From positions 1 to 64,000 of the forward strand of contig JAJDBM010000052.1 in NCBI GenBank assembly GCA_029261355.1: DNA of 64,000 nt, given 5' to 3'. Positions 1 to 64,000 of this stretch are shown one piece after another. A model generated the notes under the pieces. That model was not told where the DNA came from. It searched no databases and was given only the letters and a program-made list of their open reading frames with translations. Source of the DNA: Nitrospirales bacterium. GTDB taxonomy: Bacteria > Nitrospirota > Nitrospiria > Nitrospirales > UBA8639. The position numbers and the translations under genes were made by a program. Numbering within the stretch: the stretch's first letter is position 1; every line of letters begins with the position of its first letter.

Positions 1-2
1 CC

Positions 3-131
3 GATTTATCCATCTATACGCAAGCCCAGCTGAATCGAGTGGCGCGGCAGTTGAACGAACGCCCAAGAAAAACATTAGGATACGAAACACCAGCAGAGAA
101 ATTTCAGGCCTGTGTTGCCGCGACCAGTTGA
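3..131 (+). mobile_element. IS30-family transposase, C-terminal fragment
   Basis: An open frame enters from the left edge and ends with TGA at 129-131, giving 42 residues. It contains QLNERPRKTLGYETPAE, the typical C-terminal end of the DDE transposases of IS30-type elements. Only the last part is in the window, so it cannot be said whether the element is intact further left. An inverted-repeat element starts nine bases after the stop, so the right end of the IS and that element are nested or abutting. The family call is firm; the functional state is unknown. Confidence 0.75.
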
Positions 132-139
132 ACTCACAG

Positions 140-282
140 CCCCGGCTGCGTGAAAACTCTGAATTTTCTGGATTCAGGGGGTGCCAGACCCCTTACTTAT
201 TCAGAAAACGTGGGATACAGGCGATCCTAGGCGGCTAAATTTTTAGATCAAAATTTCATGCAGAGTTTTCACACAGCCGGGG
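140..282. repeat. 143-bp element with 22-bp terminal inverted repeats (MITE-like)
   Basis: Bases 140-161 and 261-282 are inverted copies that match at 21 of 22 positions (outer end ccccggctg, inner end gaaaactctg). The interior has no coding capacity and contains a small GGGG...CCCC hairpin near 177-190. The arm resembles the ggctgtgtgaaaactc type of end found on several IS families, so a miniature non-autonomous element is the simplest reading. Alternatively the left arm could be the right end of the adjoining IS30 element and the right arm a relic of another insertion. No target-site duplication was established. Confidence 0.55.
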
Positions 283-376
283 TCGAATGACGACATTCAT
301 AATTATCCTGAATAACGGTTATCCGACACCATAATGGCCGTATTAAGTACAGTACCTTTGAATAAGACCTCAAAGG

Positions 377-601
377 CTAAGATCTTTTACTAATAAAAGC
401 AAGAAGAGGACAGTCTTCGCCAAAGCCACTTTGGACCATGCCGTGAATGCCCAAATACTCACATGTAGTGCAACGAGGATGTTCTTTCGATCCCGTATAG
501 GTATAGGAAATTCGCAGATGCGGGGTATGAGGCAAGGAGAACACAACGACGATCACGAGAATAGGCATTAGTGGTAGCAAGAAGAGCAGCCCTCTTAACA
601 C
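377..601 (-). CDS. Small membrane-anchored protein with Cys pair
   Basis: This encodes up to 74 residues: a hydrophobic N-terminal segment (about residues 3-24) followed by a short exposed part with CTTC, GIHGMVQSGFG and a further Cys near the end. I do not recognise the family. The nominal start is GTG at 601. A better ribosome site, AAGAGGG, lies just inside it and would serve a TTG start at about residue 8, so the start is uncertain. The hydrophobic segment plus the CxxC-like pair argue against chance, but the protein is short and stands alone between a mobile-element remnant and a regulator. Confidence 0.4.
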   Translation of the reverse strand: MLRGLLFLLPLMPILVIVVVFSLPHTPHLRISYTYTGSKEHPRCTTCEYLGIHGMVQSGFGEDCPLLAFISKRS

Positions 602-663
602 TAACCGAAAAAACTAATATGCGTCTTTACTTTACTGGCAAGATGTGTGTTGTACTACAATTC

Positions 664-2310
664 TCAATGCATCTTTTCAATCCCCATTTTTTTGATGCGG
701 GAGAGGAGTGTGGTGGGTTTGAGGCCGAGGAGTTCGGCTGCGCCGCCGGTGCCGTAGATCTTCCAGTCGGTTTGTTGTAAGGCTGTTTCGATATTCGCTT
801 TTTCGCGCAGGCGCATGTCTTCGTCGGTGAGCACTTCGTTGAGGCTATCGCTATTTTTTTTAATGGGAGTCTTGAGTGACGCGCCACTAGATTGTGGAAC
901 CGGCAAATCGAATTTGACCGAGCCGCATCGAGATGAGATCACGGCACGTTCAATAATGTTCTGTAATTCTCGCACGTTTCCAGGCCAGTGATAGTTTTGT
1001 AACTTTAAGACTTCGGCCTGAATCAACTCTCTTCCGGTGCAATTGAGTTTTTTTCGAACCAGCGCCATAAAAGTCGCTGCTAGCAGAGGGATATCTTCTT
1101 TGCGATTACGTAAAGGAGCCACTTCAATTGGAAAAACATTCAGCCGGTAATAGAGGTCTTGTCGAAAGCGCTTAGCTTCCACTTCTTGAGCAAGCTTTCG
1201 GTTGGTAGCCGCGATGATGCGGACATTGACCTTTCGGGTGGCTTCCTCCCCTACCCGTTCGTATTCCCCTTCTTGTAAGACACGCAACAATTTACTTTGC
1301 ATCTCTAAAGGAATTTCCCCGACTTCATCTAGAAACAGGGTGCCGCCATCGGCCGCTTGAAAACGCCCGGCTCGATCTTTCATTGCCCCAGTGAACGCAC
1401 CCTTGGCATGGCCAAAGAATTCGCTTTCATAGAGTTCTCTCGGTATCGACGCACAGTTGACCCGAACCATTGGATGGTCTTTTCGTTGACTGCGGCGATG
1501 AATTTCACGGGCGACGAGTTCTTTCCCTGTGCCTGACTCACCCGAAATCAATGCTGTGGCATCGGTGGGGGCCACGAGTTCAATTTGCTCCACGAGGTTC
1601 GCAATGGGCGGACTCTGCCCGACGATTTCGCCAAAGTTTTGCGCTTCTAGGACTTCTTCTTTTAAGAATGTGTTTTCTAATTCTAGTTGAGTTTTGAGTT
1701 GTTCAATTTCTTCAAAGGCACGGGCATTGGCGATGGCGACGGCCACATGATCGGCGATCATGCGGAACCACATGGTGGATTCATCAGAGACGAGCTCACG
1801 TTGAAACACCGCCAGCACACCAAGAACCTCTCCTTGATAAATAATAGGCTGTCCGTGAAAGCCGTGAATGCCTTCTTGTTTGGCCCAGTCAGGTCGCGCA
1901 ATCCAGGAGAGATTCGCGTCCATTTCATTGATGACCAGTTGCTCTCCTGTTTGTCCAATGCGTCCCACCTTACACACACCTATGGGAAATCGTGCAAAGT
2001 AGCCATTGGTGTTGGACCATTCTGTTTTATCTTCTCCCCCTGATCGACCCGCACTCGCGACCAAATGGAGACACCTCGTCTGATCTGGACATTCTTCTTT
2101 CAACCGACAGGTTGCGCAGATATCGCCAGGTCGAATCATCCAAATTCTTGCCAGCACGACGGTCGGTCGGTCTGCCAGCCGTCGCACAATGAGCCACAAT
2201 AAATCATTGAGCGATCGTTGTTGCGCGATGTCCAGCACGAGGCATTTCAGAGAATCTAATGTCGTGGGTGCTTGGCACTCGGCTGGGGTTGTGTTGCTCG
2301 TGGTATTCAT
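664..2310 (-). CDS. Sigma-54-dependent transcriptional activator (GAF-AAA+-Fis)
   Basis: This 548-residue enhancer-binding protein has a GAF-like sensor (about residues 30-200), a short coiled coil, an AAA+ domain with Walker A GESGTGKE (257-264), the sigma-54 contact loop GAFTGA (304-309) and Walker B TLFLDE (324-329), and a C-terminal Fis-type helix-turn-helix (about 515-548). A cysteine cluster C65-x2-C68-x5-C74-x5-C80 sits in the sensor and may bind metal or sense redox state; that is inference. There is no receiver domain, so it probably responds to a ligand or redox signal and not to a kinase. It is divergent from the detoxification cassette starting at 2514, and palindromes between the two genes are likely binding sites. 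The family is certain; the signal is unknown. Confidence 0.92.
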
Positions 2311-2324
2311 CGTTCAAACAATAA

Positions 2325-2366
2325 ACGAAACTTCGTGAATGTGCAATGAATTTTCGTGATGCACGA
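2325..2366. promoter_or_regulatory. Putative upstream activator sites for the sigma-54 activator
   Basis: Two dyads lie between the divergent genes: ACGAAacTTCGT at 2325-2336 and TCGTGatgCACGA at 2354-2366. Both carry a TCGT/ACGA half-site, and a further TTTCGT lies just after. They are about 75-120 bp upstream of the putative -24/-12 promoter at 2442, a usual enhancer distance. That they bind the neighbouring activator is inference. Confidence 0.5.
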
Positions 2367-2441
2367 TATTTCGTTCATTTTGAAATATTATGTATTCAAT
2401 AAATTACCCAATAAAACAATATCTTACGACTTTCATGTATT

Positions 2442-2457
2442 TGGCATCATCATTGTA
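2442..2457 (+). promoter_or_regulatory. Putative sigma-54 (-24/-12) promoter for the cassette at 2514
   Basis: TGGCAT-N5-TTGTA has the required 10-base gap between the GG and the -12 dinucleotide. The -12 element is TTGT and not the consensus TTGC, so it is imperfect. Its position, 57 bases ahead of the first gene and downstream of the dyads at 2325-2366, supports it, as does the adjacent sigma-54 activator gene. Confidence 0.5.
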
Positions 2458-2513
2458 ATACTACGAAGCAGTGCAGTGAACAGGCAGGATGACTCACTGA
2501 AAGGATTACCCCA

Positions 2514-3077
2514 ATGTCACGAATACCAGCCATCAACCCAGACCAGGCAACCGGCCAAGCTCAAGAGTTACTCCGTGGTGTGGAGAACAATCTAGGATTC
2601 GTCCCCAATATCATGCGGACCATGGCAAATTCTTCTGCCGTCCTTAAAGGCTACCTGGAATTTTCTAACGCTCTGTCCAAGGGACATTTATCTTCGAAGC
2701 TACGCGAACAAATTGCGCTCACAGTCGCTGAAGCCAATGGATGCCACTATTGCCTTGCCGCTCATTCGGCCATTGGAAAAACCGTTGGGTTGAGTGAAGA
2801 GGCGATTGAAGATAGTCGTCAAGCCCTCTCACCCGACAGTCAAACTGCGGCCGTGTTGCAATTTGCTCGTAAGCTGGTGACCGAACGCGGCATGGTGAGT
2901 CACGCTGATCTCGCACATCTTCATGGGGTCGGATTCGGGGATGGCGATATCGCAGAAATCATTGCGAACGTCTCGCTCTCACTCTTTACCAATTATTTTA
3001 ATCATGTGGCACAAACCAAGCTGGACTTCCCAGAAGTTCCAGAGCTGCAAGCCCACGAATCGCAACCATTACACTGA
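2514..3077 (+). CDS. Carboxymuconolactone decarboxylase/AhpD-family peroxidase-like protein
   Basis: This 187-residue protein carries the CMD-family signature ANGCHYCLAAHS at about residues 75-86: a CxxC pair followed by His, the redox-active centre of AhpD-like alkylhydroperoxidases and of the 'uncharacterised peroxidase-related' subgroup. The N-terminal part (DQATGQAQELL) is typical of that subgroup. A good ribosome site (AAAGGA) lies 8 bases before ATG 2514. It is the first gene of a same-strand cassette running to 7242, led by a putative sigma-54 promoter. A thiol-based peroxide or quinone-related role fits both family and context; the substrate is not known. Confidence 0.88.
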   Translation: MSRIPAINPDQATGQAQELLRGVENNLGFVPNIMRTMANSSAVLKGYLEFSNALSKGHLSSKLREQIALTVAEANGCHYCLAAHSAIGKTVGLSEEAIEDSRQALSPDSQTAAVLQFARKLVTERGMVSHADLAHLHGVGFGDGDIAEIIANVSLSLFTNYFNHVAQTKLDFPEVPELQAHESQPLH

Positions 3078-3128
3078 GTACTATCACAACAATTACTCTC
3101 TCATTCATCACAGACAAGGAGAACACTC

Positions 3129-3494
3129 ATGAGTACACCTACCATCAATCTTCAAGACAGATTCGAAGACCTGTTGTCTTATATACGAGAAGGGCGGATT
3201 CTCGATGCGGTCAATGAGTTTTATTCCGAAGATGCAGCGATGCAAGAAAACAGTTTGCCTCCGACTGTTGGACGGGAAGCTAATTATGAACGGGAGAAAC
3301 AATTTCTCAGCACTGTCAAAGACTGGAAACGGTTTGATGTCATTGCGAAGAGCGTCGGCGACAATGTGACTTTTTATGAAACCGTCATGGACTGGACTTC
3401 CACCGATGGAACAGCCGTTCATGTAGAACAGGTAGTCGTCACAAAATGGGTAAACGGAAAAATCATCAACGAACGGTATTATCACAATCCGTAA
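3129..3494 (+). CDS. SnoaL-like/NTF2-fold protein
   Basis: This 121-residue protein has the layout of the SnoaL-like NTF2 cone fold: a helical start with VNEFYSEDAAMQEN, then alternating strands ending in KIINERYYHNP. Such proteins are small-molecule binders, isomerases or hydrolases, and function cannot be read from the fold alone. AAGGAG precedes ATG 3129 at good spacing. It is the second gene of the cassette, 51 bases after the CMD protein and 59 before the SDR, so it may act on the same substrate. Confidence 0.75.
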   Translation: MSTPTINLQDRFEDLLSYIREGRILDAVNEFYSEDAAMQENSLPPTVGREANYEREKQFLSTVKDWKRFDVIAKSVGDNVTFYETVMDWTSTDGTAVHVEQVVVTKWVNGKIINERYYHNP

Positions 3495-3553
3495 ACAATT
3501 CCTTTTCACCAATTTAATTATTCAATTTACGCATCAAAAAAGGTCATCACAAC

Positions 3554-4315
3554 ATGAGCACCGCAACTGAACTCGCACTCATCGTCGGAGGAACCAGTGG
3601 AATGGGCCTAGAAACAGCCAAACTTCTTGTCGCGCAAAACATTCCAGTTTGGGTGACAAGTCGAAAGACGACGAACGTGGAACAGGCTAAGAAAACATTA
3701 GGCGCTGGAACCGAAGGTACATCCTTGGATCTGTCAAATGTCGATCACGTTCAAGAATTTATTCGCACCATTGAAAAAGAACCACGACACATTACGTACT
3801 TGGTCAATGCCGCCGGCACGTTTTACCCGAAGCCTTTCCTTGAAACAACGGGAAAGGACTACGACCAGTATATGGATCTCAATAAAGCCTTTTTCTTGAT
3901 TACCCAAGCCGTAGCCAGGAACATGAAGACCCATGGTGGTGGGTCAATCGTGAATATCGGCTCCATGTGGGGAAAGCAAGCCATTAAAGCCACTCCGTCC
4001 TCAGCCTATTCCATGGCCAAAGCTGGGCTCCATTCACTGACTCAACATCTCGCGATGGAATTGGCCGCCGATGGCATTCGCGTAAATGCCGTTTCTCCTG
4101 CAGTGGTGGTTACCCCAATATACGGATCATTTATTGAGCCGGACAAAATCGAAGAAACCTTACAAGCGTTTAACGAGTTCCACCCAATCGGTCGAGTCGG
4201 CAGACCGAACGATGTGGCAGAAGTCATTGCCTTTTTGCTTTCTGAAAAAGCCAAATGGGTGACCGGCGCCAATTGGGACGTGGATGGTGGTGTGCTGGCT
4301 GGTCGGAATCAGTGA
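3554..4315 (+). CDS. Short-chain dehydrogenase/reductase
   Basis: This classical SDR of 253 residues has the nucleotide-binding motif GGTSGMG near the N-terminus, the NAAG strand motif, a catalytic Ser (IGSMWG region), the YSMAK form of YxxxK, and the C-terminal substrate loop after NAVSP. It should reduce a carbonyl or oxidise an alcohol with NAD(P)H; the cofactor and substrate are not evident. It is third in the cassette. An AAAGG-like ribosome site precedes ATG 3554. Together with the Old Yellow Enzyme and peroxidase-like genes it suggests reduction of reactive carbonyls or quinones, which is inference. Confidence 0.9.
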
Positions 4316-4350
4316 GCAATTTCACACCTCTAAAAATGGAGATCAGAACA

Positions 4351-5373
4351 ATGAAATACTTCAACACAACATTGAATAGAGTTTTCACAATCCTAGCCTT
4401 CGTGCCTTTTAGCCTCATTGGCACAATCGCAGTCGGCATCGTCGGCTCAGACCCTGCCATCGCTGAGGCCACTCAAGCGCGTACCGCGACGGTGTCAACG
4501 AATCATCCAACCCTGCACAAAACCATCGAAGTCGATGGACAAACGATCTTTTATCGGGAAGCCGGCCCCAAAAATGCGCCAACCATCCTGTTGCTCCATG
4601 GCTTTCCGACTTCTTCACACATGTTCCGCAACCTGATTCCGCAATTGTCGGATCGATTTCACCTCGTCGCACCGGACTACCCAGGATTTGGCAATAGCTC
4701 GATGCCCACGGTCGACCAGTTCTCGTACACATTCGACAACCTGGCAAAGGTTATGGAGAAATTTACCCAGAAAGTGGGCTTACAATCGTACAGCCTGTAC
4801 CTCATGGATTATGGGGCCCCAGTCGGATTTCGCTTGGCTGTCGCACATCCCGAAAGAGTCACGGCGTTGATCATTCAAAATGGGAATGCGTACGAAGAAG
4901 GGTTGAAAGATTTCTGGAAGCCGATTAAAGCCTACTGGAAAGATCGCACACCAAAGAATGCCGAGGCATTAAAAGGGTTTCTCAACATTGACGCCACTAA
5001 ATGGCAATATACTCACGGCACACGAAATGTCGAATCCATTAGTCCTGATAATTGGCTGGTGGATCAATATCTTCTGGACCGAGCAGGCAACGAGGATATT
5101 CAATTGCAATTGTTTTATAGCTACGGTTCAAATCCACCGTTATATCCCACATGGCAAGCCTATCTCCGTGAGCATCAGCCACCCACATTGATTACGTGGG
5201 GTAAGAATGATTCGATCTTTCCCGCTGAAGGCGCACACCCGTACAAACGTGACCTGAAACATCTGGAATTTCATTTACTCGACACAGGCCACTTTGCTCT
5301 GGAAGAGGATGGCGAAGTGATTGCCAGCCATATACGCCGTTTCTTTGATAAGAAGATGATGGCTCAGCGATGA
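4351..5373 (+). CDS. Exported alpha/beta hydrolase (haloalkane dehalogenase/epoxide hydrolase-like)
   Basis: From ATG 4351, preceded by GGAG at 9-base spacing, this encodes 340 residues; an upstream in-frame ATG at 4336 is less likely. An N-terminal signal peptide ends around AIAEA (about residue 38). The mature part has the oxyanion motif HGFPTSS, a nucleophile elbow MDYGAP with Asp in place of Ser as in epoxide hydrolases and haloalkane dehalogenases, and a catalytic His in TGHFALEE. The protein should therefore hydrolyse an epoxide, halide or related ester in the periplasm. It is the only clearly exported member of the cassette, an odd partner for cytosolic reductases. Confidence 0.87.
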
Positions 5374-5436
5374 ATGGTCAGCATTATTGAGGCATCAGGT
5401 TCACGTATTAGTTATTTCATCACAAGGACACACATC

Positions 5437-6552
5437 ATGACAAAACTTTTTGAGCCACTCACAATCGGATCTCTAACATTACCTAATCGTATTATCATGG
5501 CACCGTTAACGCGAATGCGTGCCAAGCAGCCAGGAAATATCCCACAGGAGCTGAATGCCGAATATTATGCACAACGTGCTTCAGCTGGGTTGATTATTTC
5601 TGAAGCCACACAAGTCTCCCAGCAGGGACAGGGCTATCCAAGCACTCCAGGCATCCATTCCCCTGAGCAGGTCGAAGGCTGGAAGATCGTGACCGATGCG
5701 GTGCATCAGGCTGGGGGACGAATTTTCCTTCAACTGTGGCATGTTGGGCGTATTTCTCACTCATCACATCAACCCCATGATTCTTTGCCCGTCGCTCCCT
5801 CTGCGATTGCCGCAGAAAACAGTGGGACGTATACGGCTGATTGGCAGGAAACACCTATTTTGGTTCCACGCGCACTTGAAACAAATGAAATACCTGGCAT
5901 TGTTGCTGATTATAAAGCTGGTGCTGAAAATGCCAAGGCAGCGGGCTTTGATGGCGTCGAAGTTCATGGAGCCAACGGCTATCTCTTGGATCAATTTCTT
6001 CAGGATGGGTCCAACACACGCACAGACCACTATGGTGGATCCGTTGAGAATCGTAGCCGTCTATTGCTGGAGGTCGTCGATGCCGTCATCGATGTCTGGG
6101 GCAACGATCGTGTCGGCGTGCGTCTCTCTCCCTTTAATGTGTTTAATGGGATGAAGGATAGTGACCCCGTCAAACTGTTTACATATGTGCTTCGTGAATT
6201 GGATGTACGAGGCATCGCCTTTATCGATTTAATCGAGCCACGCGCAGCACTCTCAAGCACGCAAGACCATAATGTTGAAGACACACCCCAAGCAGCCTCA
6301 TTATTTCGTGATGTCATTCATCACACTGTTCTGATTTCAGCAGGAGGACATACTCCTGATTCAGCCCATGAATATATCGACGATAATTTGGCTGATGCGA
6401 TTGCGTTTGGAAGGCATTACATTTCCAATCCAGACCTCTCAGAACGTATCCGCCAAGCTAACCCGTTGACACCCTATGATCGTGCCACATTCTATGGTGG
6501 TGACCAAAAGGGATATACTGACTATCAACCTCACAAGGACAAGGCTGCGTGA
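5437..6552 (+). CDS. Old Yellow Enzyme family alkene/N-ethylmaleimide reductase
   Basis: This FMN-dependent ene-reductase has 371 residues from ATG 5437 (AAGGA 8 bases upstream; the frame is open further upstream but lacks a good start). Landmarks are the N-terminal LFEPLTIGSLTLPNRI, LWHVGRISH, and the VHGANGYLLDQF followed by RTDHYGGS block that shapes the flavin and substrate site. OYEs reduce the C=C bond of electrophilic enals, enones, nitro esters and quinone-like compounds. In this cassette it is the strongest pointer to detoxification of reactive electrophiles. The subgroup resembles NemA. Confidence 0.93.
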   Translation: MTKLFEPLTIGSLTLPNRIIMAPLTRMRAKQPGNIPQELNAEYYAQRASAGLIISEATQVSQQGQGYPSTPGIHSPEQVEGWKIVTDAVHQAGGRIFLQLWHVGRISHSSHQPHDSLPVAPSAIAAENSGTYTADWQETPILVPRALETNEIPGIVADYKAGAENAKAAGFDGVEVHGANGYLLDQFLQDGSNTRTDHYGGSVENRSRLLLEVVDAVIDVWGNDRVGVRLSPFNVFNGMKDSDPVKLFTYVLRELDVRGIAFIDLIEPRAALSSTQDHNVEDTPQAASLFRDVIHHTVLISAGGHTPDSAHEYIDDNLADAIAFGRHYISNPDLSERIRQANPLTPYDRATFYGGDQKGYTDYQPHKDKAA

Positions 6553-6621
6553 CTCACGTCACGTCAACTAGTAAGAGTTTCTTCAATAAGAGCTCTTTGA
6601 AATAGACAAGGAGGCTAGAAT

Positions 6622-7242
6622 ATGCAAACGCCTATAAGCGATATCGCTTTTACCCCATCAGTCAAAGCGGTACAAGAACGACTTGGGTCTCGACAACAAT
6701 ATGCTCGAATGGAAGAGCGAGGTGGGTGGGCCAAGACGATTACACCGGAACTGACGGATTTTTTAAGCCAACGAAACTCATGTTACCTGGCCACGGCAAG
6801 CGCAAGCGGGCGACCCTATATTCAGCATCGAGGTGGCCCGAAGGGATTCGTGAGGGTACTAAATGATCAGACTTTAGCCTTTGCTGATTTCATAGGAAAT
6901 CGACAATATATTTCTGTCGGGAACCTTTCTGAAAACCCTCAAGCATTTCTATTTTTTATGGACTATGAACGACAAACCCGGATTAAAGTATGGGGAACCG
7001 CAGAGGTGATTGCTGATGATCCAGAGTTGTTCGAACAACTCGTCGATCCCCAGTACCAGGGAAAACCTGAACGAGTGATTCGGTTTAATGTGGAGGCATG
7101 GGATGCGAATTGTCGACAACACATTCCCTCTCTGTTCATACCAGAGAATATATCAACGACGGTACAAGCACTTCGAGACCGTATTACAGAATTAGAGTTA
7201 GAGAACTCAGCCTTAAGAGCTAGTCCACCAATCTCAGTATAA
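6622..7242 (+). CDS. Pyridoxamine 5'-phosphate oxidase-family flavoprotein
   Basis: This 206-residue protein has a split-barrel PNPOx-like fold: LATASASGRPYIQHRGGPKGF followed by ADFIGNRQYISVGNL and a strand with KVWGTAEVI. The region binds FMN or F420-type cofactors in the superfamily. The extra C-terminal coiled segment (ALRDRITELELENSAL) is typical of a subgroup found in stress operons and not of the vitamin B6 enzyme PdxH. AAGGAGG precedes ATG 6622. It is probably the last gene of the sigma-54 cassette. The substrate is unknown. Confidence 0.85.
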   Translation: MQTPISDIAFTPSVKAVQERLGSRQQYARMEERGGWAKTITPELTDFLSQRNSCYLATASASGRPYIQHRGGPKGFVRVLNDQTLAFADFIGNRQYISVGNLSENPQAFLFFMDYERQTRIKVWGTAEVIADDPELFEQLVDPQYQGKPERVIRFNVEAWDANCRQHIPSLFIPENISTTVQALRDRITELELENSALRASPPISV

Positions 7243-7480
7243 TCGTCCTCAGAACCGTCTTCTTTACAAAGATCACCGACAAACTGAAAATCATTCGTTG
7301 ATAAGACTCAGTCAGCTCACTATCATTTTTCATGATGAAACTCAGACACGACCTGTACCATTTCCTCTACCAACGTTCTATAATAACCCATATAAATTTT
7401 GTGTTTGAGAAATATTAGAAACAATTCTTGTTTAGATTCATTCGCAAAAACCCGAAAAGATCACCATCTCCAATTACACG

Positions 7481-8326
7481 ATGAATACCAATCCTCCACT
7501 CATTATTATCGATAGTCATGTCCACATTCATGACTGTTTTGACCTCTCAACCTTTTTTGAGTCGGCGTCATCCAATTGCCAAGATCACGCTACGACTCAA
7601 CAACATCATGACCCTTTCATTGGGGTCATGCTTCTCACTGAATCCTCCTGGGATCATTGGTTCCATACACTGGCTACGTGGGCCGATCAAGGAAAGACCA
7701 TCACAAACGACTCGAACACCATCTGGAGCATCCATCGTACAGAAGAAGACTTTACGCTCTTAGCCCGTTCGACGCAGGGGATGAATCTATTGATTGTCGC
7801 TGGCCGACAAATCGTCACAAAAGAAAAGCTTGAAGTTCTTGCCCTATTGACGAGTCAGAGCTTTCAAGATGGAATAAGCATTCAAGAAGCGATACAGCAA
7901 GTCAAAGGAAGTGGTGGCGTTCCGGTTATCCCCTGGGGGTTCGGAAAATGGTGGGGAGCTCGAGGCCAGATACTCACAGAATTACTATCCTCACCCGTGA
8001 TGAGGGATGTCTTTCTTGGAGACAATAGTGGACGACCCAGCTTTCTCCCCTACCCCTCTCAATTTTCGATGGCTTCGGAACAGGGCATCAGGATTTTTCC
8101 GGGAAGTGACCCTCTGCCTTTTGTTTCAGAAAACGGGCGTCCGTGCAGTGTAGGGTTTTCGGTGAAGCGAGAATTAGATGAGACTAGGCCGGGAGCAGAT
8201 CTTAAGAAAATCCTTCAGGATCCCAATACTGCGATGACTCCATACTTTCACCATGAAGGTCTCTTCAGATTCATCAAAAACCAAGTTTCGATGCAATTAG
8301 TGAAACATCAGCCGTCAACAGCCTAG
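7481..8326 (+). CDS. Putative metal-dependent hydrolase (amidohydrolase/PHP-like), family unrecognised
   Basis: This encodes 281 residues beginning with the strand IIIDSHVHIHDCFD, whose HxH is the first metal-binding motif of TIM-barrel amidohydrolases and PHP enzymes. Later landmarks are VIPWGFGKWWG, FLGDNSGRP and GSDPLPF; the Asp in GSD could be the last metal ligand. I do not recognise a named family. There is no signal peptide. The ribosome site is weak (AAAGAT about 20 bases upstream). It is separated from the cassette by 238 bases, so it probably has its own promoter, and it is convergent with the desaturase gene with only 8 bases between stops. The fold assignment is inference from the motifs. 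Confidence 0.65.
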   Translation: MNTNPPLIIIDSHVHIHDCFDLSTFFESASSNCQDHATTQQHHDPFIGVMLLTESSWDHWFHTLATWADQGKTITNDSNTIWSIHRTEEDFTLLARSTQGMNLLIVAGRQIVTKEKLEVLALLTSQSFQDGISIQEAIQQVKGSGGVPVIPWGFGKWWGARGQILTELLSSPVMRDVFLGDNSGRPSFLPYPSQFSMASEQGIRIFPGSDPLPFVSENGRPCSVGFSVKRELDETRPGADLKKILQDPNTAMTPYFHHEGLFRFIKNQVSMQLVKHQPSTA

Positions 8327-8334
8327 CGAATTCT

Positions 8335-9195
8335 TTATAAAGTTTTGGGGGAAGATCGTCGTAAGGATGAAGCAAGGCCAAGGACTGACAAACCATAAAT
8401 AAGCCACTTCGAAGGATCAAAGTTATACCATTGCAGTCCGTTGCGATAATCAATCGGATACATGTGGTGATAATTGTGATAGCCCTCACCGAATGTCACG
8501 AGAGAAATTAACCAACTGTCACGACTAGAATCATCATCGCCATGCGGCTGGCTTCCCCACAAGTGACAAATCGAATTAATACAAAACGTTGAATTCAGCA
8601 CAAAGAAGACACGCCCGACTCCTGCCAAGAGAAAACACCCGATTGCCCCAATCCAACCATTCGCCACAAATCCAACTATAAACGGCAAAATGAGGCCAGA
8701 GACAATAATCAGCACGTAATTTCGATGTTGCCACATCACGACTGGGTCTTTGACGAGCCGAGCAGGAAATGGTCGATTGCGGTGAGGATCCTTCCAAAAC
8801 AACCAGGCACAATGACTAAACCAAAACCCTCTTTTGGCATTATAGGGATCTTCTTCTTGATCGCAGCGTGAATGGTGTCGAATATGATCTCGTGCCCATT
8901 TTAAGGCCGAGTTTTCTAGCGCCCATCCTCCTCCAATCAACAGAACCCCTTTGACCCAATTAGGACAAGTAAAACTTCCATGCGTAATTAAACGATGATA
9001 GCCAACCGTAATTCCTAATCCACTCGTGATATACATGAACCCAAACATAGCCCAATCGACCCAACTATAGTCGTAAAAATACGCAAAAGTCGGGAGGCCA
9101 ATCATGGCACCAACTGAGATAAGGCCGAAAAGAAAAGTCGTAGGAAAATCAAATGAGCGAGTGCTCAGCGGAACTAACGTTGAAGATGGGGTCAT
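8335..9195 (-). CDS. Acyl-CoA/acyl-lipid delta-9-type fatty acid desaturase
   Basis: This 286-residue integral membrane protein has the three histidine boxes of the membrane di-iron desaturases: HRLITH, HIRHH and HNYHH, spaced among four hydrophobic segments. It would introduce a double bond into membrane fatty acids with O2 and an electron donor, adjusting fluidity. The adjacent upstream gene on the same strand encodes an RRM protein of a type often induced by cold, which suggests a shared temperature response (inference). No dedicated ferredoxin or reductase is nearby. Confidence 0.93.
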   Translation of the reverse strand: MTPSSTLVPLSTRSFDFPTTFLFGLISVGAMIGLPTFAYFYDYSWVDWAMFGFMYITSGLGITVGYHRLITHGSFTCPNWVKGVLLIGGGWALENSALKWARDHIRHHSRCDQEEDPYNAKRGFWFSHCAWLFWKDPHRNRPFPARLVKDPVVMWQHRNYVLIIVSGLILPFIVGFVANGWIGAIGCFLLAGVGRVFFVLNSTFCINSICHLWGSQPHGDDDSSRDSWLISLVTFGEGYHNYHHMYPIDYRNGLQWYNFDPSKWLIYGLSVLGLASSLRRSSPKTL

Positions 9196-9220
9196 AGATG
9201 AAGGCTTAAAGTAGAAAGAA

Positions 9221-9253
9221 GTGGAGGAGTTTTCTTAAAGAAAACCCCTCCAC
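9221..9253 (-). terminator. Hairpin between the RRM and desaturase genes
   Basis: Bases 9221-9236 and 9238-9253 form a 16-bp stem with one mismatch (GTGGAGGaGTTTTCTT on the plus strand). It follows the stop of the RRM gene on the minus strand. It has no clear U-tract, so it may act as an attenuator or RNA-stability element and not a full terminator. Confidence 0.5.
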
Positions 9254-9279
9254 ATTCACTTACTATATTCGACAAAGAG

Positions 9280-9615
9280 TTAGAATCGGCTTCCGCGACC
9301 ACCGCCACGATTACCACCGCCTCCGCCTCCGCCAAATCCACCACCACCACCACCACCGGTTCGAGGAGCCATTGGTTTGGCTTCGTTCACGGTGAGGGTT
9401 CGTCCACCCATTTCGGTGGAGTTCAAAGCGGCAATAGCAGCTTCAGCTTCTTCTGAGGTGGCCATTTCTACAAAACCAAATCCTCGCGACTGGCCAGTAA
9501 ATTTGTCCGTAATGACTCGTGCTGATTCTACAGTACCGTGCTCGGCGAATAACGCCTCCATCTCAGCTTCAGTCGCGGAATACGGCAAACCACCCACATA
9601 AATTTTTGAACCCAT
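9280..9615 (-). CDS. Single-RRM glycine-rich RNA-binding protein
   Basis: This encodes 111 residues. One RNA-recognition motif spans about residues 1-80 with RNP2 KIYVGGLP and RNP1 RGFGFVEM, followed by a glycine-arginine tail of about 25 residues (GGGGGGNRGGGRGSRF). This architecture matches the bacterial and cyanobacterial Rbp proteins, many of which are cold- or stress-induced and act on mRNA. AAAGGAGG precedes the ATG. Gene length and motif spacing are normal for the family. The targets cannot be inferred from sequence. Confidence 0.93.
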   Translation of the reverse strand: MGSKIYVGGLPYSATEAEMEALFAEHGTVESARVITDKFTGQSRGFGFVEMATSEEAEAAIAALNSTEMGGRTLTVNEAKPMAPRTGGGGGGGFGGGGGGGNRGGGRGSRF

Positions 9616-9989
9616 TGAGGTTCCTCCTTTAAAGTAAAGATCTTGACATTGCTTTGAGCTGGAGAAGATAAAATTTCTGGAAGGGGTAGGCCGCGGACGC
9701 GAGAATTGAGGCGACTCTGGTCAGACTTCCGGTTAGACTCCCGGGCAAAACAACATCGGTTAATGGACCTGCATTCGTTATCCCGTAATCATTAGGTCCC
9801 ATCTGATACGGTAGATTTAGCCTATCACAGCGTTTCATAAAAAGATACCAATTTCTTAGAGTTCTCTCAACTCTCTTACAAAAAAAAATCTCCCATAAAG
9901 TATAGATTTTATTGGCATATTCATTGCTAACCCACTGAGTGAAGGAGCTCTCGTCAAAATTCCCAATACCACTTGCTTAGGAGAAATCT
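9616..9989. other. Intergenic region between divergent genes
   Basis: These 374 bases separate the RRM gene (minus) from the FlaE-domain gene (plus). The part near 9840-9910 is AT-rich with an A-tract (9882-9890), possibly an IHF-type bend. A sigma-54 promoter sits at 9913-9928. The first 220 bases next to the RRM gene could form a long 5' leader. A 69-codon frame on the minus strand here has no ribosome site or recognisable protein and was not called. Confidence 0.5.
9913..9928 (+). promoter_or_regulatory. Sigma-54 (-24/-12) promoter for the FlaE-domain gene
   Basis: TGGCAT-N5-TTGCT matches the sigma-54 consensus, with GG at 9914-9915 and GC at 9926-9927 and exactly 10 bases between. It would start transcription near 9939, about 50 bases before ATG 9990. 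The sequence is nearly the same as that at 21260-21277, suggesting a common sigma-54 regulon. The activator is not identified. Confidence 0.7.
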
Positions 9990-11396
9990 ATGCATCAATT
10001 ACCTCAGTCAGCTTGCTTACGTGTCAACCACAGAACCGCGTTGACCTTTCTTTGCTTCATGGCCTTGTGTATATTTTCTACTGAATCTTCTGCTCTCGCC
10101 TTAACCAAGATTGAGCCCACAAACGACACAGCAAGCAATTCGTTGAATGCCCCACCCCCAACTACGATGGAAGCTCAAGCCACGACAATCGTCTCAATGT
10201 CTGGCAACCTTAGCGCCGGGGAGTACGTCAGAACGTTTAATATCGATGATCCAATCAATACCTCGGCCTTTAGTACTGGGTTCCAGATATTTGATTCACT
10301 TGGATTTGGACATGACGTGACCATGTATTTTACTAAGACTTCGGCTGTGAATAGTACGTGGCAATATAATATTATGGGGGTAGCCTCGGAGTTTACCGTC
10401 GTGGCAAGTTCGACATCCGCTGATGGGCTGAGTGACTTACTCGCAACAGGGACATTGGATTTTACCTATATGGGATTACTCGATACTGAAGGAACCCCAA
10501 CATATCACAATTCTGGCGACACTGGGTTGACCTTTACCAATGGAGCGGCACCGACCCTTTCGGCCGATCTCACCTTTAACTTTGGTACCAGTATTACGTC
10601 TGATGGTGGGGCTGGCACAGATGGAATGCATCAACAAGGAGGAGCTTCTGTCCTTCTTACACAAACACAAAATGGGTATGCCAATGGAGTACTGACTGCA
10701 TCCACCATTAATCAGGAGAGTGGCCAAGTGATTGGACGTTTTTCAAATGGACAAATTCGTATATTAGGCCAACTCAGTCCTACCATATTTGATATACCAA
10801 AAGGTAAGCGGGAACGTCGACAAAACAGGGAACGACGAAAGAAGCAAAACAGACGCAACGCGACCAATCCTGACACCGTCCAAGCCAAACAAAGTGGCGT
10901 CTGGACTGTTGGCCAACTCGGCACATGGCATGTCAAAATTGACAGCGATTACACCCAGCCAATGGCCGTGATGGATATGATGGCCGCCAAACAATCCCCC
11001 TGGGCAACGATGACAGGGTTTACGTTTGATGAGGGCCACAATAATGCCAAAACCGAAACGTTGACGATCCCAGAGAATCAGCGACTCGTCATTGAACACA
11101 TTTCCCTACTCAGTGACGCTGAGGGGCTATTAAAAAACTGGGACGACCAGAAAGTCACGGCCTCCATTCAGGTCATGCTGGATAATAAGCCCATCATCCA
11201 CCACATGGGAATTTCCGAGACATTCGTGACACGCTACCAAAGTGGGAAAAAACGCATCAAACAGGTGATCAGCGAGCCTATCCGCATCTATGCCGATCCC
11301 GACAGTCAAATCCAACTCCACATCGCACGAAGTTATTTCATTCACGAACAAACTGGGACCATTAGTCTCTCGGGCTATTTAGAACCGGTCATGTAA
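9990..11396 (+). CDS. Exported protein with orphan flagellar-hook FlaE (FlgE D2) domain
   Basis: This encodes 468 residues. A signal peptide covers about residues 1-36. Residues about 65-265 resemble the D2 domain of hook protein FlgE (Pfam FlaE): FQIFDSLGFGHDVTMYF, then a long beta-rich stretch, then the YANGVLTASTIN and FSNGQIRILGQ ending typical of hook proteins. The terminal rod/hook helices needed for flagellar export and assembly are absent. A very basic linker (about 271-290) leads to a C-terminal beta-rich domain (300-468) that I do not recognise. The protein seems to be a Sec-exported surface or periplasmic protein that reuses a hook domain. A sigma-54 promoter lies at 9913. Confidence 0.72.
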   Translation: MHQLPQSACLRVNHRTALTFLCFMALCIFSTESSALALTKIEPTNDTASNSLNAPPPTTMEAQATTIVSMSGNLSAGEYVRTFNIDDPINTSAFSTGFQIFDSLGFGHDVTMYFTKTSAVNSTWQYNIMGVASEFTVVASSTSADGLSDLLATGTLDFTYMGLLDTEGTPTYHNSGDTGLTFTNGAAPTLSADLTFNFGTSITSDGGAGTDGMHQQGGASVLLTQTQNGYANGVLTASTINQESGQVIGRFSNGQIRILGQLSPTIFDIPKGKRERRQNRERRKKQNRRNATNPDTVQAKQSGVWTVGQLGTWHVKIDSDYTQPMAVMDMMAAKQSPWATMTGFTFDEGHNNAKTETLTIPENQRLVIEHISLLSDAEGLLKNWDDQKVTASIQVMLDNKPIIHHMGISETFVTRYQSGKKRIKQVISEPIRIYADPDSQIQLHIARSYFIHEQTGTISLSGYLEPVM

Positions 11397-11668
11397 CTCT
11401 CGCCCCATCCTTTTCGAACATCACTCTTACTCTTGCGAGCTCGGTCCTGACCGGGCTCGCGTACAAATGACTTTCACGCCCGCCCAACACATGTTGCCCC
11501 ATGGGAAACTTCAAGATCTCACTCCTCGCAACTTCACCAATCAGAGATCAGCATACGTTTCGAGAAAATCACAGGACCCGTTTGTATCCAACCTTGTTTG
11601 ACAGAACTCTCTTAAAAGCATACCGTTTCACATGCATTTCTTTTCAATCTTTATCCAGGAGGTTTAAG
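11397..11668. other. Intergenic region before the CHRD gene
   Basis: These 272 bases hold a GC-rich dyad soon after the upstream stop (GAGCtcggtcctgaccggGCTC near 11438-11459), which could end the FlaE-domain transcript, and otherwise only the leader of the next gene. An in-frame extension upstream of ATG 11669 lacks a ribosome site. Confidence 0.4.
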
Positions 11669-12349
11669 ATGAGTAAGAAACATCGCATTCATACGTATGC
11701 CCTCTTAACATTCATTGGAGCCGTTAGTCTGCTCCTCACTATTGGATCGGTGAAGTCCGCTCAGGCCGTCTCCTTTACGGCCTTTCTCGATCGTGCTCAA
11801 GAAGTGGCACCTGGGGGAATGAGCAATTCACCACTCACTGGTTCAGCTCAACTAAAATTGGCGGAGACAGCTGGAATCTTTGCATTATCCTTTAACATTA
11901 CCTTTGACAGTGGCTTTGATTTCCAAAACTTTGGTGCAGCCAATCCCATTGGTGGAGAACTTGTCACAAACCTACATTTCCATAACAATGTTCGGGGAAT
12001 GAATGGCCCTGTCGTCTTCGGAATATTTGGCCCAAGTTCAGATCTCGATGGCGATACGATGGCTACGCTCAATGTCGACGGTACCACCACAGTTACGGGA
12101 GAGTGGGATCAAAATGAAGGTAATGCCGGAGCATCCCTGACTAACTTTATCTCTGCTTTGCAAAATGCAGGACCGGGTGAGGACGCCCCCCTTTATCTTA
12201 ACCTTCATAGCGAAAACGATCCGGCAGGCGTTATTCGTGGACAAGTTTCAGCTGTACCAGAACCAGGAACTCTTATGCTTCTTGGTAGCGGACTCTTAGG
12301 ACTCTCCGGCTACAACTGGATGCGACGTCTCCAAACCAAAAGACCATAA
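11669..12349 (+). CDS. CHRD-domain protein with PEP-CTERM anchor
   Basis: This encodes 226 residues from ATG 11669, chosen because AGGAGG lies 6 bases upstream. A signal peptide ends near AQA (about residue 33). A CHRD domain (about 34-195) has FTAFLDRAQEV at the start, LHFHNN in the middle and GVIRGQVS at the end. The C-terminus is a textbook PEP-CTERM signal: VPEPGTLMLLGSG, a hydrophobic stretch and a basic end. Such proteins are processed by an exosortase and linked to exopolysaccharide or surface layers. A strong hairpin terminator follows. Confidence 0.9.
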   Translation: MSKKHRIHTYALLTFIGAVSLLLTIGSVKSAQAVSFTAFLDRAQEVAPGGMSNSPLTGSAQLKLAETAGIFALSFNITFDSGFDFQNFGAANPIGGELVTNLHFHNNVRGMNGPVVFGIFGPSSDLDGDTMATLNVDGTTTVTGEWDQNEGNAGASLTNFISALQNAGPGEDAPLYLNLHSENDPAGVIRGQVSAVPEPGTLMLLGSGLLGLSGYNWMRRLQTKRP

Positions 12350-12375
12350 ACACATTCCACCTTATCCCTAGAACT

Positions 12376-12414
12376 CAAAGGCCTCCAAAGTGCAACAAGC
12401 TTTGGAGGCCTTTG
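12376..12414 (+). terminator. Strong hairpin terminator
   Basis: CAAAGGCCTCCAAAG at 12376-12390 and its perfect complement at 12400-12414 form a 15-bp stem with a 9-base loop just after the CHRD/PEP-CTERM stop. Only a short T-run follows. Confidence 0.8.
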
Positions 12415-12482
12415 CCATAGTAAAGCCAATTGACCAGATACAAATCATCATTCTCCTCGAACGGTAGTAGATCACCTTGATA

Positions 12483-12502
12483 TATACCTACTAGTTGGTA
12501 TA
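12483..12502. promoter_or_regulatory. TetR-type operator in the regulator's own promoter
   Basis: TATACCtACTAGTTGGTATA is a 20-bp palindrome with one mismatched pair. It fills the spacer between a TTGATA (12477-12482) and a TATACA (12499-12504), so bound repressor would block the promoter. Its core ACTAGTTGGT is repeated exactly at 13141-13150 in front of the thioredoxin gene. This indicates autoregulation. Confidence 0.75.
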
Positions 12503-12539
12503 CATTCTCAAGTACTACAGATAAATTGGAATTCATTCT

Positions 12540-13106
12540 ATGTTTAATCGAAAAGAACAAATACTCGATGTGGCCGAGGAGATTCTCCAAACTCAAAGCC
12601 TTAGCTCATTTAGTTATCAGGATTTGTCTGACAGAATTGGCATTAGCAAAGCTAGCATTCACCATCACTTTCCCAGCAAAGAAGAGTTGTGCCTGGCCTT
12701 AGTGACTCGACATCGTTCTTCCCTGACCACCACTCTAGAAACCATTACTCAAGAGCAAACGAACCCCATACAACAATTAGACGCCTACATGTTGCACGTT
12801 TCGCAAATCCTACAATCAGGAAGCAAAATCTGCCTCACAGGATCACTTCAATCGGAATACACATTACTCTCTAAAAATACTCAACAGGAATTGTCCAACC
12901 TTTGTAAATATGTTCATACCTGGCTCTCCAGAGTGCTCGCTGAAGGAAAGAAACAGAAAGTTATGGCATTTCCTGGAACGTCAGAAGACCACGCGTCTCT
13001 GATACAAGCAGCACTCCAAGGTGCATTACAACAGGCTCGATCTGAAAGCCCGAAACAATTCAATGCTGTCATTCGACAGATCAAAGTTCTACTCAAGGGA
13101 AAATAA
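12540..13106 (+). CDS. TetR/AcrR-family transcriptional repressor
   Basis: This 188-residue protein has an N-terminal helix-turn-helix (about residues 5-50; FSYQDLSDRIGISKASIHHH is the recognition unit) of the TetR type and a helical ligand-binding part behind it. The Cys in SKICLTGSLQSE and the length match the YxaF/AcrR-like TetR group that often responds to electrophiles or quinones. It probably represses itself and the downstream trx-qor-DUF5069 genes through the shared ACTAGTTGGT palindromes. The inducer is unknown. Confidence 0.9.
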   Translation: MFNRKEQILDVAEEILQTQSLSSFSYQDLSDRIGISKASIHHHFPSKEELCLALVTRHRSSLTTTLETITQEQTNPIQQLDAYMLHVSQILQSGSKICLTGSLQSEYTLLSKNTQQELSNLCKYVHTWLSRVLAEGKKQKVMAFPGTSEDHASLIQAALQGALQQARSESPKQFNAVIRQIKVLLKGK

Positions 13107-13136
13107 GACTTGACTTTTTATTTCCATGAATTATCT

Positions 13137-13150
13137 ACCAACTAGTTGGT
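13137..13150. promoter_or_regulatory. TetR-type operator before the thioredoxin gene
   Basis: ACCAACTAGTTGGT is a perfect 14-bp palindrome overlapping the downstream edge of a putative promoter (TTGACT at 13110, TATCTA near 13132). It shares its core with the palindrome at 12483-12502 in the tetR promoter, so one repressor probably controls both transcripts. Confidence 0.75.
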
Positions 13151-13183
13151 TTACATTTATTTATTTCGCAAACGGAGGACACC

Positions 13184-13531
13184 ATGACCCCAACCACACA
13201 AACATCCTATGTCACAATCACGGAAGATAATTTCCAAGAGGAAGTGATCCAAAACCCTCAGCCTGTTCTTGTGGATTTTTGGGCTGCTTGGTGCGGCCCT
13301 TGCCAAGCCATGAATCCTACCATCCAGGAACTGGCGCTCGAATTTAAAGGGGAATTATTGGTCGGGAAAATCAATGTCGATGAACAACCTACGCTTGCAG
13401 CACAATTTGGCATTCAATCCATTCCGACATTGTTGATATTCAAAAATGGTACAGTTGTTGATACTGTCATAGGAGCGGTTCCTAAAAAGGTCATCGTGAA
13501 TGCAGTCAATGCGGTTGTAACATCAACGTAA
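13184..13531 (+). CDS. Thioredoxin
   Basis: This 115-residue protein has the thioredoxin active site WAAWCGPCQ at about residues 31-39, the cis-proline IPTLLIFKNG, and normal family length. It is a cytosolic dithiol reductase. CGGAGGACACC precedes ATG 13184. It lies just after the TetR-type operator and starts a three-gene unit with a quinone-oxidoreductase-like gene and a DUF5069 gene. This is therefore probably an inducible stress thioredoxin and not the main housekeeping one. Confidence 0.95.
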   Translation: MTPTTQTSYVTITEDNFQEEVIQNPQPVLVDFWAAWCGPCQAMNPTIQELALEFKGELLVGKINVDEQPTLAAQFGIQSIPTLLIFKNGTVVDTVIGAVPKKVIVNAVNAVVTST

Positions 13532-13581
13532 CTTAGAACAACTCGGCTAGAGCCAATCATCAAGTTCACTTAGGAGGATTC

Positions 13582-14574
13582 ATGTACGCGTACCTCATTC
13601 GTCACTATGGCCCAGATGCACAATTTGAAGCGGCAGACATTCCTAAACCAAGCGTTCAGCCAGGGCATCTACTCATACAAGTGAAGGCCACTAGCCTAAA
13701 CCCTGTTGATTGGAAAATTCGGACACATGATCTGCCTATTGCCCCAGATCTTCCGGCGGTCTTACATGGAGATGTTGCTGGGATCGTCACGGAAGTGGGT
13801 GAAGGAATCACGACCTTTCAGGTAGGGGATGAAGTCTATGGCTGTGCAGGTGGCGTCAAAGGCCTGGGTGGAGCATTAGCCGAGTTTATGGTGGCTGATG
13901 CTCAGCTCATAGCCAAAAAACCTCAATCCATTGGATTTCGAGAGGCTGCAGCCCTTCCACTCGTCAGCATTACCGCTTGGGAGGGGCTCATTGATCGTGC
14001 ACGTGTTCAACCGAATCAACAGGTACTCGTACATGGTGCCACAGGTGGAGTAGGTCACATTGCCTTACAACTGGCCAACATTCATGGTGCCACAGTGGTC
14101 ACAACCGCCTCGACCAAAGCCAAAGCTGACATCGGATTGCGCCTCGGCGCCAAAGAAACAATTGACTATCGAAATGAATCTCCAGTGGACTACACCAACC
14201 GCATCACAGGGGGAAAAGGCTTTGACATTATCTTTGATACGTTGGGTGGCACCAATATTGATCGATCCTTCGAAGCCGCCGCCCATAATGGACAAGTCAT
14301 CACAATCGTCTCACACAGTACGCATGACCTTTCCCTCATGCATCAACGTGGGTTAACGCTTCATGTCGTCTTTATGCTGATTCCCATGCTGATCGGCCAA
14401 GGACGCGCACAGCATGGCAAGATCCTATCTAAGATTTCAGCATTGGTTGATGCTGGAGACCTCACACCCTTAGTTGACCCGAAGCGGTTTATGCTCGAGG
14501 AAATCAACGCAGCACATGACTATTTTGCGACAGGACAACATGTTGGAAAAATTGTGATTGAACATCCATCTTGA
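13582..14574 (+). CDS. Zinc-free medium-chain quinone oxidoreductase-like NADP reductase
   Basis: This 330-residue MDR-superfamily enzyme has an N-terminal GroES-like part (PVDWKIRTHDLP, VLHGDVAGIVTEVG) and the dinucleotide-binding motif HGATGGVGHIALQLA at about residue 153. The cysteines of zinc alcohol dehydrogenases are absent, placing it with QOR/zeta-crystallin enzymes that reduce quinones or enals with NADPH. AGGAGG precedes ATG 13582. It lies 50 bases after the thioredoxin in the TetR-controlled unit. The substrate is unknown. Confidence 0.92.
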   Translation: MYAYLIRHYGPDAQFEAADIPKPSVQPGHLLIQVKATSLNPVDWKIRTHDLPIAPDLPAVLHGDVAGIVTEVGEGITTFQVGDEVYGCAGGVKGLGGALAEFMVADAQLIAKKPQSIGFREAAALPLVSITAWEGLIDRARVQPNQQVLVHGATGGVGHIALQLANIHGATVVTTASTKAKADIGLRLGAKETIDYRNESPVDYTNRITGGKGFDIIFDTLGGTNIDRSFEAAAHNGQVITIVSHSTHDLSLMHQRGLTLHVVFMLIPMLIGQGRAQHGKILSKISALVDAGDLTPLVDPKRFMLEEINAAHDYFATGQHVGKIVIEHPS

Positions 14575-14630
14575 CAGTATTCTTCTTATAGCACTCAACA
14601 GGGACAGTCATATGCACGAAAGGATGAGAA

Positions 14631-15188
14631 ATGAAACCTGAACCTCAAATACACGACGACGAATCATGGATTGCTCAATTCACGAGTATTTATACAAAGG
14701 CGAGTACGAAGTTTTCAGATGGAATCCGGGGGGCTGACAGTTTGTTCACCAACGAGGACTCCACGTTCTTGAAATCTATCGGTGCAACAAATCAAGAAAT
14801 CTATGATTTCATCGAAGATTGGATTGAGGCTGGTGAGCCAGACCCAGAGTCTGTCTTAGGTGTTACAGCTATCCGAAGAGACTATTTTTTCCGTGAACAA
14901 GCAGGTATTCATTCAGAGACAACAATCTCAATGAAAGATCTTCCGTCAATGGGTGCCACCTTAGGCGGCTATCGCTGGCTGCCACGAATCATCGTAAAAG
15001 CCCAAGCAAAGCTGAAGGGAGAAATGCCGTCAGCACTCATGTATGGATGCGGAGGAGATCGCCCATTTCTGAAAGGTATAGGAATTAAACTGGACGAGTT
15101 CCTTCAGGTCGTGAGGCAAGCCAAAGACAATACACAAGAAATTCTCGACTACGTGAAACTCAGGTCTTCCGGACCTACCGCATCCTAA
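14631..15188 (+). CDS. DUF5069-domain protein
   Basis: This encodes 185 residues. The C-terminal half has the DUF5069 pattern GGYRWLPRIIVKAQAKL, then FLKGIGIKLDEFLQVV and a final ILDYV. The N-terminal half (FTNEDSTFLKSIGATNQEIYDF) is helical. The function of the family is unknown. AAAGGATGAGAAATG gives a clear start. As the third gene of the TetR/thioredoxin/quinone reductase unit it is likely part of the same redox or electrophile response. Confidence 0.8.
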   Translation: MKPEPQIHDDESWIAQFTSIYTKASTKFSDGIRGADSLFTNEDSTFLKSIGATNQEIYDFIEDWIEAGEPDPESVLGVTAIRRDYFFREQAGIHSETTISMKDLPSMGATLGGYRWLPRIIVKAQAKLKGEMPSALMYGCGGDRPFLKGIGIKLDEFLQVVRQAKDNTQEILDYVKLRSSGPTAS

Positions 15189-15362
15189 AATACGAAAGTG
15201 GTCTTTGACTCTTTCCTTCCGTCGTCACTATGACTATTGAGAAGACCTTGCTCTTCATGCAATTTCCTTTGACAGAATTTGGCATCGATTTTATAATCGC
15301 ATCATCTTGCGTCAATCTAAACAAAAAGCTGCCATTATGTGTTGTCATGGTATGGAGAATTC

Positions 15363-16232
15363 ATGAAGAATCAATTTTACAAAGGACATGGGTTGGGTAA
15401 TGATTACATTGCCCTCGACCCATCACAGTTATCGTTTAAACTCACCCCACGGATCATCCGAACCATTTGCGACCGCAATTGGGGAATTGGCAGTGATGGG
15501 ATATTGGCCCTACACCAAACGCCAAAAGCAGATTTTGGGTTGCGCATCTATAACCCAGATGGCACGGAAGCTGAAAAGTCAGGAAATGGACTGCGAATAT
15601 TTGGTAACTATCTCTATGCCACACGAAAAACAAAAAAACGAGCATTCACCGTCCACACCAAAGGTGGGCTCGTCCACATTCACCTAGACATGAATGGCAA
15701 GGGACACGTGATCGGCGCAACCGTCGAAATGGGTCACGCATCGTTTCAACCCATTGCCTTACCATGCACGCTTCGTGTTCCTGAACTCATTCAGCAGCCC
15801 GTTAAGGCCGCCGGCCAATCTTTGCGATTCGTGGGAGTCAGCGTCGGCAATCCCCATTGTGTCGTCTTCCATGAAAAAGGAAAAACATGGACACGTGACG
15901 ACTTGCTAGAAATTGGACCGGAGCTTGAGAATCATACCATTTTCCCCAAACGCATCAATGTCCAACTCGCTGTGCCCATTGGACCAAAGGCTATTTCGAT
16001 ATTGATCTGGGAACGTGGCGCAGGAGAGACACAAGCCTCAGGGTCCTCCGCCTGTGCCGCTGCAAGTGCCGCAGTAAGGCTCGGATTAGTCAAGAGCCCC
16101 GTGACAGTGAAAGCACCTGGGGGAAAGCTCGAAATATCAGTCGATCCACAATACGATCTCACCATGAAGGGCCCCGTTGCTGAAGTTGCTCGAGGAACGT
16201 TCAGTGAGGCCTTTGTTCAAAATCTTCGCTAA
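15363..16232 (+). CDS. Diaminopimelate epimerase-family protein with Ser/Ser active site
   Basis: This encodes 289 residues from ATG 15363 (GGAGA upstream; a GTG at 15339 is less likely). It has the DapF double fold with GHGLGNDYIALD at the start and NPDGTEAEKSGNG and ERGAGETQASGSSACA in the two active-site loops. In true DapF both loops carry the catalytic Cys (CGNG and ACGxG); here both are Ser (residues 73 and 226). The family is clear, but the reaction may differ from LL- to meso-diaminopimelate conversion. It is a single gene with no lysine-pathway neighbours, ended by a bidirectional terminator. Confidence 0.82.
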   Translation: MKNQFYKGHGLGNDYIALDPSQLSFKLTPRIIRTICDRNWGIGSDGILALHQTPKADFGLRIYNPDGTEAEKSGNGLRIFGNYLYATRKTKKRAFTVHTKGGLVHIHLDMNGKGHVIGATVEMGHASFQPIALPCTLRVPELIQQPVKAAGQSLRFVGVSVGNPHCVVFHEKGKTWTRDDLLEIGPELENHTIFPKRINVQLAVPIGPKAISILIWERGAGETQASGSSACAAASAAVRLGLVKSPVTVKAPGGKLEISVDPQYDLTMKGPVAEVARGTFSEAFVQNLR

Positions 16233-16248
16233 TTATTCAGCCATATAT

Positions 16249-16281
16249 AAAAGCCCTCTGTGTGTTTCACAGAGGGCTTTT
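16249..16281. terminator. Bidirectional hairpin terminator
   Basis: AAAAGCCCTCTGTG at 16249-16262 pairs perfectly with 16268-16281 around a 5-base loop, with A- and T-runs on both sides. It lies between convergent genes (the DapF homologue and the Spondin_N protein) and can serve both. Confidence 0.9.
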
Positions 16282-16316
16282 ATGATTGATACGTGAAACA
16301 GAATATATCGTAAAAA

Positions 16317-17180
16317 TTACGAAGTAGTCTGTGTGGCTTTTCTCCAACGCCAACCAACTAAACCAACAAGTCCAGAGCCAAGCAGCAATAAGGTGGAAGG
16401 TTCAGGCACTGCCGCAGGCACAGAAGAGACACTGATACGCGCGACCTGATATCCAGACTCCGTAAAGTCACCACCTGGAAAAGCCTGTAAGATATTTCCC
16501 CCCGGGATAAAACCTAAATGAGACTCAACTGTTCCCCCTTCAGCGATACCCGTATTCGGGTCCATTTGCCCAAGAAATGCGGTATTCATAGGGACTTCAT
16601 CATTCACTTCTGTCCCGGCATCAAGAACCTGCGACCCTAGGACGAAAAAATCTGCCCCCACAAAATTTCCCATACCATCAAACAGCTCATGGATCAAAGG
16701 ATTGCCATTGGCGATAAAGGCATCATTCGATGGAATCACCATAGACGCATAACTAAAATACTGATTATTGCCAGCTTGAATATCAAATGTTTGACTGGTA
16801 GCCGTTTCTTGAGGATCAATCGGGCCTGGTAACCCGCTACTCACACCCAATACCGTCCCATCAACTCCACCATTACCACCAGCTGAGCTACTCCCAAAGT
16901 TGGAAGACACTGGACCGGTATCCCCGTCTTCGACTAATGACTCCAATCCAGCAGGTAGACCTGAGGCTCCTCCAATCGCAGTCCCTCGATCATATAAATC
17001 AAATGACCCGTCATGAAAACCTACCCACAATGGTGTGAGAAAAACCCCATTCGCAGGTGATAAGTTTTGAATCGTAACTTGAACCGAAAGGGCCCATACA
17101 AAAGAAGAAGTGAGAAGCACGCAACCGAAGGTACTGATGGCCACAGTCAATAATGCTCGCTTACCAATCACAGCTATCAT
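16317..17180 (-). CDS. Spondin_N-domain protein with PEP-CTERM anchor
   Basis: This encodes 287 residues from the ATG at 17180, chosen because AAGGAGGG precedes it. A signal peptide covers about residues 1-30. The body resembles the bacterial Spondin_N domain: VTIQNLSPANG, TPLWVGFHDGSFDLYDRG, GNNQYFSYASMVIPSNDAF. The C-terminus is a PEP-CTERM signal (VPEPSTLLLLGSG, then a hydrophobic and basic end). It is an exosortase-processed extracellular protein. The OmpR-like regulator gene lies just upstream on the same strand, 125 bases away. Confidence 0.9.
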   Translation of the reverse strand: MIAVIGKRALLTVAISTFGCVLLTSSFVWALSVQVTIQNLSPANGVFLTPLWVGFHDGSFDLYDRGTAIGGASGLPAGLESLVEDGDTGPVSSNFGSSSAGGNGGVDGTVLGVSSGLPGPIDPQETATSQTFDIQAGNNQYFSYASMVIPSNDAFIANGNPLIHELFDGMGNFVGADFFVLGSQVLDAGTEVNDEVPMNTAFLGQMDPNTGIAEGGTVESHLGFIPGGNILQAFPGGDFTESGYQVARISVSSVPAAVPEPSTLLLLGSGLVGLVGWRWRKATQTTS

Positions 17181-17305
17181 GATGATTGCCCTCCTTGAAG
17201 TGAACCGACATATGCAAACTGCTATCTCCAACTCATGACTCTAACTCGGAATCAAAAGTAATGCGACGCAAGTTTTGTAAGGTTTCTGTAAAGATTTCGT
17301 CTCGT

Positions 17306-18091
17306 TCACGTACGAGCTCGGATGCTGACAACCGCGAATTGATAACCTAATCCTCGCACCGACTGTAGAAACATGGGATTCGACAAATCAGGTTCGATTT
17401 TTTTTCGCAGATTACTAATATGCACATCCACGACACGCGGCACCACGGCATCAGGTTCGCTATACAAGACACTAATTAATTCATCTCGAGAAAACACGCG
17501 ACCAGGACAAGTCATTAATAATTCAAGGATTTTATATTCAGAAGGAGTCAATGAAAACGTCCTCCCCATCAAGGTCACGTGATGGCGATCAGAATCTAAG
17601 AAACATGCACGCTGTCGTCTGAACGCAGGAGCCTGAACTCCATGTTTGTGTTGCGGTTGAATAGAGGTAGAACCGTGAACCATGGCTCCAGACTTATCCT
17701 GAGAATCAAAGAGTAGTGGACCACCACTAAAAGATACGTTTGCGAGATGATCCGATGGCTTCAGACCTGACAACACGATCGAGATGGGTACGTCAGTATA
17801 CTCACGAATTACTTGACATAGTTCCCACGCCACGCTCAAGGATACATGCCTATCCTGGACAACACACACAACCATTGGTGGGACTGAAGCATGAAGCTCA
17901 CCACTCCATTGGGAGATTTCGCAGGAATCAAGGCCAGCTAACGCCAATTGCTTTGCAAGTAATGGAGCCCACTTTTGCTCTTTTTCAATGATAATAATCG
18001 AACCAGAGGACCAATGGGTATTGCAAAGCGCGTCTTGATACGGACTGGAAGGGGACAGCTGAAATGTGGAAGCCAAAACAAAGTCCTCCAT
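17306..18091 (-). CDS. OmpR-type winged-helix regulator with degenerate receiver
   Basis: This encodes 261 residues. The C-terminal ~100 residues form an OmpR/PhoB winged helix (LTPSEYKILELLM, VVDVHISNLRKKIE, VRGLGYQF). The N-terminal part (about 30-125) folds like a receiver (SIIIIEKEQKWAPLLAKQL, ISIVLSG) but lacks the acidic pair after strand 1, an Asp in the usual DLxLP context and the conserved Lys, so phosphorylation is unlikely. An unconserved linker of about 45 residues joins them. No kinase gene is adjacent. It may regulate the downstream Spondin_N/PEP-CTERM gene (inference). Confidence 0.85.
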   Translation of the reverse strand: MEDFVLASTFQLSPSSPYQDALCNTHWSSGSIIIIEKEQKWAPLLAKQLALAGLDSCEISQWSGELHASVPPMVVCVVQDRHVSLSVAWELCQVIREYTDVPISIVLSGLKPSDHLANVSFSGGPLLFDSQDKSGAMVHGSTSIQPQHKHGVQAPAFRRQRACFLDSDRHHVTLMGRTFSLTPSEYKILELLMTCPGRVFSRDELISVLYSEPDAVVPRVVDVHISNLRKKIEPDLSNPMFLQSVRGLGYQFAVVSIRART

Positions 18092-18456
18092 TTCACCCTA
18101 TGTCCCGGAAACACCTAAGACGTTACACGACAGAATTACAAAAACGATTGGGCCTAACCAGTGAAAAGCTTGACCGAAAGTTTTGCCAACGATTTCGAAC
18201 TAAACCGTCACTCATATCCATGTTGATATGGACATGTGCCACATCAAATACGGCCATTCAAATGAGATGAGAGAAGCCCTCTGTCATGGTAAGGAGGCAT
18301 AGAACAATTAACCAGGAATCCGATCCTACGATGAAAGGGGCAACTAGGAAAAATCAAGGGGGAAGAAAGCTTTCGCTTTAGCCCACTTACAACACATCCC
18401 CTTCCCATTCCTTAAGAAGCCCTAACTGTCTTTTCTGCCAACAAGAGAATCATGAA
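18092..18456. other. Intergenic region, no gene seen
   Basis: These 365 bases lie upstream of the OmpR-like regulator and beyond the stop of the cytochrome gene. A short plus-strand frame at 18064-18270 is hydrophilic, has no ribosome site and no recognisable family. No terminator or promoter of note was identified. Confidence 0.4.
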
Positions 18457-18807
18457 TCATTGATGACTCAAACTACGAACATACGCAAAGACGTTAAGAA
18501 TATCCTTATTGGTAAGATCGCCTTCCCAAGCTGGCATCGAAGTCCCCGGTTTTCCTTTGCGGATAATCTTCAAGAGCTTTTCATCAGATTTATGTTGCAT
18601 ATCCTCACTGGTCAAATTTGCTGGTCTTGGCGTCAGGTCTGCGGCCAATGGCCCATCACCTTGACCCGTCGAACCATGGCACATAACACAATACATCTTA
18701 TAGACATGTTCCCCTTGTTCAGCCGTCCCAGCTTCTCCAAATACGAGAGAAGCCTCTAAAACGAAAAGGAAACATACTAAGAGACAACCCACCATGTGAA
18801 GTCTCAC
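18457..18807 (-). CDS. Small periplasmic c-type cytochrome
   Basis: This encodes 116 residues from GTG 18807, preferred because AAGGAGG lies 7 bases upstream; an in-frame ATG further out has no site. A signal peptide ends near VFGEA. The mature protein has one heme site, YCVMCHGSTGQGDGP, and a likely Met axial ligand in TSMPAWEGDL, the normal class I (cytochrome cbb3-like/c6-like) layout. It would carry electrons in the periplasm. The partner is unknown; the neighbours are exported CHRD and SOD proteins on the same strand. Confidence 0.92.
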   Translation of the reverse strand: MRLHMVGCLLVCFLFVLEASLVFGEAGTAEQGEHVYKMYCVMCHGSTGQGDGPLAADLTPRPANLTSEDMQHKSDEKLLKIIRKGKPGTSMPAWEGDLTNKDILNVFAYVRSLSHQ

Positions 18808-18898
18808 ACGTATTCCTCCTTGACTATCAATCATAAGGGCACCTCTAAAAAGATATTCGACTCTGACTCATCCCATCGGGCAAACGGGCAGCAATCTA

Positions 18899-19429
18899 TC
18901 ATTTTTCCCTCTGAAAATGAGGGGGAAGCACTTGGCCTCGTATTTCTCCACCTGGGAATTTGTCAGTATGCACATTCAAATACCACAAGCCTTTTCGCAA
19001 CCAGCGTAATTCCTGCTTATTCAGTGGACCGACACATCCGATCTTAGGCACACCAAAAGCTGAGGGGCCTCCCGATGCTGGAGGCGAAATAAAAAACAGC
19101 ACAGGAGCATTCTCCCCAATTGAAGCGGGTGCGTGAAAATGCGCTTCAGTCTCTTTACCAGTGAGATGCTGGAAACTGATCGAATAACAAACCTTACGGG
19201 TCTTTTCATGATAGTTCAGCATCGCATTACCCATCGCACCACTTGTGGGCGGGGCACTCCGTTGTTTTAACTTGAATGCTTCTTGGCCTGCGTTTAAGAC
19301 TGCCGTGAAAGGAACATCCGCATAGACTGGGGACACAATGACAATCCAGCTATGCACAAGTAGCGACAGAAACAGTAATAAGCCACTCAAACGTCTGGAT
19401 ACAACATTCTGTCTAATATTCCACCGCAT
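18899..19429 (-). CDS. Exported CHRD-domain protein
   Basis: This encodes 176 residues from the ATG at 19429 (GGGAG 9 bases upstream; an alternative ATG at 19456 gives 185). A signal peptide ends near VYADVP. The CHRD domain (about 45-165) shows FTAVLNAGQEA, ETEAHFHAPASIGENAPVLF and GGEIRGQVLP. It lacks the PEP-CTERM tail seen in the other CHRD protein at 11669. Two Cys (KVCYS, KIGCVG) could form a disulfide. It is probably co-transcribed with the cytochrome c gene 92 bases downstream. The function of CHRD domains in bacteria is not established. Confidence 0.85.
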   Translation of the reverse strand: MRWNIRQNVVSRRLSGLLLFLSLLVHSWIVIVSPVYADVPFTAVLNAGQEAFKLKQRSAPPTSGAMGNAMLNYHEKTRKVCYSISFQHLTGKETEAHFHAPASIGENAPVLFFISPPASGGPSAFGVPKIGCVGPLNKQELRWLRKGLWYLNVHTDKFPGGEIRGQVLPPHFQREK

Positions 19430-19673
19430 ACATCGAAACTCCCAGTCTAAAACCATAAGAGCACCCGATTGTTATTCTACATCGGCTTCGACCCTATGAC
19501 GACACGGCCCACACTATTTCAGAAAAACTCCTAAAACCTGAGTTGCTGCACCACCACAGGTACTCGACAAGAAATACAACAAACTCAGGCTCTAGCCGTT
19601 CAGCTCAATGTAACCCCAGACTACATACTCACAACTGCAAGGCGACAATCTCTTCACATTTCCTAATGAACTA

Positions 19674-20294
19674 CTATCGCGACCAACGAGGACCACCGTG
19701 ACTTCGTGGCTTGACTGATTCGATGATGCCACAAGCCAAACGACCTCCTCCGGCACAGCCCGCTTCCTCCCCATTTGGACAAAAAGTATCAGGGTTTATA
19801 TGGACGATAAACGCACTCCCATCTTCATCAAAGATGCTCAGTGGCCCATCGGAAAGTGTAACCCGAGTTGTCGTCGTATGAAGGACCCCGGTCCCATGAT
19901 TGACATCAAGATTGATCAGGTCACCCAGGTGAAACGGATGATTACCATCGGGACTGGTATTACTATTTGGACCTGGATCAAAATGGCCTCTGGCTTCCCC
20001 ACACGGCTCACAACTTGCCGTCTCGTGAATATGCACCCCATGTTCACCATCTGGAAGATCATCCCCTCTGAGGAACATGGTCACGCTCACTTCTTTCACA
20101 CCTTGATCAGATCGTCGCTCTTTCAACACCGCTCGTCCTCGAATGTCATCTCCAACATTACAAGCACGCATCTTGGCTTGAGCCTTCACCTTCCCTCCCC
20201 TGTTTCTGGCCTCAGCATCATCTACCACCACACCAACAAATGCGACGGAAAGACCTAGAAAAATACATCCTGTAAAAATCTGAGAAACGTTCAT
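19674..20294 (-). CDS. Periplasmic Cu/Zn superoxide dismutase-like protein
   Basis: This encodes 206 residues with an N-terminal signal peptide (cleavage near AEA). Cu/Zn SOD landmarks are GVHIHE (two copper ligands), GHFDPG and HPFHLGDL (zinc and bridging His), LSDGPLSIFDEDGSAFIVH (Asp zinc ligand and last copper His) and the C-terminal GCAGGGRLACGII. All metal-binding positions appear present, so it should dismutate periplasmic superoxide. AAGGAGG precedes the ATG. The C-terminus is short and basic. It lies upstream of the exported CHRD and cytochrome c genes on the same strand. Confidence 0.9.
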   Translation of the reverse strand: MNVSQIFTGCIFLGLSVAFVGVVVDDAEARNRGGKVKAQAKMRACNVGDDIRGRAVLKERRSDQGVKEVSVTMFLRGDDLPDGEHGVHIHETASCEPCGEARGHFDPGPNSNTSPDGNHPFHLGDLINLDVNHGTGVLHTTTTRVTLSDGPLSIFDEDGSAFIVHINPDTFCPNGEEAGCAGGGRLACGIIESVKPRSHGGPRWSR

Positions 20295-20792
20295 TACAAC
20301 CTCCTTATATTAAAAGAGTTACATCGAGCTCTGGCCAAAAAATTTGGAGAAAAACCTCAAGATAGTCATTTATACGTATATCTTTATGCACACCACTCCT
20401 GCGAAAACCATATCCGGCCTATCCTAAACATTGCGCCGACAGCTATACGGAAATGCCAATCAAGCTTACAAGATGCTCAATGCGACGTTTCTCTGTCACC
20501 AACGTCACTCCACCTCTATATATCGAACATTCGAATGATGGATTTTGGCAAGACCTTGCTAGGCTATCGAGACGTTCCTTCACAGAGAACTTAATTTTCT
20601 TCGCAGTTGAACTGAATCACGTTTATCAGGGATGAACATCAGCCTGCCCAGGATCAGTGAATATTTAAATGTTCTTCCTGCGCGCGCATCGACGACATTG
20701 CCTCAACACTTGAACCTTACCCCCTCCGACAACCTCTTTCAGTGTTCGGAAGGGGTAATCGTACCTTGCATTCTATTATTGACATCTGGGTT
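20295..20792. other. Intergenic region with one hairpin
   Basis: These 498 bases lie between the SOD gene and the WEDEF gene, both on the minus strand. Bases 20717-20757 can form a hairpin (TTACCCC and TCCGA pairing with TCGGA and GGGGTAA), placed after the WEDEF gene stop as a transcript-end structure without a U-tract. A 60-codon plus-strand frame at 20453 was not accepted. Nothing else was recognised. Confidence 0.45.
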
Positions 20793-21152
20793 TTAAATGG
20801 CTTGCCAGGCTTCATGATCCCAAGACGCCGCATTTTCTTTTTCCATCATGACTTGGTTATTTTTTGCTGAATCTTTCATGGGAACGTCATACACAAACTC
20901 ATCTTCCCAATCAATGACTGGAGTATTAGAAGATACGGTCGCCATCGGCTTTTTTGAAACAGTCATAGACTTCTGTTCTTTGGCCATACGAGTAGAACGG
21001 ACATCCTGAGTAAATTCGTCTTCCCAATCTATGATCACCTGCGTCTGTGAACCATAAGATTGAGGGAGTGGTTCCGCAAATACTGGGAATGCACTTCCGA
21101 ACATGACTAAGACTGCGAGACAACCTGTGGTCAATACTAAATGCTTTTTCAT
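20793..21152 (-). CDS. Small exported protein with repeated acidic WEDEF motifs
   Basis: This encodes 119 residues. A signal peptide covers residues 1-26 (cleavage after VFA). The mature part has two copies of a 39-residue-spaced unit: IDWEDEF at 41-47 and IDWEDEF at 80-86, each followed by DV and a lysine-rich stretch, and a third weaker version SWDHEAW at 110-116. No known domain was recognised. AAAGGAGG precedes the ATG. A near-perfect sigma-54 promoter lies 108-125 bases upstream, next to a sigma-54 response-regulator gene, so it is probably the output of that two-component system. The aromatic-acidic motifs could bind a cation or a partner protein (speculative). Confidence 0.8.
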   Translation of the reverse strand: MKKHLVLTTGCLAVLVMFGSAFPVFAEPLPQSYGSQTQVIIDWEDEFTQDVRSTRMAKEQKSMTVSKKPMATVSSNTPVIDWEDEFVYDVPMKDSAKNNQVMMEKENAASWDHEAWQAI

Positions 21153-21259
21153 GACATCCTCCTTTAAAAACGTTTGAAAATACAGTGCCTATTGAGGCAT
21201 CTTCAAGACAACTTTTGTTGTTATCGCTTGCCTCTGTTACATCAACTGCAACATGATTT

Positions 21260-21277
21260 AGCAAAGGGGATGCCAAA
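21260..21277 (-). promoter_or_regulatory. Sigma-54 (-24/-12) promoter of the WEDEF gene
   Basis: Read on the minus strand, TTTGGCATccccTTTGCT has GG (21274-21273) and GC (21262-21261) with exactly 10 bases between, a near-consensus sigma-54 promoter. Transcription would start near 21249, giving a leader of about 97 bases before the WEDEF ATG. The sigma-54 activator gene ends 210 bases upstream. Confidence 0.8.
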
Positions 21278-21339
21278 CTGCTTCAGATGCAGCAGCATCA
21301 CCACAAACTACTAATATTAAAGAGTTATTTGATGAGAAA

Positions 21340-21441
21340 GCATGAATTCATGCTCATTGATTCTGATCATTTGCCAATGATCTTACGGCCAAGCCTCAAG
21401 ATACGACGGCCGTGAAGGTGAGACTCCGCAGCATGCTGCGG
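21340..21441. promoter_or_regulatory. Cluster of palindromes upstream of the sigma-54 promoter
   Basis: Three perfect dyads occur within 102 bases: GCATGAATTCATGC (21340-21353), GATCATTtgccAATGATC (21365-21382) and CCGCAGCATGCTGCGG (21426-21441). The first two lie about 65-110 bases upstream of the -24 element and are candidate enhancer sites for the response regulator. The third, nearer the regulator stop, may be a transcript-end hairpin. All roles are inferred. Confidence 0.55.
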
Positions 21442-21486
21442 CGGCAATGTATCGTGGAAAAAGAAATGCTAAGAAAGCGGGAAAAG

Positions 21487-23307
21487 TCAGGTAGGGATGA
21501 CGGGACGTTTAATGCCTAATTTCTGCATCCGAAATCGTAGGGTACTGGGGTTCAGTCCGAGAATAGTCGCGGCTCCGTTATCACCTTCTAAGACACCGCG
21601 GGTCGATTCAAGAATCTGGATAATATGAGCCCGTTCAAGGTCTCGAAGCGTACGATGCTCCACACCAACTGGCCCAGGGGGTTCTATTTCGACTGGGGCC
21701 TCCATGAGCGGGTCCAGGACATCATCAATCTCCACAACGGAGCTTGTGGCTAAAATTGAAGCACGTTCCACGACATTCATGAGTTCACGAACATTGCCTG
21801 GCCATGAGTAATCAATCAAACGAGCGACTGACTCGCCTGAAAATCGATCCAAATCCTTTCCAAGCCGACGAGCCAGCTTTTTGAGAAAATGTCCTGCTAA
21901 TAACGGGATGTCGTCCTGTCGTTCACGGAGAGGTGGCACCTGAAGAGGAAAGATATTGAGTCGATAAAAGAGATCTGCTCGAAACGTCCCTCCTTTTACC
22001 GCCTCTTGTAAATTTCGATTCGTCGCGGCAATAAGGCGCACATCGACTCGAACGACCTGGCTACTCCCAACTCGCTCAAATTCCTGTTCTTGAAGAACAC
22101 GTAGTAACTTCACCTGCGTCTCGGCAGATAGCTCCCCAATTTCGTCAAGAAAGAGGGTTCCTCCATCAGCCAGCTCAAACCGCCCCACACGCTTGGCGAT
22201 AGCTCCAGTAAATGCGCCTTTTTCATGTCCAAACAATTCACTTTCCACTAACCCAGGCGAGATGGCCCCACAATTGACCTTAACCATCGGCCGCTGCTTG
22301 CGGTGACTTTTCTCATGAATGGCTCGTGCGAGCACTTCCTTACCAGTACCAGTTTCGCCTTGAATCAGGACGGTAGAATCGGTAGGACTGACATGATCAA
22401 TGAGACTCAACACTTTCCGTAGGCTTTCACTGCCCACAACCACTTCCCCATAATTCTGCCCAGCATCGACCTCTTCTTGAAGATAATGATTATGTGCTCT
22501 CAGGCGAGCATTCTGCTCCTCTGCTTGCTTGCGATCATTGATATCGACAACAAATCCTTCATAGGACACTAAGCTGTTGGACGAGTCATAAATACCTCGA
22601 ACATTTTCCGATATCCAAATCTCATCACCGTTCTTTTTGCGAATTTTCGATTCAAAATTTGAGACAACGTTGTCTCGAAAGAGCATGTCCTGAAACTCAC
22701 GCCGCCGTCCTGTTTCGACATAAATTTCAGATTCGATATAACGACAAGATTCGAGTAAATTCTTGGGTGAGCTATAGCCTAAGATATGAGCCAACATGGA
22801 ATTCGCACTCAAAAATTGACCACTCAGAGTAGTCTGGAAAATTCCAACAACGGCGTTCTCAAACACACCACGATAGTTTTCTTCGGCTCGTTGCAATGCA
22901 GTATTTTTCTCCTGCAAATCCTTTTGTAATTGCCGAAGCGCAAGATGCGTCGTGATACGAGCCAGAACTTCCTCTTGCTGTATGGGTTTCGTCACATAAT
23001 CAACCGCGCCAGCTAAAAACCCTTTGACCTTATCAACGGTTTCAGACAATGCGGTCATAAAGATGACCGGAATGTCTTTGGTCGCATCCACAGTTTTTAA
23101 CCGGCGACATGTTTCAAATCCATCAATGCCAGGCATCATCACATCCAACAAAATCAGGTCTGGACAAGATTGCGTCACTTGTTCAATTGCTTGCTCTCCA
23201 TCCATGGCCACAAATACCTCAAAACCTAATTCGATAAGATAATCAGCAAGGACCTGTAAGTTGGTTGGCGTATCGTCAACGATATAAATTTTACCGAGAT
23301 TAGGCAT
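21487..23307 (-). CDS. Sigma-54-dependent response regulator (REC-PAS-AAA+-Fis)
   Basis: This encodes 606 residues from ATG 23307, which overlaps the kinase stop by 8 bases (ATGCCTAA). The receiver has an acidic pair at 11-12, phospho-acceptor D55 in LLDVMMPG and a Lys in YVTKP. A PAS domain follows (about 155-275), then a short coil, then the AAA+ domain with GETGTGKE, GAFTGA and [11 protein letters not shown], and a C-terminal Fis helix-turn-helix (LNPSTLRFRMQKLGI). A PAS between receiver and AAA+ is less common than the NtrC layout and suggests a second input. The likely target is the WEDEF gene promoter immediately downstream. Confidence 0.95.
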   Translation of the reverse strand: MPNLGKIYIVDDTPTNLQVLADYLIELGFEVFVAMDGEQAIEQVTQSCPDLILLDVMMPGIDGFETCRRLKTVDATKDIPVIFMTALSETVDKVKGFLAGAVDYVTKPIQQEEVLARITTHLALRQLQKDLQEKNTALQRAEENYRGVFENAVVGIFQTTLSGQFLSANSMLAHILGYSSPKNLLESCRYIESEIYVETGRRREFQDMLFRDNVVSNFESKIRKKNGDEIWISENVRGIYDSSNSLVSYEGFVVDINDRKQAEEQNARLRAHNHYLQEEVDAGQNYGEVVVGSESLRKVLSLIDHVSPTDSTVLIQGETGTGKEVLARAIHEKSHRKQRPMVKVNCGAISPGLVESELFGHEKGAFTGAIAKRVGRFELADGGTLFLDEIGELSAETQVKLLRVLQEQEFERVGSSQVVRVDVRLIAATNRNLQEAVKGGTFRADLFYRLNIFPLQVPPLRERQDDIPLLAGHFLKKLARRLGKDLDRFSGESVARLIDYSWPGNVRELMNVVERASILATSSVVEIDDVLDPLMEAPVEIEPPGPVGVEHRTLRDLERAHIIQILESTRGVLEGDNGAATILGLNPSTLRFRMQKLGIKRPVIPT

Positions 23308-25720
23308 GACGCTCTTGATTCCTCTTCTGTTCAATCGATCGAGTGAGAAACGCACACAATTGCTTCATGAGAAAACCATCAGCAAGCCGACGCAATTCCG
23401 CCACAAATGGCTGGAGAGACTGATCTGTTTGAGACAACCTCTGAATACAATCGCGCATAGCAGATATATTCCCTCGATTCGCGATATCTAAAAGATCCCC
23501 AAGCTCTTCTACTGATGGTAATATCAATGTTGGTGTCGATGAATTAGTTTTCCCCTGCTCCAGATATTCAGACTCATACACCCACTCAAGGTCGAGAAGT
23601 TCCCCCAACACATGAACTAAATCAGTTACCAGAACGGGCTTAGGCAGAAAGTCATTAAATCCAGCTTCCAAACATTGCGTTTGAGTATCCTCAAATACAT
23701 TAGCTGACAACGCGATCATGGCCATCGACTGGATAACTGAAGACCGACGAATATGTTGTGCGACCGCTCGACCATCCATTCCTGGCATCACCAGATCTAC
23801 CAACATAATGTCCGGCCTTATTTCTTCTGCTTTTTTAATGGCTTCTTCACCGGTATTCGCCTCGGTGACAACAAAACCTAGGGGCTGCAACAAGTCTGAA
23901 AGAAAGGACCGATTCTCGATATTATCATCGACAATCAATATATGTCGGACATTGCCTTTATAGGCCACCACATATCGACCATCATGGACCTTCTGTTCTA
24001 TAGGTCCCGTTACTTCGGCAAGATCTATCAGAATCCAAAAGCGACTGCCCTTATGAACAATACTCGTCACATGAAGTTTCCCACCCATACAGTTCACCAA
24101 ACGCTGACAAATCGTCAAACCCAACCCCGTTCCCTCTGCCCGTATTCGCCCATCAATGACTTGTTGAAAGGGAAGAAAAATAGTTTCCAGTTTTTCGGAA
24201 TCAATACCAATGCCTGTATCCTCGACCTCGAAACGTAATTGACGCCGATCACCAATCTCTCCATGCATGTCCACGCGAAACGTTACCGAGCCCTGCTCCG
24301 TAAACTTCATCGCATTACTCAACAGGTTTAAGAGCACCTGCCGAAGACGCTTGGTATCCCCTTGAACCCACACTGGCAAATGTCGACTTGGCATATACAG
24401 AAACGTGAGTCCTTTTTGATCAGCTCGTACTTGAGCAAGATTCACGATGGCATCAAGAAATTCTGGTAAATGAAACGTACCAAGATGTAGTTCCATTTTT
24501 CGTGCCTCAATCTTAGAGAGATCAAGAATATCATTCACAAGAGTGAGTAAATGCTCCCCACTCTCATGGATCACCTTCACCCCTTTCTGCTGTTTCGCTG
24601 CGAGACTTTTGTCACGTTTAAAAATTTGCGTGTACCCGAGAATCCCATTCAGGGGTGTTCGAAACTCATGGCTCATGTTGGCTAAAAAGTCACTTTTGGC
24701 TCGACTGGCTTGTTCGGCGATTTCCCGGGCCTGGGCTTCAGCTTGCTGGGCCAATTGACGTTCGCCAATTTGACGTTGCAGTTCAACATTCGTCTCGGAC
24801 AACTCCTCAGTTCTCAACTCAACTTGCTGCTCCAACCCCTCTTTAGATTTGGCCAAAGCCAGGCTTGCCTTTTTTAATTGAAGTAACATGACGCCAATAT
24901 ACAGAACAAACAGCACAGAGAGCAGATACAAGGCCATGCGATAAAATTCGGCACGGCTGTCTAATTCGCCTTGCAATGCACTATACGCACGATCGATTTG
25001 ATCAAGCGCATCATTGGTCGGCATCTGCAAAATTTTGGGAATGAGCGAATCAAGAGTTTTTGTCGATTCGATAATCTTGTGGGCATGGGAGACCAGGGTC
25101 TCGAGGTCATCCTGCCCTTCGGGCAACAGCCGATCATGCCACTGTTGCAACACCGCCAAGTTAGTTAAGACTTGATGTTGCCTCTCGCCAGTGGATCGCT
25201 GAATATAGAGCAGCATACCCTGGAGAACACGTCCAGCATCACGGTCAACAGATTGTCGTTTCACCTTGTCAGGCACCAGATCGACAAGTCCTTTGACACC
25301 ACTCGGAAAATACCGAACGGAATTATGCAGCACGGAATTACTCGCCTGAAATCGTGCCAACATCTCCACCTTATCAGTCAACAAATGACCATAGGCGGAA
25401 AGCAGATCATCTAACTCCTGGGATCCTATGTTGAGAATTTGATGGGGTCCCTTCGTTAAAACTCCATAGGTTGCCAATAGCGCTTCTTTGGCTTCCATCA
25501 AACCTTCGTAATGGGGCAAAAATTCAGCTCGTGTCCGTAAAAGATCCTGATGAAGCAAGGCTTCCCAACGCTTCATCTCCTGCATGTCAAGAAGTCGCCG
25601 ATGATGCGTCTCGCGATCGTAGGACTGTGTCAGGACAAACAAAGTCGTCACCGCACCTAACATGAGCAGAAGTACACATACATGAAAAAGTGTACTTCTA
25701 CTCATCAACATTCTGATCAC
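23300..25720 (-). CDS. Hybrid sensor histidine kinase
   Basis: This encodes 806 residues with transmembrane helices at about 11-31 and 260-282, enclosing a roughly 230-residue all-helical periplasmic sensor that resembles the DAHL type (inference). Then come a coiled coil, HisKA with phospho-His in NMSHEFRTPLNG, a HATPase domain (NLLSNAMKF, DTGIGI, GTGLGL), and a C-terminal receiver with phospho-acceptor in MLVDLVMPGMDG. A roughly 100-residue tail may be an Hpt-like or helical extension without an obvious His motif. The start codon is GTG at 25720 or an ATG a few codons in. It is translationally coupled to the sigma-54 response regulator. Confidence 0.93.
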   Translation of the reverse strand: MIRMLMSRSTLFHVCVLLLMLGAVTTLFVLTQSYDRETHHRRLLDMQEMKRWEALLHQDLLRTRAEFLPHYEGLMEAKEALLATYGVLTKGPHQILNIGSQELDDLLSAYGHLLTDKVEMLARFQASNSVLHNSVRYFPSGVKGLVDLVPDKVKRQSVDRDAGRVLQGMLLYIQRSTGERQHQVLTNLAVLQQWHDRLLPEGQDDLETLVSHAHKIIESTKTLDSLIPKILQMPTNDALDQIDRAYSALQGELDSRAEFYRMALYLLSVLFVLYIGVMLLQLKKASLALAKSKEGLEQQVELRTEELSETNVELQRQIGERQLAQQAEAQAREIAEQASRAKSDFLANMSHEFRTPLNGILGYTQIFKRDKSLAAKQQKGVKVIHESGEHLLTLVNDILDLSKIEARKMELHLGTFHLPEFLDAIVNLAQVRADQKGLTFLYMPSRHLPVWVQGDTKRLRQVLLNLLSNAMKFTEQGSVTFRVDMHGEIGDRRQLRFEVEDTGIGIDSEKLETIFLPFQQVIDGRIRAEGTGLGLTICQRLVNCMGGKLHVTSIVHKGSRFWILIDLAEVTGPIEQKVHDGRYVVAYKGNVRHILIVDDNIENRSFLSDLLQPLGFVVTEANTGEEAIKKAEEIRPDIMLVDLVMPGMDGRAVAQHIRRSSVIQSMAMIALSANVFEDTQTQCLEAGFNDFLPKPVLVTDLVHVLGELLDLEWVYESEYLEQGKTNSSTPTLILPSVEELGDLLDIANRGNISAMRDCIQRLSQTDQSLQPFVAELRRLADGFLMKQLCAFLTRSIEQKRNQERHA

Positions 25721-26050
25721 TCTTTTTCAGCATAGACCTATCGTACATTCTGTACGGCGTTATCAATTTGGGGATAATACAGACACACATCTTAAAGGGT
25801 ACATGCCCATTCGTGAATAGTACAGATCTAGTACAACGTCACGACTCCTTTACGCGTAAAACTCAACCCACCAAGGTACGATAGCCGCTATACTTGAACC
25901 TCGGACCTTCGCCTCAAAACCTATAGATCTTTTCAGTCTATTCGATTACTCTACACAATTATTCCAATTAGAGTTTACTCTCAATTCACCAAGCTTCACG
26001 TATGCATAACGCCCCCTCTTTATTTTTTCCTATTCACTTGGAGGTATCAC
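25721..26050. other. Intergenic region between divergent genes
   Basis: These 330 bases hold the divergent promoters of the histidine kinase and the LysM protein. Short dyads containing GTAC (near 25743-25755 and 25827-25841) are visible but not convincing as operators. No gene or RNA was recognised. Confidence 0.4.
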
Positions 26051-26482
26051 ATGGGTCTTTTTGATTTTGTCTCAGACATTGGCGAGAAAATTTTTGGCAG
26101 CGATGATGATCCAGCCGAAAAAATTAAAGAACATATCGAATCACGCAATCCTGGCATCAAAGATCTCAACGTAGAATTTAAGGACGGCAAAGTGAATCTC
26201 TCGGGGGATGCAGACAGCGCAGACGCCATGGAAAAAGCCGTGTTGTTGGCAGGCAATGTGAAAGGTGTCTCAGACGTCGGTGCAGGGAATGTCAAAGCTC
26301 CAGCTCAGGCAGTCAAAATCGACTATTATATTATTGAAAAAGGCGACACGCTGTCAGGCATTGCAAAAAAACTGTTAGGAAACGCCATGGACTATCCAAA
26401 AATTTTCGAAGCCAACAAAGAGGTCATCAAAGATCCGAATTTAATTTACCCTGGACAAAAAATCCGTATCCCAATAGGTTAA
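26051..26482 (+). CDS. kbp: BON-LysM protein (potassium-binding Kbp/YgaU-like)
   Basis: This 143-residue protein has a short N-terminal helix (MGLFDFVSDIGEKIFG), a BON domain (about 20-80; NVEFKDGKVNLSGDA) and a C-terminal LysM (about 92-140; YIIEKGDTLSGIAKKLLG and IYPGQKIRIP). Order and length match E. coli Kbp (YgaU), a cytosolic K+-binding protein linked to osmotic stress. No signal peptide is present. GGAGGTATCAC precedes ATG 26051. It is a single gene ended by a strong terminator. Confidence 0.93.
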   Translation: MGLFDFVSDIGEKIFGSDDDPAEKIKEHIESRNPGIKDLNVEFKDGKVNLSGDADSADAMEKAVLLAGNVKGVSDVGAGNVKAPAQAVKIDYYIIEKGDTLSGIAKKLLGNAMDYPKIFEANKEVIKDPNLIYPGQKIRIPIG

Positions 26483-26527
26483 GTTCTTCAATCATCTGCT
26501 CTTGCAATATTGACTACAGAGTGTTTC

Positions 26528-26556
26528 AGAGAGACGCCATTTTCTGGCGTCTCTCT
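26528..26556 (+). terminator. Terminator of the Kbp gene
   Basis: AGAGAGACGCCA at 26528-26539 pairs perfectly with 26545-26556 around a 5-base loop, followed by a T-rich stretch. Confidence 0.85.
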
Positions 26557-26621
26557 TTGCTCTTCTTTGCTTTCCAGCTAAATTCATTCACAATACTTTT
26601 TTGATATTGTTATAAAGCCAT

Positions 26622-26659
26622 AAAAAAAGAGCCTCTCATCGATGACGACAAGAGGCTCT
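26622..26659 (-). terminator. Terminator of the PEP-CTERM gene
   Basis: AGAGCCTCT at 26628-26636 pairs with AGAGGCTCT at 26651-26659. On the minus strand the hairpin is followed by a run of seven T, directly downstream of the PEP-CTERM gene. Confidence 0.85.
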
Positions 26660-26697
26660 CGTATATGGGACCTATGTATAGTCAGACTTTAGTTCTT

Positions 26698-27306
26698 CTA
26701 CCTACTCCACTTCCGCCAGCCGACTAAACTAGCGAGTCCCGTTCCAAAGAGCAAGAACGCACTAGGTATCGGCACCTGCGAAATTTGAGCACTGGCCCCA
26801 GAAACAACACCAAAAACTACCAAGTCTCCCGCTCCACCGGAGAGCGGAATTGTAAAAGGTAATCCATCGTCTGGCCCCAAAAAACCGGTCAACACTGATG
26901 GGATCGGGGTGTCTGCATCGAACACTGGCGTGGCAGTCGAAAACAATCCCCCGAAACCAAGCGAGGTACTGCTATTTGAGAGAAAAGCACCTAAATCGCC
27001 CCCAGAACTTGGATCAAACAATGCTACATTCACATCACCTGTTAGGTCGCTTACAAACGTACCGATGCCAGGAATGTCGAATGTGACGACCGCGTCAAAA
27101 ACCCCTTGGCCATTAGCACCGACTGTGTCTGTGAGGGAGTCGAACACCGCAGAATAGGTGAACGGTGTATCCGCACCAAAAGCAACGCCGCCCAGCGTAG
27201 AACTGGAGCTGAAGGTGCCAGAGTATTCAAGCTTTAACAGCGCTGCGGAAGCGCCGGCTGGAAATGAGATGACGAGAAATATGAGAGCAACAATCCATCG
27301 AGACAT
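26698..27306 (-). CDS. PEP-CTERM-type exported protein
   Basis: This encodes 202 residues. A signal peptide ends near ASAALL. The body is Ser/Gly/Asp-rich and beta-prone (YSGTFSSSSTLGG, YSAVFDSLTDTVG) with no recognised domain beyond the usual PEP-CTERM body. The C-terminus VPIPSAFLLFGTGLASLVGWRKW is the VPxP variant of the PEP-CTERM sorting signal, with a short basic end. AAGGAG precedes the ATG. It should be processed by an exosortase encoded elsewhere. Confidence 0.85.
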   Translation of the reverse strand: MSRWIVALIFLVISFPAGASAALLKLEYSGTFSSSSTLGGVAFGADTPFTYSAVFDSLTDTVGANGQGVFDAVVTFDIPGIGTFVSDLTGDVNVALFDPSSGGDLGAFLSNSSTSLGFGGLFSTATPVFDADTPIPSVLTGFLGPDDGLPFTIPLSGGAGDLVVFGVVSGASAQISQVPIPSAFLLFGTGLASLVGWRKWSR

Positions 27307-27698
27307 GAGGACATTCTCCTTATAAGATATTCAATGATTTCATATTGAGCCCTGCGAGATGATTCCCATATGAATATAAATAAAGAACAGAATCAACCTC
27401 TACAAGACTGGTAAAGCAAGAAGAGCCTAGCAAACTGACTATAATATTGGCAATGTGTCATGGCACAGCTGTATGGGAAGACATAACTCACTGGGCATCA
27501 CTCCCCTCCGACCCCGCCATAGCCGTTCCGGGAACTTCTCCTCCCCCTAGGGATGCCATATGACCTATGCCATATGACCTATGCCATATGACGTAGGTCA
27601 TAAACATGAGAAACACTTCACTGGCGATGTCACGCTTTAATACGTTAGACTTTGCATCCCCTCTCCTTTTCATATCTTATTTTCCAGGAGACATCATT
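27307..27698. other. Intergenic region with short tandem repeat
   Basis: These 392 bases separate the divergent PEP-CTERM and DUF937 genes. They contain the tandem repeat at 27553-27602. An upstream in-frame extension of the DUF937 gene exists but lacks a ribosome site. Confidence 0.45.
27553..27602. repeat. Three-copy 14-bp tandem repeat with inverted end
   Basis: ATGCCATATGACCT occurs twice exactly (27553-27566, 27567-27580) and a third time with its end changed, running into GTAGGTCAT, which is the inverse of ATGACCT. Each unit contains the palindrome CATATG. It lies about 100 bases before the DUF937 gene and may be a multi-site operator; a simple slippage repeat is also possible. Confidence 0.65.
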
Positions 27699-28253
27699 AT
27701 GAATATTTTGGAATCCGTCCTCAATGCTGGCGGTGGCGGCGCGGTCTCTCACATTGCCAAATCCTTGGGCATGGGGGAATCCCAAGCCCAAAGTGCCATC
27801 GGACAACTCTTGCCAGTCTTAGCTCGAGGGTTAAGTAACAATGCATCAACCCAAGATGGCCTGGGCGGTCTACTTGGAGCCTTGGGACAAGGAAATCATC
27901 AGCGCTATGTCGACGATCCAGGAATTCTTGGAAATGCCGAGTCCGTACAAGAAGGTAATGGCATTTTAGGTCATATCTTTGGTAGCAAAGATGTCAGTCG
28001 TCAAGTAGCAAGTCGAGCTTCTGAAAAAACTGGAGTTGGAGCAGACCTTATTAAAAAAATGCTCCCAATGGTGGCGACGATGGCCATGGGAGCGTTGAGC
28101 AAACAAGCATCAAGCGCCGGCATGGTTGGAACCCCGGCTGCACCACAACAGCCAACTGGCCTGAGTGGGTTGGCCTCATTCCTTGATTTTGATAAAGACG
28201 GGTCAATTGCTGATGACCTTCTTGGCCTCGCAGCCAAACGATTCTTCTCATGA
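27699..28253 (+). CDS. DUF937-domain protein
   Basis: This encodes 184 residues from ATG 27699 (CAGGAG upstream). It shows the DUF937 pattern of LGMGESQAQSAIGQLLPVLARGL near the start, a Gly-rich middle and VGADLIKKMLPMVATMAMGAL, ending FLDFDKDGSIADDLLGLAAK. There is no signal peptide. The family is related to YidB-like proteins of unknown role. It is 35 bases upstream of an M48 peptidase gene on the same strand, so the two are probably co-transcribed. Confidence 0.85.
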   Translation: MNILESVLNAGGGGAVSHIAKSLGMGESQAQSAIGQLLPVLARGLSNNASTQDGLGGLLGALGQGNHQRYVDDPGILGNAESVQEGNGILGHIFGSKDVSRQVASRASEKTGVGADLIKKMLPMVATMAMGALSKQASSAGMVGTPAAPQQPTGLSGLASFLDFDKDGSIADDLLGLAAKRFFS

Positions 28254-28288
28254 CCTGCTCTACACTCTAAGATCGAAAGGAAACTGAT

Positions 28289-29146
28289 ATGCCATTCGGT
28301 GGCTTCGGACGACGGCGCTTTCCTGGACAACGACGTCCCCGGATGAGCCTCAAGATGCGGATGATCCCGATCATCCTCTTCGCCTGTTATGGCCTCTACT
28401 ATTACACCTCCAATCAAGAAACTGTTCCCATCACCGGCCGATCCCAGCTTGTCGACATTGATCGCAAACAGGAGATGGCCTTAGGACTACAATCCTATCA
28501 ACAGATTCTGAGTGAATCTCAAGTTGTCCAGGAAGGAAAAGTTGTCGATCTTGTTCGCCAAATTGGACGACAGCTCGCCAAAGCTGCCGTCGACGTTGAC
28601 CCAGGATTTGAATGGGAATTTAACGTAATTAATTCCGAGCAAGCCAACGCCTTTGCTTTGCCTGGAGGCAAGACGGCTGTCTATACAGGGTTACTCCCAG
28701 TGGCGGAGAATGCGGATGGACTGGCTGTCGTGATGGGGCATGAAATCGCTCATGCGATTGCTCGCCATGGGGCTGAACGCATGGCACACCAAAAACTCAT
28801 GCAAATTGGCCAAATGGCCGCCAGTGTAGCGTTGGGGGATTTAGACTATAACGCGCAACGCATGGTCCTGGGCGCCCTTGGTGTGGGAGCACAATATGGC
28901 ATCATGCTCCCCTTTTCCCGCGACCATGAATCAGAAGCCGACTACATGGGCCTCCTGTTCGTCGCACGCGCATGTTTCGACCCGACTGAAGCTCCAAAAT
29001 TGTGGGAACGAATGGGCCAAATGAGTCAAGGCAAAAAACCGGCAGAATTTATGTCTACGCATCCCAGCAATGCCACTCGCATTCGTCAATTTCAAGAATG
29101 GATGCCCGAAGCGCTTGAAGTTCGACAACAACATTGTCCGACGTAA
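28289..29146 (+). CDS. M48-family membrane-anchored zinc metalloprotease
   Basis: This encodes 285 residues. A basic N-terminus precedes one transmembrane helix (about 24-40). The catalytic motif is HEIAH at 151-155, with the third ligand Glu in SEADYMG further on, as in M48 (HtpX/Oma1/LoiP-like) proteases. The short loop FALPGGKTAVYTGLL is typical of the family. It probably degrades misfolded envelope proteins at the inner membrane. GAAAGGAAAC precedes ATG 28289. It follows the DUF937 gene closely. Confidence 0.92.
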   Translation: MPFGGFGRRRFPGQRRPRMSLKMRMIPIILFACYGLYYYTSNQETVPITGRSQLVDIDRKQEMALGLQSYQQILSESQVVQEGKVVDLVRQIGRQLAKAAVDVDPGFEWEFNVINSEQANAFALPGGKTAVYTGLLPVAENADGLAVVMGHEIAHAIARHGAERMAHQKLMQIGQMAASVALGDLDYNAQRMVLGALGVGAQYGIMLPFSRDHESEADYMGLLFVARACFDPTEAPKLWERMGQMSQGKKPAEFMSTHPSNATRIRQFQEWMPEALEVRQQHCPT

Positions 29147-29199
29147 CCCTTCTAAAATCCAGAATTTGAGAAAGACTCAAATTTATTGGCACATGTCAT

Positions 29200-30510
29200 C
29201 TACTCAGAAACATCAATCACTAATTGTGCAAAAAACAGTCGGCGTGAATCCTGACGACGTCGAGCTTCACGAAGAAGTGTGTCAAGTGTGGGAGTGACCT
29301 GGCCTTTAAATGAAACGTGACCGTTCGTTTCTATGATGATCGGTTCAGAAAAATCTACGAGCTCTTCATTTAAAAATACGGTATAGCGACGCACACGGTC
29401 GGTCCTTACTTTGATCCGATTTGTGGAAATTACTTCTGCATCTAACTTGGCATAGACCTTCCCAGTAATAAACTCATCACGGCTATCAATCAAGTTCTCA
29501 GAAAACGCTGCGATGTGATCGGTTGCATCAATGCGTACCCAGCTAAAGTTGGTTAAATGTGTGGCATCCCGAACGACAGAAACTCGTTGCGGGATTGGCG
29601 CTCGTTTCTGTTTATCAAACCATGATACTAATGCGGGTAATTCTTCTCTTGGGAAAAAGTGTCCCCCGGCATGGGGATGCTTGAAGTTATGTTCCTGATA
29701 CACATACTGAATCCCACGACCGTTCATTTCATTGACTAATATCCGGCTCAAACTCACCGGCATCACTTGATCATGGAGCCCATGAATGATGTAGACAGGT
29801 GTACCTCGCAAATTATTGATGAATGGGAACAGCACATCATCAATCCCACTCGCCATGGGCGCAATCCCTGCGAACACATCAGCATGATGCATTCCAATAA
29901 TCCATGCCCCAATGCCACCATTCGACATCCCCGTTAAGAAAATGCGATCAGGGTCTACATGATAATCTGCGCGTAAGTTTTTCATGATTGCTAACACAAT
30001 TTCCTCGGCTGTTTGACTCCACCAGGCGCCCATTGAAATCGTCGGACAGACGAGGATGTATTTATCATCTAAACGAGGCACCCATCGATCTAAATAGGTC
30101 GCACCCGTAAATCCCACACCATGCAAACACACAATAAGTGGATAGGCCTTGGCAGGATCATACGAAGATGGCACATAAAGACTGTATGGATATCGTCGAC
30201 CTCGGACTTTAACCTCCCGTGATGGTTGCGCGCCCACAGGCTGCTGAGAGAAAGTTGGTGTTCGTTGAAGAATTTCAGATACCGACTGAATAGAGGCATC
30301 TGGATGTTGCAGAATTTTGAACAACACGACTTCCGCAGAATGGCTATCAGAAGTCGTAAAATATCGCGGAATAAGAGAAGAGAGTGAAACGGATTTTTCC
30401 GACAGATTTAGTGTTGATAATTCTGTTTCTTCTGCACATCCTAAATCCTGAAAGCTAAAAAGAAAAGTGAGGACCAGGCGTAATATGATGAAAACAAATC
30501 TGGCAGACAT
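29200..30510 (-). CDS. Exported esterase/poly(3-hydroxybutyrate) depolymerase-like hydrolase
   Basis: This encodes 436 residues. A signal peptide ends near GCAEE; the Cys might be a lipobox (FQDLGC), which is weak. The alpha/beta-hydrolase core (about 110-320) has VCLHGVGF for the oxyanion hole, nucleophile GMSNGG, Asp in HGLHDQVMP and His in HPHAGGHFF. This is the LpqC/PHB-depolymerase type. An extra C-terminal region of about 110 residues is beta-rich and ends in basic residues. It probably hydrolyses an ester or polyester outside the cytoplasm. The gene is single. Confidence 0.85.
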   Translation of the reverse strand: MSARFVFIILRLVLTFLFSFQDLGCAEETELSTLNLSEKSVSLSSLIPRYFTTSDSHSAEVVLFKILQHPDASIQSVSEILQRTPTFSQQPVGAQPSREVKVRGRRYPYSLYVPSSYDPAKAYPLIVCLHGVGFTGATYLDRWVPRLDDKYILVCPTISMGAWWSQTAEEIVLAIMKNLRADYHVDPDRIFLTGMSNGGIGAWIIGMHHADVFAGIAPMASGIDDVLFPFINNLRGTPVYIIHGLHDQVMPVSLSRILVNEMNGRGIQYVYQEHNFKHPHAGGHFFPREELPALVSWFDKQKRAPIPQRVSVVRDATHLTNFSWVRIDATDHIAAFSENLIDSRDEFITGKVYAKLDAEVISTNRIKVRTDRVRRYTVFLNEELVDFSEPIIIETNGHVSFKGQVTPTLDTLLREARRRQDSRRLFFAQLVIDVSE

Positions 30511-31228
30511 TTCTTGCTCTCGCTCTGATCATTCGGATTTCTTCACCCTACCAATCGTTCAAACAGAGAGTCAAAAGAAATACGATTTCCCATACAGTAT
30601 CAGAGCAGTGATAAACACAACTGCCCTAAACTTCTTCGCATTAGGAAAATCGCTCAAATTCTAAGTTGACATGTCTGAGAAATACTCTTACGTGCAATTT
30701 TCAATTAAATAGAAAGAGATTAAAATCAGCTATGCTCATCCGGTACTAGAAAAAAATACAAAGCCTCTAAATATAAGAAATGTTGAAATGGACTATCGTG
30801 CGCATTTACTAGAAATGATTGAAACCCTTCTCAACGGTGAATGGAACGTAGAAGAATTTCGAAATGATTATTATGATTTTCACTTGAAGATATTCCTGAC
30901 GAAGCCTTGACTGATACTGATTGGGTAAATTTTGGAAACGTCCAGGAAATCCTAGATCAAACAGATGCAGACATTGATGAATTGCATCTGAAACATGGAT
31001 GGCTCTCCAACGAAGAATACATTACCTGGGTTAAAAAGAGATGGGAAAAATTATTGAACGGAACAGATGTTCCCTGAATAAAGTGACAAAGAATGTCTGA
31101 TAAATATTATAGTTAACCCTCTGGCATATAAGGAAAAGTCACGTCTCATTTTAAGAGAAATTAGATCTCTCTTTTAAGAAATTCGGCTTTAGGGTAACAA
31201 CAACCGAAGGTAGGAGATCACAAAAAAA
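30511..31228. other. Gene-poor stretch with one broken gene
   Basis: These 718 AT-rich bases hold only the frameshifted gene at 30788-31077. No intact frame with a ribosome site, terminator or repeat was recognised. Base composition is lower in GC than the flanks, suggesting acquired or decaying DNA. Confidence 0.5.
30788..31077 (+). pseudogene. Frameshifted small acidic protein gene (colicin-immunity-like?)
   Basis: ATG 30788 opens MDYRAHLLEMIETLLNGEW and runs into a stop after about 41 codons, while from about 30880 another frame continues as LEDIPDEALTDTDWVNFG to TGA 31075-31077. The two parts read as one protein of about 96 residues with a one-base deletion near 30877-30890. The helical, acidic, Trp-containing sequence reminds me of small immunity proteins of the colicin-immunity type, but that is a weak resemblance. 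A sequencing error is possible. Low GC suggests transfer. Confidence 0.55.
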
Positions 31229-32218
31229 CTAGCGAGAGAATTTACTTTTCACCATTGATATGACGGCTGAAAGGGTGCCAGGGACAAAGGCCAGCAAGGC
31301 TTGCGGGTCCATTTTGATGAAGTTGATCATCTCTTGTTTTTTGGTCGACATGCCATGGGTTAATCGATGAAGCACTTCTCTCACAAAGGATTGCCGTAAT
31401 CCACTGATGCGATGATTCAGCTCATTGCGTTCAATTTCATTGAGCTCGTACCGTTCAAAGATCTGCTTGCGATATCGCATATCATCATAGATTTTTTCAA
31501 TCGCTCGCTCATGCCCCCACATCGTGGCTGAATACACATTCAAGCCTTCGCCATATCGACATTCGCATTGTGTTGAGAACACGACTTTATCTGTGGCTTT
31601 TGCGAGGTCCATCCAGAAAAGATATTCTTCTCCGGTAATCGTGAAATCTATAGGGTAGCGAATCTGTGGAAACTTCTTGGCTCGGTAGACCAAGGTGGAC
31701 TGCCCAATTAAATTGCCGACGATGATTTGTGTAAACAGATCGCCATTAAACACTCTCAACCAGTCGGTTCCTTCAATGAGCGGATGATCCTCTATCGTGA
31801 TTTTCTGAGAACGCTCGAACGCTGAAATGTTCTGATGCAATTGATAATGATCTGTAAAGTAATAGTCATACCCTTTGTCTAACGCAAAGAGCGCATGAGC
31901 AAGGTGATCATCGGTCCATTCATCATCAGAATCTAAAAAAGCGACATATTCGGTCTCGGGCCTTAACTCATCAAGGGCTCTATTTCTGGCTCGCCCTTGC
32001 TTCATGTTTTTTTCTTGTTTGATAATTCTGATTTTCTCGGGATAAGTCGTCATCAGATCTTGTATCTCTGATTCAGGTGTCACTGGTGAGACATCATCCA
32101 CGATGATAATTTCAAAGTCATCGACTCCTTTTTGTTCAATGGCCGACGTGATGCATTTTCTCAGTACCCCTTCTTTCCTTTGAAAGTAAGGAATCACGAC
32201 AGCTGTGCGAAATTTCAT
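31229..32218 (-). CDS. Family 2 glycosyltransferase
   Basis: This encodes 329 residues. The GT-A nucleotide-sugar domain at the N-terminus has VVIPYFQRKEGVLRKCI, IIVDDVSP and the metal-binding FLDSDDEW, as in GT2 enzymes. The C-terminal ~130 residues are charged and helical (AIEKIYDDMRYRKQIF) with no membrane segment. It should transfer a sugar for a surface polysaccharide or glycan; donor and acceptor are unknown. AAAGG precedes the ATG. It stands alone without other polysaccharide genes. Confidence 0.9.
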   Translation of the reverse strand: MKFRTAVVIPYFQRKEGVLRKCITSAIEQKGVDDFEIIIVDDVSPVTPESEIQDLMTTYPEKIRIIKQEKNMKQGRARNRALDELRPETEYVAFLDSDDEWTDDHLAHALFALDKGYDYYFTDHYQLHQNISAFERSQKITIEDHPLIEGTDWLRVFNGDLFTQIIVGNLIGQSTLVYRAKKFPQIRYPIDFTITGEEYLFWMDLAKATDKVVFSTQCECRYGEGLNVYSATMWGHERAIEKIYDDMRYRKQIFERYELNEIERNELNHRISGLRQSFVREVLHRLTHGMSTKKQEMINFIKMDPQALLAFVPGTLSAVISMVKSKFSR

Positions 32219-32439
32219 CTGAATGCCTTTCTCAATGAAATTCTTCGATTAGCACATACAAAGTGGGAATGGAGACGGTGCGTTGGAGGGAACATGAGTT
32301 CGTGATGAACTTCATAAGACTTCCGATTCTGTCTTCGGTTCTTTGAGAGGTAAACTTGAATCATCGTCCTCTAGGCCAATAATGGCAAAGATCATCATTC
32401 CTGTCTACTTCCATAGGATGAATTTTCAGAAGAAGGTCA

Positions 32440-33576
32440 TCAACAATCGTTTGGCAGACAATTCCCAATCCAAATAAAATCTTCACCAATTTTTTGAATT
32501 TTTAAGTCAGTCACCGGAAAAGCTTGGGACAATTGCTTGGGAGACGACCCTCCGATCACACCCAAAGCATCAGCCCCGCCTAACAGTCTCGGGGCGACAT
32601 AGAGCTGAACCTGATTCACCCATCCTCCGTTGAACAGAGCGGCATTCAACTCACTGCCGCCTTCGACGACCACACTCGTGATTCCTAATGCTCCCAGTTT
32701 GGAGAAACATGCTGCTAGCGAAACTTTACCTTTTTTCTGAGGCAGGACAAGAACATTCACCTGAGTCGTTCGGAGCCGTGCAATTTTCTCCTTGGGTGCC
32801 AGCGAGGTGGTGCAGATAATCGTCGATTGCTCAAGTGGCCAACGAAGGACTTTTGATTGAGCCGACATGCGCAACCGACTATCAACCACAACACGGACAG
32901 GTTGCCTCGCCTGTGAGTGACGTTGCAGACTTAGGCCACTTCTTCCTGACAACTCTGGATTATCTTTCACGACCGTGCCAAGACCGACCATAATCGCATC
33001 GACTTGGCTACGCAGCTGATGCACATGTTGGCGAGCATGCTCGCCAGTAATCCATTTTGATTCACCCGCCGCAGTCGCGATTTTCCCATCAAGTGTCATG
33101 GCCGCTTTGACGATTACAAATGGGCGACCGGTAGTTACCCAATGCCGATAGACGTGATTGAGTTCTTTGGCTTCACCTTCTAAACAACCCACGTCTACAG
33201 CCATTCCCGCATGTCGAAGCTGTCTAATTCCCTTCCCTCTCACCTTAGGGTTAGGGTCCAGCATGGCTACAACCACGCGCTCAATACCTGCAGCTCGAAT
33301 ACCTGGCACACATGGCGGTGTGCGTTTTGACGTATGGCAACAGGGTTCGAGCGTGACATAGAGTGTGGCGCCACGGGCATGCTTCCCAGCTTTTTCTAAA
33401 GCCAGCACTTCAGCATGTGGACTCCCTGCACGCCGATGGTACCCTTGCCCAACGACTTCACCGTTCCGAACGACTACGGCTCCAACCATTGGATTCGGAC
33501 TGGTTCGGCCCTTCGCCTTTACTGCAAGACGAAGAGCCTTCCTCATGTAGGAAATATCGTTGAAAGTCTCGTTCAC
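32440..33576 (-). CDS. ribD: RibD: bifunctional pyrimidine deaminase/reductase of riboflavin synthesis
   Basis: This encodes 378 residues. The N-terminal deaminase has the zinc motifs HAEV and EPCCHTSKRTPPC; the C-terminal reductase has VKAAMTLDGKIA and VVEGGSELNAALF. It catalyses two successive steps from the GTP cyclohydrolase II product. The start is GTG 33576, overlapping the ppdK stop as GTGA, so the two are translationally coupled. Length is normal. The other rib genes are not in the window. No FMN riboswitch is needed because it is the last gene of the glyQ-glyS-ppdK operon. Confidence 0.95.
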   Translation of the reverse strand: MNETFNDISYMRKALRLAVKAKGRTSPNPMVGAVVVRNGEVVGQGYHRRAGSPHAEVLALEKAGKHARGATLYVTLEPCCHTSKRTPPCVPGIRAAGIERVVVAMLDPNPKVRGKGIRQLRHAGMAVDVGCLEGEAKELNHVYRHWVTTGRPFVIVKAAMTLDGKIATAAGESKWITGEHARQHVHQLRSQVDAIMVGLGTVVKDNPELSGRSGLSLQRHSQARQPVRVVVDSRLRMSAQSKVLRWPLEQSTIICTTSLAPKEKIARLRTTQVNVLVLPQKKGKVSLAACFSKLGALGITSVVVEGGSELNAALFNGGWVNQVQLYVAPRLLGGADALGVIGGSSPKQLSQAFPVTDLKIQKIGEDFIWIGNCLPNDC

Positions 33577-36500
33577 CGGCGGGAAGATGTCGTGCGTGAA
33601 CGAGAAGTTATTCGGGTTGAACTTTTCGATGTGGCCTTGGGTTTCGCCTTAGGTTTCGTTTGGCTCATCACCTTGGATTTGGCTTTGAGTTTAGTGGTCA
33701 CTGTTGGTTTGACCTTAGCTTTTGCTTTGAGTTTCGCTGTCACCTTCGGTTTGACCTTCGCTTTCGTTTTGGGCTTTGGTGTGCCCTTGGGTTTCGATTT
33801 AGCTGCAGTCTTGACTGCCGCTTTCCTTACAGTCTTGACTGGTTTCGACGATCCCGTTTTTTTCGCTGAAGAGCTTACGGCCTTTTTCGGTTTCCCTTCG
33901 AGCGTGGCTACAGCAGCTTGGGCAGCCGCCAATCTGGCTATCGGTACACGATAGGGTGAACAGCTGACATAATTCAGTCCCAAGGAATAACAAAATTCCA
34001 CGGAACTGGGATCTCCCCCATGTTCTCCACAAATACCCAGCTTAATATTCGGACGAGTTTGACGACCGTCTCGAATCGCCCATGTCATCATAGCCCCCAC
34101 CCCTTCTCGATCAAGTGTGGAAAAGGGATCAAAGTCCAATATATTATCGGCCTTCCGATCTATCGAGGCCTTACACATACGACAGACCATTTTCTTCCAA
34201 TCAACATTGGTTCGTTGGCAGTACGGACACCGATCCTGACGATCCATATAAAATGAGGTAAACTTCGCTGAATCGTCACGAGAGAATCCATATGTTGTCT
34301 GCGTTAAGTCATTTGTCCCAAATGAGAAAAATTCGGCGTCCTGTGCAATCTGACCTGCCGTTATAGCCGCACGTGGCAATTCAATCATCGTTCCCACCAA
34401 ATACGTGAGTTTAGTGCCACACCGTGCCATCGTTTCTTCAGCCACATCTTTAATCAGCTCTTTTTGCGCTTTCATTTCTGCTGCCATACCGACCAGTGGT
34501 ATCATTATTTCTGGGACAATCTTTTTCCCTTCTTTGGCCACTTCACAAGCGGCTTCAAAAATCGCACGAATTTGCATCCGCGTAATCTCGGGCATGGTGA
34601 TGCCAAGTCGGCATCCTCTCAATCCCAGCATCGGATTAAATTCATGCAGTTCCTCCACACGTGAAAGCATCTGCTTCTTTTCTTGGATATCCAGCGGATT
34701 ACCATTCGTGGCCTCTAACCGAGCCAGGTCCACCATTAATTGTTCACGCTTGGGTAAGAACTCGTGAAGTGGTGGGTCTAGGAGACGAATGGTGACCGGA
34801 AAGCCTTTCATCTCACGATATAGCCCTATGAAGTCCTTTTTCTGTAATGGCAGCAACTGTGCAAGATACTTTTCACGATCTTCCCTCGAAGATGCCAAAA
34901 TCATTTGCTGCATAATCTCGACACGGTCTTCGGCAAAAAACATATGTTCCGTTCGACATAAACCTATACCCTCAGCACCAAACCCTCTGGCGATTTGCGC
35001 TTGATCCGGAACATCCGCATTCGAGCGTACTCGTAATGTCCGAAAACTATCCGCCCAGTTCAATAAGGTTGAAAAGTACTGATACTTTTCAGATTTCGAA
35101 GCATCCATTTTTCCTTGAATAATCTGAATAACCTCTGAGTCCACAACAGGAATATCCCCAGCATAGACTTGCCCGGTAAATCCATTCAGTGAAATCGAAT
35201 CTCCCTCAGAAAGAACCACTCCCCCCATTCGCACTTTTCCGTCTCCAAGCACTTCGACGCCGTCACAACCCGCCACGCAAACTTTCCCCATCTGCCTTGC
35301 CACGACGGCTGCATGAGACGTCATCCCACCCTTGGCAGTCAAAAACCCTTCGGCGGCATGCATTCCATGAATATCGTCAGGACTGGTTTCTTGCCGTACC
35401 AGCACCGCGCGTATGCCACGATTTTTCAAATCCACCGCACGATCAGGAGTCAATGCAATTTCTCCCGCGGCCGCACCAGGACCAGCTGGCAACCCTTTCC
35501 CCACTGCTTGAAACTTCGCCTCTTCAGAACTTTCAAATATTGGATAGAGGTATTGGGACAGTTGCTCAGGGGCGACGCGTTGAATCGCTTCTCGCCGATC
35601 AATCAGCCCCTTTCTCACCATGTCTACGGCAATGCGAACGGCGGCAATCCCCGTGCGTTTCCCCACTCGGGTTTGCAGCATGTACAATTTCCCTTCCTGG
35701 ATCGTAAACTCCAGGTCAAGCATGTCACGGTAGTGCTTCTCCAACGTTTTTTGTGTTTTTGTAAGTGCCGCATAGGCTTGAGGGAGCTTTTCCCCTAACG
35801 CCGAGACTGGAAGTGGCGTTCGAATACCTGCCACCACATCCTCACCTTGTGCATTTAATAAGCATTCTCCAAAAAACACTGCTTCCCCAGTTGCGGGATT
35901 TCGAGTAAATGCCACACCGGTTCCACTAGTTTCGCCCATGTTGCCAAACACCATCGCGACCACATTGATGGCCGTCCCCCATTCATCAGGAATATCATAG
36001 AGACGTCGATAGGTGACGGCGCGATCCCCAAACCAGGAATCAAACACCGCGTTCACGGACATGCGTAATTGCTCAAAAGGATCTTGAGGAAAGTCTCGTC
36101 CCGTTTCGGCTCGTACCAGTTCGGTATACTGCGTCACAAGATCTTGAAGGGCTTTTTCAGACAAATCTGTATCATGAATGGCGTTTTGAGTTCTTTTCGC
36201 ATCGACTAATAATTCTTCAAAACTCTCTCGGGGAACATTCATCACGACATTCCCAAACATGGTAATGAAGCGACGGTATGCATCAACGGCAAAGCGAGTA
36301 TTTCCCGTTTTTCTGGCTAAGCCTTCAACGGTTTGGCTATTCAATCCAAGATTTAAGACCGTATCCATCATTCCAGGCATTGAAGCCCGCGCTCCGGATC
36401 GAACGGACACTAAGAGTGGATTATCAACGTCCCCTAAGCGGGCATTCATTGACTTCTCTACTCGCTTTAATCCTTTTAATGTTTGATCCCACATGCCAGG

Positions 36501-36692
36501 CGGATAGCGTTTCTTCGAGTGAAAGTACTCAACACATGCTTCCGTGGTAATGGTAAATCCTGGAGGAACAGAAATGTTCAAATTCGTCATTTCTGCCAGG
36601 CCAGCGCCCTTTCCTCCAAGGAGATCCTTCATGGATCCTTTGCCCTCAGCCTTCCCATCACCATAAAAATACACGTACTTTTTGTGACGCAT
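33573..36692 (-). CDS. ppdK: Pyruvate phosphate dikinase with lysine-rich C-terminal tail
   Basis: This encodes 1039 residues. Residues 1 to about 930 are a complete PPDK: ATP-grasp start (GKGAGLAEMTNL), phospho-His loop GGMTSHAAVVARQMG, and PEP/pyruvate barrel with EIMIPLVG and the catalytic GICGEHGGDP. It interconverts pyruvate, ATP, Pi and PEP, AMP, PPi in central carbon metabolism. The last ~106 residues (from about 934) are a low-complexity Lys/Ala/Pro/Ser/Thr tail like histone H1 (repeats such as TAKLKAKAKVKP), absent from ordinary PPDKs of about 880-910 residues. The DNA of the tail is repetitive. It is coupled to ribD. Confidence 0.95.
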   Translation of the reverse strand: MRHKKYVYFYGDGKAEGKGSMKDLLGGKGAGLAEMTNLNISVPPGFTITTEACVEYFHSKKRYPPGMWDQTLKGLKRVEKSMNARLGDVDNPLLVSVRSGARASMPGMMDTVLNLGLNSQTVEGLARKTGNTRFAVDAYRRFITMFGNVVMNVPRESFEELLVDAKRTQNAIHDTDLSEKALQDLVTQYTELVRAETGRDFPQDPFEQLRMSVNAVFDSWFGDRAVTYRRLYDIPDEWGTAINVVAMVFGNMGETSGTGVAFTRNPATGEAVFFGECLLNAQGEDVVAGIRTPLPVSALGEKLPQAYAALTKTQKTLEKHYRDMLDLEFTIQEGKLYMLQTRVGKRTGIAAVRIAVDMVRKGLIDRREAIQRVAPEQLSQYLYPIFESSEEAKFQAVGKGLPAGPGAAAGEIALTPDRAVDLKNRGIRAVLVRQETSPDDIHGMHAAEGFLTAKGGMTSHAAVVARQMGKVCVAGCDGVEVLGDGKVRMGGVVLSEGDSISLNGFTGQVYAGDIPVVDSEVIQIIQGKMDASKSEKYQYFSTLLNWADSFRTLRVRSNADVPDQAQIARGFGAEGIGLCRTEHMFFAEDRVEIMQQMILASSREDREKYLAQLLPLQKKDFIGLYREMKGFPVTIRLLDPPLHEFLPKREQLMVDLARLEATNGNPLDIQEKKQMLSRVEELHEFNPMLGLRGCRLGITMPEITRMQIRAIFEAACEVAKEGKKIVPEIMIPLVGMAAEMKAQKELIKDVAEETMARCGTKLTYLVGTMIELPRAAITAGQIAQDAEFFSFGTNDLTQTTYGFSRDDSAKFTSFYMDRQDRCPYCQRTNVDWKKMVCRMCKASIDRKADNILDFDPFSTLDREGVGAMMTWAIRDGRQTRPNIKLGICGEHGGDPSSVEFCYSLGLNYVSCSPYRVPIARLAAAQAAVATLEGKPKKAVSSSAKKTGSSKPVKTVRKAAVKTAAKSKPKGTPKPKTKAKVKPKVTAKLKAKAKVKPTVTTKLKAKSKVMSQTKPKAKPKATSKSSTRITSRSRTTSSRR

Positions 36693-36879
36693 GTCCTCGC
36701 TCCCCCTTAACCCAATACTCGTTGCATTCCTACCATAGGATGCCGATCATGTTCGTAGACGATCCCTGTATTTTCACAAACAAGCCACCGGCGTTCCACC
36801 CACTGTTGGAGCATTGGTACATCATGAATAAACAATAGATAAATAATACCGTATAGTCGATCGACCATTTGAGTCTTCT

Positions 36880-37344
36880 CTAGGATACACGGCCATCAGA
36901 TCTTTGCAAGTGCATCGCATAACGTGCGATCAAATACTGCTTAGTCCACATGCCTGCCCCAAATACCAATATGACAAAGATGACTAAGCCTAGGAGACGA
37001 TAGTCTTCATGACGTTGATCCGTATAATGCAAGATCCCATCATCGCCAATGGCCAACGCATGCCCTATTCGAATCGAATGCGTGGCCCCGGAAGGATCAG
37101 AGAGGTCGAGCCATTGGGCACACACTTTCATGAGCGGCTCCACACCCTCCACTTTCATCCACTTGACCCCCACGCAATAATGACTATTCATATCATATAT
37201 CGCGGGCTTAGATAACGCCTCTTCTAAATTAACGCCACTCACCCACCACCCAAGTACAAGAAGCCCATTACAGAAAAGAATCAATACCACCGTGAGTCCA
37301 CGGGTGTACCAGGTGAGTCGTGTATCTCTAGAGTCGGCTGCCAT
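36880..37344 (-). CDS. Membrane protein with two transmembrane helices, unknown function
   Basis: This encodes 154 residues. TM helix 1 is at about 16-36 (LTVVLILFCNGLLVLGWWV) and TM helix 2 at about 116-136 (LLGLVIFVILVFGAGMW). Between them is a soluble domain of about 80 residues with two Cys (SHYCVG, KVCAQW) that probably lies in the periplasm. No family was recognised. GGAG precedes the ATG. It sits between glyS and ppdK on the same strand, 81 bases after glyS, so it is likely in that operon. Confidence 0.7.
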   Translation of the reverse strand: MAADSRDTRLTWYTRGLTVVLILFCNGLLVLGWWVSGVNLEEALSKPAIYDMNSHYCVGVKWMKVEGVEPLMKVCAQWLDLSDPSGATHSIRIGHALAIGDDGILHYTDQRHEDYRLLGLVIFVILVFGAGMWTKQYLIARYAMHLQRSDGRVS

Positions 37345-37425
37345 AGCATGTACTCCACCGTCTCAACATAGAACTGTTGAAAACCTTGCTAAAAACGAAA
37401 TTTACGCCTTAACGCATTCCTCCAT

Positions 37426-39684
37426 CTAGCCTTGAAGACATGAAAAGTCTGCGACGGTGAGAAATAATTGATCAACCGTTACTAATAATGACAAGCGATT
37501 CGCACGAATGTGTTGATCTGGCGCATTCACCATGACGCCATCAAAGAAATTGTCTATGGGCGTTTTGAGTTCTAATAATTCAGTGAGAGCCGCGCCATAG
37601 TTTTGTTGTGCAATCGAGCTGTTCATCTTTGGTTGAGCTTCGCATACGGCCCGATGTAAGTTCGTTTCAGCCTCGTGCTCAAACAAATCTGGACTAACTT
37701 GTCGTTCGTGCCATTGCTCTTTTTCAACAATTCGATGAGCTCGTTTATAGCCCATAATAAGCGGGGAAAATTCCGGCTGGGTGGCCACAAGCTGTAGGGC
37801 TTTCATGCGGGCTACCATATCTCCAAGATCACAAGACTCGACGGGACATGCAGTTAGGATGGCCTCAATCATATCATCGCGCACTTGATGGACGGTCTTC
37901 GCAAAAAATCGAAGGCGTTCCAATATAAACTCGACAAGACTCTGGATAGTCGCCGTCGCTCCGCTTGGATTACAAATGATGTTTTGAACCCTGAAGATAT
38001 GCTCAGCTTGTGTCAGCACCTCAACGATATTGAGCTGCAACCCTTTCTCCACAAGGATTCGAACAGTCCCATACCCGATTCGGCGTAAGGCAAAAGGGTC
38101 TTCCGATCCAGAGGGAACCAACCCGACCAAAAAGAATGCCACAAGAGTGTCAATTCGATCCCCAAGTCCCACAATCATCCCAACATGTGAATCAGGTAAA
38201 TCCCCTTCAGGCGTACTAGGCAAGTAGAGCTCCCCAAGAGACTGACTAACATCAGAAGCTTCTCCGTCCTGCTTGGCATACTCACGGCCCATGACGCCTT
38301 GGAGAGTCGGAAACTCACCAACAAGTCCAGTGGTCAAATCAGATTTCGAAAGACGGGCTGCCCGCTTACAAGCGTCCTTTAGATCGCCACGGCTCACGGC
38401 TTCAGCAATCCAGGGCGTGAACTCTTGTAATCGTGTCACCTTGTGATGCAACGAACCAAGGTTTTTGTGAAAGGTGATGCCCTTTAACTGTTCAACACGA
38501 TCATCTAATGTGACTTTTCGGTCTTCTCGGAAAAAGTATTGAGCATCACTTAAACGGGCCGTGAGCACCCGTTCATTTCCTAAACGAATGACATTCATGT
38601 TTGGTAATTTCATGTTCGTCACGGTAATGAATTTTGGAAGCAGAGCACCATTTCTCCCAATAAGTGAGAAATATCCCTGATGCTCTTTCATGGCCGTGAT
38701 AAGGACTTCTTGGGGAAGCTGCAAATAATGAGGATCAAAACTACCTAACACAGCTTGAGGATATTCGACGGTATTCACGGCAAGTTCCAACAATTCCTCG
38801 TAATGTGGTGCATACACGGTTCCATTGACCGACTTCGCTAAGACACTCACCTGAACTTGAATCATCGATCGTCGCTCATGAGGATCGACAACGACACAAT
38901 GTCGCTTCATCGTGGCTTCATACGTTGTGGGATCTGAGATCTTGATACCCGTCGTGCGCTTTGAGGATGATGGACTAAGAAATCGATGCCCAACCGTGTG
39001 TGAACCAGAAACGATTCCACCAATTTCAAATCGTAGAGACTTCTTTCCATACAGCGCTAACACCCATCGCAGAGGTCGAGCAAAACGCAGTTTGGAATCA
39101 TTCCATTTCATCGATTTCTTAAATGACAATTGCTGAATGATCTTGGGTAGGTGTTCCTTCAGTACGTCTACAGTGGGACGACCTGACTCATGCTTCGTCG
39201 CACATACATAGGCTCCCTTTGGCGTTTCACGTATTTGAAGGGATTCCACCGGAATCCCCTGTGAACTCGCAAACCCTTTGGCCGCTTTGGTTGGAACACC
39301 TTGGGCATCATAGGCAAAGGATTGAGGAGGGCCCAGAACTTCTTGGCTTATTGATGACTGCTTTGCCACCAAACCATTGACCAACACCACCAGTCGTCGT
39401 GACGTTCCAAATGTTTGAATGGATACATAGGTCAGCCTGTTGTCATTTAATGTTTTTTCAAGAAGATTGCCAAGCAAATGTGTCGTTGGCTGTATAAACA
39501 AAGCCGGAAGCTCCTCCGTCCCAAGTTCTAACAACAAAGGCGATCCCGGAAGAGAACGTTGTGTTGATTGTCGAGAGGAAGATCGAGGCCCCTTCGAGAC
39601 CGAAGATGGGCGACCAGGCTTTTTTGTGCTCTTGACGACTCCTCGACTAGCCTTTTTTCCAGACGGTAACACCATAGGCGTCAT
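37426..39684 (-). CDS. glyS: Glycyl-tRNA synthetase beta subunit
   Basis: This encodes 752 residues. After a basic low-complexity N-terminal extension (about 1-47, rich in Ser, Lys and Arg) the canonical beta-subunit start [12 protein letters not shown] follows, and the rest covers the tRNA-binding and HD-like regions ([20 protein letters not shown]) to a normal C-terminus. The family is usually near 690 residues, so the extension explains the excess. Together with GlyQ it forms the bacterial alpha2-beta2 enzyme that charges tRNA-Gly. Its start overlaps the glyQ stop by 4 bases. Confidence 0.95.
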
Positions 39685-40622
39685 TTCTTTCGCGAACGAG
39701 ATTTCATTTGAGCACGAGTAGCCTTGCTAATGAGTTGTTTCGTAGGTTGCATGAGTGGGAAGCCCAAGGCTTCTCGCTGTGCCTGATAGCCCTCAGCACA
39801 TCCACGTGCCAACCCTCGAATCCTGGCAATATACCCAGTCCGTTCTGTGACACTAATGACACCTCGGGCATCGAGGAGATTAAATAAATGGGAGGTTTTC
39901 ATACAGTAGTCATATGCCGGTATGACCAGGCTTTTTTCAAGGAGACGTTGGCATTCGCGTTCATAGGCCGCAAACGTCTCACCAATCATTGTGACATCTG
40001 CCTCTTCAAAATTATATTTGGAACATTGGATTTCAGACTCTTGGTACAGTTGTCCGTAACTGACTCCCTCAGACCAAGCTAAGTCAAAGAAATGATCAAC
40101 CCCTTGAATATACATAGCAATCCGTTCCAGCCCATAGGTTAACTCCACCGTCACCGGGTCAACTTCAATCCCACCAACTTCTTGGAAATAGGTGAACTGG
40201 GTGATTTCCATTCCATCCAACCGGACTTCCCAACCGAGTCCCCAAGCCCCAAGGGTTGGAGATTCCCAATCATCTTGAATAAACTGAATATCATGTTGTC
40301 GTGGGTTAATTCCAAGATGCGCCAGACTCTGAAGATAGAGGTCTTGGACGTCCGCGGGTGACGGTTTGAGAACTACCTGATATTGGAAGTAATGCTGCAA
40401 TCGATTGGGATTATCACCATACCGGCCATCTGAGGGACGACGACATGGCTCGACATAGGCTGCACGCCAAGGTTCCGGCCCTAACGCCCGTAAAAAAGTC
40501 GCAGGATTGAACGTGCCTGCACCTTTTTCAGTATCATACGGCTGGGTCAGGATACAGTGCTGGTGAGACCAAAACTGATGGAGAGAAAGGATCAGATCCT
40601 GGAGGGTCACAACTTCTTCCAA
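39681..40622 (-). CDS. glyQ: Glycyl-tRNA synthetase alpha subunit
   Basis: This encodes 313 residues with GlyQ landmarks [29 protein letters not shown], and [17 protein letters not shown] with [10 protein letters not shown]. This is the catalytic class II subunit. The start appears to be TTG 40622 with AGGA upstream; a GTG five codons in (40610) is an alternative. The C-terminus ends in a basic KSRSRKK stretch (about 15 residues longer than usual). It heads the operon glyQ-glyS-membrane protein-ppdK-ribD. Confidence 0.95.
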
Positions 40623-40871
40623 CCGTTCCTATTGAAGGACATATTCTTCAGAGGATGTCGGTATAGGACTATCAAAGCTCAATTAATACGTGCAATCATG
40701 TCACGCAAAGTTAGCAACAAACCTACTGTGAGTCAAGGCAAGAGAAGGACTCTACTGATTCAATAGCATAGACAAACTCATCACCCACTCCATAGAATTC
40801 AACTTGTTTTTACTGACTCTATTCATTTATTATAGCGGCGCTTTGTAAACTTTTGAGGAGGGGCCTTTGTT

Positions 40872-41174
40872 ATGAGAAAATCAATAAGTCTATCGCTAGG
40901 CGTAATAGGGCTTGCCATGGTAATCAGTGGTTGTCAGAATCCGTACAAAACGGGGAATGGATCAAGCACCTCAGGCGCCTCTACATCAGCAGCCATGAAT
41001 TCTGAAAATGGGACTCCAGTATCTCCAGCAGGAAGCTTACAAGCATGCTTAGATAGTATTGGCGATGCCAGTCCTGGGCAGAGAATGTTGGCAGAAGGCA
41101 CCTGCAAACGAAACGCCAAAGCCCAAGAGTCAATGGACAGTAATCCTGGCAACTATCTTCCAGCTGCAAAGTAA
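40872..41174 (+). CDS. Small lipoprotein
   Basis: This encodes 100 residues. A lipoprotein signal ends in VISGC (Cys at about 21). The mature part is Ser/Thr/Gly-rich, then a compact segment with two Cys (LQACLDSIGDASPGQRMLAEGTCKRNA), likely a disulfide-linked helical hairpin. No family was recognised. GAGGAGGGG precedes ATG 40872 and a hairpin terminator follows, so it is a single-gene unit divergent from glyQ. Confidence 0.8.
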   Translation: MRKSISLSLGVIGLAMVISGCQNPYKTGNGSSTSGASTSAAMNSENGTPVSPAGSLQACLDSIGDASPGQRMLAEGTCKRNAKAQESMDSNPGNYLPAAK

Positions 41175-41196
41175 ACATCCAACAGTCATCAGAACG

Positions 41197-41229
41197 AAAA
41201 GCCTGACAGACTTGATCTGCCAGGCTTTT
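41197..41229 (+). terminator. Terminator of the lipoprotein gene
   Basis: AAAAGCCTGacaga at 41197-41210 pairs with 41216-41229 (one mismatch) and ends in four T. It lies 23 bases after the stop. Confidence 0.85.
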
Positions 41230-41293
41230 CCTCCCACATTTCCCTCGACTACATTTCCTTGACTTCTCCCACTCTCTTACCGAGAATGGCCCC

Positions 41294-42229
41294 ATGGAAG
41301 CACCCATCATTATTGAAGGAATTCAGTGTTCCGTCCATTGTGGCGTCACTGAAGTTGAGCGGCAACATGCACAACCAATTGTCGTGGATCTCGAATTGCA
41401 ATGTACCAATGCCAAGGCTGCTTATTCAGATCATCTCGGAGATACCATTGACTATGGAGAAGTCACAGAACGTGTCGCCTCTCTCGCCGCTTCGTCTAAA
41501 TTTTTCCTACTTGAATCCTTAACTCAGTCTATTCAAGAAATGCTATTTCGTGAGTTCCCAATCTCGCACCTCAAGTCTTGGATCAGAAAAACGTCCCCCC
41601 CTCTCAAGCATATCAACGGATCTGTGGGCATCCGCCTTTCTCAATCCCGCGATCAATGCTCCAATGCCACTACGTCTTCAAGCACAAACCTTGGTCAACC
41701 AAGTGCCTTTGTCCTTGCCCATCACTCAAAACTCCTATCGGGAAAAGTCCTGGATGTCGCAACTGGATATGGCCGAAATGCGCTCTTTCTTGCAGCCCAA
41801 GGGTTTTCAGTCGAGGGAATTGATCGCGACGAACAGGCCTTAGCCCACCTTCAACAATCCGCGTCTCAGTTAAAACAGGGACAACTTGTCACTCACGCAA
41901 TTGATTTAGAAACACAGGGCGATCCACCTCCTGACTTAGGCAAAGAAGCCTATGATGGAATACTCGTCTCTTTTTATCTATTCCGACCGCTCTTTCCCAA
42001 TATCCTTCAAGCACTGAAACCTGGAGGGCTTCTCTTCTATGAAACCTTCTTAATTGATAACCATCTGGTTCGAAATCATCCTCGAAATACAGATTTCTGC
42101 CTCCAGCGAAATGAACTCTTACAACTGGCTCAAGGGCTTAGGATTTTACATTACCAGGAGGGGGAACACTGCGGACCGACTGGAACTGACTTGGCCTTTA
42201 CAGCCCAGTTAGTCGCCCAAAAGGAATAG
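41294..42229 (+). CDS. FolB (dihydroneopterin aldolase)-SAM methyltransferase fusion
   Basis: This encodes 311 residues. Residues 1-115 are FolB-like: IIIEGIQCSVHCGVTEVERQ with Glu22, IDYGEVTERV, LLESL with Glu74, and Lys99 in WIRKTSPPL, the usual catalytic set. After a Ser/Thr-rich linker (about 117-135), residues 136-311 are a Rossmann methyltransferase: GKVLDVATGYGRNALFLA, GIDRD and LKPGGLLFYETF (TehB/UbiE-like). The first part would make 6-hydroxymethyl-dihydropterin for folate. The role of the second part is unknown. There is no frameshift between them, so it is a genuine fusion in this sequence. Confidence 0.85.
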   Translation: MEAPIIIEGIQCSVHCGVTEVERQHAQPIVVDLELQCTNAKAAYSDHLGDTIDYGEVTERVASLAASSKFFLLESLTQSIQEMLFREFPISHLKSWIRKTSPPLKHINGSVGIRLSQSRDQCSNATTSSSTNLGQPSAFVLAHHSKLLSGKVLDVATGYGRNALFLAAQGFSVEGIDRDEQALAHLQQSASQLKQGQLVTHAIDLETQGDPPPDLGKEAYDGILVSFYLFRPLFPNILQALKPGGLLFYETFLIDNHLVRNHPRNTDFCLQRNELLQLAQGLRILHYQEGEHCGPTGTDLAFTAQLVAQKE

Positions 42230-42246
42230 GTCACCAGCTTCTATCC

Positions 42247-43104
42247 ATGTCACGAATTGACTTACATCTCCATAGTACCTACTCAGACGGCAGCTTCTCG
42301 CCAACAGAAGTGGTTCGAAAAGCCCATCGTTCGCAGGTCACGACATTGGCTCTCACAGATCACGACACAACAGATGGGATTGTTGAAGCCACGGAATCAG
42401 CTAGGGAATATCAAATTGAAGTCATCCCAGGCGTCGAAGTCAGCTCTCACTACAAAGGGAAAGAAACTCATATCCTTGGTTATTTTCTTGACTATCGCAA
42501 TGTTCAATTCCAGCAACATTTAGAAGCTCTTCGTAATAGCCGCCACGAACGCATCCCAAAGATAATTCAGAGACTCAACACACTGGGTCTCTCGCTATCT
42601 TATGAGGATGTAACTGCTGTGGCAGGACACGGCTCCATCGGACGGCCTCATATTGCTCAGGTTCTTATCGACAAACAGTATGTGCGAAACATGAATGAAG
42701 CATTTTCTCAATACTTAGCGGAAGGAACAGCCGCGTACGTCGCACGCACGCTTCCTGATGTGGCAGACGCCATTCGTTGGATACAAAATGCAGGAGGGAT
42801 CGCATCACTCGCACATCCTAGTTGGGTCAGAAATACAGTGGAGGAACTACGAATTGCCTGCAAGGAGCTACAGGCTTTTGGATTGCAGGCCATTGAAGTT
42901 TATTATAGTTCTCATAGCACACGACAAACCTCAGACTATCTCAACATGACTCGCTCGTTAGGACTCATGGCTACCGGAGGAAGTGACTTTCATGGGAAAT
43001 CCAAGCCGGACATTGAAGTTGGAGTTGGCAAGGGAAACCTCAAAGTCCCCAAAAGTATCTTAGAAGAGTTGAGGAACTGTGCTGAAAAAGCTAGGAAGAA
43101 TTAA
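42247..43104 (+). CDS. PHP-domain phosphoesterase (YciV/TrpH, RNase AM-like)
   Basis: This encodes 285 residues. PHP metal motifs are DLHLHSTYSDGS at the start, LALTDHDTTDG, IPGVEVSS with GKETHILGYF, and the terminal GGSDFHGKSKP. The inserted helical part matches YciV/TrpH proteins, several of which are 3'-nucleotide phosphatases or 5'-3' exonucleases acting on pAp or short RNA (RNase AM). It is 17 bases after the FolB fusion and probably co-transcribed with it. Confidence 0.92.
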   Translation: MSRIDLHLHSTYSDGSFSPTEVVRKAHRSQVTTLALTDHDTTDGIVEATESAREYQIEVIPGVEVSSHYKGKETHILGYFLDYRNVQFQQHLEALRNSRHERIPKIIQRLNTLGLSLSYEDVTAVAGHGSIGRPHIAQVLIDKQYVRNMNEAFSQYLAEGTAAYVARTLPDVADAIRWIQNAGGIASLAHPSWVRNTVEELRIACKELQAFGLQAIEVYYSSHSTRQTSDYLNMTRSLGLMATGGSDFHGKSKPDIEVGVGKGNLKVPKSILEELRNCAEKARKN

Positions 43105-43202
43105 AACACGAGATAAACGAAGAACCCAAAGAGAAACTGCAATATAATGCGCACAGGCCTCTCGCCCTAACGTATACACTCTACCTTACGTCTCAAGTCC
43201 CC

Positions 43203-44216
43203 TTAATTTTCTGGGGCTTCAACAATGTGATTCTCAAACCTAGCGCAGCCTTCGGCTAATAATCGATTGGTTAACATTTCTCCTGGCCATTCGATCGGAA
43301 GGTCTGCAGTAAACACCCATACATCGGGCGATGTCCAAATTGGTCCATGATCTTCAGGTAATTCAGGATCAAAGAGGTCGGTCCATACAGGCATATAGAC
43401 GCCATTCCCACATTGCGTATGGAGATGCACAATCGTACGACTTCTCACTGGAGCTTCCAAGTCATGCCACACCGCTGCCGTTTCGTCAGCTAGCCGATGC
43501 AATCGCACGGCATTTTGAGCATCGAACATCGCATAGGCGGCATAGGACGGCGCTTCTAACATATGCGGCGCTGAGGCCACTTCAGGACATTGCGTCACAA
43601 TGCCTTGAATAAGCGCTTGGCAATCGTCTTCTTGCAAGGCTTTCGGCAAATCCGTATCTGTCATCCCCACAATTTCAAAAAACAAGAATGCAGTCGACTC
43701 AACAGGCGGATGTAATCGAGCGGCAATGGCTTGTCGTCTCTGAGAACTCGCCACACCAGTAATATGTTCATGTAATTTTTGGAGACTGAGAAAATCCAAC
43801 GTGGTATCGGTGAGTAAACGCGGCTCCACATTCACAACAGACCCCAGTGGTAAATGAAGATGCGTCCTCAACAGATCAGCTGTCATAACAGGGTCGAGTT
43901 TTAGCCCTAAGGGAATTTTCAAATTCACTTGGAGCGGAAGCTCTAATGCAGCAAGCACCGCATAGGTTTCCTTGTCTTCTGGCTGCCCCTCAATTAACGC
44001 AGAGCAGGAGGCCTCAGCCAGGAGATCAAACAACCATTCAGCCATCCCTTCATCAAGAGCCGCCAACACGGTTAAAACATCATGCTCCCGTTCCTGCTCT
44101 AACAGAGCCTGGAGGACTTCAATCGCCAACTCAGAATCACCATGATCATGACGACGAGCGTTAATAAGATGAATTAAGTCTCTTGTTAATGGATCAGGGC
44201 GATACCAACTCGACAT
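43203..44216 (-). CDS. Cytosolic protein of unknown function
   Basis: This encodes 337 residues without signal peptide or membrane helices. It is rich in Leu, Ala and acidic residues and appears helical in the first half. The second half has HLHTQCGNGVYMPVWTDLFDPELPEDHG and DVWVFTADLPIEWPG. It resembles no family I can name with confidence; a distant likeness to DUF2863-type proteins was considered but not supported. The gene stands alone, convergent with the PHP gene. Composition resembles the neighbours. Confidence 0.7.
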   Translation of the reverse strand: MSSWYRPDPLTRDLIHLINARRHDHGDSELAIEVLQALLEQEREHDVLTVLAALDEGMAEWLFDLLAEASCSALIEGQPEDKETYAVLAALELPLQVNLKIPLGLKLDPVMTADLLRTHLHLPLGSVVNVEPRLLTDTTLDFLSLQKLHEHITGVASSQRRQAIAARLHPPVESTAFLFFEIVGMTDTDLPKALQEDDCQALIQGIVTQCPEVASAPHMLEAPSYAAYAMFDAQNAVRLHRLADETAAVWHDLEAPVRSRTIVHLHTQCGNGVYMPVWTDLFDPELPEDHGPIWTSPDVWVFTADLPIEWPGEMLTNRLLAEGCARFENHIVEAPEN

Positions 44217-44628
44217 GGATCAACTTTCTATACACTTAGGGTTAGGCCAAAGATAAAAATCATTGTAGATGAATATCTCCACAGAAATATATGTGTTCCA
44301 CGCTAGCCATCGAGACAACTCGTTAGGCAGGGACACGCGTCCTGTAGGACATCGTACGGGTGGTCAATTCCTATCTAATGTAAATGTTTGGCTCAAAGGT
44401 TCGAATACTTTCCAGCTGGTTTAATGACACGTGTGCGTAGAACAGGATAAGACCATCTTTGAGAGCCAGCTGAGATGCGTACTTTGTTCATAAAGGCCAG
44501 ATGCCTTACGCACGTTTTGCTTACAGGTGCCCTGTAGGACACGGTACGGGCATGTTTAAGAGCCAACTGAGATGCGTACTTTGTTCATAAAGGCCAGATG
44601 CTTTACGCACGTTTTGATTACAGGTGCC
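44217..44628. other. Intergenic region containing duplicated repeats
   Basis: These 412 bases hold the repeats at 44341-44630 and no gene. The repeat units run into the 3' end of the yjbQ gene. Confidence 0.5.
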
Positions 44629-44630
44629 CT
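44341..44630. repeat. Duplicated 72-bp repeat with 20-bp satellite copies
   Basis: A 72-bp unit at 44462-44533 recurs at 44559-44630 with three mismatches, a 97-base period. A separate 20-bp motif, cctgtaggac followed by gtacggg, occurs at 44341-44360 and 44531-44550 with two mismatches. Inside the 72-bp unit, TGCGTA and TACGCA can pair. The last bases of the second copy form part of the yjbQ stop codon. The family is unidentified; it may be a REP-like or mobile non-coding element. Confidence 0.75.
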
Positions 44631-45042
44631 ACTCACCGATGATTTTGATGAGGACGCGTTTCTTTCTTCGTCCATCGAATTCAGCATAAAAAATTTGTTC
44701 CCATGGTCCAAAGTCGAGCTTGCCATTCGTCAGAGCCACGACCACTTCTCTACCCATTAATTGTCTTTTGATATGGGCATCACCATTATCTTCACCCGTT
44801 CCATGATGTCGATAGGGTTTCCCTTGTGGAGCTAGTTTTTCTAAAAATTCATCAAAGTCCTGAATCAAACCCGACTCATCATCATTGATATATACACTCG
44901 CTGTAATGTGCATGGCATTGACCAAAGCCATGCCCTCCCTAATTCCACTTTTTGTCACAGCACGTTCAATTTGCGGTGTAATATTAATATAGTCCCGCCT
45001 CTCTTCAGTTTGAAACCACAACTCTTCTCGAAAAGACTTCAT
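44629..45042 (-). CDS. yjbQ: YjbQ/UPF0047 family protein
   Basis: This encodes 137 residues with the YjbQ signature: [29 protein letters not shown] and [19 protein letters not shown]. Members show weak thiamine-phosphate synthase activity in complementation tests, but the physiological role is unclear. Length is normal and there is no signal. The ribosome site is weak. The stop codon overlaps the end of the second 72-bp repeat. Confidence 0.93.
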
Positions 45043-45410
45043 CTTTTTTCTTACTCGCTGAAAAGGCTTAAAGAACTATTTTGCCTCAGGTTGTAGTGAT
45101 ATGCAAGACAACAAAAATCCACTCATCATTTTTTGATGACTCGCAATGTGAAACGACTGGAAAATGAATGTACATCGCATGTATTCCATCGCTGAAAAAT
45201 CCTAGCCTAATACTTCTTAGAAACACATGTCGATGAACGTCAGTTCAATGTCGAAATAGAAGCTCAAAGGTTTGACAAGGTATCCAAGTGGTGGTAAGAA
45301 GAATCTAATTGGTAGTTGCCCCTAGCTAGACTTAGATGAATGCCATAATCATGAAAGTGACTTTCTCCACATCCCCTCGATGACTATCCTTACCTGGGAG
45401 CATTCTTATT
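45043..45410. other. Intergenic region, nothing recognised
   Basis: These 368 bases lie between divergent genes yjbQ and the SH3-like protein. I see no repeat, RNA or clear operator. Confidence 0.4.
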
Positions 45411-45986
45411 ATGACTGAACTTGCTAATGCGGGCATCTTTGCAAACCAAACCTTAGGATGGTCTACCTTCTTTGCACAAGACACTCAAGAATCCGATCAA
45501 GATTTGGAATTTGATGAAGGCTTAGAAGACGACGACTTGAATCAGCATAAGCCACCAACCCGTCGTCCTCTTCTTTGGATTCTTCTCCTGTTAATTGTCG
45601 TCGGCGCAGTCTACTGGACGATGAAACCAGACCTGGCCAAACTTCCTGAACTTTCATCTCCCATGACAGCCGAAATCGAGGAGACTCATCCCCCTTCAGA
45701 AGTCTCTGAATCATCTCATCAAGATGTTGCTCAGGCAACTGTACCAAATCCACAATTTGGAGAAGGAGACGAAGTCGTCCTCTCACCTCAAGCCTCGAAA
45801 GAAAACCCCTCAGTGACTCTAGCCCATGACCCCGCTGGCCTAAAACCAGGCAAAAAACTACAAGCCGGAGAAATCTTGATCATTATAGATGGCGAAACTA
45901 TTGGGAAACAGTGGGTATATCACGTCAAAACCTTATCAGGGAACAATGGCTGGATTTCGGGAAATCTCCTGAAAAAGAAACTCTAG
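45411..45986 (+). CDS. Membrane-anchored SH3-like domain protein
   Basis: This encodes 191 residues. An acidic cytosolic N-terminus (about 1-50, DLEFDEGLEDDDLN) precedes one transmembrane helix (about 55-73, LLWILLLLIVVGAVYW), then a periplasmic Pro/Ser-rich spacer, then a C-terminal SH3-like domain (about 145-191; GEILIIIDGETIGKQWVYHV and NNGWISGNLLKKK). It probably binds peptidoglycan or a protein partner. No partner gene is evident. Confidence 0.8.
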   Translation: MTELANAGIFANQTLGWSTFFAQDTQESDQDLEFDEGLEDDDLNQHKPPTRRPLLWILLLLIVVGAVYWTMKPDLAKLPELSSPMTAEIEETHPPSEVSESSHQDVAQATVPNPQFGEGDEVVLSPQASKENPSVTLAHDPAGLKPGKKLQAGEILIIIDGETIGKQWVYHVKTLSGNNGWISGNLLKKKL

Positions 45987-46247
45987 GAACCTTTCATTCC
46001 CCCCCTGCCTCAATGATCTGTGAAACGCTCAAAAAATATCCCCTTCCGCATGAAACCCTAGATAGCCAAACCTGGCGAACGGCACCTCTTTCAATTCTAT
46101 AATTTGCCTGGTAGGATGACTTCCGATACTGGACGTCTCAAGCTATAAACGTCATTAGATAATTGCCTCATTCATTTGGTGGACGATGTCCCGCCCCATC
46201 ACATACTCCGTCATACCATTCAGGCATTCTGCCTGAAGGGAGAAAAT

Positions 46248-47129
46248 ATGTCCCCGCAAGAAGCCCAAACCTACTGCAAAAAAGTCACACAAGAAAGTGG
46301 TAGTAATTTCTACTACTCGTTCTTGTTTCTCCCATCTGATCGTCGAGAACTGATGTATACGATCTATGCATTTTGTCGAGAAGTCGATAATGCCGTGGAT
46401 GATCCACCTGGAGGAAGTGATCCACTTGAACAAGTGGGGGCTTGGCGCAAGGAAGTATCTGAAGCATATGAGGGCACTCCAAGTTTTCCGGTTACGATTA
46501 GCTTAGCCCACCATTTAAAGAAAGTGGATATTCCTCAAACCTACTTCCAAGATTTAATTTCAGGGGTTGAGATGGATCTCACCATCAAACGATACGCGAC
46601 CTTCGAAGACCTCTATCCATATTGTTACCGTGTCGCATCCGTCGTAGGGCTCATTTGCTTGAGAGTCTTTGGCACTCGCGCATCGGAAGCCAAGGACTAT
46701 GCAGAAAACCTCGGACTCGCTTTTCAACTCACGAACATTCTTCGTGATATCAGCAGTGACGCAGCCCAAGACCGCATCTATGTCCCTCAGGAAGACTTGG
46801 AGAGATTTGGCTACAAAGAGTCAGATCTTTTCGCCAGCAGACATACTCCACAATTTATTGAATTCATGGAGTTTGAATGTCAACGTGCCCGTGAGTATTA
46901 TGCCAAAGCACAAGAAATTCTCCAGACCTTACCGCCTGCCGATCGGCGATCATTAATCGTCGCTGAAATCATGCGAGGTATTTATAGTCGAATCCTCGAT
47001 AAAATTGAAACCAATAATTATCAAATATTTGGTCCTCGAGTAAGAATCTCGTCACTGAAACGACTCTGTATTGCTGGAAATATTTGGCTTCGCTCCTCCC
47101 TTTTAGGCACATCCACACAACAGGCGTGA
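46248..47129 (+). CDS. hpnD: Presqualene diphosphate synthase (HpnD-like)
   Basis: This encodes 293 residues from ATG 46248 (GGGAG upstream). Squalene/phytoene synthase motifs are YAFCREVDNAVDD (first Asp-rich) and LTNILRDISSD (second), with RIYVPQEDL. In the HpnCDE route it condenses two farnesyl diphosphates to presqualene diphosphate on the way to hopanoids. Its stop overlaps the start of hpnE (GTGA), so they are coupled. HpnC is not next to it. A phytoene synthase cannot be fully excluded, but the HpnE partner favours HpnD. Confidence 0.88.
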   Translation: MSPQEAQTYCKKVTQESGSNFYYSFLFLPSDRRELMYTIYAFCREVDNAVDDPPGGSDPLEQVGAWRKEVSEAYEGTPSFPVTISLAHHLKKVDIPQTYFQDLISGVEMDLTIKRYATFEDLYPYCYRVASVVGLICLRVFGTRASEAKDYAENLGLAFQLTNILRDISSDAAQDRIYVPQEDLERFGYKESDLFASRHTPQFIEFMEFECQRAREYYAKAQEILQTLPPADRRSLIVAEIMRGIYSRILDKIETNNYQIFGPRVRISSLKRLCIAGNIWLRSSLLGTSTQQA

Positions 47130-48508
47130 ATCCGCGAGTTCTCATAATTGGTGCTGGGCTCTCTGGCCTGACGACCGCCTTTCGATTACGTTCACAGGGC
47201 TTCGATATTTCTCTCGTGGACCAAGGGGTCCTCTGCGATGAGGCTAAACTCTCAGAATCGGTTTCTCGTACTGATTTCAGCTCTGCTCCTCTTTCCAATG
47301 CCGACAAAGAAAACTCGAGTTCCAATGCCTTTCCCATTGTGCTCCATGGATATCACCATGCCACATGGACATTGCTCAAAGAATTAGAAACTGACTTACT
47401 GCTCGACTCCCACCAGTCAGTTAAGCTTGAATTTGTGAGAGACACTCAACAAACCATTGAATTCAGACATTTTCCCGCCCCCTCCCCTTTACACTTACTC
47501 ATGGGGCTCTTGCTGTTTAAAGGGCTACCATGGCGTGACCGTTGGTCATTAATAAAAAAATTAGAACAAATATGGGAAGGGGATATTCAGCTACCACTGG
47601 ACCTGGACAGTCAACATGTTCACGCATGGCTCACCACATTGGGACAATCGGAAGAAGCATGCCAACACATTTGGGATCCTCTTTGCCAGTTTTTCCTTGG
47701 CATGACATTCAAGCAAAGCTCTGCTGAATATTTCACAAAAGTTCTTACAAATTTCTTTCTTTCCTCACGACAGAATTCTCGCACCTTCCTCCCCTCCCTG
47801 AACGAAAGAACATTATTCATTAAACCGCTCAGTGATCGAATAGCATCAGAGGACATCATTGTTCACACTGATCGTATGGCTACATATTTCCAATATGACT
47901 CAAGGGGGATTACTGGAGTAAAACTTGATGATGGTACGATCCTAACCGCTGACGTGTATGTCTCTGCATTACCTCGACGGAAATTCCTCTCATGTTTGCC
48001 CGAACGCTTATTGGCCAAGTTTTCATACTTTTCTAACCTTTCACAGTTAGATGAAATTCCGGCGCTCATTGTGCACCTTGAGACTCCAGATACCACGACA
48101 CATTCGAGACTGCTACTTTCCACCAACAGATTTCAATGGATAGCCATCCGACCTCACACGAACAATCAAACTCAGACGACCCTGATCTCATGTGTCGCAA
48201 CTAATAACAGAGAATTCCTTGATACACCCGATCAGCAGATCCTTCATGAACTATACGCCCAGGTCCCTTCCCTACTAGGTGATGCAATTAATTCCGCACA
48301 TCGCACTCACATCATCAGAAAACCTCAGGCCTTCTTGTCCTGCAAACCCAACATTTCGACCTTTCGCCCCCTTCAGAAAAGTCCTGTACCCAATCTCTTT
48401 GTTGCAGGACCTTGGACGGACACGACACTGCCCGCATCTCGCGAAAGTAGCATCCTCAGTGGAAACTTATGTGCGCAAGCCATCATCGATTCTCGCTCTA
48501 CACATTGA
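47126..48508 (+). CDS. hpnE: Hydroxysqualene dehydroxylase (HpnE-like amine-oxidase-fold flavoprotein)
   Basis: This encodes 460 residues from GTG 47126, which overlaps the hpnD stop. It has an N-terminal FAD-binding motif VLIIGAGLSGLTTAFRLRSQG, a middle domain with PFLPSLNERTL-like segments, and a C-terminal FAD contact LFVAGPWTDTTLPASRESS. HpnE reduces hydroxysqualene to squalene in hopanoid synthesis. The combination with hpnD is characteristic. Relatives include phytoene desaturases, but the context argues for hopanoids. Confidence 0.88.
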   Translation: MNPRVLIIGAGLSGLTTAFRLRSQGFDISLVDQGVLCDEAKLSESVSRTDFSSAPLSNADKENSSSNAFPIVLHGYHHATWTLLKELETDLLLDSHQSVKLEFVRDTQQTIEFRHFPAPSPLHLLMGLLLFKGLPWRDRWSLIKKLEQIWEGDIQLPLDLDSQHVHAWLTTLGQSEEACQHIWDPLCQFFLGMTFKQSSAEYFTKVLTNFFLSSRQNSRTFLPSLNERTLFIKPLSDRIASEDIIVHTDRMATYFQYDSRGITGVKLDDGTILTADVYVSALPRRKFLSCLPERLLAKFSYFSNLSQLDEIPALIVHLETPDTTTHSRLLLSTNRFQWIAIRPHTNNQTQTTLISCVATNNREFLDTPDQQILHELYAQVPSLLGDAINSAHRTHIIRKPQAFLSCKPNISTFRPLQKSPVPNLFVAGPWTDTTLPASRESSILSGNLCAQAIIDSRSTH

Positions 48509-48546
48509 ATTGACAAGGCTTCAATCGAGTTCTAAGATCCTCGATT

Positions 48547-49146
48547 ATGACGATTGATGAATTAGGGAAATCCCTGCACGACTGCCAAAAATGTCGTCTC
48601 GCATCTGGGCGCACCCAAGTCGTTTTTGGGGTAGGTAACCCCCATGCCGATATCATGTTTGTTGGGGAAGCTCCAGGACTTCACGAGGACAAGCAAGGCG
48701 AGCCCTTCGTGGGAGCAGCAGGAAAGTTGCTTACAGAATTACTCGAATCAATAGGACTGTCTCGAAAAGAAATCTACATTGCCAATGTCGTCAAATGTCG
48801 ACCGCCGGATAATCGCAACCCACAACCAGATGAAATTGAAACTTGCCAACCATTTCTTCTTCAACAAATTAAACTAATCAACCCTCAACTCGTCTGCAGC
48901 CTCGGGAATTTCGCGACACAAACACTACTCGGACAAAAAGTTGGAATCACAAAACTTAGAGGCCAAACATTTCAGCGCCCAGATTTCATGCTCTTTCCAT
49001 TACTCCACCCCGCTGCCGCCCTTCACCAAGGCAACCTCCGCATCCCCATGAAAGAAGATTTTCAAAAACTTAAAACTGTCCTCGAGAAAATGAAGAATCC
49101 ACAAAACACCTCACTCGCTTCACATTCCACAGAGGCTCAAGAATAA
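48547..49146 (+). CDS. Family 4 uracil-DNA glycosylase (Fe-S)
   Basis: This encodes 199 residues with four Fe-S ligands, C13, C16 (CQKCRL), C84 (VVKCRPP) and C100 (ETCQPF). The uracil-pocket motif is GEAPGLHEDKQGEPFVG and the C-terminal catalytic region is LLHPAAALHQGN. This is the type 4 (thermostable UDGa-like) class, which removes uracil from DNA. It is 38 bases after hpnE on the same strand and may be read through from it. Confidence 0.94.
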   Translation: MTIDELGKSLHDCQKCRLASGRTQVVFGVGNPHADIMFVGEAPGLHEDKQGEPFVGAAGKLLTELLESIGLSRKEIYIANVVKCRPPDNRNPQPDEIETCQPFLLQQIKLINPQLVCSLGNFATQTLLGQKVGITKLRGQTFQRPDFMLFPLLHPAAALHQGNLRIPMKEDFQKLKTVLEKMKNPQNTSLASHSTEAQE

Positions 49147-49389
49147 GACACACCATCCGATGCCGCAGTCCAACCAACACAGATGAATTTATTCTAAAAG
49201 GCCAAAACCGCTACAATTAGTTACACCCACCCATCATTAGTCCCCCCAACAGATATTCATTCCAAGGAACAACATAGCCTCCCTGTTTCGATTAAATTTC
49301 TTCCTATTCATTGCTGTAACCTTAATCTAAAACCGTATCGGTTCTACTCCCTGGTCGTAAATAGAATTTGCACATTGGAATGACCCTTT

Positions 49390-50325
49390 ATGACTTGCGG
49401 ATATCCTCTCAATCAGCGCTCAAAAAATCATTATCTTAAAGTTTTTCTTCTTTTTGGGAGTCTAATTTTCTCTGGATGTGGAGGAATACAGGTAGAGGGA
49501 CGATTCAAGATCATTCAAGCACCAATTTTTCCATTGGGTAATATTGGGCTCATAGAGGTAGACAATGAAAAGGTGGAGGCAGTGACTCTTGCTCCTAACC
49601 CAGAGTTAATTCCACAGCGCAACATGATGGTTAAAGCTTTAATAGGATCAGCTCATTGGGGAAAGAATGAAGCGCTTAATGGATTCTCCCTTTGCACGGA
49701 CTTTCTACAAGCAGATGATGATGTATATTCAGAAAAACCGTTGGAAGATGCAGTAGGAAAAATTGGCTTATTTTTAATCTTATGTCCACTAATGACGGTA
49801 ACGGGTGGTACAGTCGGAATATTAGGAGGTCCGTTCCTTGACCTTGAGCCCTTACCAACCGAGCAAAACTCTCTCCCTGACTCTGAGATTTTACAATATG
49901 TAATATTTCAAGACTGGATCATCAGAAAAATTTGGTCTCAATTAAGAGAACAAACCGATGTATCATCGTCAAAGCTAACCAAAGACTCGAATATAATTCA
50001 GTTTAGTAACAGTAACGAACCAATTAATTTTATAAAAATTTCCCCACTTCGTATCGGATTTTTCTCCATATCACACATTGATCGTGCCTTGCTTTCATTT
50101 GAGTTAAAGCTACGCATTCTATTCATCGATCAGGATGACCATGTTTGGGCAGAGCAGGAAATAGAAGCAACAATAGGAGAATTTATCTTTCATGAATGGA
50201 TTGCTGATGATGCAAAGAGAGTCAAAGATGCTTTACAAAATAGCCATGCGGTCATTGCCCAGCACATCCTAAAAGGTCTTCAAACAAATCTGGCTTCACT
50301 TAAGACAGGATCATCCTTAAACTAA
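49390..50325 (+). CDS. Predicted lipoprotein of unknown function
   Basis: This encodes 311 residues. A signal segment (about 17-29, FLLFGSLIF) ends at a lipobox FSGC, giving a mature lipoprotein starting CGGIQVEG. A hydrophobic glycine-rich stretch in the middle (LFLILCPLMTVTGGTVGILGG) could be membrane-associated. The rest is beta/alpha mixed and not recognised. Local GC is lower than in the flanking genes, hinting at a foreign origin. It stands alone. Confidence 0.75.
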   Translation: MTCGYPLNQRSKNHYLKVFLLFGSLIFSGCGGIQVEGRFKIIQAPIFPLGNIGLIEVDNEKVEAVTLAPNPELIPQRNMMVKALIGSAHWGKNEALNGFSLCTDFLQADDDVYSEKPLEDAVGKIGLFLILCPLMTVTGGTVGILGGPFLDLEPLPTEQNSLPDSEILQYVIFQDWIIRKIWSQLREQTDVSSSKLTKDSNIIQFSNSNEPINFIKISPLRIGFFSISHIDRALLSFELKLRILFIDQDDHVWAEQEIEATIGEFIFHEWIADDAKRVKDALQNSHAVIAQHILKGLQTNLASLKTGSSLN

Positions 50326-50479
50326 GAATAGCATCATACTTCCCTTACCTTGTCTTTCCAGAATCTAAGCAAACCTTGCATGAAGGTTAAAGTGCGTTAA
50401 TAGTCACACTCGATCCAAGAATCCATCATAAAACAATACATTTTTATAGCATTTGTCGGTAAAGAGTAAAACTCCGATG

Positions 50480-51121
50480 TTAGATAACTCCACTATCTCG
50501 AAGATCTTTGATCACACCCATCACCTGCGACGTCACCTCATCTACTTGAGCCCGCCTTGGCTTAACCTCCCTTGGAAAAGATAGGGGTGCACCATAACGA
50601 ACAGTAGCCTTACAGGGAATAAAAAGTGTCTTGAGTATAGATGACACTGATCGCTCTTTATCCCAAACGACAGAAGCTGGCACAATTGGAGCTCCAGTTT
50701 TGAGCGCAAGATAGCCAACTCCTGGATGTCCTTCTTCTACCCGAAAGTTGTCAAGGCCTCCCTCGGGAAAAATCCCAACAACACCATTTCCTCGCAACTG
50801 CCGCACCATCCGACGAACGGCATTAATATCCTGTCGACCTCTCCGCACAGGAATCGCGTCAAATGCTTCATATACCCATTGAAATCTGGAAGCATAAATT
50901 TCCTGTGCCATTAAGAATGAAATGGGACGCCCCGCTGATGCGAGCAAGACAAGAGGGTCGCCAAGTGATGAATGATCACTAACAACTAAAACCGGCCCCT
51001 TCTTGGGTAAAGGTGGTGGCATCTCAGCCTGAACCTGATACATGACTTGGCATACCATACGATTCAACCAAGACAACCACGTGTAATTGAAGGCCGGCAA
51101 TCTCTGCTTCATTCTGAGCAA
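50480..51121 (-). CDS. 1-acyl-glycerol-3-phosphate acyltransferase (PlsC family)
   Basis: This encodes 213 residues. The acyltransferase motif is HSSLGD (H50-x4-D55), and the glycerol-phosphate-binding FPEGG is at about 117-121. An N-terminal hydrophobic helix provides membrane association. It should acylate lysophosphatidic acid or a related lipid. It is a single gene; a second plsC elsewhere is possible, so I give no symbol. Confidence 0.9.
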   Translation of the reverse strand: MLRMKQRLPAFNYTWLSWLNRMVCQVMYQVQAEMPPPLPKKGPVLVVSDHSSLGDPLVLLASAGRPISFLMAQEIYASRFQWVYEAFDAIPVRRGRQDINAVRRMVRQLRGNGVVGIFPEGGLDNFRVEEGHPGVGYLALKTGAPIVPASVVWDKERSVSSILKTLFIPCKATVRYGAPLSFPREVKPRRAQVDEVTSQVMGVIKDLRDSGVI

Positions 51122-51299
51122 TAACTATCCTGAATTCTCATAACAGGCTCACCAGTTTTCCGAATAACCCAGGGAAGGAATAAAAACTTCAGATGAAAGT
51201 ACCTATGACAGGAAAGGCCGAATGGAGCAAAAAAGGAAGGAAGATGATGGAAATGGGGACTCACACGAAAAACTATCAAATAGTCGAGAGCTCTAGGCG

Positions 51300-51797
51300 T
51301 TAATCTTTCGAGACTGACTGCGGCTCTGTTGATTCTTCATCTATCGTTTTGATTTCACTAGAGTCTTGAGACTCTTCTTGCGTCTCATCAATTTCAGGCA
51401 ATTCATCAAATACGTCGTCTTCAGGATTAATATACCATCTAATAAGCATGTCATCCCACCACACGGTATCAACTTCTTCACCAGGATCGACACCTAACAG
51501 CTTAACATCTGCATCCGTCATGGCTTCATCAATCACTGTGGGCTTGAAGCGAGCTCGATCAATCACTTCTTTAGTCGCAAACCCACCAACGATCCAGGAC
51601 GGAAGATCAGCTCGACGGGACTTGTAAGCTTGCAATCCAAGCTTCAAGTACATAAAGACTTTACGTTGCCTCTCATCTTCCAACCCACTGGCTGGCAATG
51701 AGAGCATTTTTTCAATTTTTTTACGCCACTCCCTCATGTTGTATCTTGAGGTCATCAATTGGAGGGCTTTTTCACCTTCTGTTGTATCAAGCGGCAT
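51300..51797 (-). CDS. Protein with acidic C-terminal tail, unknown function
   Basis: This encodes 165 residues. The N-terminal part is basic and helical (MREWRKKIEKMLSLPASGLEDERQRKVFMY region), the middle has SWIVGGFATKEVIDRA and DTVWWDDMLIRWYIN, and the last ~35 residues are strongly acidic (Glu/Asp/Ser-rich). No family was recognised. GAGGAACG precedes the ATG. It lies downstream of the TldD/PmbA genes on the same strand, 104 bases away, so co-transcription is possible. Confidence 0.7.
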   Translation of the reverse strand: MPLDTTEGEKALQLMTSRYNMREWRKKIEKMLSLPASGLEDERQRKVFMYLKLGLQAYKSRRADLPSWIVGGFATKEVIDRARFKPTVIDEAMTDADVKLLGVDPGEEVDTVWWDDMLIRWYINPEDDVFDELPEIDETQEESQDSSEIKTIDEESTEPQSVSKD

Positions 51798-51900
51798 ATA
51801 TGGCGTTCCTCATTCGTAACTCGTTATGAACATGATGAATGTTACATGCATTATATAGCTCGGAGGCCACTGAAAAGCTAGAGCTACCACTAATCGTCGA

Positions 51901-53271
51901 TTAATTTCCCGCCACAATCAGTTCTTTAATTTTTAATGTTGGACTGGCAGTCCGACCTCGAAACTCCAGATCATTACCGATAACTTCAATGTCAGCAAAC
52001 ATTTGCTTTAAATTCCCGGCAATGGTGATCTCTTCAACTGGATAGGCCAATTCTCCATTCTCTATCCAAAAACCCGCGGCTCCGCGCGAGTAGTCACCGG
52101 TTAGCATATTAACCCCGAACCCTATTAATTCTGTGACATAGAGTCCTTGCTTCACAGACCCAATGATATCCGCAGGCGACGCCGTACCTGGGGCTAAGTG
52201 TAAATTCGTCGTACTGACTGAGGGACTATCCCCCACACCACGTGCTGCATTTCCCGTAGATTTCATGCCAAGTTTTCGTCCAGAGTAGGTATCCAATAAA
52301 AAACTGGTGAGGGTACCACTTTCCATGACGACCGTTTTTTGAGTTGCTAAGCCTTCGCCATCAAAGGGTCGAGACCCTAGCCCGTCAGTCAATCGCCCAT
52401 CATCGTACACGGTCACAAACTCTGGAGCCATTCGCTTTCCAAGAAACTCTGACAAAAATGAAGCCCCTTTATAGATTGAATATCCCGATACCGCTGTCGC
52501 CAAATGCCCTAATAAACTTTTTGCCATTTCTTGATCAAAGACAACCGGCACTTGCTGAGTGGTTACTTTTCTCGCACCTAGACGTCGAAGCGTTCGACGA
52601 GCAGCCTCTTTTCCAATGGCTTCCGGGCTATCCAACAAATGATACTTTCGTTTCACAGAATACCAAGAATCACGTTGCATCCCTCCGCTTTGACTATCTC
52701 CTGCAATAGGCGAAACGGAAAGCGAAAATGTCGAGCTTTGATGACACCCAACAAAGCCATGGTGGTTGGCTAAGAGGACGGTCCCTTGAGACACAGAACA
52801 ATCGGCCCCTTCCGAGTTGGTCATTCGAGGATCCGCAGTCATGGCCGCGTCCTCAGCGCGTCGAGCTAGTTCAATTTCTTGGTCAACCGTGAGGGTCGTG
52901 GGGTCATACAGGCCAAGGTCAGGAAAATCTTGAGCCATGAGATTCGCTTCTGGGAGTCCTGAGACTTCATCTTCAGCTACGGCTTTGGCTAAAGAACAGG
53001 TATCCGCAACTAAACGGCTCAACGATTCTTTTGAAAAGTCAGAAGTTGACGCACTCGCTGATCGTTTCCCAAAAAATACTCGCAATCCCAAACTTTTCTC
53101 TCTCGCCTTTTCGAGACGGTCAACAGCAGATAATCGCACCTGCACCGAAACAGAGTCTCCTTCTGCAACCAGGACATCAGCCTCGGTAGCACCAAGAGAT
53201 TTGGCACGATCGAGCATCTCAGAGGCCAAGGACGCAAAATGTTCGTGTTCAGTAACCAGTGAAGTTGTCAT
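51901..53271 (-). CDS. pmbA: PmbA (TldE)-type metalloprotease subunit
   Basis: This encodes 456 residues of the TldD/PmbA family without the HExxxH motif, as in PmbA/TldE, which partners TldD. Typical parts are TSTNLHLAPG-like (VSTTNLHLAPG), GFGVNMLTGDYSRGAAGFWIENG and a final LEFRGRTASPTLKI. TldD-TldE heterodimers process microcin B17-type peptides and CcdA antitoxin in E. coli. It directly follows tldD (54 bases). Confidence 0.93.
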   Translation of the reverse strand: MTTSLVTEHEHFASLASEMLDRAKSLGATEADVLVAEGDSVSVQVRLSAVDRLEKAREKSLGLRVFFGKRSASASTSDFSKESLSRLVADTCSLAKAVAEDEVSGLPEANLMAQDFPDLGLYDPTTLTVDQEIELARRAEDAAMTADPRMTNSEGADCSVSQGTVLLANHHGFVGCHQSSTFSLSVSPIAGDSQSGGMQRDSWYSVKRKYHLLDSPEAIGKEAARRTLRRLGARKVTTQQVPVVFDQEMAKSLLGHLATAVSGYSIYKGASFLSEFLGKRMAPEFVTVYDDGRLTDGLGSRPFDGEGLATQKTVVMESGTLTSFLLDTYSGRKLGMKSTGNAARGVGDSPSVSTTNLHLAPGTASPADIIGSVKQGLYVTELIGFGVNMLTGDYSRGAAGFWIENGELAYPVEEITIAGNLKQMFADIEVIGNDLEFRGRTASPTLKIKELIVAGN

Positions 53272-53325
53272 AAGTGTTTTCTCAGTGAGGTTTGCGAGAA
53301 AGGAAATTCAGTGCAGAAGCTCCAT

Positions 53326-54777
53326 CTAAGGCCCAACACTGGTCCCTCCAACGGTTATTTCATCAATACGGAGCGTTGGTAAGCCTACGCCGACAGGAAC
53401 AGACTGCCCTTCTTTTCCACACGTTCCAACGCCTTCATCAAGCTGTAGGTCATGACCCACCATTGAGACGTGCTTGAGAATGTCTGGGCCACTGCCTATG
53501 AGAGTTGCCCCCTTCACTGGCTTGGTCACTTTTCCATCTTCAATCAAATAGGCCTCACTCGCGGAAAAGACAAATTTCCCATTCGTAATATCTACTTGAC
53601 CACCACCAAATGAAACAGCATATAACCCATTTTTTACTGACCGAATAATATCTTCCGGCTCGGCCTCTCCTGCTAACATAAACGTATTGGTCATACGGGG
53701 AAGGACAATACTTCTAAAGTCCTCTCTCCGTCCATTTCCAGTTAATGGGATACCTAATAGTTTAGCATTCAAACGATCGGTGATATATCCACGGAGGATG
53801 CCCTTTTCAATGAGAACCGTTCGTGAAGTCGCCGTCCCTTCATCATCCATATTGAGAGACCCGCGACGAAAGGGCAACGTACCGTCATCCACAATAGTAC
53901 AGCCCTCAGATGCGACACGCTGACCAATGAGATCACTAAAAGCTGAAGTCTTCCTCCGATTGAAGTCCGCCTCAAGACCATGGCCGATAGCTTCGTGCAG
54001 TAAAATTCCTGGCCAACCGCTTCCTAAGACGACAGGCATAACGCCTGCAGGGACATCGACGGCCTGTAAATTCAGGATGGCCTGCCGGGCAGCTTCACGC
54101 GCAAACTTCTGTGCCCGCTCTCCTTCATGGTAATAAGAAAATCCAACTCTCCCGCCACCACCATATGACCCGACTTGATGATTGCTTCCATCCTCTGCAA
54201 TACACGTTACTTGCAGGCGAGAAAGTGGTTGAATATCCCCAACTAACTGCCCTTCAGAATTGGCAACCATCACGACTTTCTGCTCGGTGGTAAAAGATGC
54301 CATCACCTTTGCGATCCGTGGATCATAGCGTCGAGCTTCTGCATCAATGAGATTTAACAACTCCACACGTTCAGTTGTGGCGATTTCACTGACAGGTTGT
54401 TCTAAAGGGTATAGGTCTTGGGTTGGTCCATCCCGATGCGTCACAGCAATCGGTGTCTCACCTTTTGGTGAATTGGCAATGTAGCGAGCGGTATCCGCTG
54501 CAATTTCTAAGTCCTTTTGAGACAGATCATCAGAATAGGCAAATCCCGTTTTTTCTCCTGCTGTGGCTCTCACTCCTGCACCCTGTTCAATATGCTTGGA
54601 GGCTCGCTTGACAATCCCTTCTTCCATCGAAACAGACTCAGAGACATTTGACTCAAAGTATATGTCGGCGTAATCAATATCTCGAGTTTTGACACGGCCA
54701 AGGGCTTGTTGAATCTGTTCCTTCTGTAAGGAGAAATGCTCAAGGCTAGGCGTCGTCTGTTCTTCCATTCGTGACAT
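53326..54777 (-). CDS. tldD: TldD-type metalloprotease subunit
   Basis: This encodes 483 residues. It has the zinc motif HEAIGHGLEAD (HExxxH) near residue 265 plus the nearby third-ligand region, as in TldD. The C-terminal part with NGKFVFSASEAYLIEDGKVTKPVKGATLIG is characteristic. It forms a heterodimer with PmbA (next gene). Its physiological substrate in this organism is unknown; no microcin or RiPP precursor gene is visible in the window. Confidence 0.95.
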   Translation of the reverse strand: MSRMEEQTTPSLEHFSLQKEQIQQALGRVKTRDIDYADIYFESNVSESVSMEEGIVKRASKHIEQGAGVRATAGEKTGFAYSDDLSQKDLEIAADTARYIANSPKGETPIAVTHRDGPTQDLYPLEQPVSEIATTERVELLNLIDAEARRYDPRIAKVMASFTTEQKVVMVANSEGQLVGDIQPLSRLQVTCIAEDGSNHQVGSYGGGGRVGFSYYHEGERAQKFAREAARQAILNLQAVDVPAGVMPVVLGSGWPGILLHEAIGHGLEADFNRRKTSAFSDLIGQRVASEGCTIVDDGTLPFRRGSLNMDDEGTATSRTVLIEKGILRGYITDRLNAKLLGIPLTGNGRREDFRSIVLPRMTNTFMLAGEAEPEDIIRSVKNGLYAVSFGGGQVDITNGKFVFSASEAYLIEDGKVTKPVKGATLIGSGPDILKHVSMVGHDLQLDEGVGTCGKEGQSVPVGVGLPTLRIDEITVGGTSVGP

Positions 54778-55023
54778 CCTTAGTTATGGCTATTGGGGAA
54801 CTGAAAAGAAAACCGAGTATAGCTGATCTGATTTTCATGGTGCAATTTTGCTGAAAACATCAATAAACATAGATCTTTCTGTCTACATTCGAACCCGAAG
54901 GCGTAAAGATCAACGTTTGACAAACTATCCTATCCTAATTACACTAGATTTTGTGTCTGTTTCTTCTTACAGCTTCCCTAGATAAATCTCCACATTACTT
55001 GACTTGCCAACCTTATCGTATCC

Positions 55024-55821
55024 ATGAGTCATTCTCAGGTCGCTTCCCCTGATCAATTTACCGAAGCTGAACTATTGTCGCAACTCGACGCCCACCTCCT
55101 ACCCCAACATGTCGCCATTATTATGGATGGGAATGGTCGTTGGGCTGCCCTTCGTGGACTTCCTCGCATTGAAGGCCATCGGCAAGGGCTTACGGCACTC
55201 CGAGAGGTCCTCGACACTTGCCATGAGGTAGGGATTCCTAACCTTACCATCTATGCATTCTCCCATGAGAACTGGAATCGTCCGGCCGCCGAAGTTTCCA
55301 TGCTCATGCATTTGCTAGATGATTACCTCACACAAGAACGACAAGGATTTCAAGATCGACAGATTCGATTTCTGCCTATAGGAAGGCTAGAAAAGCTACC
55401 AACATCCGTTCAACGCTTGGTCCAAGAAGTTGCTGACGAAACCCAGCACTTCACTGACCGTGTACTCACCGTCGCCTTAAGTTATGGTGGACGTGCGGAA
55501 ATAGTTGATGCGGTCAAAACCCTTGTTAAAGATATCCAACTCGGAGCTCTTTCAGAAGACCAAATTGACGAAAACCTCTTTGAACAGTATTTAAGCACAC
55601 ACGGTCTTCCTGACCCAGATTTGTTAATACGCACAAGCGGTGAATCACGCATCAGCAACTTCCTCCCCTGGCAAATTGCCTACACAGAACTCTATTTCAC
55701 GAAAATTCTCTGGCCAGACTTCCGACGCCACGAAACACTTGCGGCTCTACTCGATTATCAGAATCGCGAACGACGTTTTGGACGCGTGACACAAGCCGAT
55801 TCTCCTCAGAGTGGCTTGTGA
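55024..55821 (+). CDS. uppS: Undecaprenyl diphosphate synthase
   Basis: This encodes 265 residues. It has the cis-prenyltransferase motif IIMDGNGRWA (catalytic Asp), TIYAFSHENWNRP, and the C-terminal DLLIRTSGESRISNFLPWQ with the diphosphate-binding region. It makes undecaprenyl diphosphate, the carrier for peptidoglycan and surface polysaccharide synthesis. It is the first gene of uppS-cdsA-dxr-rseP-proS, with the next gene start overlapping (GTGA). Confidence 0.96.
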   Translation: MSHSQVASPDQFTEAELLSQLDAHLLPQHVAIIMDGNGRWAALRGLPRIEGHRQGLTALREVLDTCHEVGIPNLTIYAFSHENWNRPAAEVSMLMHLLDDYLTQERQGFQDRQIRFLPIGRLEKLPTSVQRLVQEVADETQHFTDRVLTVALSYGGRAEIVDAVKTLVKDIQLGALSEDQIDENLFEQYLSTHGLPDPDLLIRTSGESRISNFLPWQIAYTELYFTKILWPDFRRHETLAALLDYQNRERRFGRVTQADSPQSGL

Positions 55822-56708
55822 CGAACATTCCGAATGGCCCAGAACTCCCCCCCATCGCAGGAGGCCATGAAGTTCAGGGGAAATCCCACAAATTCACTTT
55901 AGAGCGTGTCTATCCAGCATTAGTGTTTGTGCCGCTCTTTTACCTGGCCGTCCGTTATTTTCCTCCTACCGTCTTTTTTCTACTGATCATCATTGTCGCG
56001 AGCCTTGCCTTCCTAGAATTCACAAAGGTCACGCTCGCGCCACCTCCATCACCCATTGCCTTGGGAGTGGGAATGGCAGCCATCTGGCTTTTACTGGCTG
56101 GAATCCAATGGACAACCTTCCTCCTTCCAACGATCATGTTAACCATTCTTGTGGTGGCACTCCTCGTGACATTCATGTTCATCCCACCGAAATTGAGGCA
56201 ATGCCTACCGCGTCCGATGGCCATGATTTTCGGCATAGGATATATGGGAATATGCCTTGGGCATCTCCTACTCATACGAAAACTCGAATCCGGTGATCTC
56301 TTAATCTTCTTTGTCCTTATTGTGACCTGGGCCGCGGACATCGGAGGCTATTACATTGGCGCTTCAATGGGACGAAGACCAATCGCCCCTCGATTAAGTC
56401 CGAAAAAAACCATCGAAGGCTTTATTGCGGGTGTGATTTTCTCGGTCATCCTTGCCCTCGTGAGTCATCTTTGGTTCCTCTCTTTTTTAACTATTCACGA
56501 TTGCATCATCATTGGCATAGTACTCGCCTGTGTCGGACTAATTGGAGATCTCGCAGAATCGGCCTTTAAACGAAACGCTGGCATAAAAGACTCCGGCTCC
56601 TTGATTCCTGGTCATGGAGGTGTACTTGACCGAATTGACAGCTTGCTGTTGACGGCTCCCGCATTCTACTACTATATCTTACTGATCAACGGGACAAGCC
56701 TCATTTAG
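55818..56708 (+). CDS. cdsA: Phosphatidate cytidylyltransferase
   Basis: This encodes 296 residues from GTG 55818. It has multiple transmembrane helices and the CDP-alcohol signature AFKRNAGIKDSGSLIPGHGG followed by VLDRIDSL near the C-terminus. It forms CDP-diacylglycerol for phospholipid synthesis. The start overlaps the uppS stop by 4 bases. Length and topology are normal. Confidence 0.95.
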   Translation: MTNIPNGPELPPIAGGHEVQGKSHKFTLERVYPALVFVPLFYLAVRYFPPTVFFLLIIIVASLAFLEFTKVTLAPPPSPIALGVGMAAIWLLLAGIQWTTFLLPTIMLTILVVALLVTFMFIPPKLRQCLPRPMAMIFGIGYMGICLGHLLLIRKLESGDLLIFFVLIVTWAADIGGYYIGASMGRRPIAPRLSPKKTIEGFIAGVIFSVILALVSHLWFLSFLTIHDCIIIGIVLACVGLIGDLAESAFKRNAGIKDSGSLIPGHGGVLDRIDSLLLTAPAFYYYILLINGTSLI

Positions 56709-56726
56709 GCGATAAGGGACTACATC

Positions 56727-57887
56727 ATGAAAAACATTGTCATCCTTGGTTCAACTGGTTCCATTGGAGCCAGTACCCTGGATATTGTTTCCAGATTTCC
56801 TGATCAGTTTTCCATTGTCGGCCTCACAGCTGGTCAAAATGATCAAAAACTTGAAGAGCAAATTCGGACGTTCCGTCCACGAATTGTCGCCCTTTCCTCG
56901 AAAACCTCGGCTAAAGCCTTACGTTCGCGATTACAGGGACATCCAGTTGAAATTCTCGTGGGAGAGGAGGGCCTCTGTACCGTTGCGCAAGATACGCCCA
57001 GTGATTTAGTTATTTCGGCCATTGTCGGTGGAGCCGGTCTCATGCCGACGATGTCGGCTCTTCGTGCCGGTCGTCATGTTGCGCTCGCGAACAAAGAACC
57101 CATGGTGATGGTTGGCCATCTGATGCAGGAAGAAGCGCTCAAACAGGGAACCAAGATTTTCCCTATCGATAGTGAGCATAGCGCAATTTTTCAATCATTA
57201 GAGGGGCATAGAAGAGAGGACGTGCGTCGTATCGTCTTAACTGCATCAGGAGGACCATTTTGGGATTGGCCTGTAGAGAAAATCAAAAATGTCACGATTG
57301 AACAGGCCTTACAGCATCCAAACTGGAAGATGGGGGCGAAGATTACGATTGATTCAGCCACATTAATGAACAAAGGCCTCGAAGTTATTGAAGCTCGCTG
57401 GCTGTTCGATATTCCAGCGGCTCAAATAAACATCGTCATCCACCGAGAAAGTATTATTCACTCTTTGGTAGAATATCGTGATGGGTCTGTCATGGCTCAA
57501 CTTGGACTACCTGATATGCGAACACCAATCTCCTATGCCATGAATTACCCAAAACGGATCCCTTTAGATCCTCCCTTGCTTGACCTAGGAAAGATTGGTC
57601 AACTCAATTTTGCACCACCAGACTTTGTAAAGTTCCCTTGTGCAAAACTGGCCTTTGACGCCCTGACAGAAGGCGGCGGACTCCCAGCCACATTAAATGC
57701 TGCGAATGAAATTGCTGTTCAAGCGTTTTTAGATAAAGAAATTACCTTCTTAGATATCCCCAAAATCATTGAAGACACGATGAGCGCCTATACTCCTAGA
57801 CCATTGAATTCTGTGGAAGACGCCTTAGAAACAGATCGATGGGCCCGAGAAAAAGCCTCAAGCCTAAGAAACGTCGCGATTAAATAA
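56727..57887 (+). CDS. dxr: 1-deoxy-D-xylulose 5-phosphate reductoisomerase
   Basis: This encodes 386 residues. It has the NADPH motif LGSTGSIGASTLDI, the metal/substrate motif SEHSAIFQSL, and KGLEVIEARWLF with the flexible loop region. It is the committed step of the MEP isoprenoid pathway (MEP from DXP) and the target of fosmidomycin. It fits with uppS and the hopanoid genes that use its products. An AAGGGAC-like site precedes ATG 56727. Confidence 0.97.
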   Translation: MKNIVILGSTGSIGASTLDIVSRFPDQFSIVGLTAGQNDQKLEEQIRTFRPRIVALSSKTSAKALRSRLQGHPVEILVGEEGLCTVAQDTPSDLVISAIVGGAGLMPTMSALRAGRHVALANKEPMVMVGHLMQEEALKQGTKIFPIDSEHSAIFQSLEGHRREDVRRIVLTASGGPFWDWPVEKIKNVTIEQALQHPNWKMGAKITIDSATLMNKGLEVIEARWLFDIPAAQINIVIHRESIIHSLVEYRDGSVMAQLGLPDMRTPISYAMNYPKRIPLDPPLLDLGKIGQLNFAPPDFVKFPCAKLAFDALTEGGGLPATLNAANEIAVQAFLDKEITFLDIPKIIEDTMSAYTPRPLNSVEDALETDRWAREKASSLRNVAIK

Positions 57888-57897
57888 CTTATCCCTT

Positions 57898-59298
57898 ATG
57901 AATCTCACATCATTTATGTTTTGGTCATTGTCTCCTGATGCGATCTTTGTATTCGCTCAGAAAATGTGGTGGTTTCTTATCGTACTTGGCGTGTTGGTCG
58001 CCTTTCATGAATATGGCCACTTCTTAGCTGCTCGGTGGGTTGGAGTGAAGGTCTTAAAGTTTTCTATTGGATTTGGTCCAAAACTATTTAGCCGTACAGT
58101 CGGAGACACAGAATATCTTGTTTCAGCAGTCCCGCTCGGTGGATATGTCAAAATGTATGGCGAAGATGATACGGAAGTGGTCCCTCACGAGGAACAGCGC
58201 CACTCCTTCACTCACCAATCATTGCCGAATAAATCCCTCATCGTCGCAGCCGGCCCAGGATTTAACTTTTTGTTGACTTATATTCTTTTCACAGGTCTCT
58301 TGGCCAGTGGATCTCCACTCTTTGTCCCGACATTTGAAGATATTACGCCCAACGTCCAGGCCATCATCCCAGACTCTCCAGCAGCCAAGGCAGGAATCCA
58401 TATCGGAGATCGAATACTGCATGCGAATGACCTAGAAATTTCAACGTATGGGGAACTATCTGACGCCATCATGAATAGTCATGGGCGATCCATGACCATT
58501 GACGTCATGCGGGATGAACAGATGAAAACGTTTCTCATTACCCCAACGTCGACCCCAAACCCTAAAAGTCCTGATGAACCCATTTATAGTCTCGGAATCG
58601 AAGCCATTCCACCACTTGTCGGTGGTGTGATGCCAGATACTCCAGCCATGAAGGCAGGACTGCTCGCTGGTGATAGGATTCTGGAAATTGGCGACCAATT
58701 AATTCATACCTGGCGACAGATGACCGAGATTGTCCGTGGACACCCTGATGAGGCTATCCAACTGATCGTTCAACGCGGAGAGCAAACCAAAACTCTTAGT
58801 ATTACGCCAGCCGCTGAAGAGGTCACCGATGAAGATGGCAAAACGGAGATAATAGGAAGGATAGGCATACGTGTTCAAGGACGCGCCACTATCGCACCAA
58901 GCTCCCTATTACGTGCCCCCCTTGACGGTATGCTCGCCACATGGAAATGGTGTGAACTAACCGTCATTGGCGTATACAAGCTTTTAACCGGAGAAATATC
59001 CACGAAGAATATTGGTGGACCGGTCATGATTGCGACAGTTTCCGGTGAGCATGCCGAACAAGGTATTACAAGCTTAATCTTCCTCATCGCCATCTTGAGT
59101 ATTAATTTAGGAATCCTCAATCTTTTACCCATACCCGTCTTAGATGGCGGACACCTGTTTTTCTTCGCATGCGAAGCCATCCTTGGTCGCCCACTGGGAG
59201 AACGAGCTCGAGAAGTGGCTCAACAGGTTGGCTTAGTCCTGCTTCTTTGCATTATGGTGTATGCCACCTGGAATGATGTTTCCCGACTACTCCAATAG
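57898..59298 (+). CDS. rseP: RseP-type site-2 membrane metalloprotease
   Basis: This encodes 466 residues. It has the zinc motif HEYGH in the first transmembrane region (AFHEYGHFLAARW), two PDZ domains (about 130-200 and 220-300), and the second metal motif LPIPVLDGGHL with a final TM helix. It cleaves membrane-anchored anti-sigma factors and signal peptide remnants. The two-PDZ layout matches RseP and not the single-PDZ SpoIVFB type. It is 10 bases after dxr. Confidence 0.96.
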   Translation: MNLTSFMFWSLSPDAIFVFAQKMWWFLIVLGVLVAFHEYGHFLAARWVGVKVLKFSIGFGPKLFSRTVGDTEYLVSAVPLGGYVKMYGEDDTEVVPHEEQRHSFTHQSLPNKSLIVAAGPGFNFLLTYILFTGLLASGSPLFVPTFEDITPNVQAIIPDSPAAKAGIHIGDRILHANDLEISTYGELSDAIMNSHGRSMTIDVMRDEQMKTFLITPTSTPNPKSPDEPIYSLGIEAIPPLVGGVMPDTPAMKAGLLAGDRILEIGDQLIHTWRQMTEIVRGHPDEAIQLIVQRGEQTKTLSITPAAEEVTDEDGKTEIIGRIGIRVQGRATIAPSSLLRAPLDGMLATWKWCELTVIGVYKLLTGEISTKNIGGPVMIATVSGEHAEQGITSLIFLIAILSINLGILNLLPIPVLDGGHLFFFACEAILGRPLGERAREVAQQVGLVLLLCIMVYATWNDVSRLLQ

Positions 59299-59394
59299 AC
59301 AAGAGAGTAATTACCAGACCTCTTGACTGAACCACTCCCCCTCAATTAAGACATTCTCTGACTACTACCATTTCACTCAATAGGTCTATTCATT

Positions 59395-61098
59395 ATGCGC
59401 ACAACTCAGATGTTTATTCCCACTCTTCGAGAAGACCCAGGCGAAGCAGAAATCGTCAGCCATCGACTGATGCTCAGAGCTGGTATGATTCGTAAAGTTG
59501 CCGCAGGAATTTACTCTTACTTACCGCTTGGTCTTCGTGTGATTCGTAAAGTTGAACAGATTATCCGTGAGGAAATGAATCAAATAGGAGCCCAAGAAGT
59601 GCTCCTCCCGATGCTGTCGCCTGCGGAGCTCTGGAAAGAGACTGAACGATGGGACTTCTATGGGAAAGAGCTGATGCGCTGCCAAGACCGTCATGATCGA
59701 GACTTTTGTTTAGGTCCCACTCACGAAGAAATCGTAACAGACCTTTTCCGTCGAGAAGTTCGATCCTACCGACAGCTCCCGGTCACGCTCTATCAGATTC
59801 AAACAAAATTCCGAGATGAAATACGTCCTCGCTTTGGACTCATGCGCGGCCGTGAATTTATCATGAAAGATGCCTATAGCTTCGACCAGAACGAAGAGGA
59901 TGCGCAAAAGAGCTACAATGACATGTACCAGGCCTATCAGCGAATCTTCACCCGTACAGGATTACACTTCCGAGCAGTTCAAGCCGACACGGGGCTCATT
60001 GGCGGATCCTCTTCCCATGAATTTATGGTGCTCGCCAATATTGGCGAAGAACTCATTGTCTTTGACCCGGAGAGTTCCTATGCCGCAAATGTGGAACGAG
60101 CTGAAGTCGTCACCTCACCGCCTGCATCTCAAGATGAACCCTATCACTCCCTGAAAAAAGTTAATACACCACAAACCAAAACTGTCACTGAGGTCTGCCA
60201 GCTTCTCAACACAACTGCTGACCACCTTGTAAAAACGCTCCTGTATACAACACCACAGGGTTCGATCATTGCCGTACTGATTCGTGGAGATCATCAAGCC
60301 AACGAAATTAAAATTCAACGCCACTTAGGCATTCATGACCTAACTCTTGCTGACTCCGACTCCGTTCAATCCGTTACTGGAGCACCAACGGGATTCTCAG
60401 GTCCAATTGGGCTCAAGAATGTTCAAATTCTTGCTGATCAGGCCGTACAACATCTCAAAAACTATATTGTCGGAGCCAATGAAGCTGACAACCACTACAT
60501 AAATGCAAACCACAGTAGGGACTTCAACATCGACGTGGTGGGTGATTTTCGACAGGCTGAGGCCGGGGATCAGTCCCCACACAGTCAAGCAAAGTTAGAA
60601 ACGGCTAGAGGGATAGAAGTTGGACATGTCTTCATGTTGGGAACAAAATATAGCGAAAAAATGGGGGCCAAATTTCTCGATGCACAAGGTGAGGAGCATT
60701 GCGCTATTATGGGATGTTATGGAATTGGAGTCGGACGAGCTGCCGCCGCAGCCATTGAGCAAAATCATGATGATCGTGGCATCATTTGGCCAATTCCCAT
60801 CGCCCCATTTCATGTCCATCTACTACCTGTCACTACCTCAGAACAGGTCTTAGAAGTGACCCAAACACTATATGCAGCCTTAGAGCACGCCAATGTCGAA
60901 GTATTATTGGACGATAGAAATGAGCGAGCAGGCGTCAAGTTTAACGATGCTGACTTGATAGGCGCACCACTTCAAGTCATTATTGGTGATAAAGGACTTA
61001 AACAAGGGACGGTTGACCTCAAGGAACGAAAAACAGGAGAAATCACGAAAGTCATTCCTGAAGAACTGGTCAAACATGTGCTTGAAAAGCTTTCGTAG
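59395..61098 (+). CDS. proS: Prolyl-tRNA synthetase
   Basis: This encodes 567 residues of bacterial-type ProRS: class II motif 2 FRDEIRPRFGLMRGREF, an inserted YbaK-like editing domain (about 225-395), motif 3 region CYGIGVGRAAAAAIEQ and an anticodon-binding C-terminus (VLLDDRNERAGVKFNDADLIG). It charges tRNA-Pro. It ends the uppS to proS run. Confidence 0.97.
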   Translation: MRTTQMFIPTLREDPGEAEIVSHRLMLRAGMIRKVAAGIYSYLPLGLRVIRKVEQIIREEMNQIGAQEVLLPMLSPAELWKETERWDFYGKELMRCQDRHDRDFCLGPTHEEIVTDLFRREVRSYRQLPVTLYQIQTKFRDEIRPRFGLMRGREFIMKDAYSFDQNEEDAQKSYNDMYQAYQRIFTRTGLHFRAVQADTGLIGGSSSHEFMVLANIGEELIVFDPESSYAANVERAEVVTSPPASQDEPYHSLKKVNTPQTKTVTEVCQLLNTTADHLVKTLLYTTPQGSIIAVLIRGDHQANEIKIQRHLGIHDLTLADSDSVQSVTGAPTGFSGPIGLKNVQILADQAVQHLKNYIVGANEADNHYINANHSRDFNIDVVGDFRQAEAGDQSPHSQAKLETARGIEVGHVFMLGTKYSEKMGAKFLDAQGEEHCAIMGCYGIGVGRAAAAAIEQNHDDRGIIWPIPIAPFHVHLLPVTTSEQVLEVTQTLYAALEHANVEVLLDDRNERAGVKFNDADLIGAPLQVIIGDKGLKQGTVDLKERKTGEITKVIPEELVKHVLEKLS

Positions 61099-61329
61099 GC
61101 ACCAATCCTCACCTTCTAATAGGAAAGCAATCCCCTTTTAGGGAAATCTACAGGTCATGCCAGCCTAGCATTGATAATTCTTGCCTGTGCGTTCCTTCGT
61201 AACTTCCTGTTTTTATAGAGCATTCACCTTCTATCTCCACCTATTCTCGTTGACAATATGTTGAGTTGAGTGATACCTTAGTGGTTTGTCTACAATCGCA
61301 GTCTCAAGTGCCTGAAAAGTTCAAAGTCT

Positions 61330-61785
61330 ATGCTCAATCAAATGAATGTACGAGGTCTTTTATTTGATCCGTATAATAATGCCTATATAGTCATCCTACG
61401 CGATGAACAAAATTCTGACATGCTCCCAATTTGGGTAGGAAAATCTGAGGCTAGTGCGATCAGTTTCGCATTAGAACGTATCGCACCACCACGTCCTATG
61501 ACCCATGATCTCATGAAAACAGTTTTAGATAGTATGGACGCAAAGATCATTAGTATCGTGCTGACAGACCTGAAAGAAAATACCTACTTTGCAAAAATTC
61601 ACCTGTTGTATGGGGACTCGGAGTTCTCTATTGATTCTAGACCGAGCGACGCAATTGCTGTAGCCCTCCGAGCTGAGGCCCCAATTTTTGCGACAGCTGA
61701 AGTCTTACATAAACAAAGTTCAGAAGAACTTGAGCGTTGGTTAGAGAATCTGAAGCCCGAAGACTTTGGTAAATTTGAAACCTAA
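61330..61785 (+). CDS. Bifunctional nuclease family protein (DUF151), copy 1
   Basis: This encodes 151 residues with the BFN/DUF151 pattern: RGLLFDPYNNAYIVILRDEQ, LPIWVGKSEASAI and SIDSRPSDAIAVALRAEAPIF. Plant and bacterial relatives are reported to have RNase and DNase activity; the bacterial role is unclear. It is followed after 70 bases by a paralogue. No signal peptide. Confidence 0.92.
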   Translation: MLNQMNVRGLLFDPYNNAYIVILRDEQNSDMLPIWVGKSEASAISFALERIAPPRPMTHDLMKTVLDSMDAKIISIVLTDLKENTYFAKIHLLYGDSEFSIDSRPSDAIAVALRAEAPIFATAEVLHKQSSEELERWLENLKPEDFGKFET

Positions 61786-61855
61786 ATACATTTTTTTCTA
61801 AACACACTAAAACATTCACAATCCAATATCACTTCTTTATATTGCTTCGAATACC

Positions 61856-62341
61856 ATGCCTAGTCCCACTGACCTTGATCATCTGATACCTCTCAAAGTT
61901 CATGGAGTATTGGTTGACCCCAATACAGACACTCAGATAGTTGTCCTCAGAGATGAGAAGAATTCAGAAGTGTTACCAATTTGGGTCGGCACGGCTGAAG
62001 GAACGTCCATCCGCCTTGCTTTGGAAGAAGTCATTCCTCCTCGACCAATGAGCCATGACCTGATCTATAGTTTTGGTGAACATCTAGGATTTATGATTAC
62101 GCATGTCACCATCACAGAAGTTAAAAATAATACTTACTATGCCACCATCCATATCTCTAAAAACGGAATAGAGAAAAGCATCGACTCTCGGCCCAGTGAT
62201 GCCATTGCCCTTGCTCTGAGAACAAAGGGGCAAATCTATGTCACCCCAGACGTGTTAGAACGTCGAGGCGGTGAAAACCTGGATGCGTGGTTAGCGAAGT
62301 TAGACCCAAAAAGCTTTGGACAGTCCGAAGCTGAAGCTTAG
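61856..62341 (+). CDS. Bifunctional nuclease family protein (DUF151), copy 2
   Basis: This encodes 161 residues, a paralogue of the gene before it (VVLRDEKNSEVLPIWVG, SIDSRPSDAIALALRTKGQIY). It has an additional short N-terminal stretch and an acidic C-terminus. A tandem duplication followed by divergence is the simplest history. It lies 42 bases ahead of rplM. Confidence 0.92.
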   Translation: MPSPTDLDHLIPLKVHGVLVDPNTDTQIVVLRDEKNSEVLPIWVGTAEGTSIRLALEEVIPPRPMSHDLIYSFGEHLGFMITHVTITEVKNNTYYATIHISKNGIEKSIDSRPSDAIALALRTKGQIYVTPDVLERRGGENLDAWLAKLDPKSFGQSEAEA

Positions 62342-62383
62342 ATATATTTTCAGTGTAGCCGGATCATCACGAAGGAGAATTTC

Positions 62384-62812
62384 ATGCGATCGTTTCAAGC
62401 TAAGCCTCTAGAAATTGAGAGAAAATGGCATCTTGTAGATGCTGATGGAAAAACATTAGGCCGTCTCGCCTCACGAATTGCCATGCTATTACGGGGGAAG
62501 CATAAGCCAATTTTCACTCCGAACGTGGATACCGGTGATCACGTCGTCGTCATTAATACGAGTAGAATTCACCTCACGCGGAATAAAATGAAAGTTAAAA
62601 CGTACTATCATCATACAGGGTATCCTGGAGGCATCAAAGAAGTCACAGCTGAAAAACTCCACGAGAAAAAACCAACGGAACTGCTCAATAAAGCCATACG
62701 GGGCATGCTGCCGAAAACACCATTAGGTAAACAAATGGCCAAAAAACTCCGATTGTACCCTGGAGCGGAGCATTCGCAGCAGGCACAGAACCCAACGCCC
62801 ATTGTTCTATAG
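62384..62812 (+). CDS. rplM: 50S ribosomal protein L13
   Basis: This encodes 142 residues: WHLVDADGKTLGRLASRIA, LRGKHKPIFTPNVDTGDHV and the C-terminal LRLYPGAEHSQQAQNP. Standard L13 length. GAAGGAG precedes ATG 62384. It is in the normal rplM-rpsI pair. Confidence 0.98.
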   Translation: MRSFQAKPLEIERKWHLVDADGKTLGRLASRIAMLLRGKHKPIFTPNVDTGDHVVVINTSRIHLTRNKMKVKTYYHHTGYPGGIKEVTAEKLHEKKPTELLNKAIRGMLPKTPLGKQMAKKLRLYPGAEHSQQAQNPTPIVL

Positions 62813-62853
62813 AAAATTCCACCATCACATGCATCTTAACGAGGATTGAACGA

Positions 62854-63246
62854 ATGGTTGAAACAACACAATACGCAACAGGAAAGAGAAAAAATGCAGT
62901 GGCACGAGCCTGGATCGAGCCAGGAAGTGGAACAATATTGGTCAATCGTAAACCGGCCGAGCAGTACTTCACCCGACTGGGACACCAAAATCAAATCCTC
63001 TCTCCATTTGAGATTACAGGAACGACAGGACAATACAATGTACGTGCAACTCTGGCTGGTGGGGGTGTCTCAGGACAAGCTGGTGCTTTGCGTCATGCCA
63101 TTTCAAAAGCCCTCTCAATTTTAAGTCCAACTCATCGAGAGCCTCTCAAGAAAAAGGGGTTATTAACTCGTGATTCGAGAGTCAAGGAACGAAAAAAATA
63201 CGGACAAAAGGGAGCTCGGGCCAAGTTCCAATATTCAAAGCGCTAA
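62854..63246 (+). CDS. rpsI: 30S ribosomal protein S9
   Basis: This encodes 130 residues with YATGKRKNAVARAWIEPG, GGGVSGQAGALRHAISKAL and the universal C-terminus RAKFQYSKR, the tail that reaches the P-site tRNA. AACGAGGA precedes ATG 62854. It is 41 bases after rplM and followed by a terminator. Confidence 0.98.
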   Translation: MVETTQYATGKRKNAVARAWIEPGSGTILVNRKPAEQYFTRLGHQNQILSPFEITGTTGQYNVRATLAGGGVSGQAGALRHAISKALSILSPTHREPLKKKGLLTRDSRVKERKKYGQKGARAKFQYSKR

Positions 63247-63268
63247 GAACTTCTAAGTTTTTCAATCG

Positions 63269-63300
63269 AAAAGGGAAGGCCTTGTTGCCTTCCCTTTTTT
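63269..63300 (+). terminator. Terminator of the rplM-rpsI operon
   Basis: AAAAGGGAAGGC (63269-63280) pairs perfectly with 63287-63298 around a 6-base loop and runs into six T: a canonical intrinsic terminator. Confidence 0.95.
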
Positions 63301-63403
63301 CGTGGCTAAAAAGTGATTAGTCATTCAAAATTTCGATGAAAGATTACAGCCTTCCCTTTTCAGAGAAGACTAATACCTCATAGTTATTCTACGTCGTAAG
63401 TCT

Positions 63404-64000
63404 ATGTCAACGAATAAAAAAAGAGCAGCTATTATCGGAGCTAGTGGATATACTGGAGGTGAACTCTTCCGACTCTTAAGTGGACACCCTGAAATCACTA
63501 TCACGATCGTCGCATCTTCAGAGAAGTCAGCAGGTCAACCGATAACCTCCGTCTTCCCGCACTTGACCTCTCTCACGTCGCTAACATTAGAACAAGTCAA
63601 TCCAGAGCGCATTGCTCAGCAAGCTGATATTATTTTCTTAGCACTTCCCCACACACAATCGCTTCAACCCGTTGCCTCTTTTTTAGAATTCAACAAACTT
63701 GTCATAGACCTCAGCGCCGACTACCGCCTTAAAAACCCAGCTATCTATGAGGAGTGGTATCATGTATCGCACCCATTCCCCTCTCTTTTAGATGAAGCGG
63801 TCTATGCCTTACCAGAGTTACATCGAACAGCCATTCAGCAAGGAAAATTGCTCGCCGTTCCTGGCTGCTACCCTACAGCAGCAATCTTACAGTTAGCACC
63901 GCTAATCGCCCACGGTATGATTAATGTCAGCAGTATCATTATTGATGCGAAGTCTGGAATATCTGGAGCTGGACGAGGGGCCAGCACCACCTCACATTTC
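63404..64000 (+). CDS. argC: N-acetyl-gamma-glutamyl-phosphate reductase, 5' part
   Basis: ATG 63404 opens a frame that runs past the right edge (199 codons visible). It begins AAIIGASGYTGGELFRLL, the NADP-binding start of ArgC, and includes FLALPHTQS, IDLSADYRL and the catalytic Cys in AVPGCYPTAAIL. It catalyses the third step of arginine synthesis. Only the N-terminal part is present. A separate promoter is likely because the rpsI terminator precedes it. Confidence 0.95.
   Translation, partial: MSTNKKRAAIIGASGYTGGELFRLLSGHPEITITIVASSEKSAGQPITSVFPHLTSLTSLTLEQVNPERIAQQADIIFLALPHTQSLQPVASFLEFNKLVIDLSADYRLKNPAIYEEWYHVSHPFPSLLDEAVYALPELHRTAIQQGKLLAVPGCYPTAAILQLAPLIAHGMINVSSIIIDAKSGISGAGRGASTTSHF

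Follow-up and report, generated by a model that had tools for sequence, protein, structure and literature searches.

A predicted Sec-exported protein carrying the D2 domain of the flagellar hook in a Nitrospirales bacterium: a possible hook mimic

The DNA analysed, a stretch of 64,000 nt referred to here as the window, belongs to a 4.6 Mb genome in 74 contigs (G000). An intact frame of 468 codons and a stop, beginning with ATG, lies at 9990–11396 on the forward strand and is preceded by a ribosome-binding site, AGGAGA (9979–9984, +), read from the sequence. A predicted sigma-54 promoter, TTGGCATATTCATTGCT (9912–9928, +), is placed 61 bp before the ATG; it scored 15.0 of 15.5 in a consensus scan and has the −24/−12 form, with GG and GC 10 bases apart. 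The neighbouring genes in the window encode RRM, CHRD and TetR proteins, and no flagellar gene was found near the gene within the 64,000 nt, as the initial annotation had stated. The single true FlgE of the genome is encoded amid flagellar genes on contig C12 (L002, 982–2322).

Residues 1–37 (9990–10100, +) form a putative Sec signal peptide, as had been proposed. By inspection, the basic residues R11, H14 and R15 are followed by a hydrophobic segment (16–29), and A35-L36-A37 followed by L38 gives a probable cleavage between ALA and LT; a hydrophobic N-terminal segment, likewise a putative signal peptide by inspection, is present in all four orthologues described below. The FlgE D2 domain and an adjoining D1 strand occupy residues 56–262 (10155–10775, +), assigned from Pfam, the fold match and DNA identity to the genome's own flgE. 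The hook D2-like domain that had been claimed was borne out by a Pfam FlgE_D2 (PF07559) match at residues 82–230, with 50.7 bits against a cut-off of 22.7 (E = 3.4e-13). The terminal regions of rod and hook proteins had been reported missing, and neither Flg_bb_rod nor Flg_bbr_C matched the 468-aa protein in Pfam at E up to 10; alignment with FlgE has both termini replaced. The NCBIfam FlgE models matched residues 57–274 and covered just the middle of FlgE; their scores fell well short of the cut-offs (70.5 against 400 bits, and likewise for the others). A linker at residues 270–292 (PKGKRERRQNRERRKKQNRRNAT; 10797–10865, +) stands in place of the FlgE D1 continuation, and the switch to K/R-rich sequence falls where FlgE enters D1 (NPxGLxxxGxNLF). 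Its description as highly basic agrees with a count of 13 K/R to 3 D/E over residues 269–304; it is basic in all four orthologues, with variable sequence. The C-terminal domain (residues 298–468; 10881–11393, +), with a predicted jelly-roll beta-sandwich at ∼332–468, is conserved in four genomes only. The PEP-CTERM motif (PF07589) was not matched in the protein; the product of the neighbouring gene has one.

A structure prediction from the four orthologues alone reached a pLDDT of 37.5 and was discarded, while addition of FlgE D2 segments raised this to 71. In the resulting model, pLDDT is ∼90 or more over most of residues 61–170 and ∼59–88 in the rest of the hook-like part. Comparison with FlgE D2 structures, which the initial annotation had put forward as a check, gave a match: residues 56–261 superpose on residues 139–313 of FlgE in 1wlg (Z 14.8, rmsd 2.9 Å). 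Thus, what was copied is D2 together with the D1 strand next to it. The C-terminal domain had been described as unrecognised; the domain is indeed present, but it is a predicted jelly roll conserved in three relatives, with residues 332–468 modelled as a beta-sandwich (pLDDT ∼65–86) that matches many jelly rolls at Z 8–9.7. Since this fold is common, the matches to the model give a probable fold and not a function. No sequence similarity of the domain to known jelly-roll proteins was detectable, and a likeness to viral proteins from Foldseek, with low TM-scores, was put down to common beta folds.

Full-length relatives, with 37–39% overall identity, are found in three genomes (G025, G042 and G048) of a sister genus of the same family. 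A search for the C-terminal domain recovered it in 4 of 49 family genomes and, among 296 genomes drawn from the phylum, in the window's own only; a profile scan of a species-level genome collection returned the same three relatives and no others, and a contig scan of the collection with the single protein as query gave no match. In these four genomes the domain is always joined to D2, and no D2-less carrier was found there. The question whether homologues share the architecture was answered positively, the basic linker and the jelly-roll C-terminal domain being conserved in all three relatives. Four congeners of the window's genome have FlgE and lack the exported gene. Any association of the exported gene with presence of flagella is in the expected direction, on as few as four genomes with the gene. 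Several other candidates for kinship were set aside. The weak hit that this domain gave to FlgA of the same genome (13.5 bits, E = 0.13) looks like chance, as do weak matches across the order, which involve different proteins and different parts of the profile. As to a phage origin of the gene, no phage record matched, and the plasmid matches were ordinary FlgE where annotated.

The three sister-genus proteins (L004, L005 and L006) have an extra segment before D2, e.g. GNIIQKLSHKRTQIIGQA, similar to the hairpin that follows D2, GEIIGRYSNGQTKVLGQA; the arrangement looks like a duplication of the D1 hairpin to either side of the domain. The extra segment is absent from the window's protein. Elsewhere in the order, G068, G267 and G089 each have two FlgE_D2 genes within ∼1.5 kb, apparently tandem FlgE paralogues. 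In genus g4 of family f1, a FlgE_D2 match was found in none of the 14 listed genomes, all at least 90% complete, which suggests loss of flagella in that genus.

The gene sits in a 2.7 kb segment (9852–12548), together with a CHRD/PEP-CTERM gene, that is absent between the RRM and TetR genes in the congeners G002 and G003. In both, these two genes are directly adjacent and the flanks are syntenic with the window on both sides, so that the segment is either an insertion in the window's genome or a loss in the congeners. The locus differs between the two genera. In the three sister-genus genomes (G025, G042 and G048) the exported gene is a convergently oriented neighbour of lon, and G025 and G048 have additional genes in common to either side of it.

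A site of the form TGGCAT-N5-TTGCT is found 61–71 bp upstream of the start codon in all four orthologues, and is the only clearly conserved upstream block. The strict sigma-54 pattern has 12 matches genome-wide, against 0 and 1 for reversed-pattern controls. A sigma-54 promoter almost the same as that of a gene for a WEDEF protein had been claimed, and both sites were recovered, at 9912–9928 (+) and 21260–21276 (−). Other strict sites precede flgF (followed by flgG and flgA), a PEP-CTERM protein, two related exported proteins, a sugar-nucleotide epimerase, response regulators and a sigma-54 activator-like protein. Sigma-54-type sites also lie just 3′ of flgE in the relatives; in the window's genome, flgE is followed by a fliL-like gene and the site is weaker. 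The predicted regulon thus likely covers both flagellar and exported surface proteins, and sharing of the promoter cannot by itself choose between a flagellar and a surface role.

Some features of these sigma-54-associated genes may be recorded here. The WEDEF gene (20793–21152, −) encodes a 119-aa exported protein with two copies of a (V)IDWEDEF motif, and had a sub-threshold Pfam match only (LOR). It belongs to a minus-strand run of exported proteins at 16317–25720 that includes PEP-CTERM, CHRD, Cu/Zn superoxide dismutase and cytochrome-like proteins, and that adjoins a sigma-54 response regulator with a PAS domain (21487–23355) and a hybrid histidine kinase with a DAHL domain (23300–25720). 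The two related exported proteins (L083 and L084, contig C54 of the same genome) are ∼255 aa long and encoded 5 kb apart, each with its own strict sigma-54 site.

The exported D2 of the window is 69–72% identical in protein sequence to the D2 of the genome's own FlgE, and its DNA is 77% identical to the resident flgE over 496 bases (10197–10688). Between the two genera, D2 protein identity is just ∼40–50%. In three trees the window's exported D2 was sister to its own FlgE (97–99% bootstrap; 97/93, 99/94 and 98/92), and a single clade of all four exported D2s was rejected (log-likelihood loss 57, p = 0.002; loss 88, p = 0.0003). The three sister-genus D2s formed a clade in an early tree made without that genus's own FlgEs; the clade was lost once those were added, and the D2 core of G025 then paired with the G025 FlgE (100/97). 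For the D2 core, a clade of the three was rejected (p = 0.023), and in six of six sliding windows the best match of the G025 exported protein was its own FlgE. The two also share an insert around PTAP (IGSVIPTAP / VGATNPTAP) found in no other sequence compared. Past D2, the G025 protein matches the other exported proteins (52–58%) and not its own FlgE (36%, rank 20 of 32). Because the flank matches exported proteins while the core matches FlgE, the rejection is lost when the flanking hairpin is included in the tree (p = 0.36). The G025 gene is thus a mosaic at the lon-side locus common to the three genomes. The exported D2s of G042 and G048 pair together and are not nearest to their own FlgEs. 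On these trees and alignments, an exported gene with one carrier has probably received its D2 from the resident flgE on at least two separate occasions. After copying, D2 evolved faster than FlgE, with a branch ∼4 times longer, yet under purifying selection (dN/dS ∼0.16–0.36 on the orphan branches, with dS near saturation for G025), and it therefore has some function.

The reading we favour, tentatively and at somewhat under an even chance, is that the gene encodes a Sec-exported hook mimic acting on a partner that recognises or touches hook D2. The signal peptide would take the protein out of the cytoplasm, apart from the flagellar export apparatus. Because the D0 helices and most of D1 are absent, it should be unable to polymerise as a hook subunit. 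D2 forms the outer layer of the hook and its surface lattice (PMC6874566), and here this outermost domain would be displayed by the basic linker and the jelly roll together, a carrier that may anchor the protein at acidic polysaccharide of the envelope or matrix. We infer a location beyond the periplasm; no outer-membrane export route was identified. The exported D2 would then engage some partner that recognises or contacts the surface of the cell's own hook. The partner could be the hook itself, for instance if flagella are tethered or modulated in a sigma-54-controlled surface programme, or it could be a hook-binding phage or another hook-recognising agent, with the exported protein as a decoy; phage chi binds polyhooks, though poorly (PMC9266447). 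Action by resemblance to the hook is the most likely mode, since D2 has been kept, the parts for polymerisation dropped, the export route changed and D2 drawn from the resident flgE. More doubtful is the further proposal that the exported copy of the cell's own outer hook domain is refreshed from flgE as the hook changes, serving as a decoy or as a ligand of its own hook. Matching to the own hook is not universal, as the exported D2s of G042 and G048 are not nearest to it. Of the published hook D2–D2 contact positions, the exported D2 keeps 15 of 24, compared with 115 of 152 positions elsewhere (p = 0.21), so that they are not specially conserved; congener FlgEs keep 22 of 24. This speaks mildly against copolymerisation or lattice insertion via the D2–D2 interface. 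It also counts against a mimic that just four members are known and that the gene is missing from the congeners.

The chief alternative is a matrix or adhesion protein, in which D2 would be a mere stable beta-domain or a general adhesin within a sigma-54-controlled exopolysaccharide/PEP-CTERM programme and the likeness to the own hook would mean nothing. We regard this as rather unlikely, although several observations speak for it: the CHRD/PEP-CTERM gene that accompanies the exported gene in the extra segment, the sigma-54 sites before the PEP-CTERM protein, the epimerase and exported proteins, the part played by RpoN-dependent PEP-CTERM proteins in floc formation elsewhere (PMC9850573), the ordinary conservation of the hook contact positions, and the two of four orphans that are unlike their own FlgE. 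By itself it leaves unexplained why the resident flgE was the source of D2 in two separate cases, and the exported protein itself lacks a PEP-CTERM motif. Neutral gene conversion, that is, a single origin from flgE followed by occasional overwriting by the resident flgE, with a likeness that brings no advantage, would yield the same trees; such conversion is expected between similar paralogues, and the G025 mosaic fits it. The present DNA identity of just 71–77% over ∼500 bases is, however, poor for recombination, conversion free of selection should be rare between D2s whose counterparts in the two genera have diverged so far, and purifying selection after copying indicates some function. We therefore judge it improbable.

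Two further explanations concern the origin of the gene rather than its role. If D2 had been joined to one and the same carrier in two or three unrelated fusions, without an ancestor that already bore a hook domain, the D2 domains would not form one clade and the loci could differ between the two genera, both of which are observed. However, no carrier lacking D2 was found: every copy of the C-terminal domain, all of them in these four genomes, is attached to D2. The four also agree in their promoter, signal peptide and linker and in the order of their domains, and we hold this explanation to be very improbable. A decaying flgE fragment or an assembly artefact is refuted for practical purposes. 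The long D2 branch would suit decay, but the frame is intact over 468 codons and under purifying selection, a signal peptide and a promoter are present, three orthologues come from other assemblies, and the flanks are syntenic with those of congeners on both sides.

The analysis goes beyond the initial annotation in three respects: the nearest sequence is the genome's own hook protein, the D2 domains do not have a single history, and one to two D1 strands accompany D2. This is a new type of protein built on a known domain. We found no further instance of a non-flagellar use of a hook domain, either in the genomes searched or, with FlgE and FlaE-domain proteins as the subject, among the open-access papers searched. 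The apparent fresh copying of D2 from the own hook gene in two separate lineages suggests that resemblance to the hook is the purpose of the protein. If an organelle gene does repeatedly supply a structural domain to an exported protein, this would be a rare example of a molecule that is kept matched to the organelle it resembles, and the finding points to an unknown partner, or an unknown parasite, of the hook surface.

Among known systems, the predicted jelly roll of residues 332–468 shares its fold with nucleoplasmin cores, satellite virus coats and the BcsB crown, without detectable sequence similarity to them. Sigma-54-controlled PEP-CTERM/exopolysaccharide proteins, such as Aquincola pepA (PMC9850573), are likewise exported and have a probable RpoN promoter; the exported gene adjoins a PEP-CTERM gene and has the same type of strict sigma-54 site as the PEP-CTERM gene of its genome. 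In contrast to PEP-CTERM surface proteins, its product lacks a sorting motif and has a hook domain. With the genome's own FlgE it has in common D2, one adjoining D1 strand and the FlgE fold. FlgE, however, has the D0/D1 terminal regions for hook building, is encoded in the flagellar cluster on C12 and is exported by the flagellar apparatus without a Sec signal, whereas the exported protein is without those regions, is encoded outside the flagellar genes, and carries a Sec signal peptide (by inspection), a basic linker and a jelly roll.
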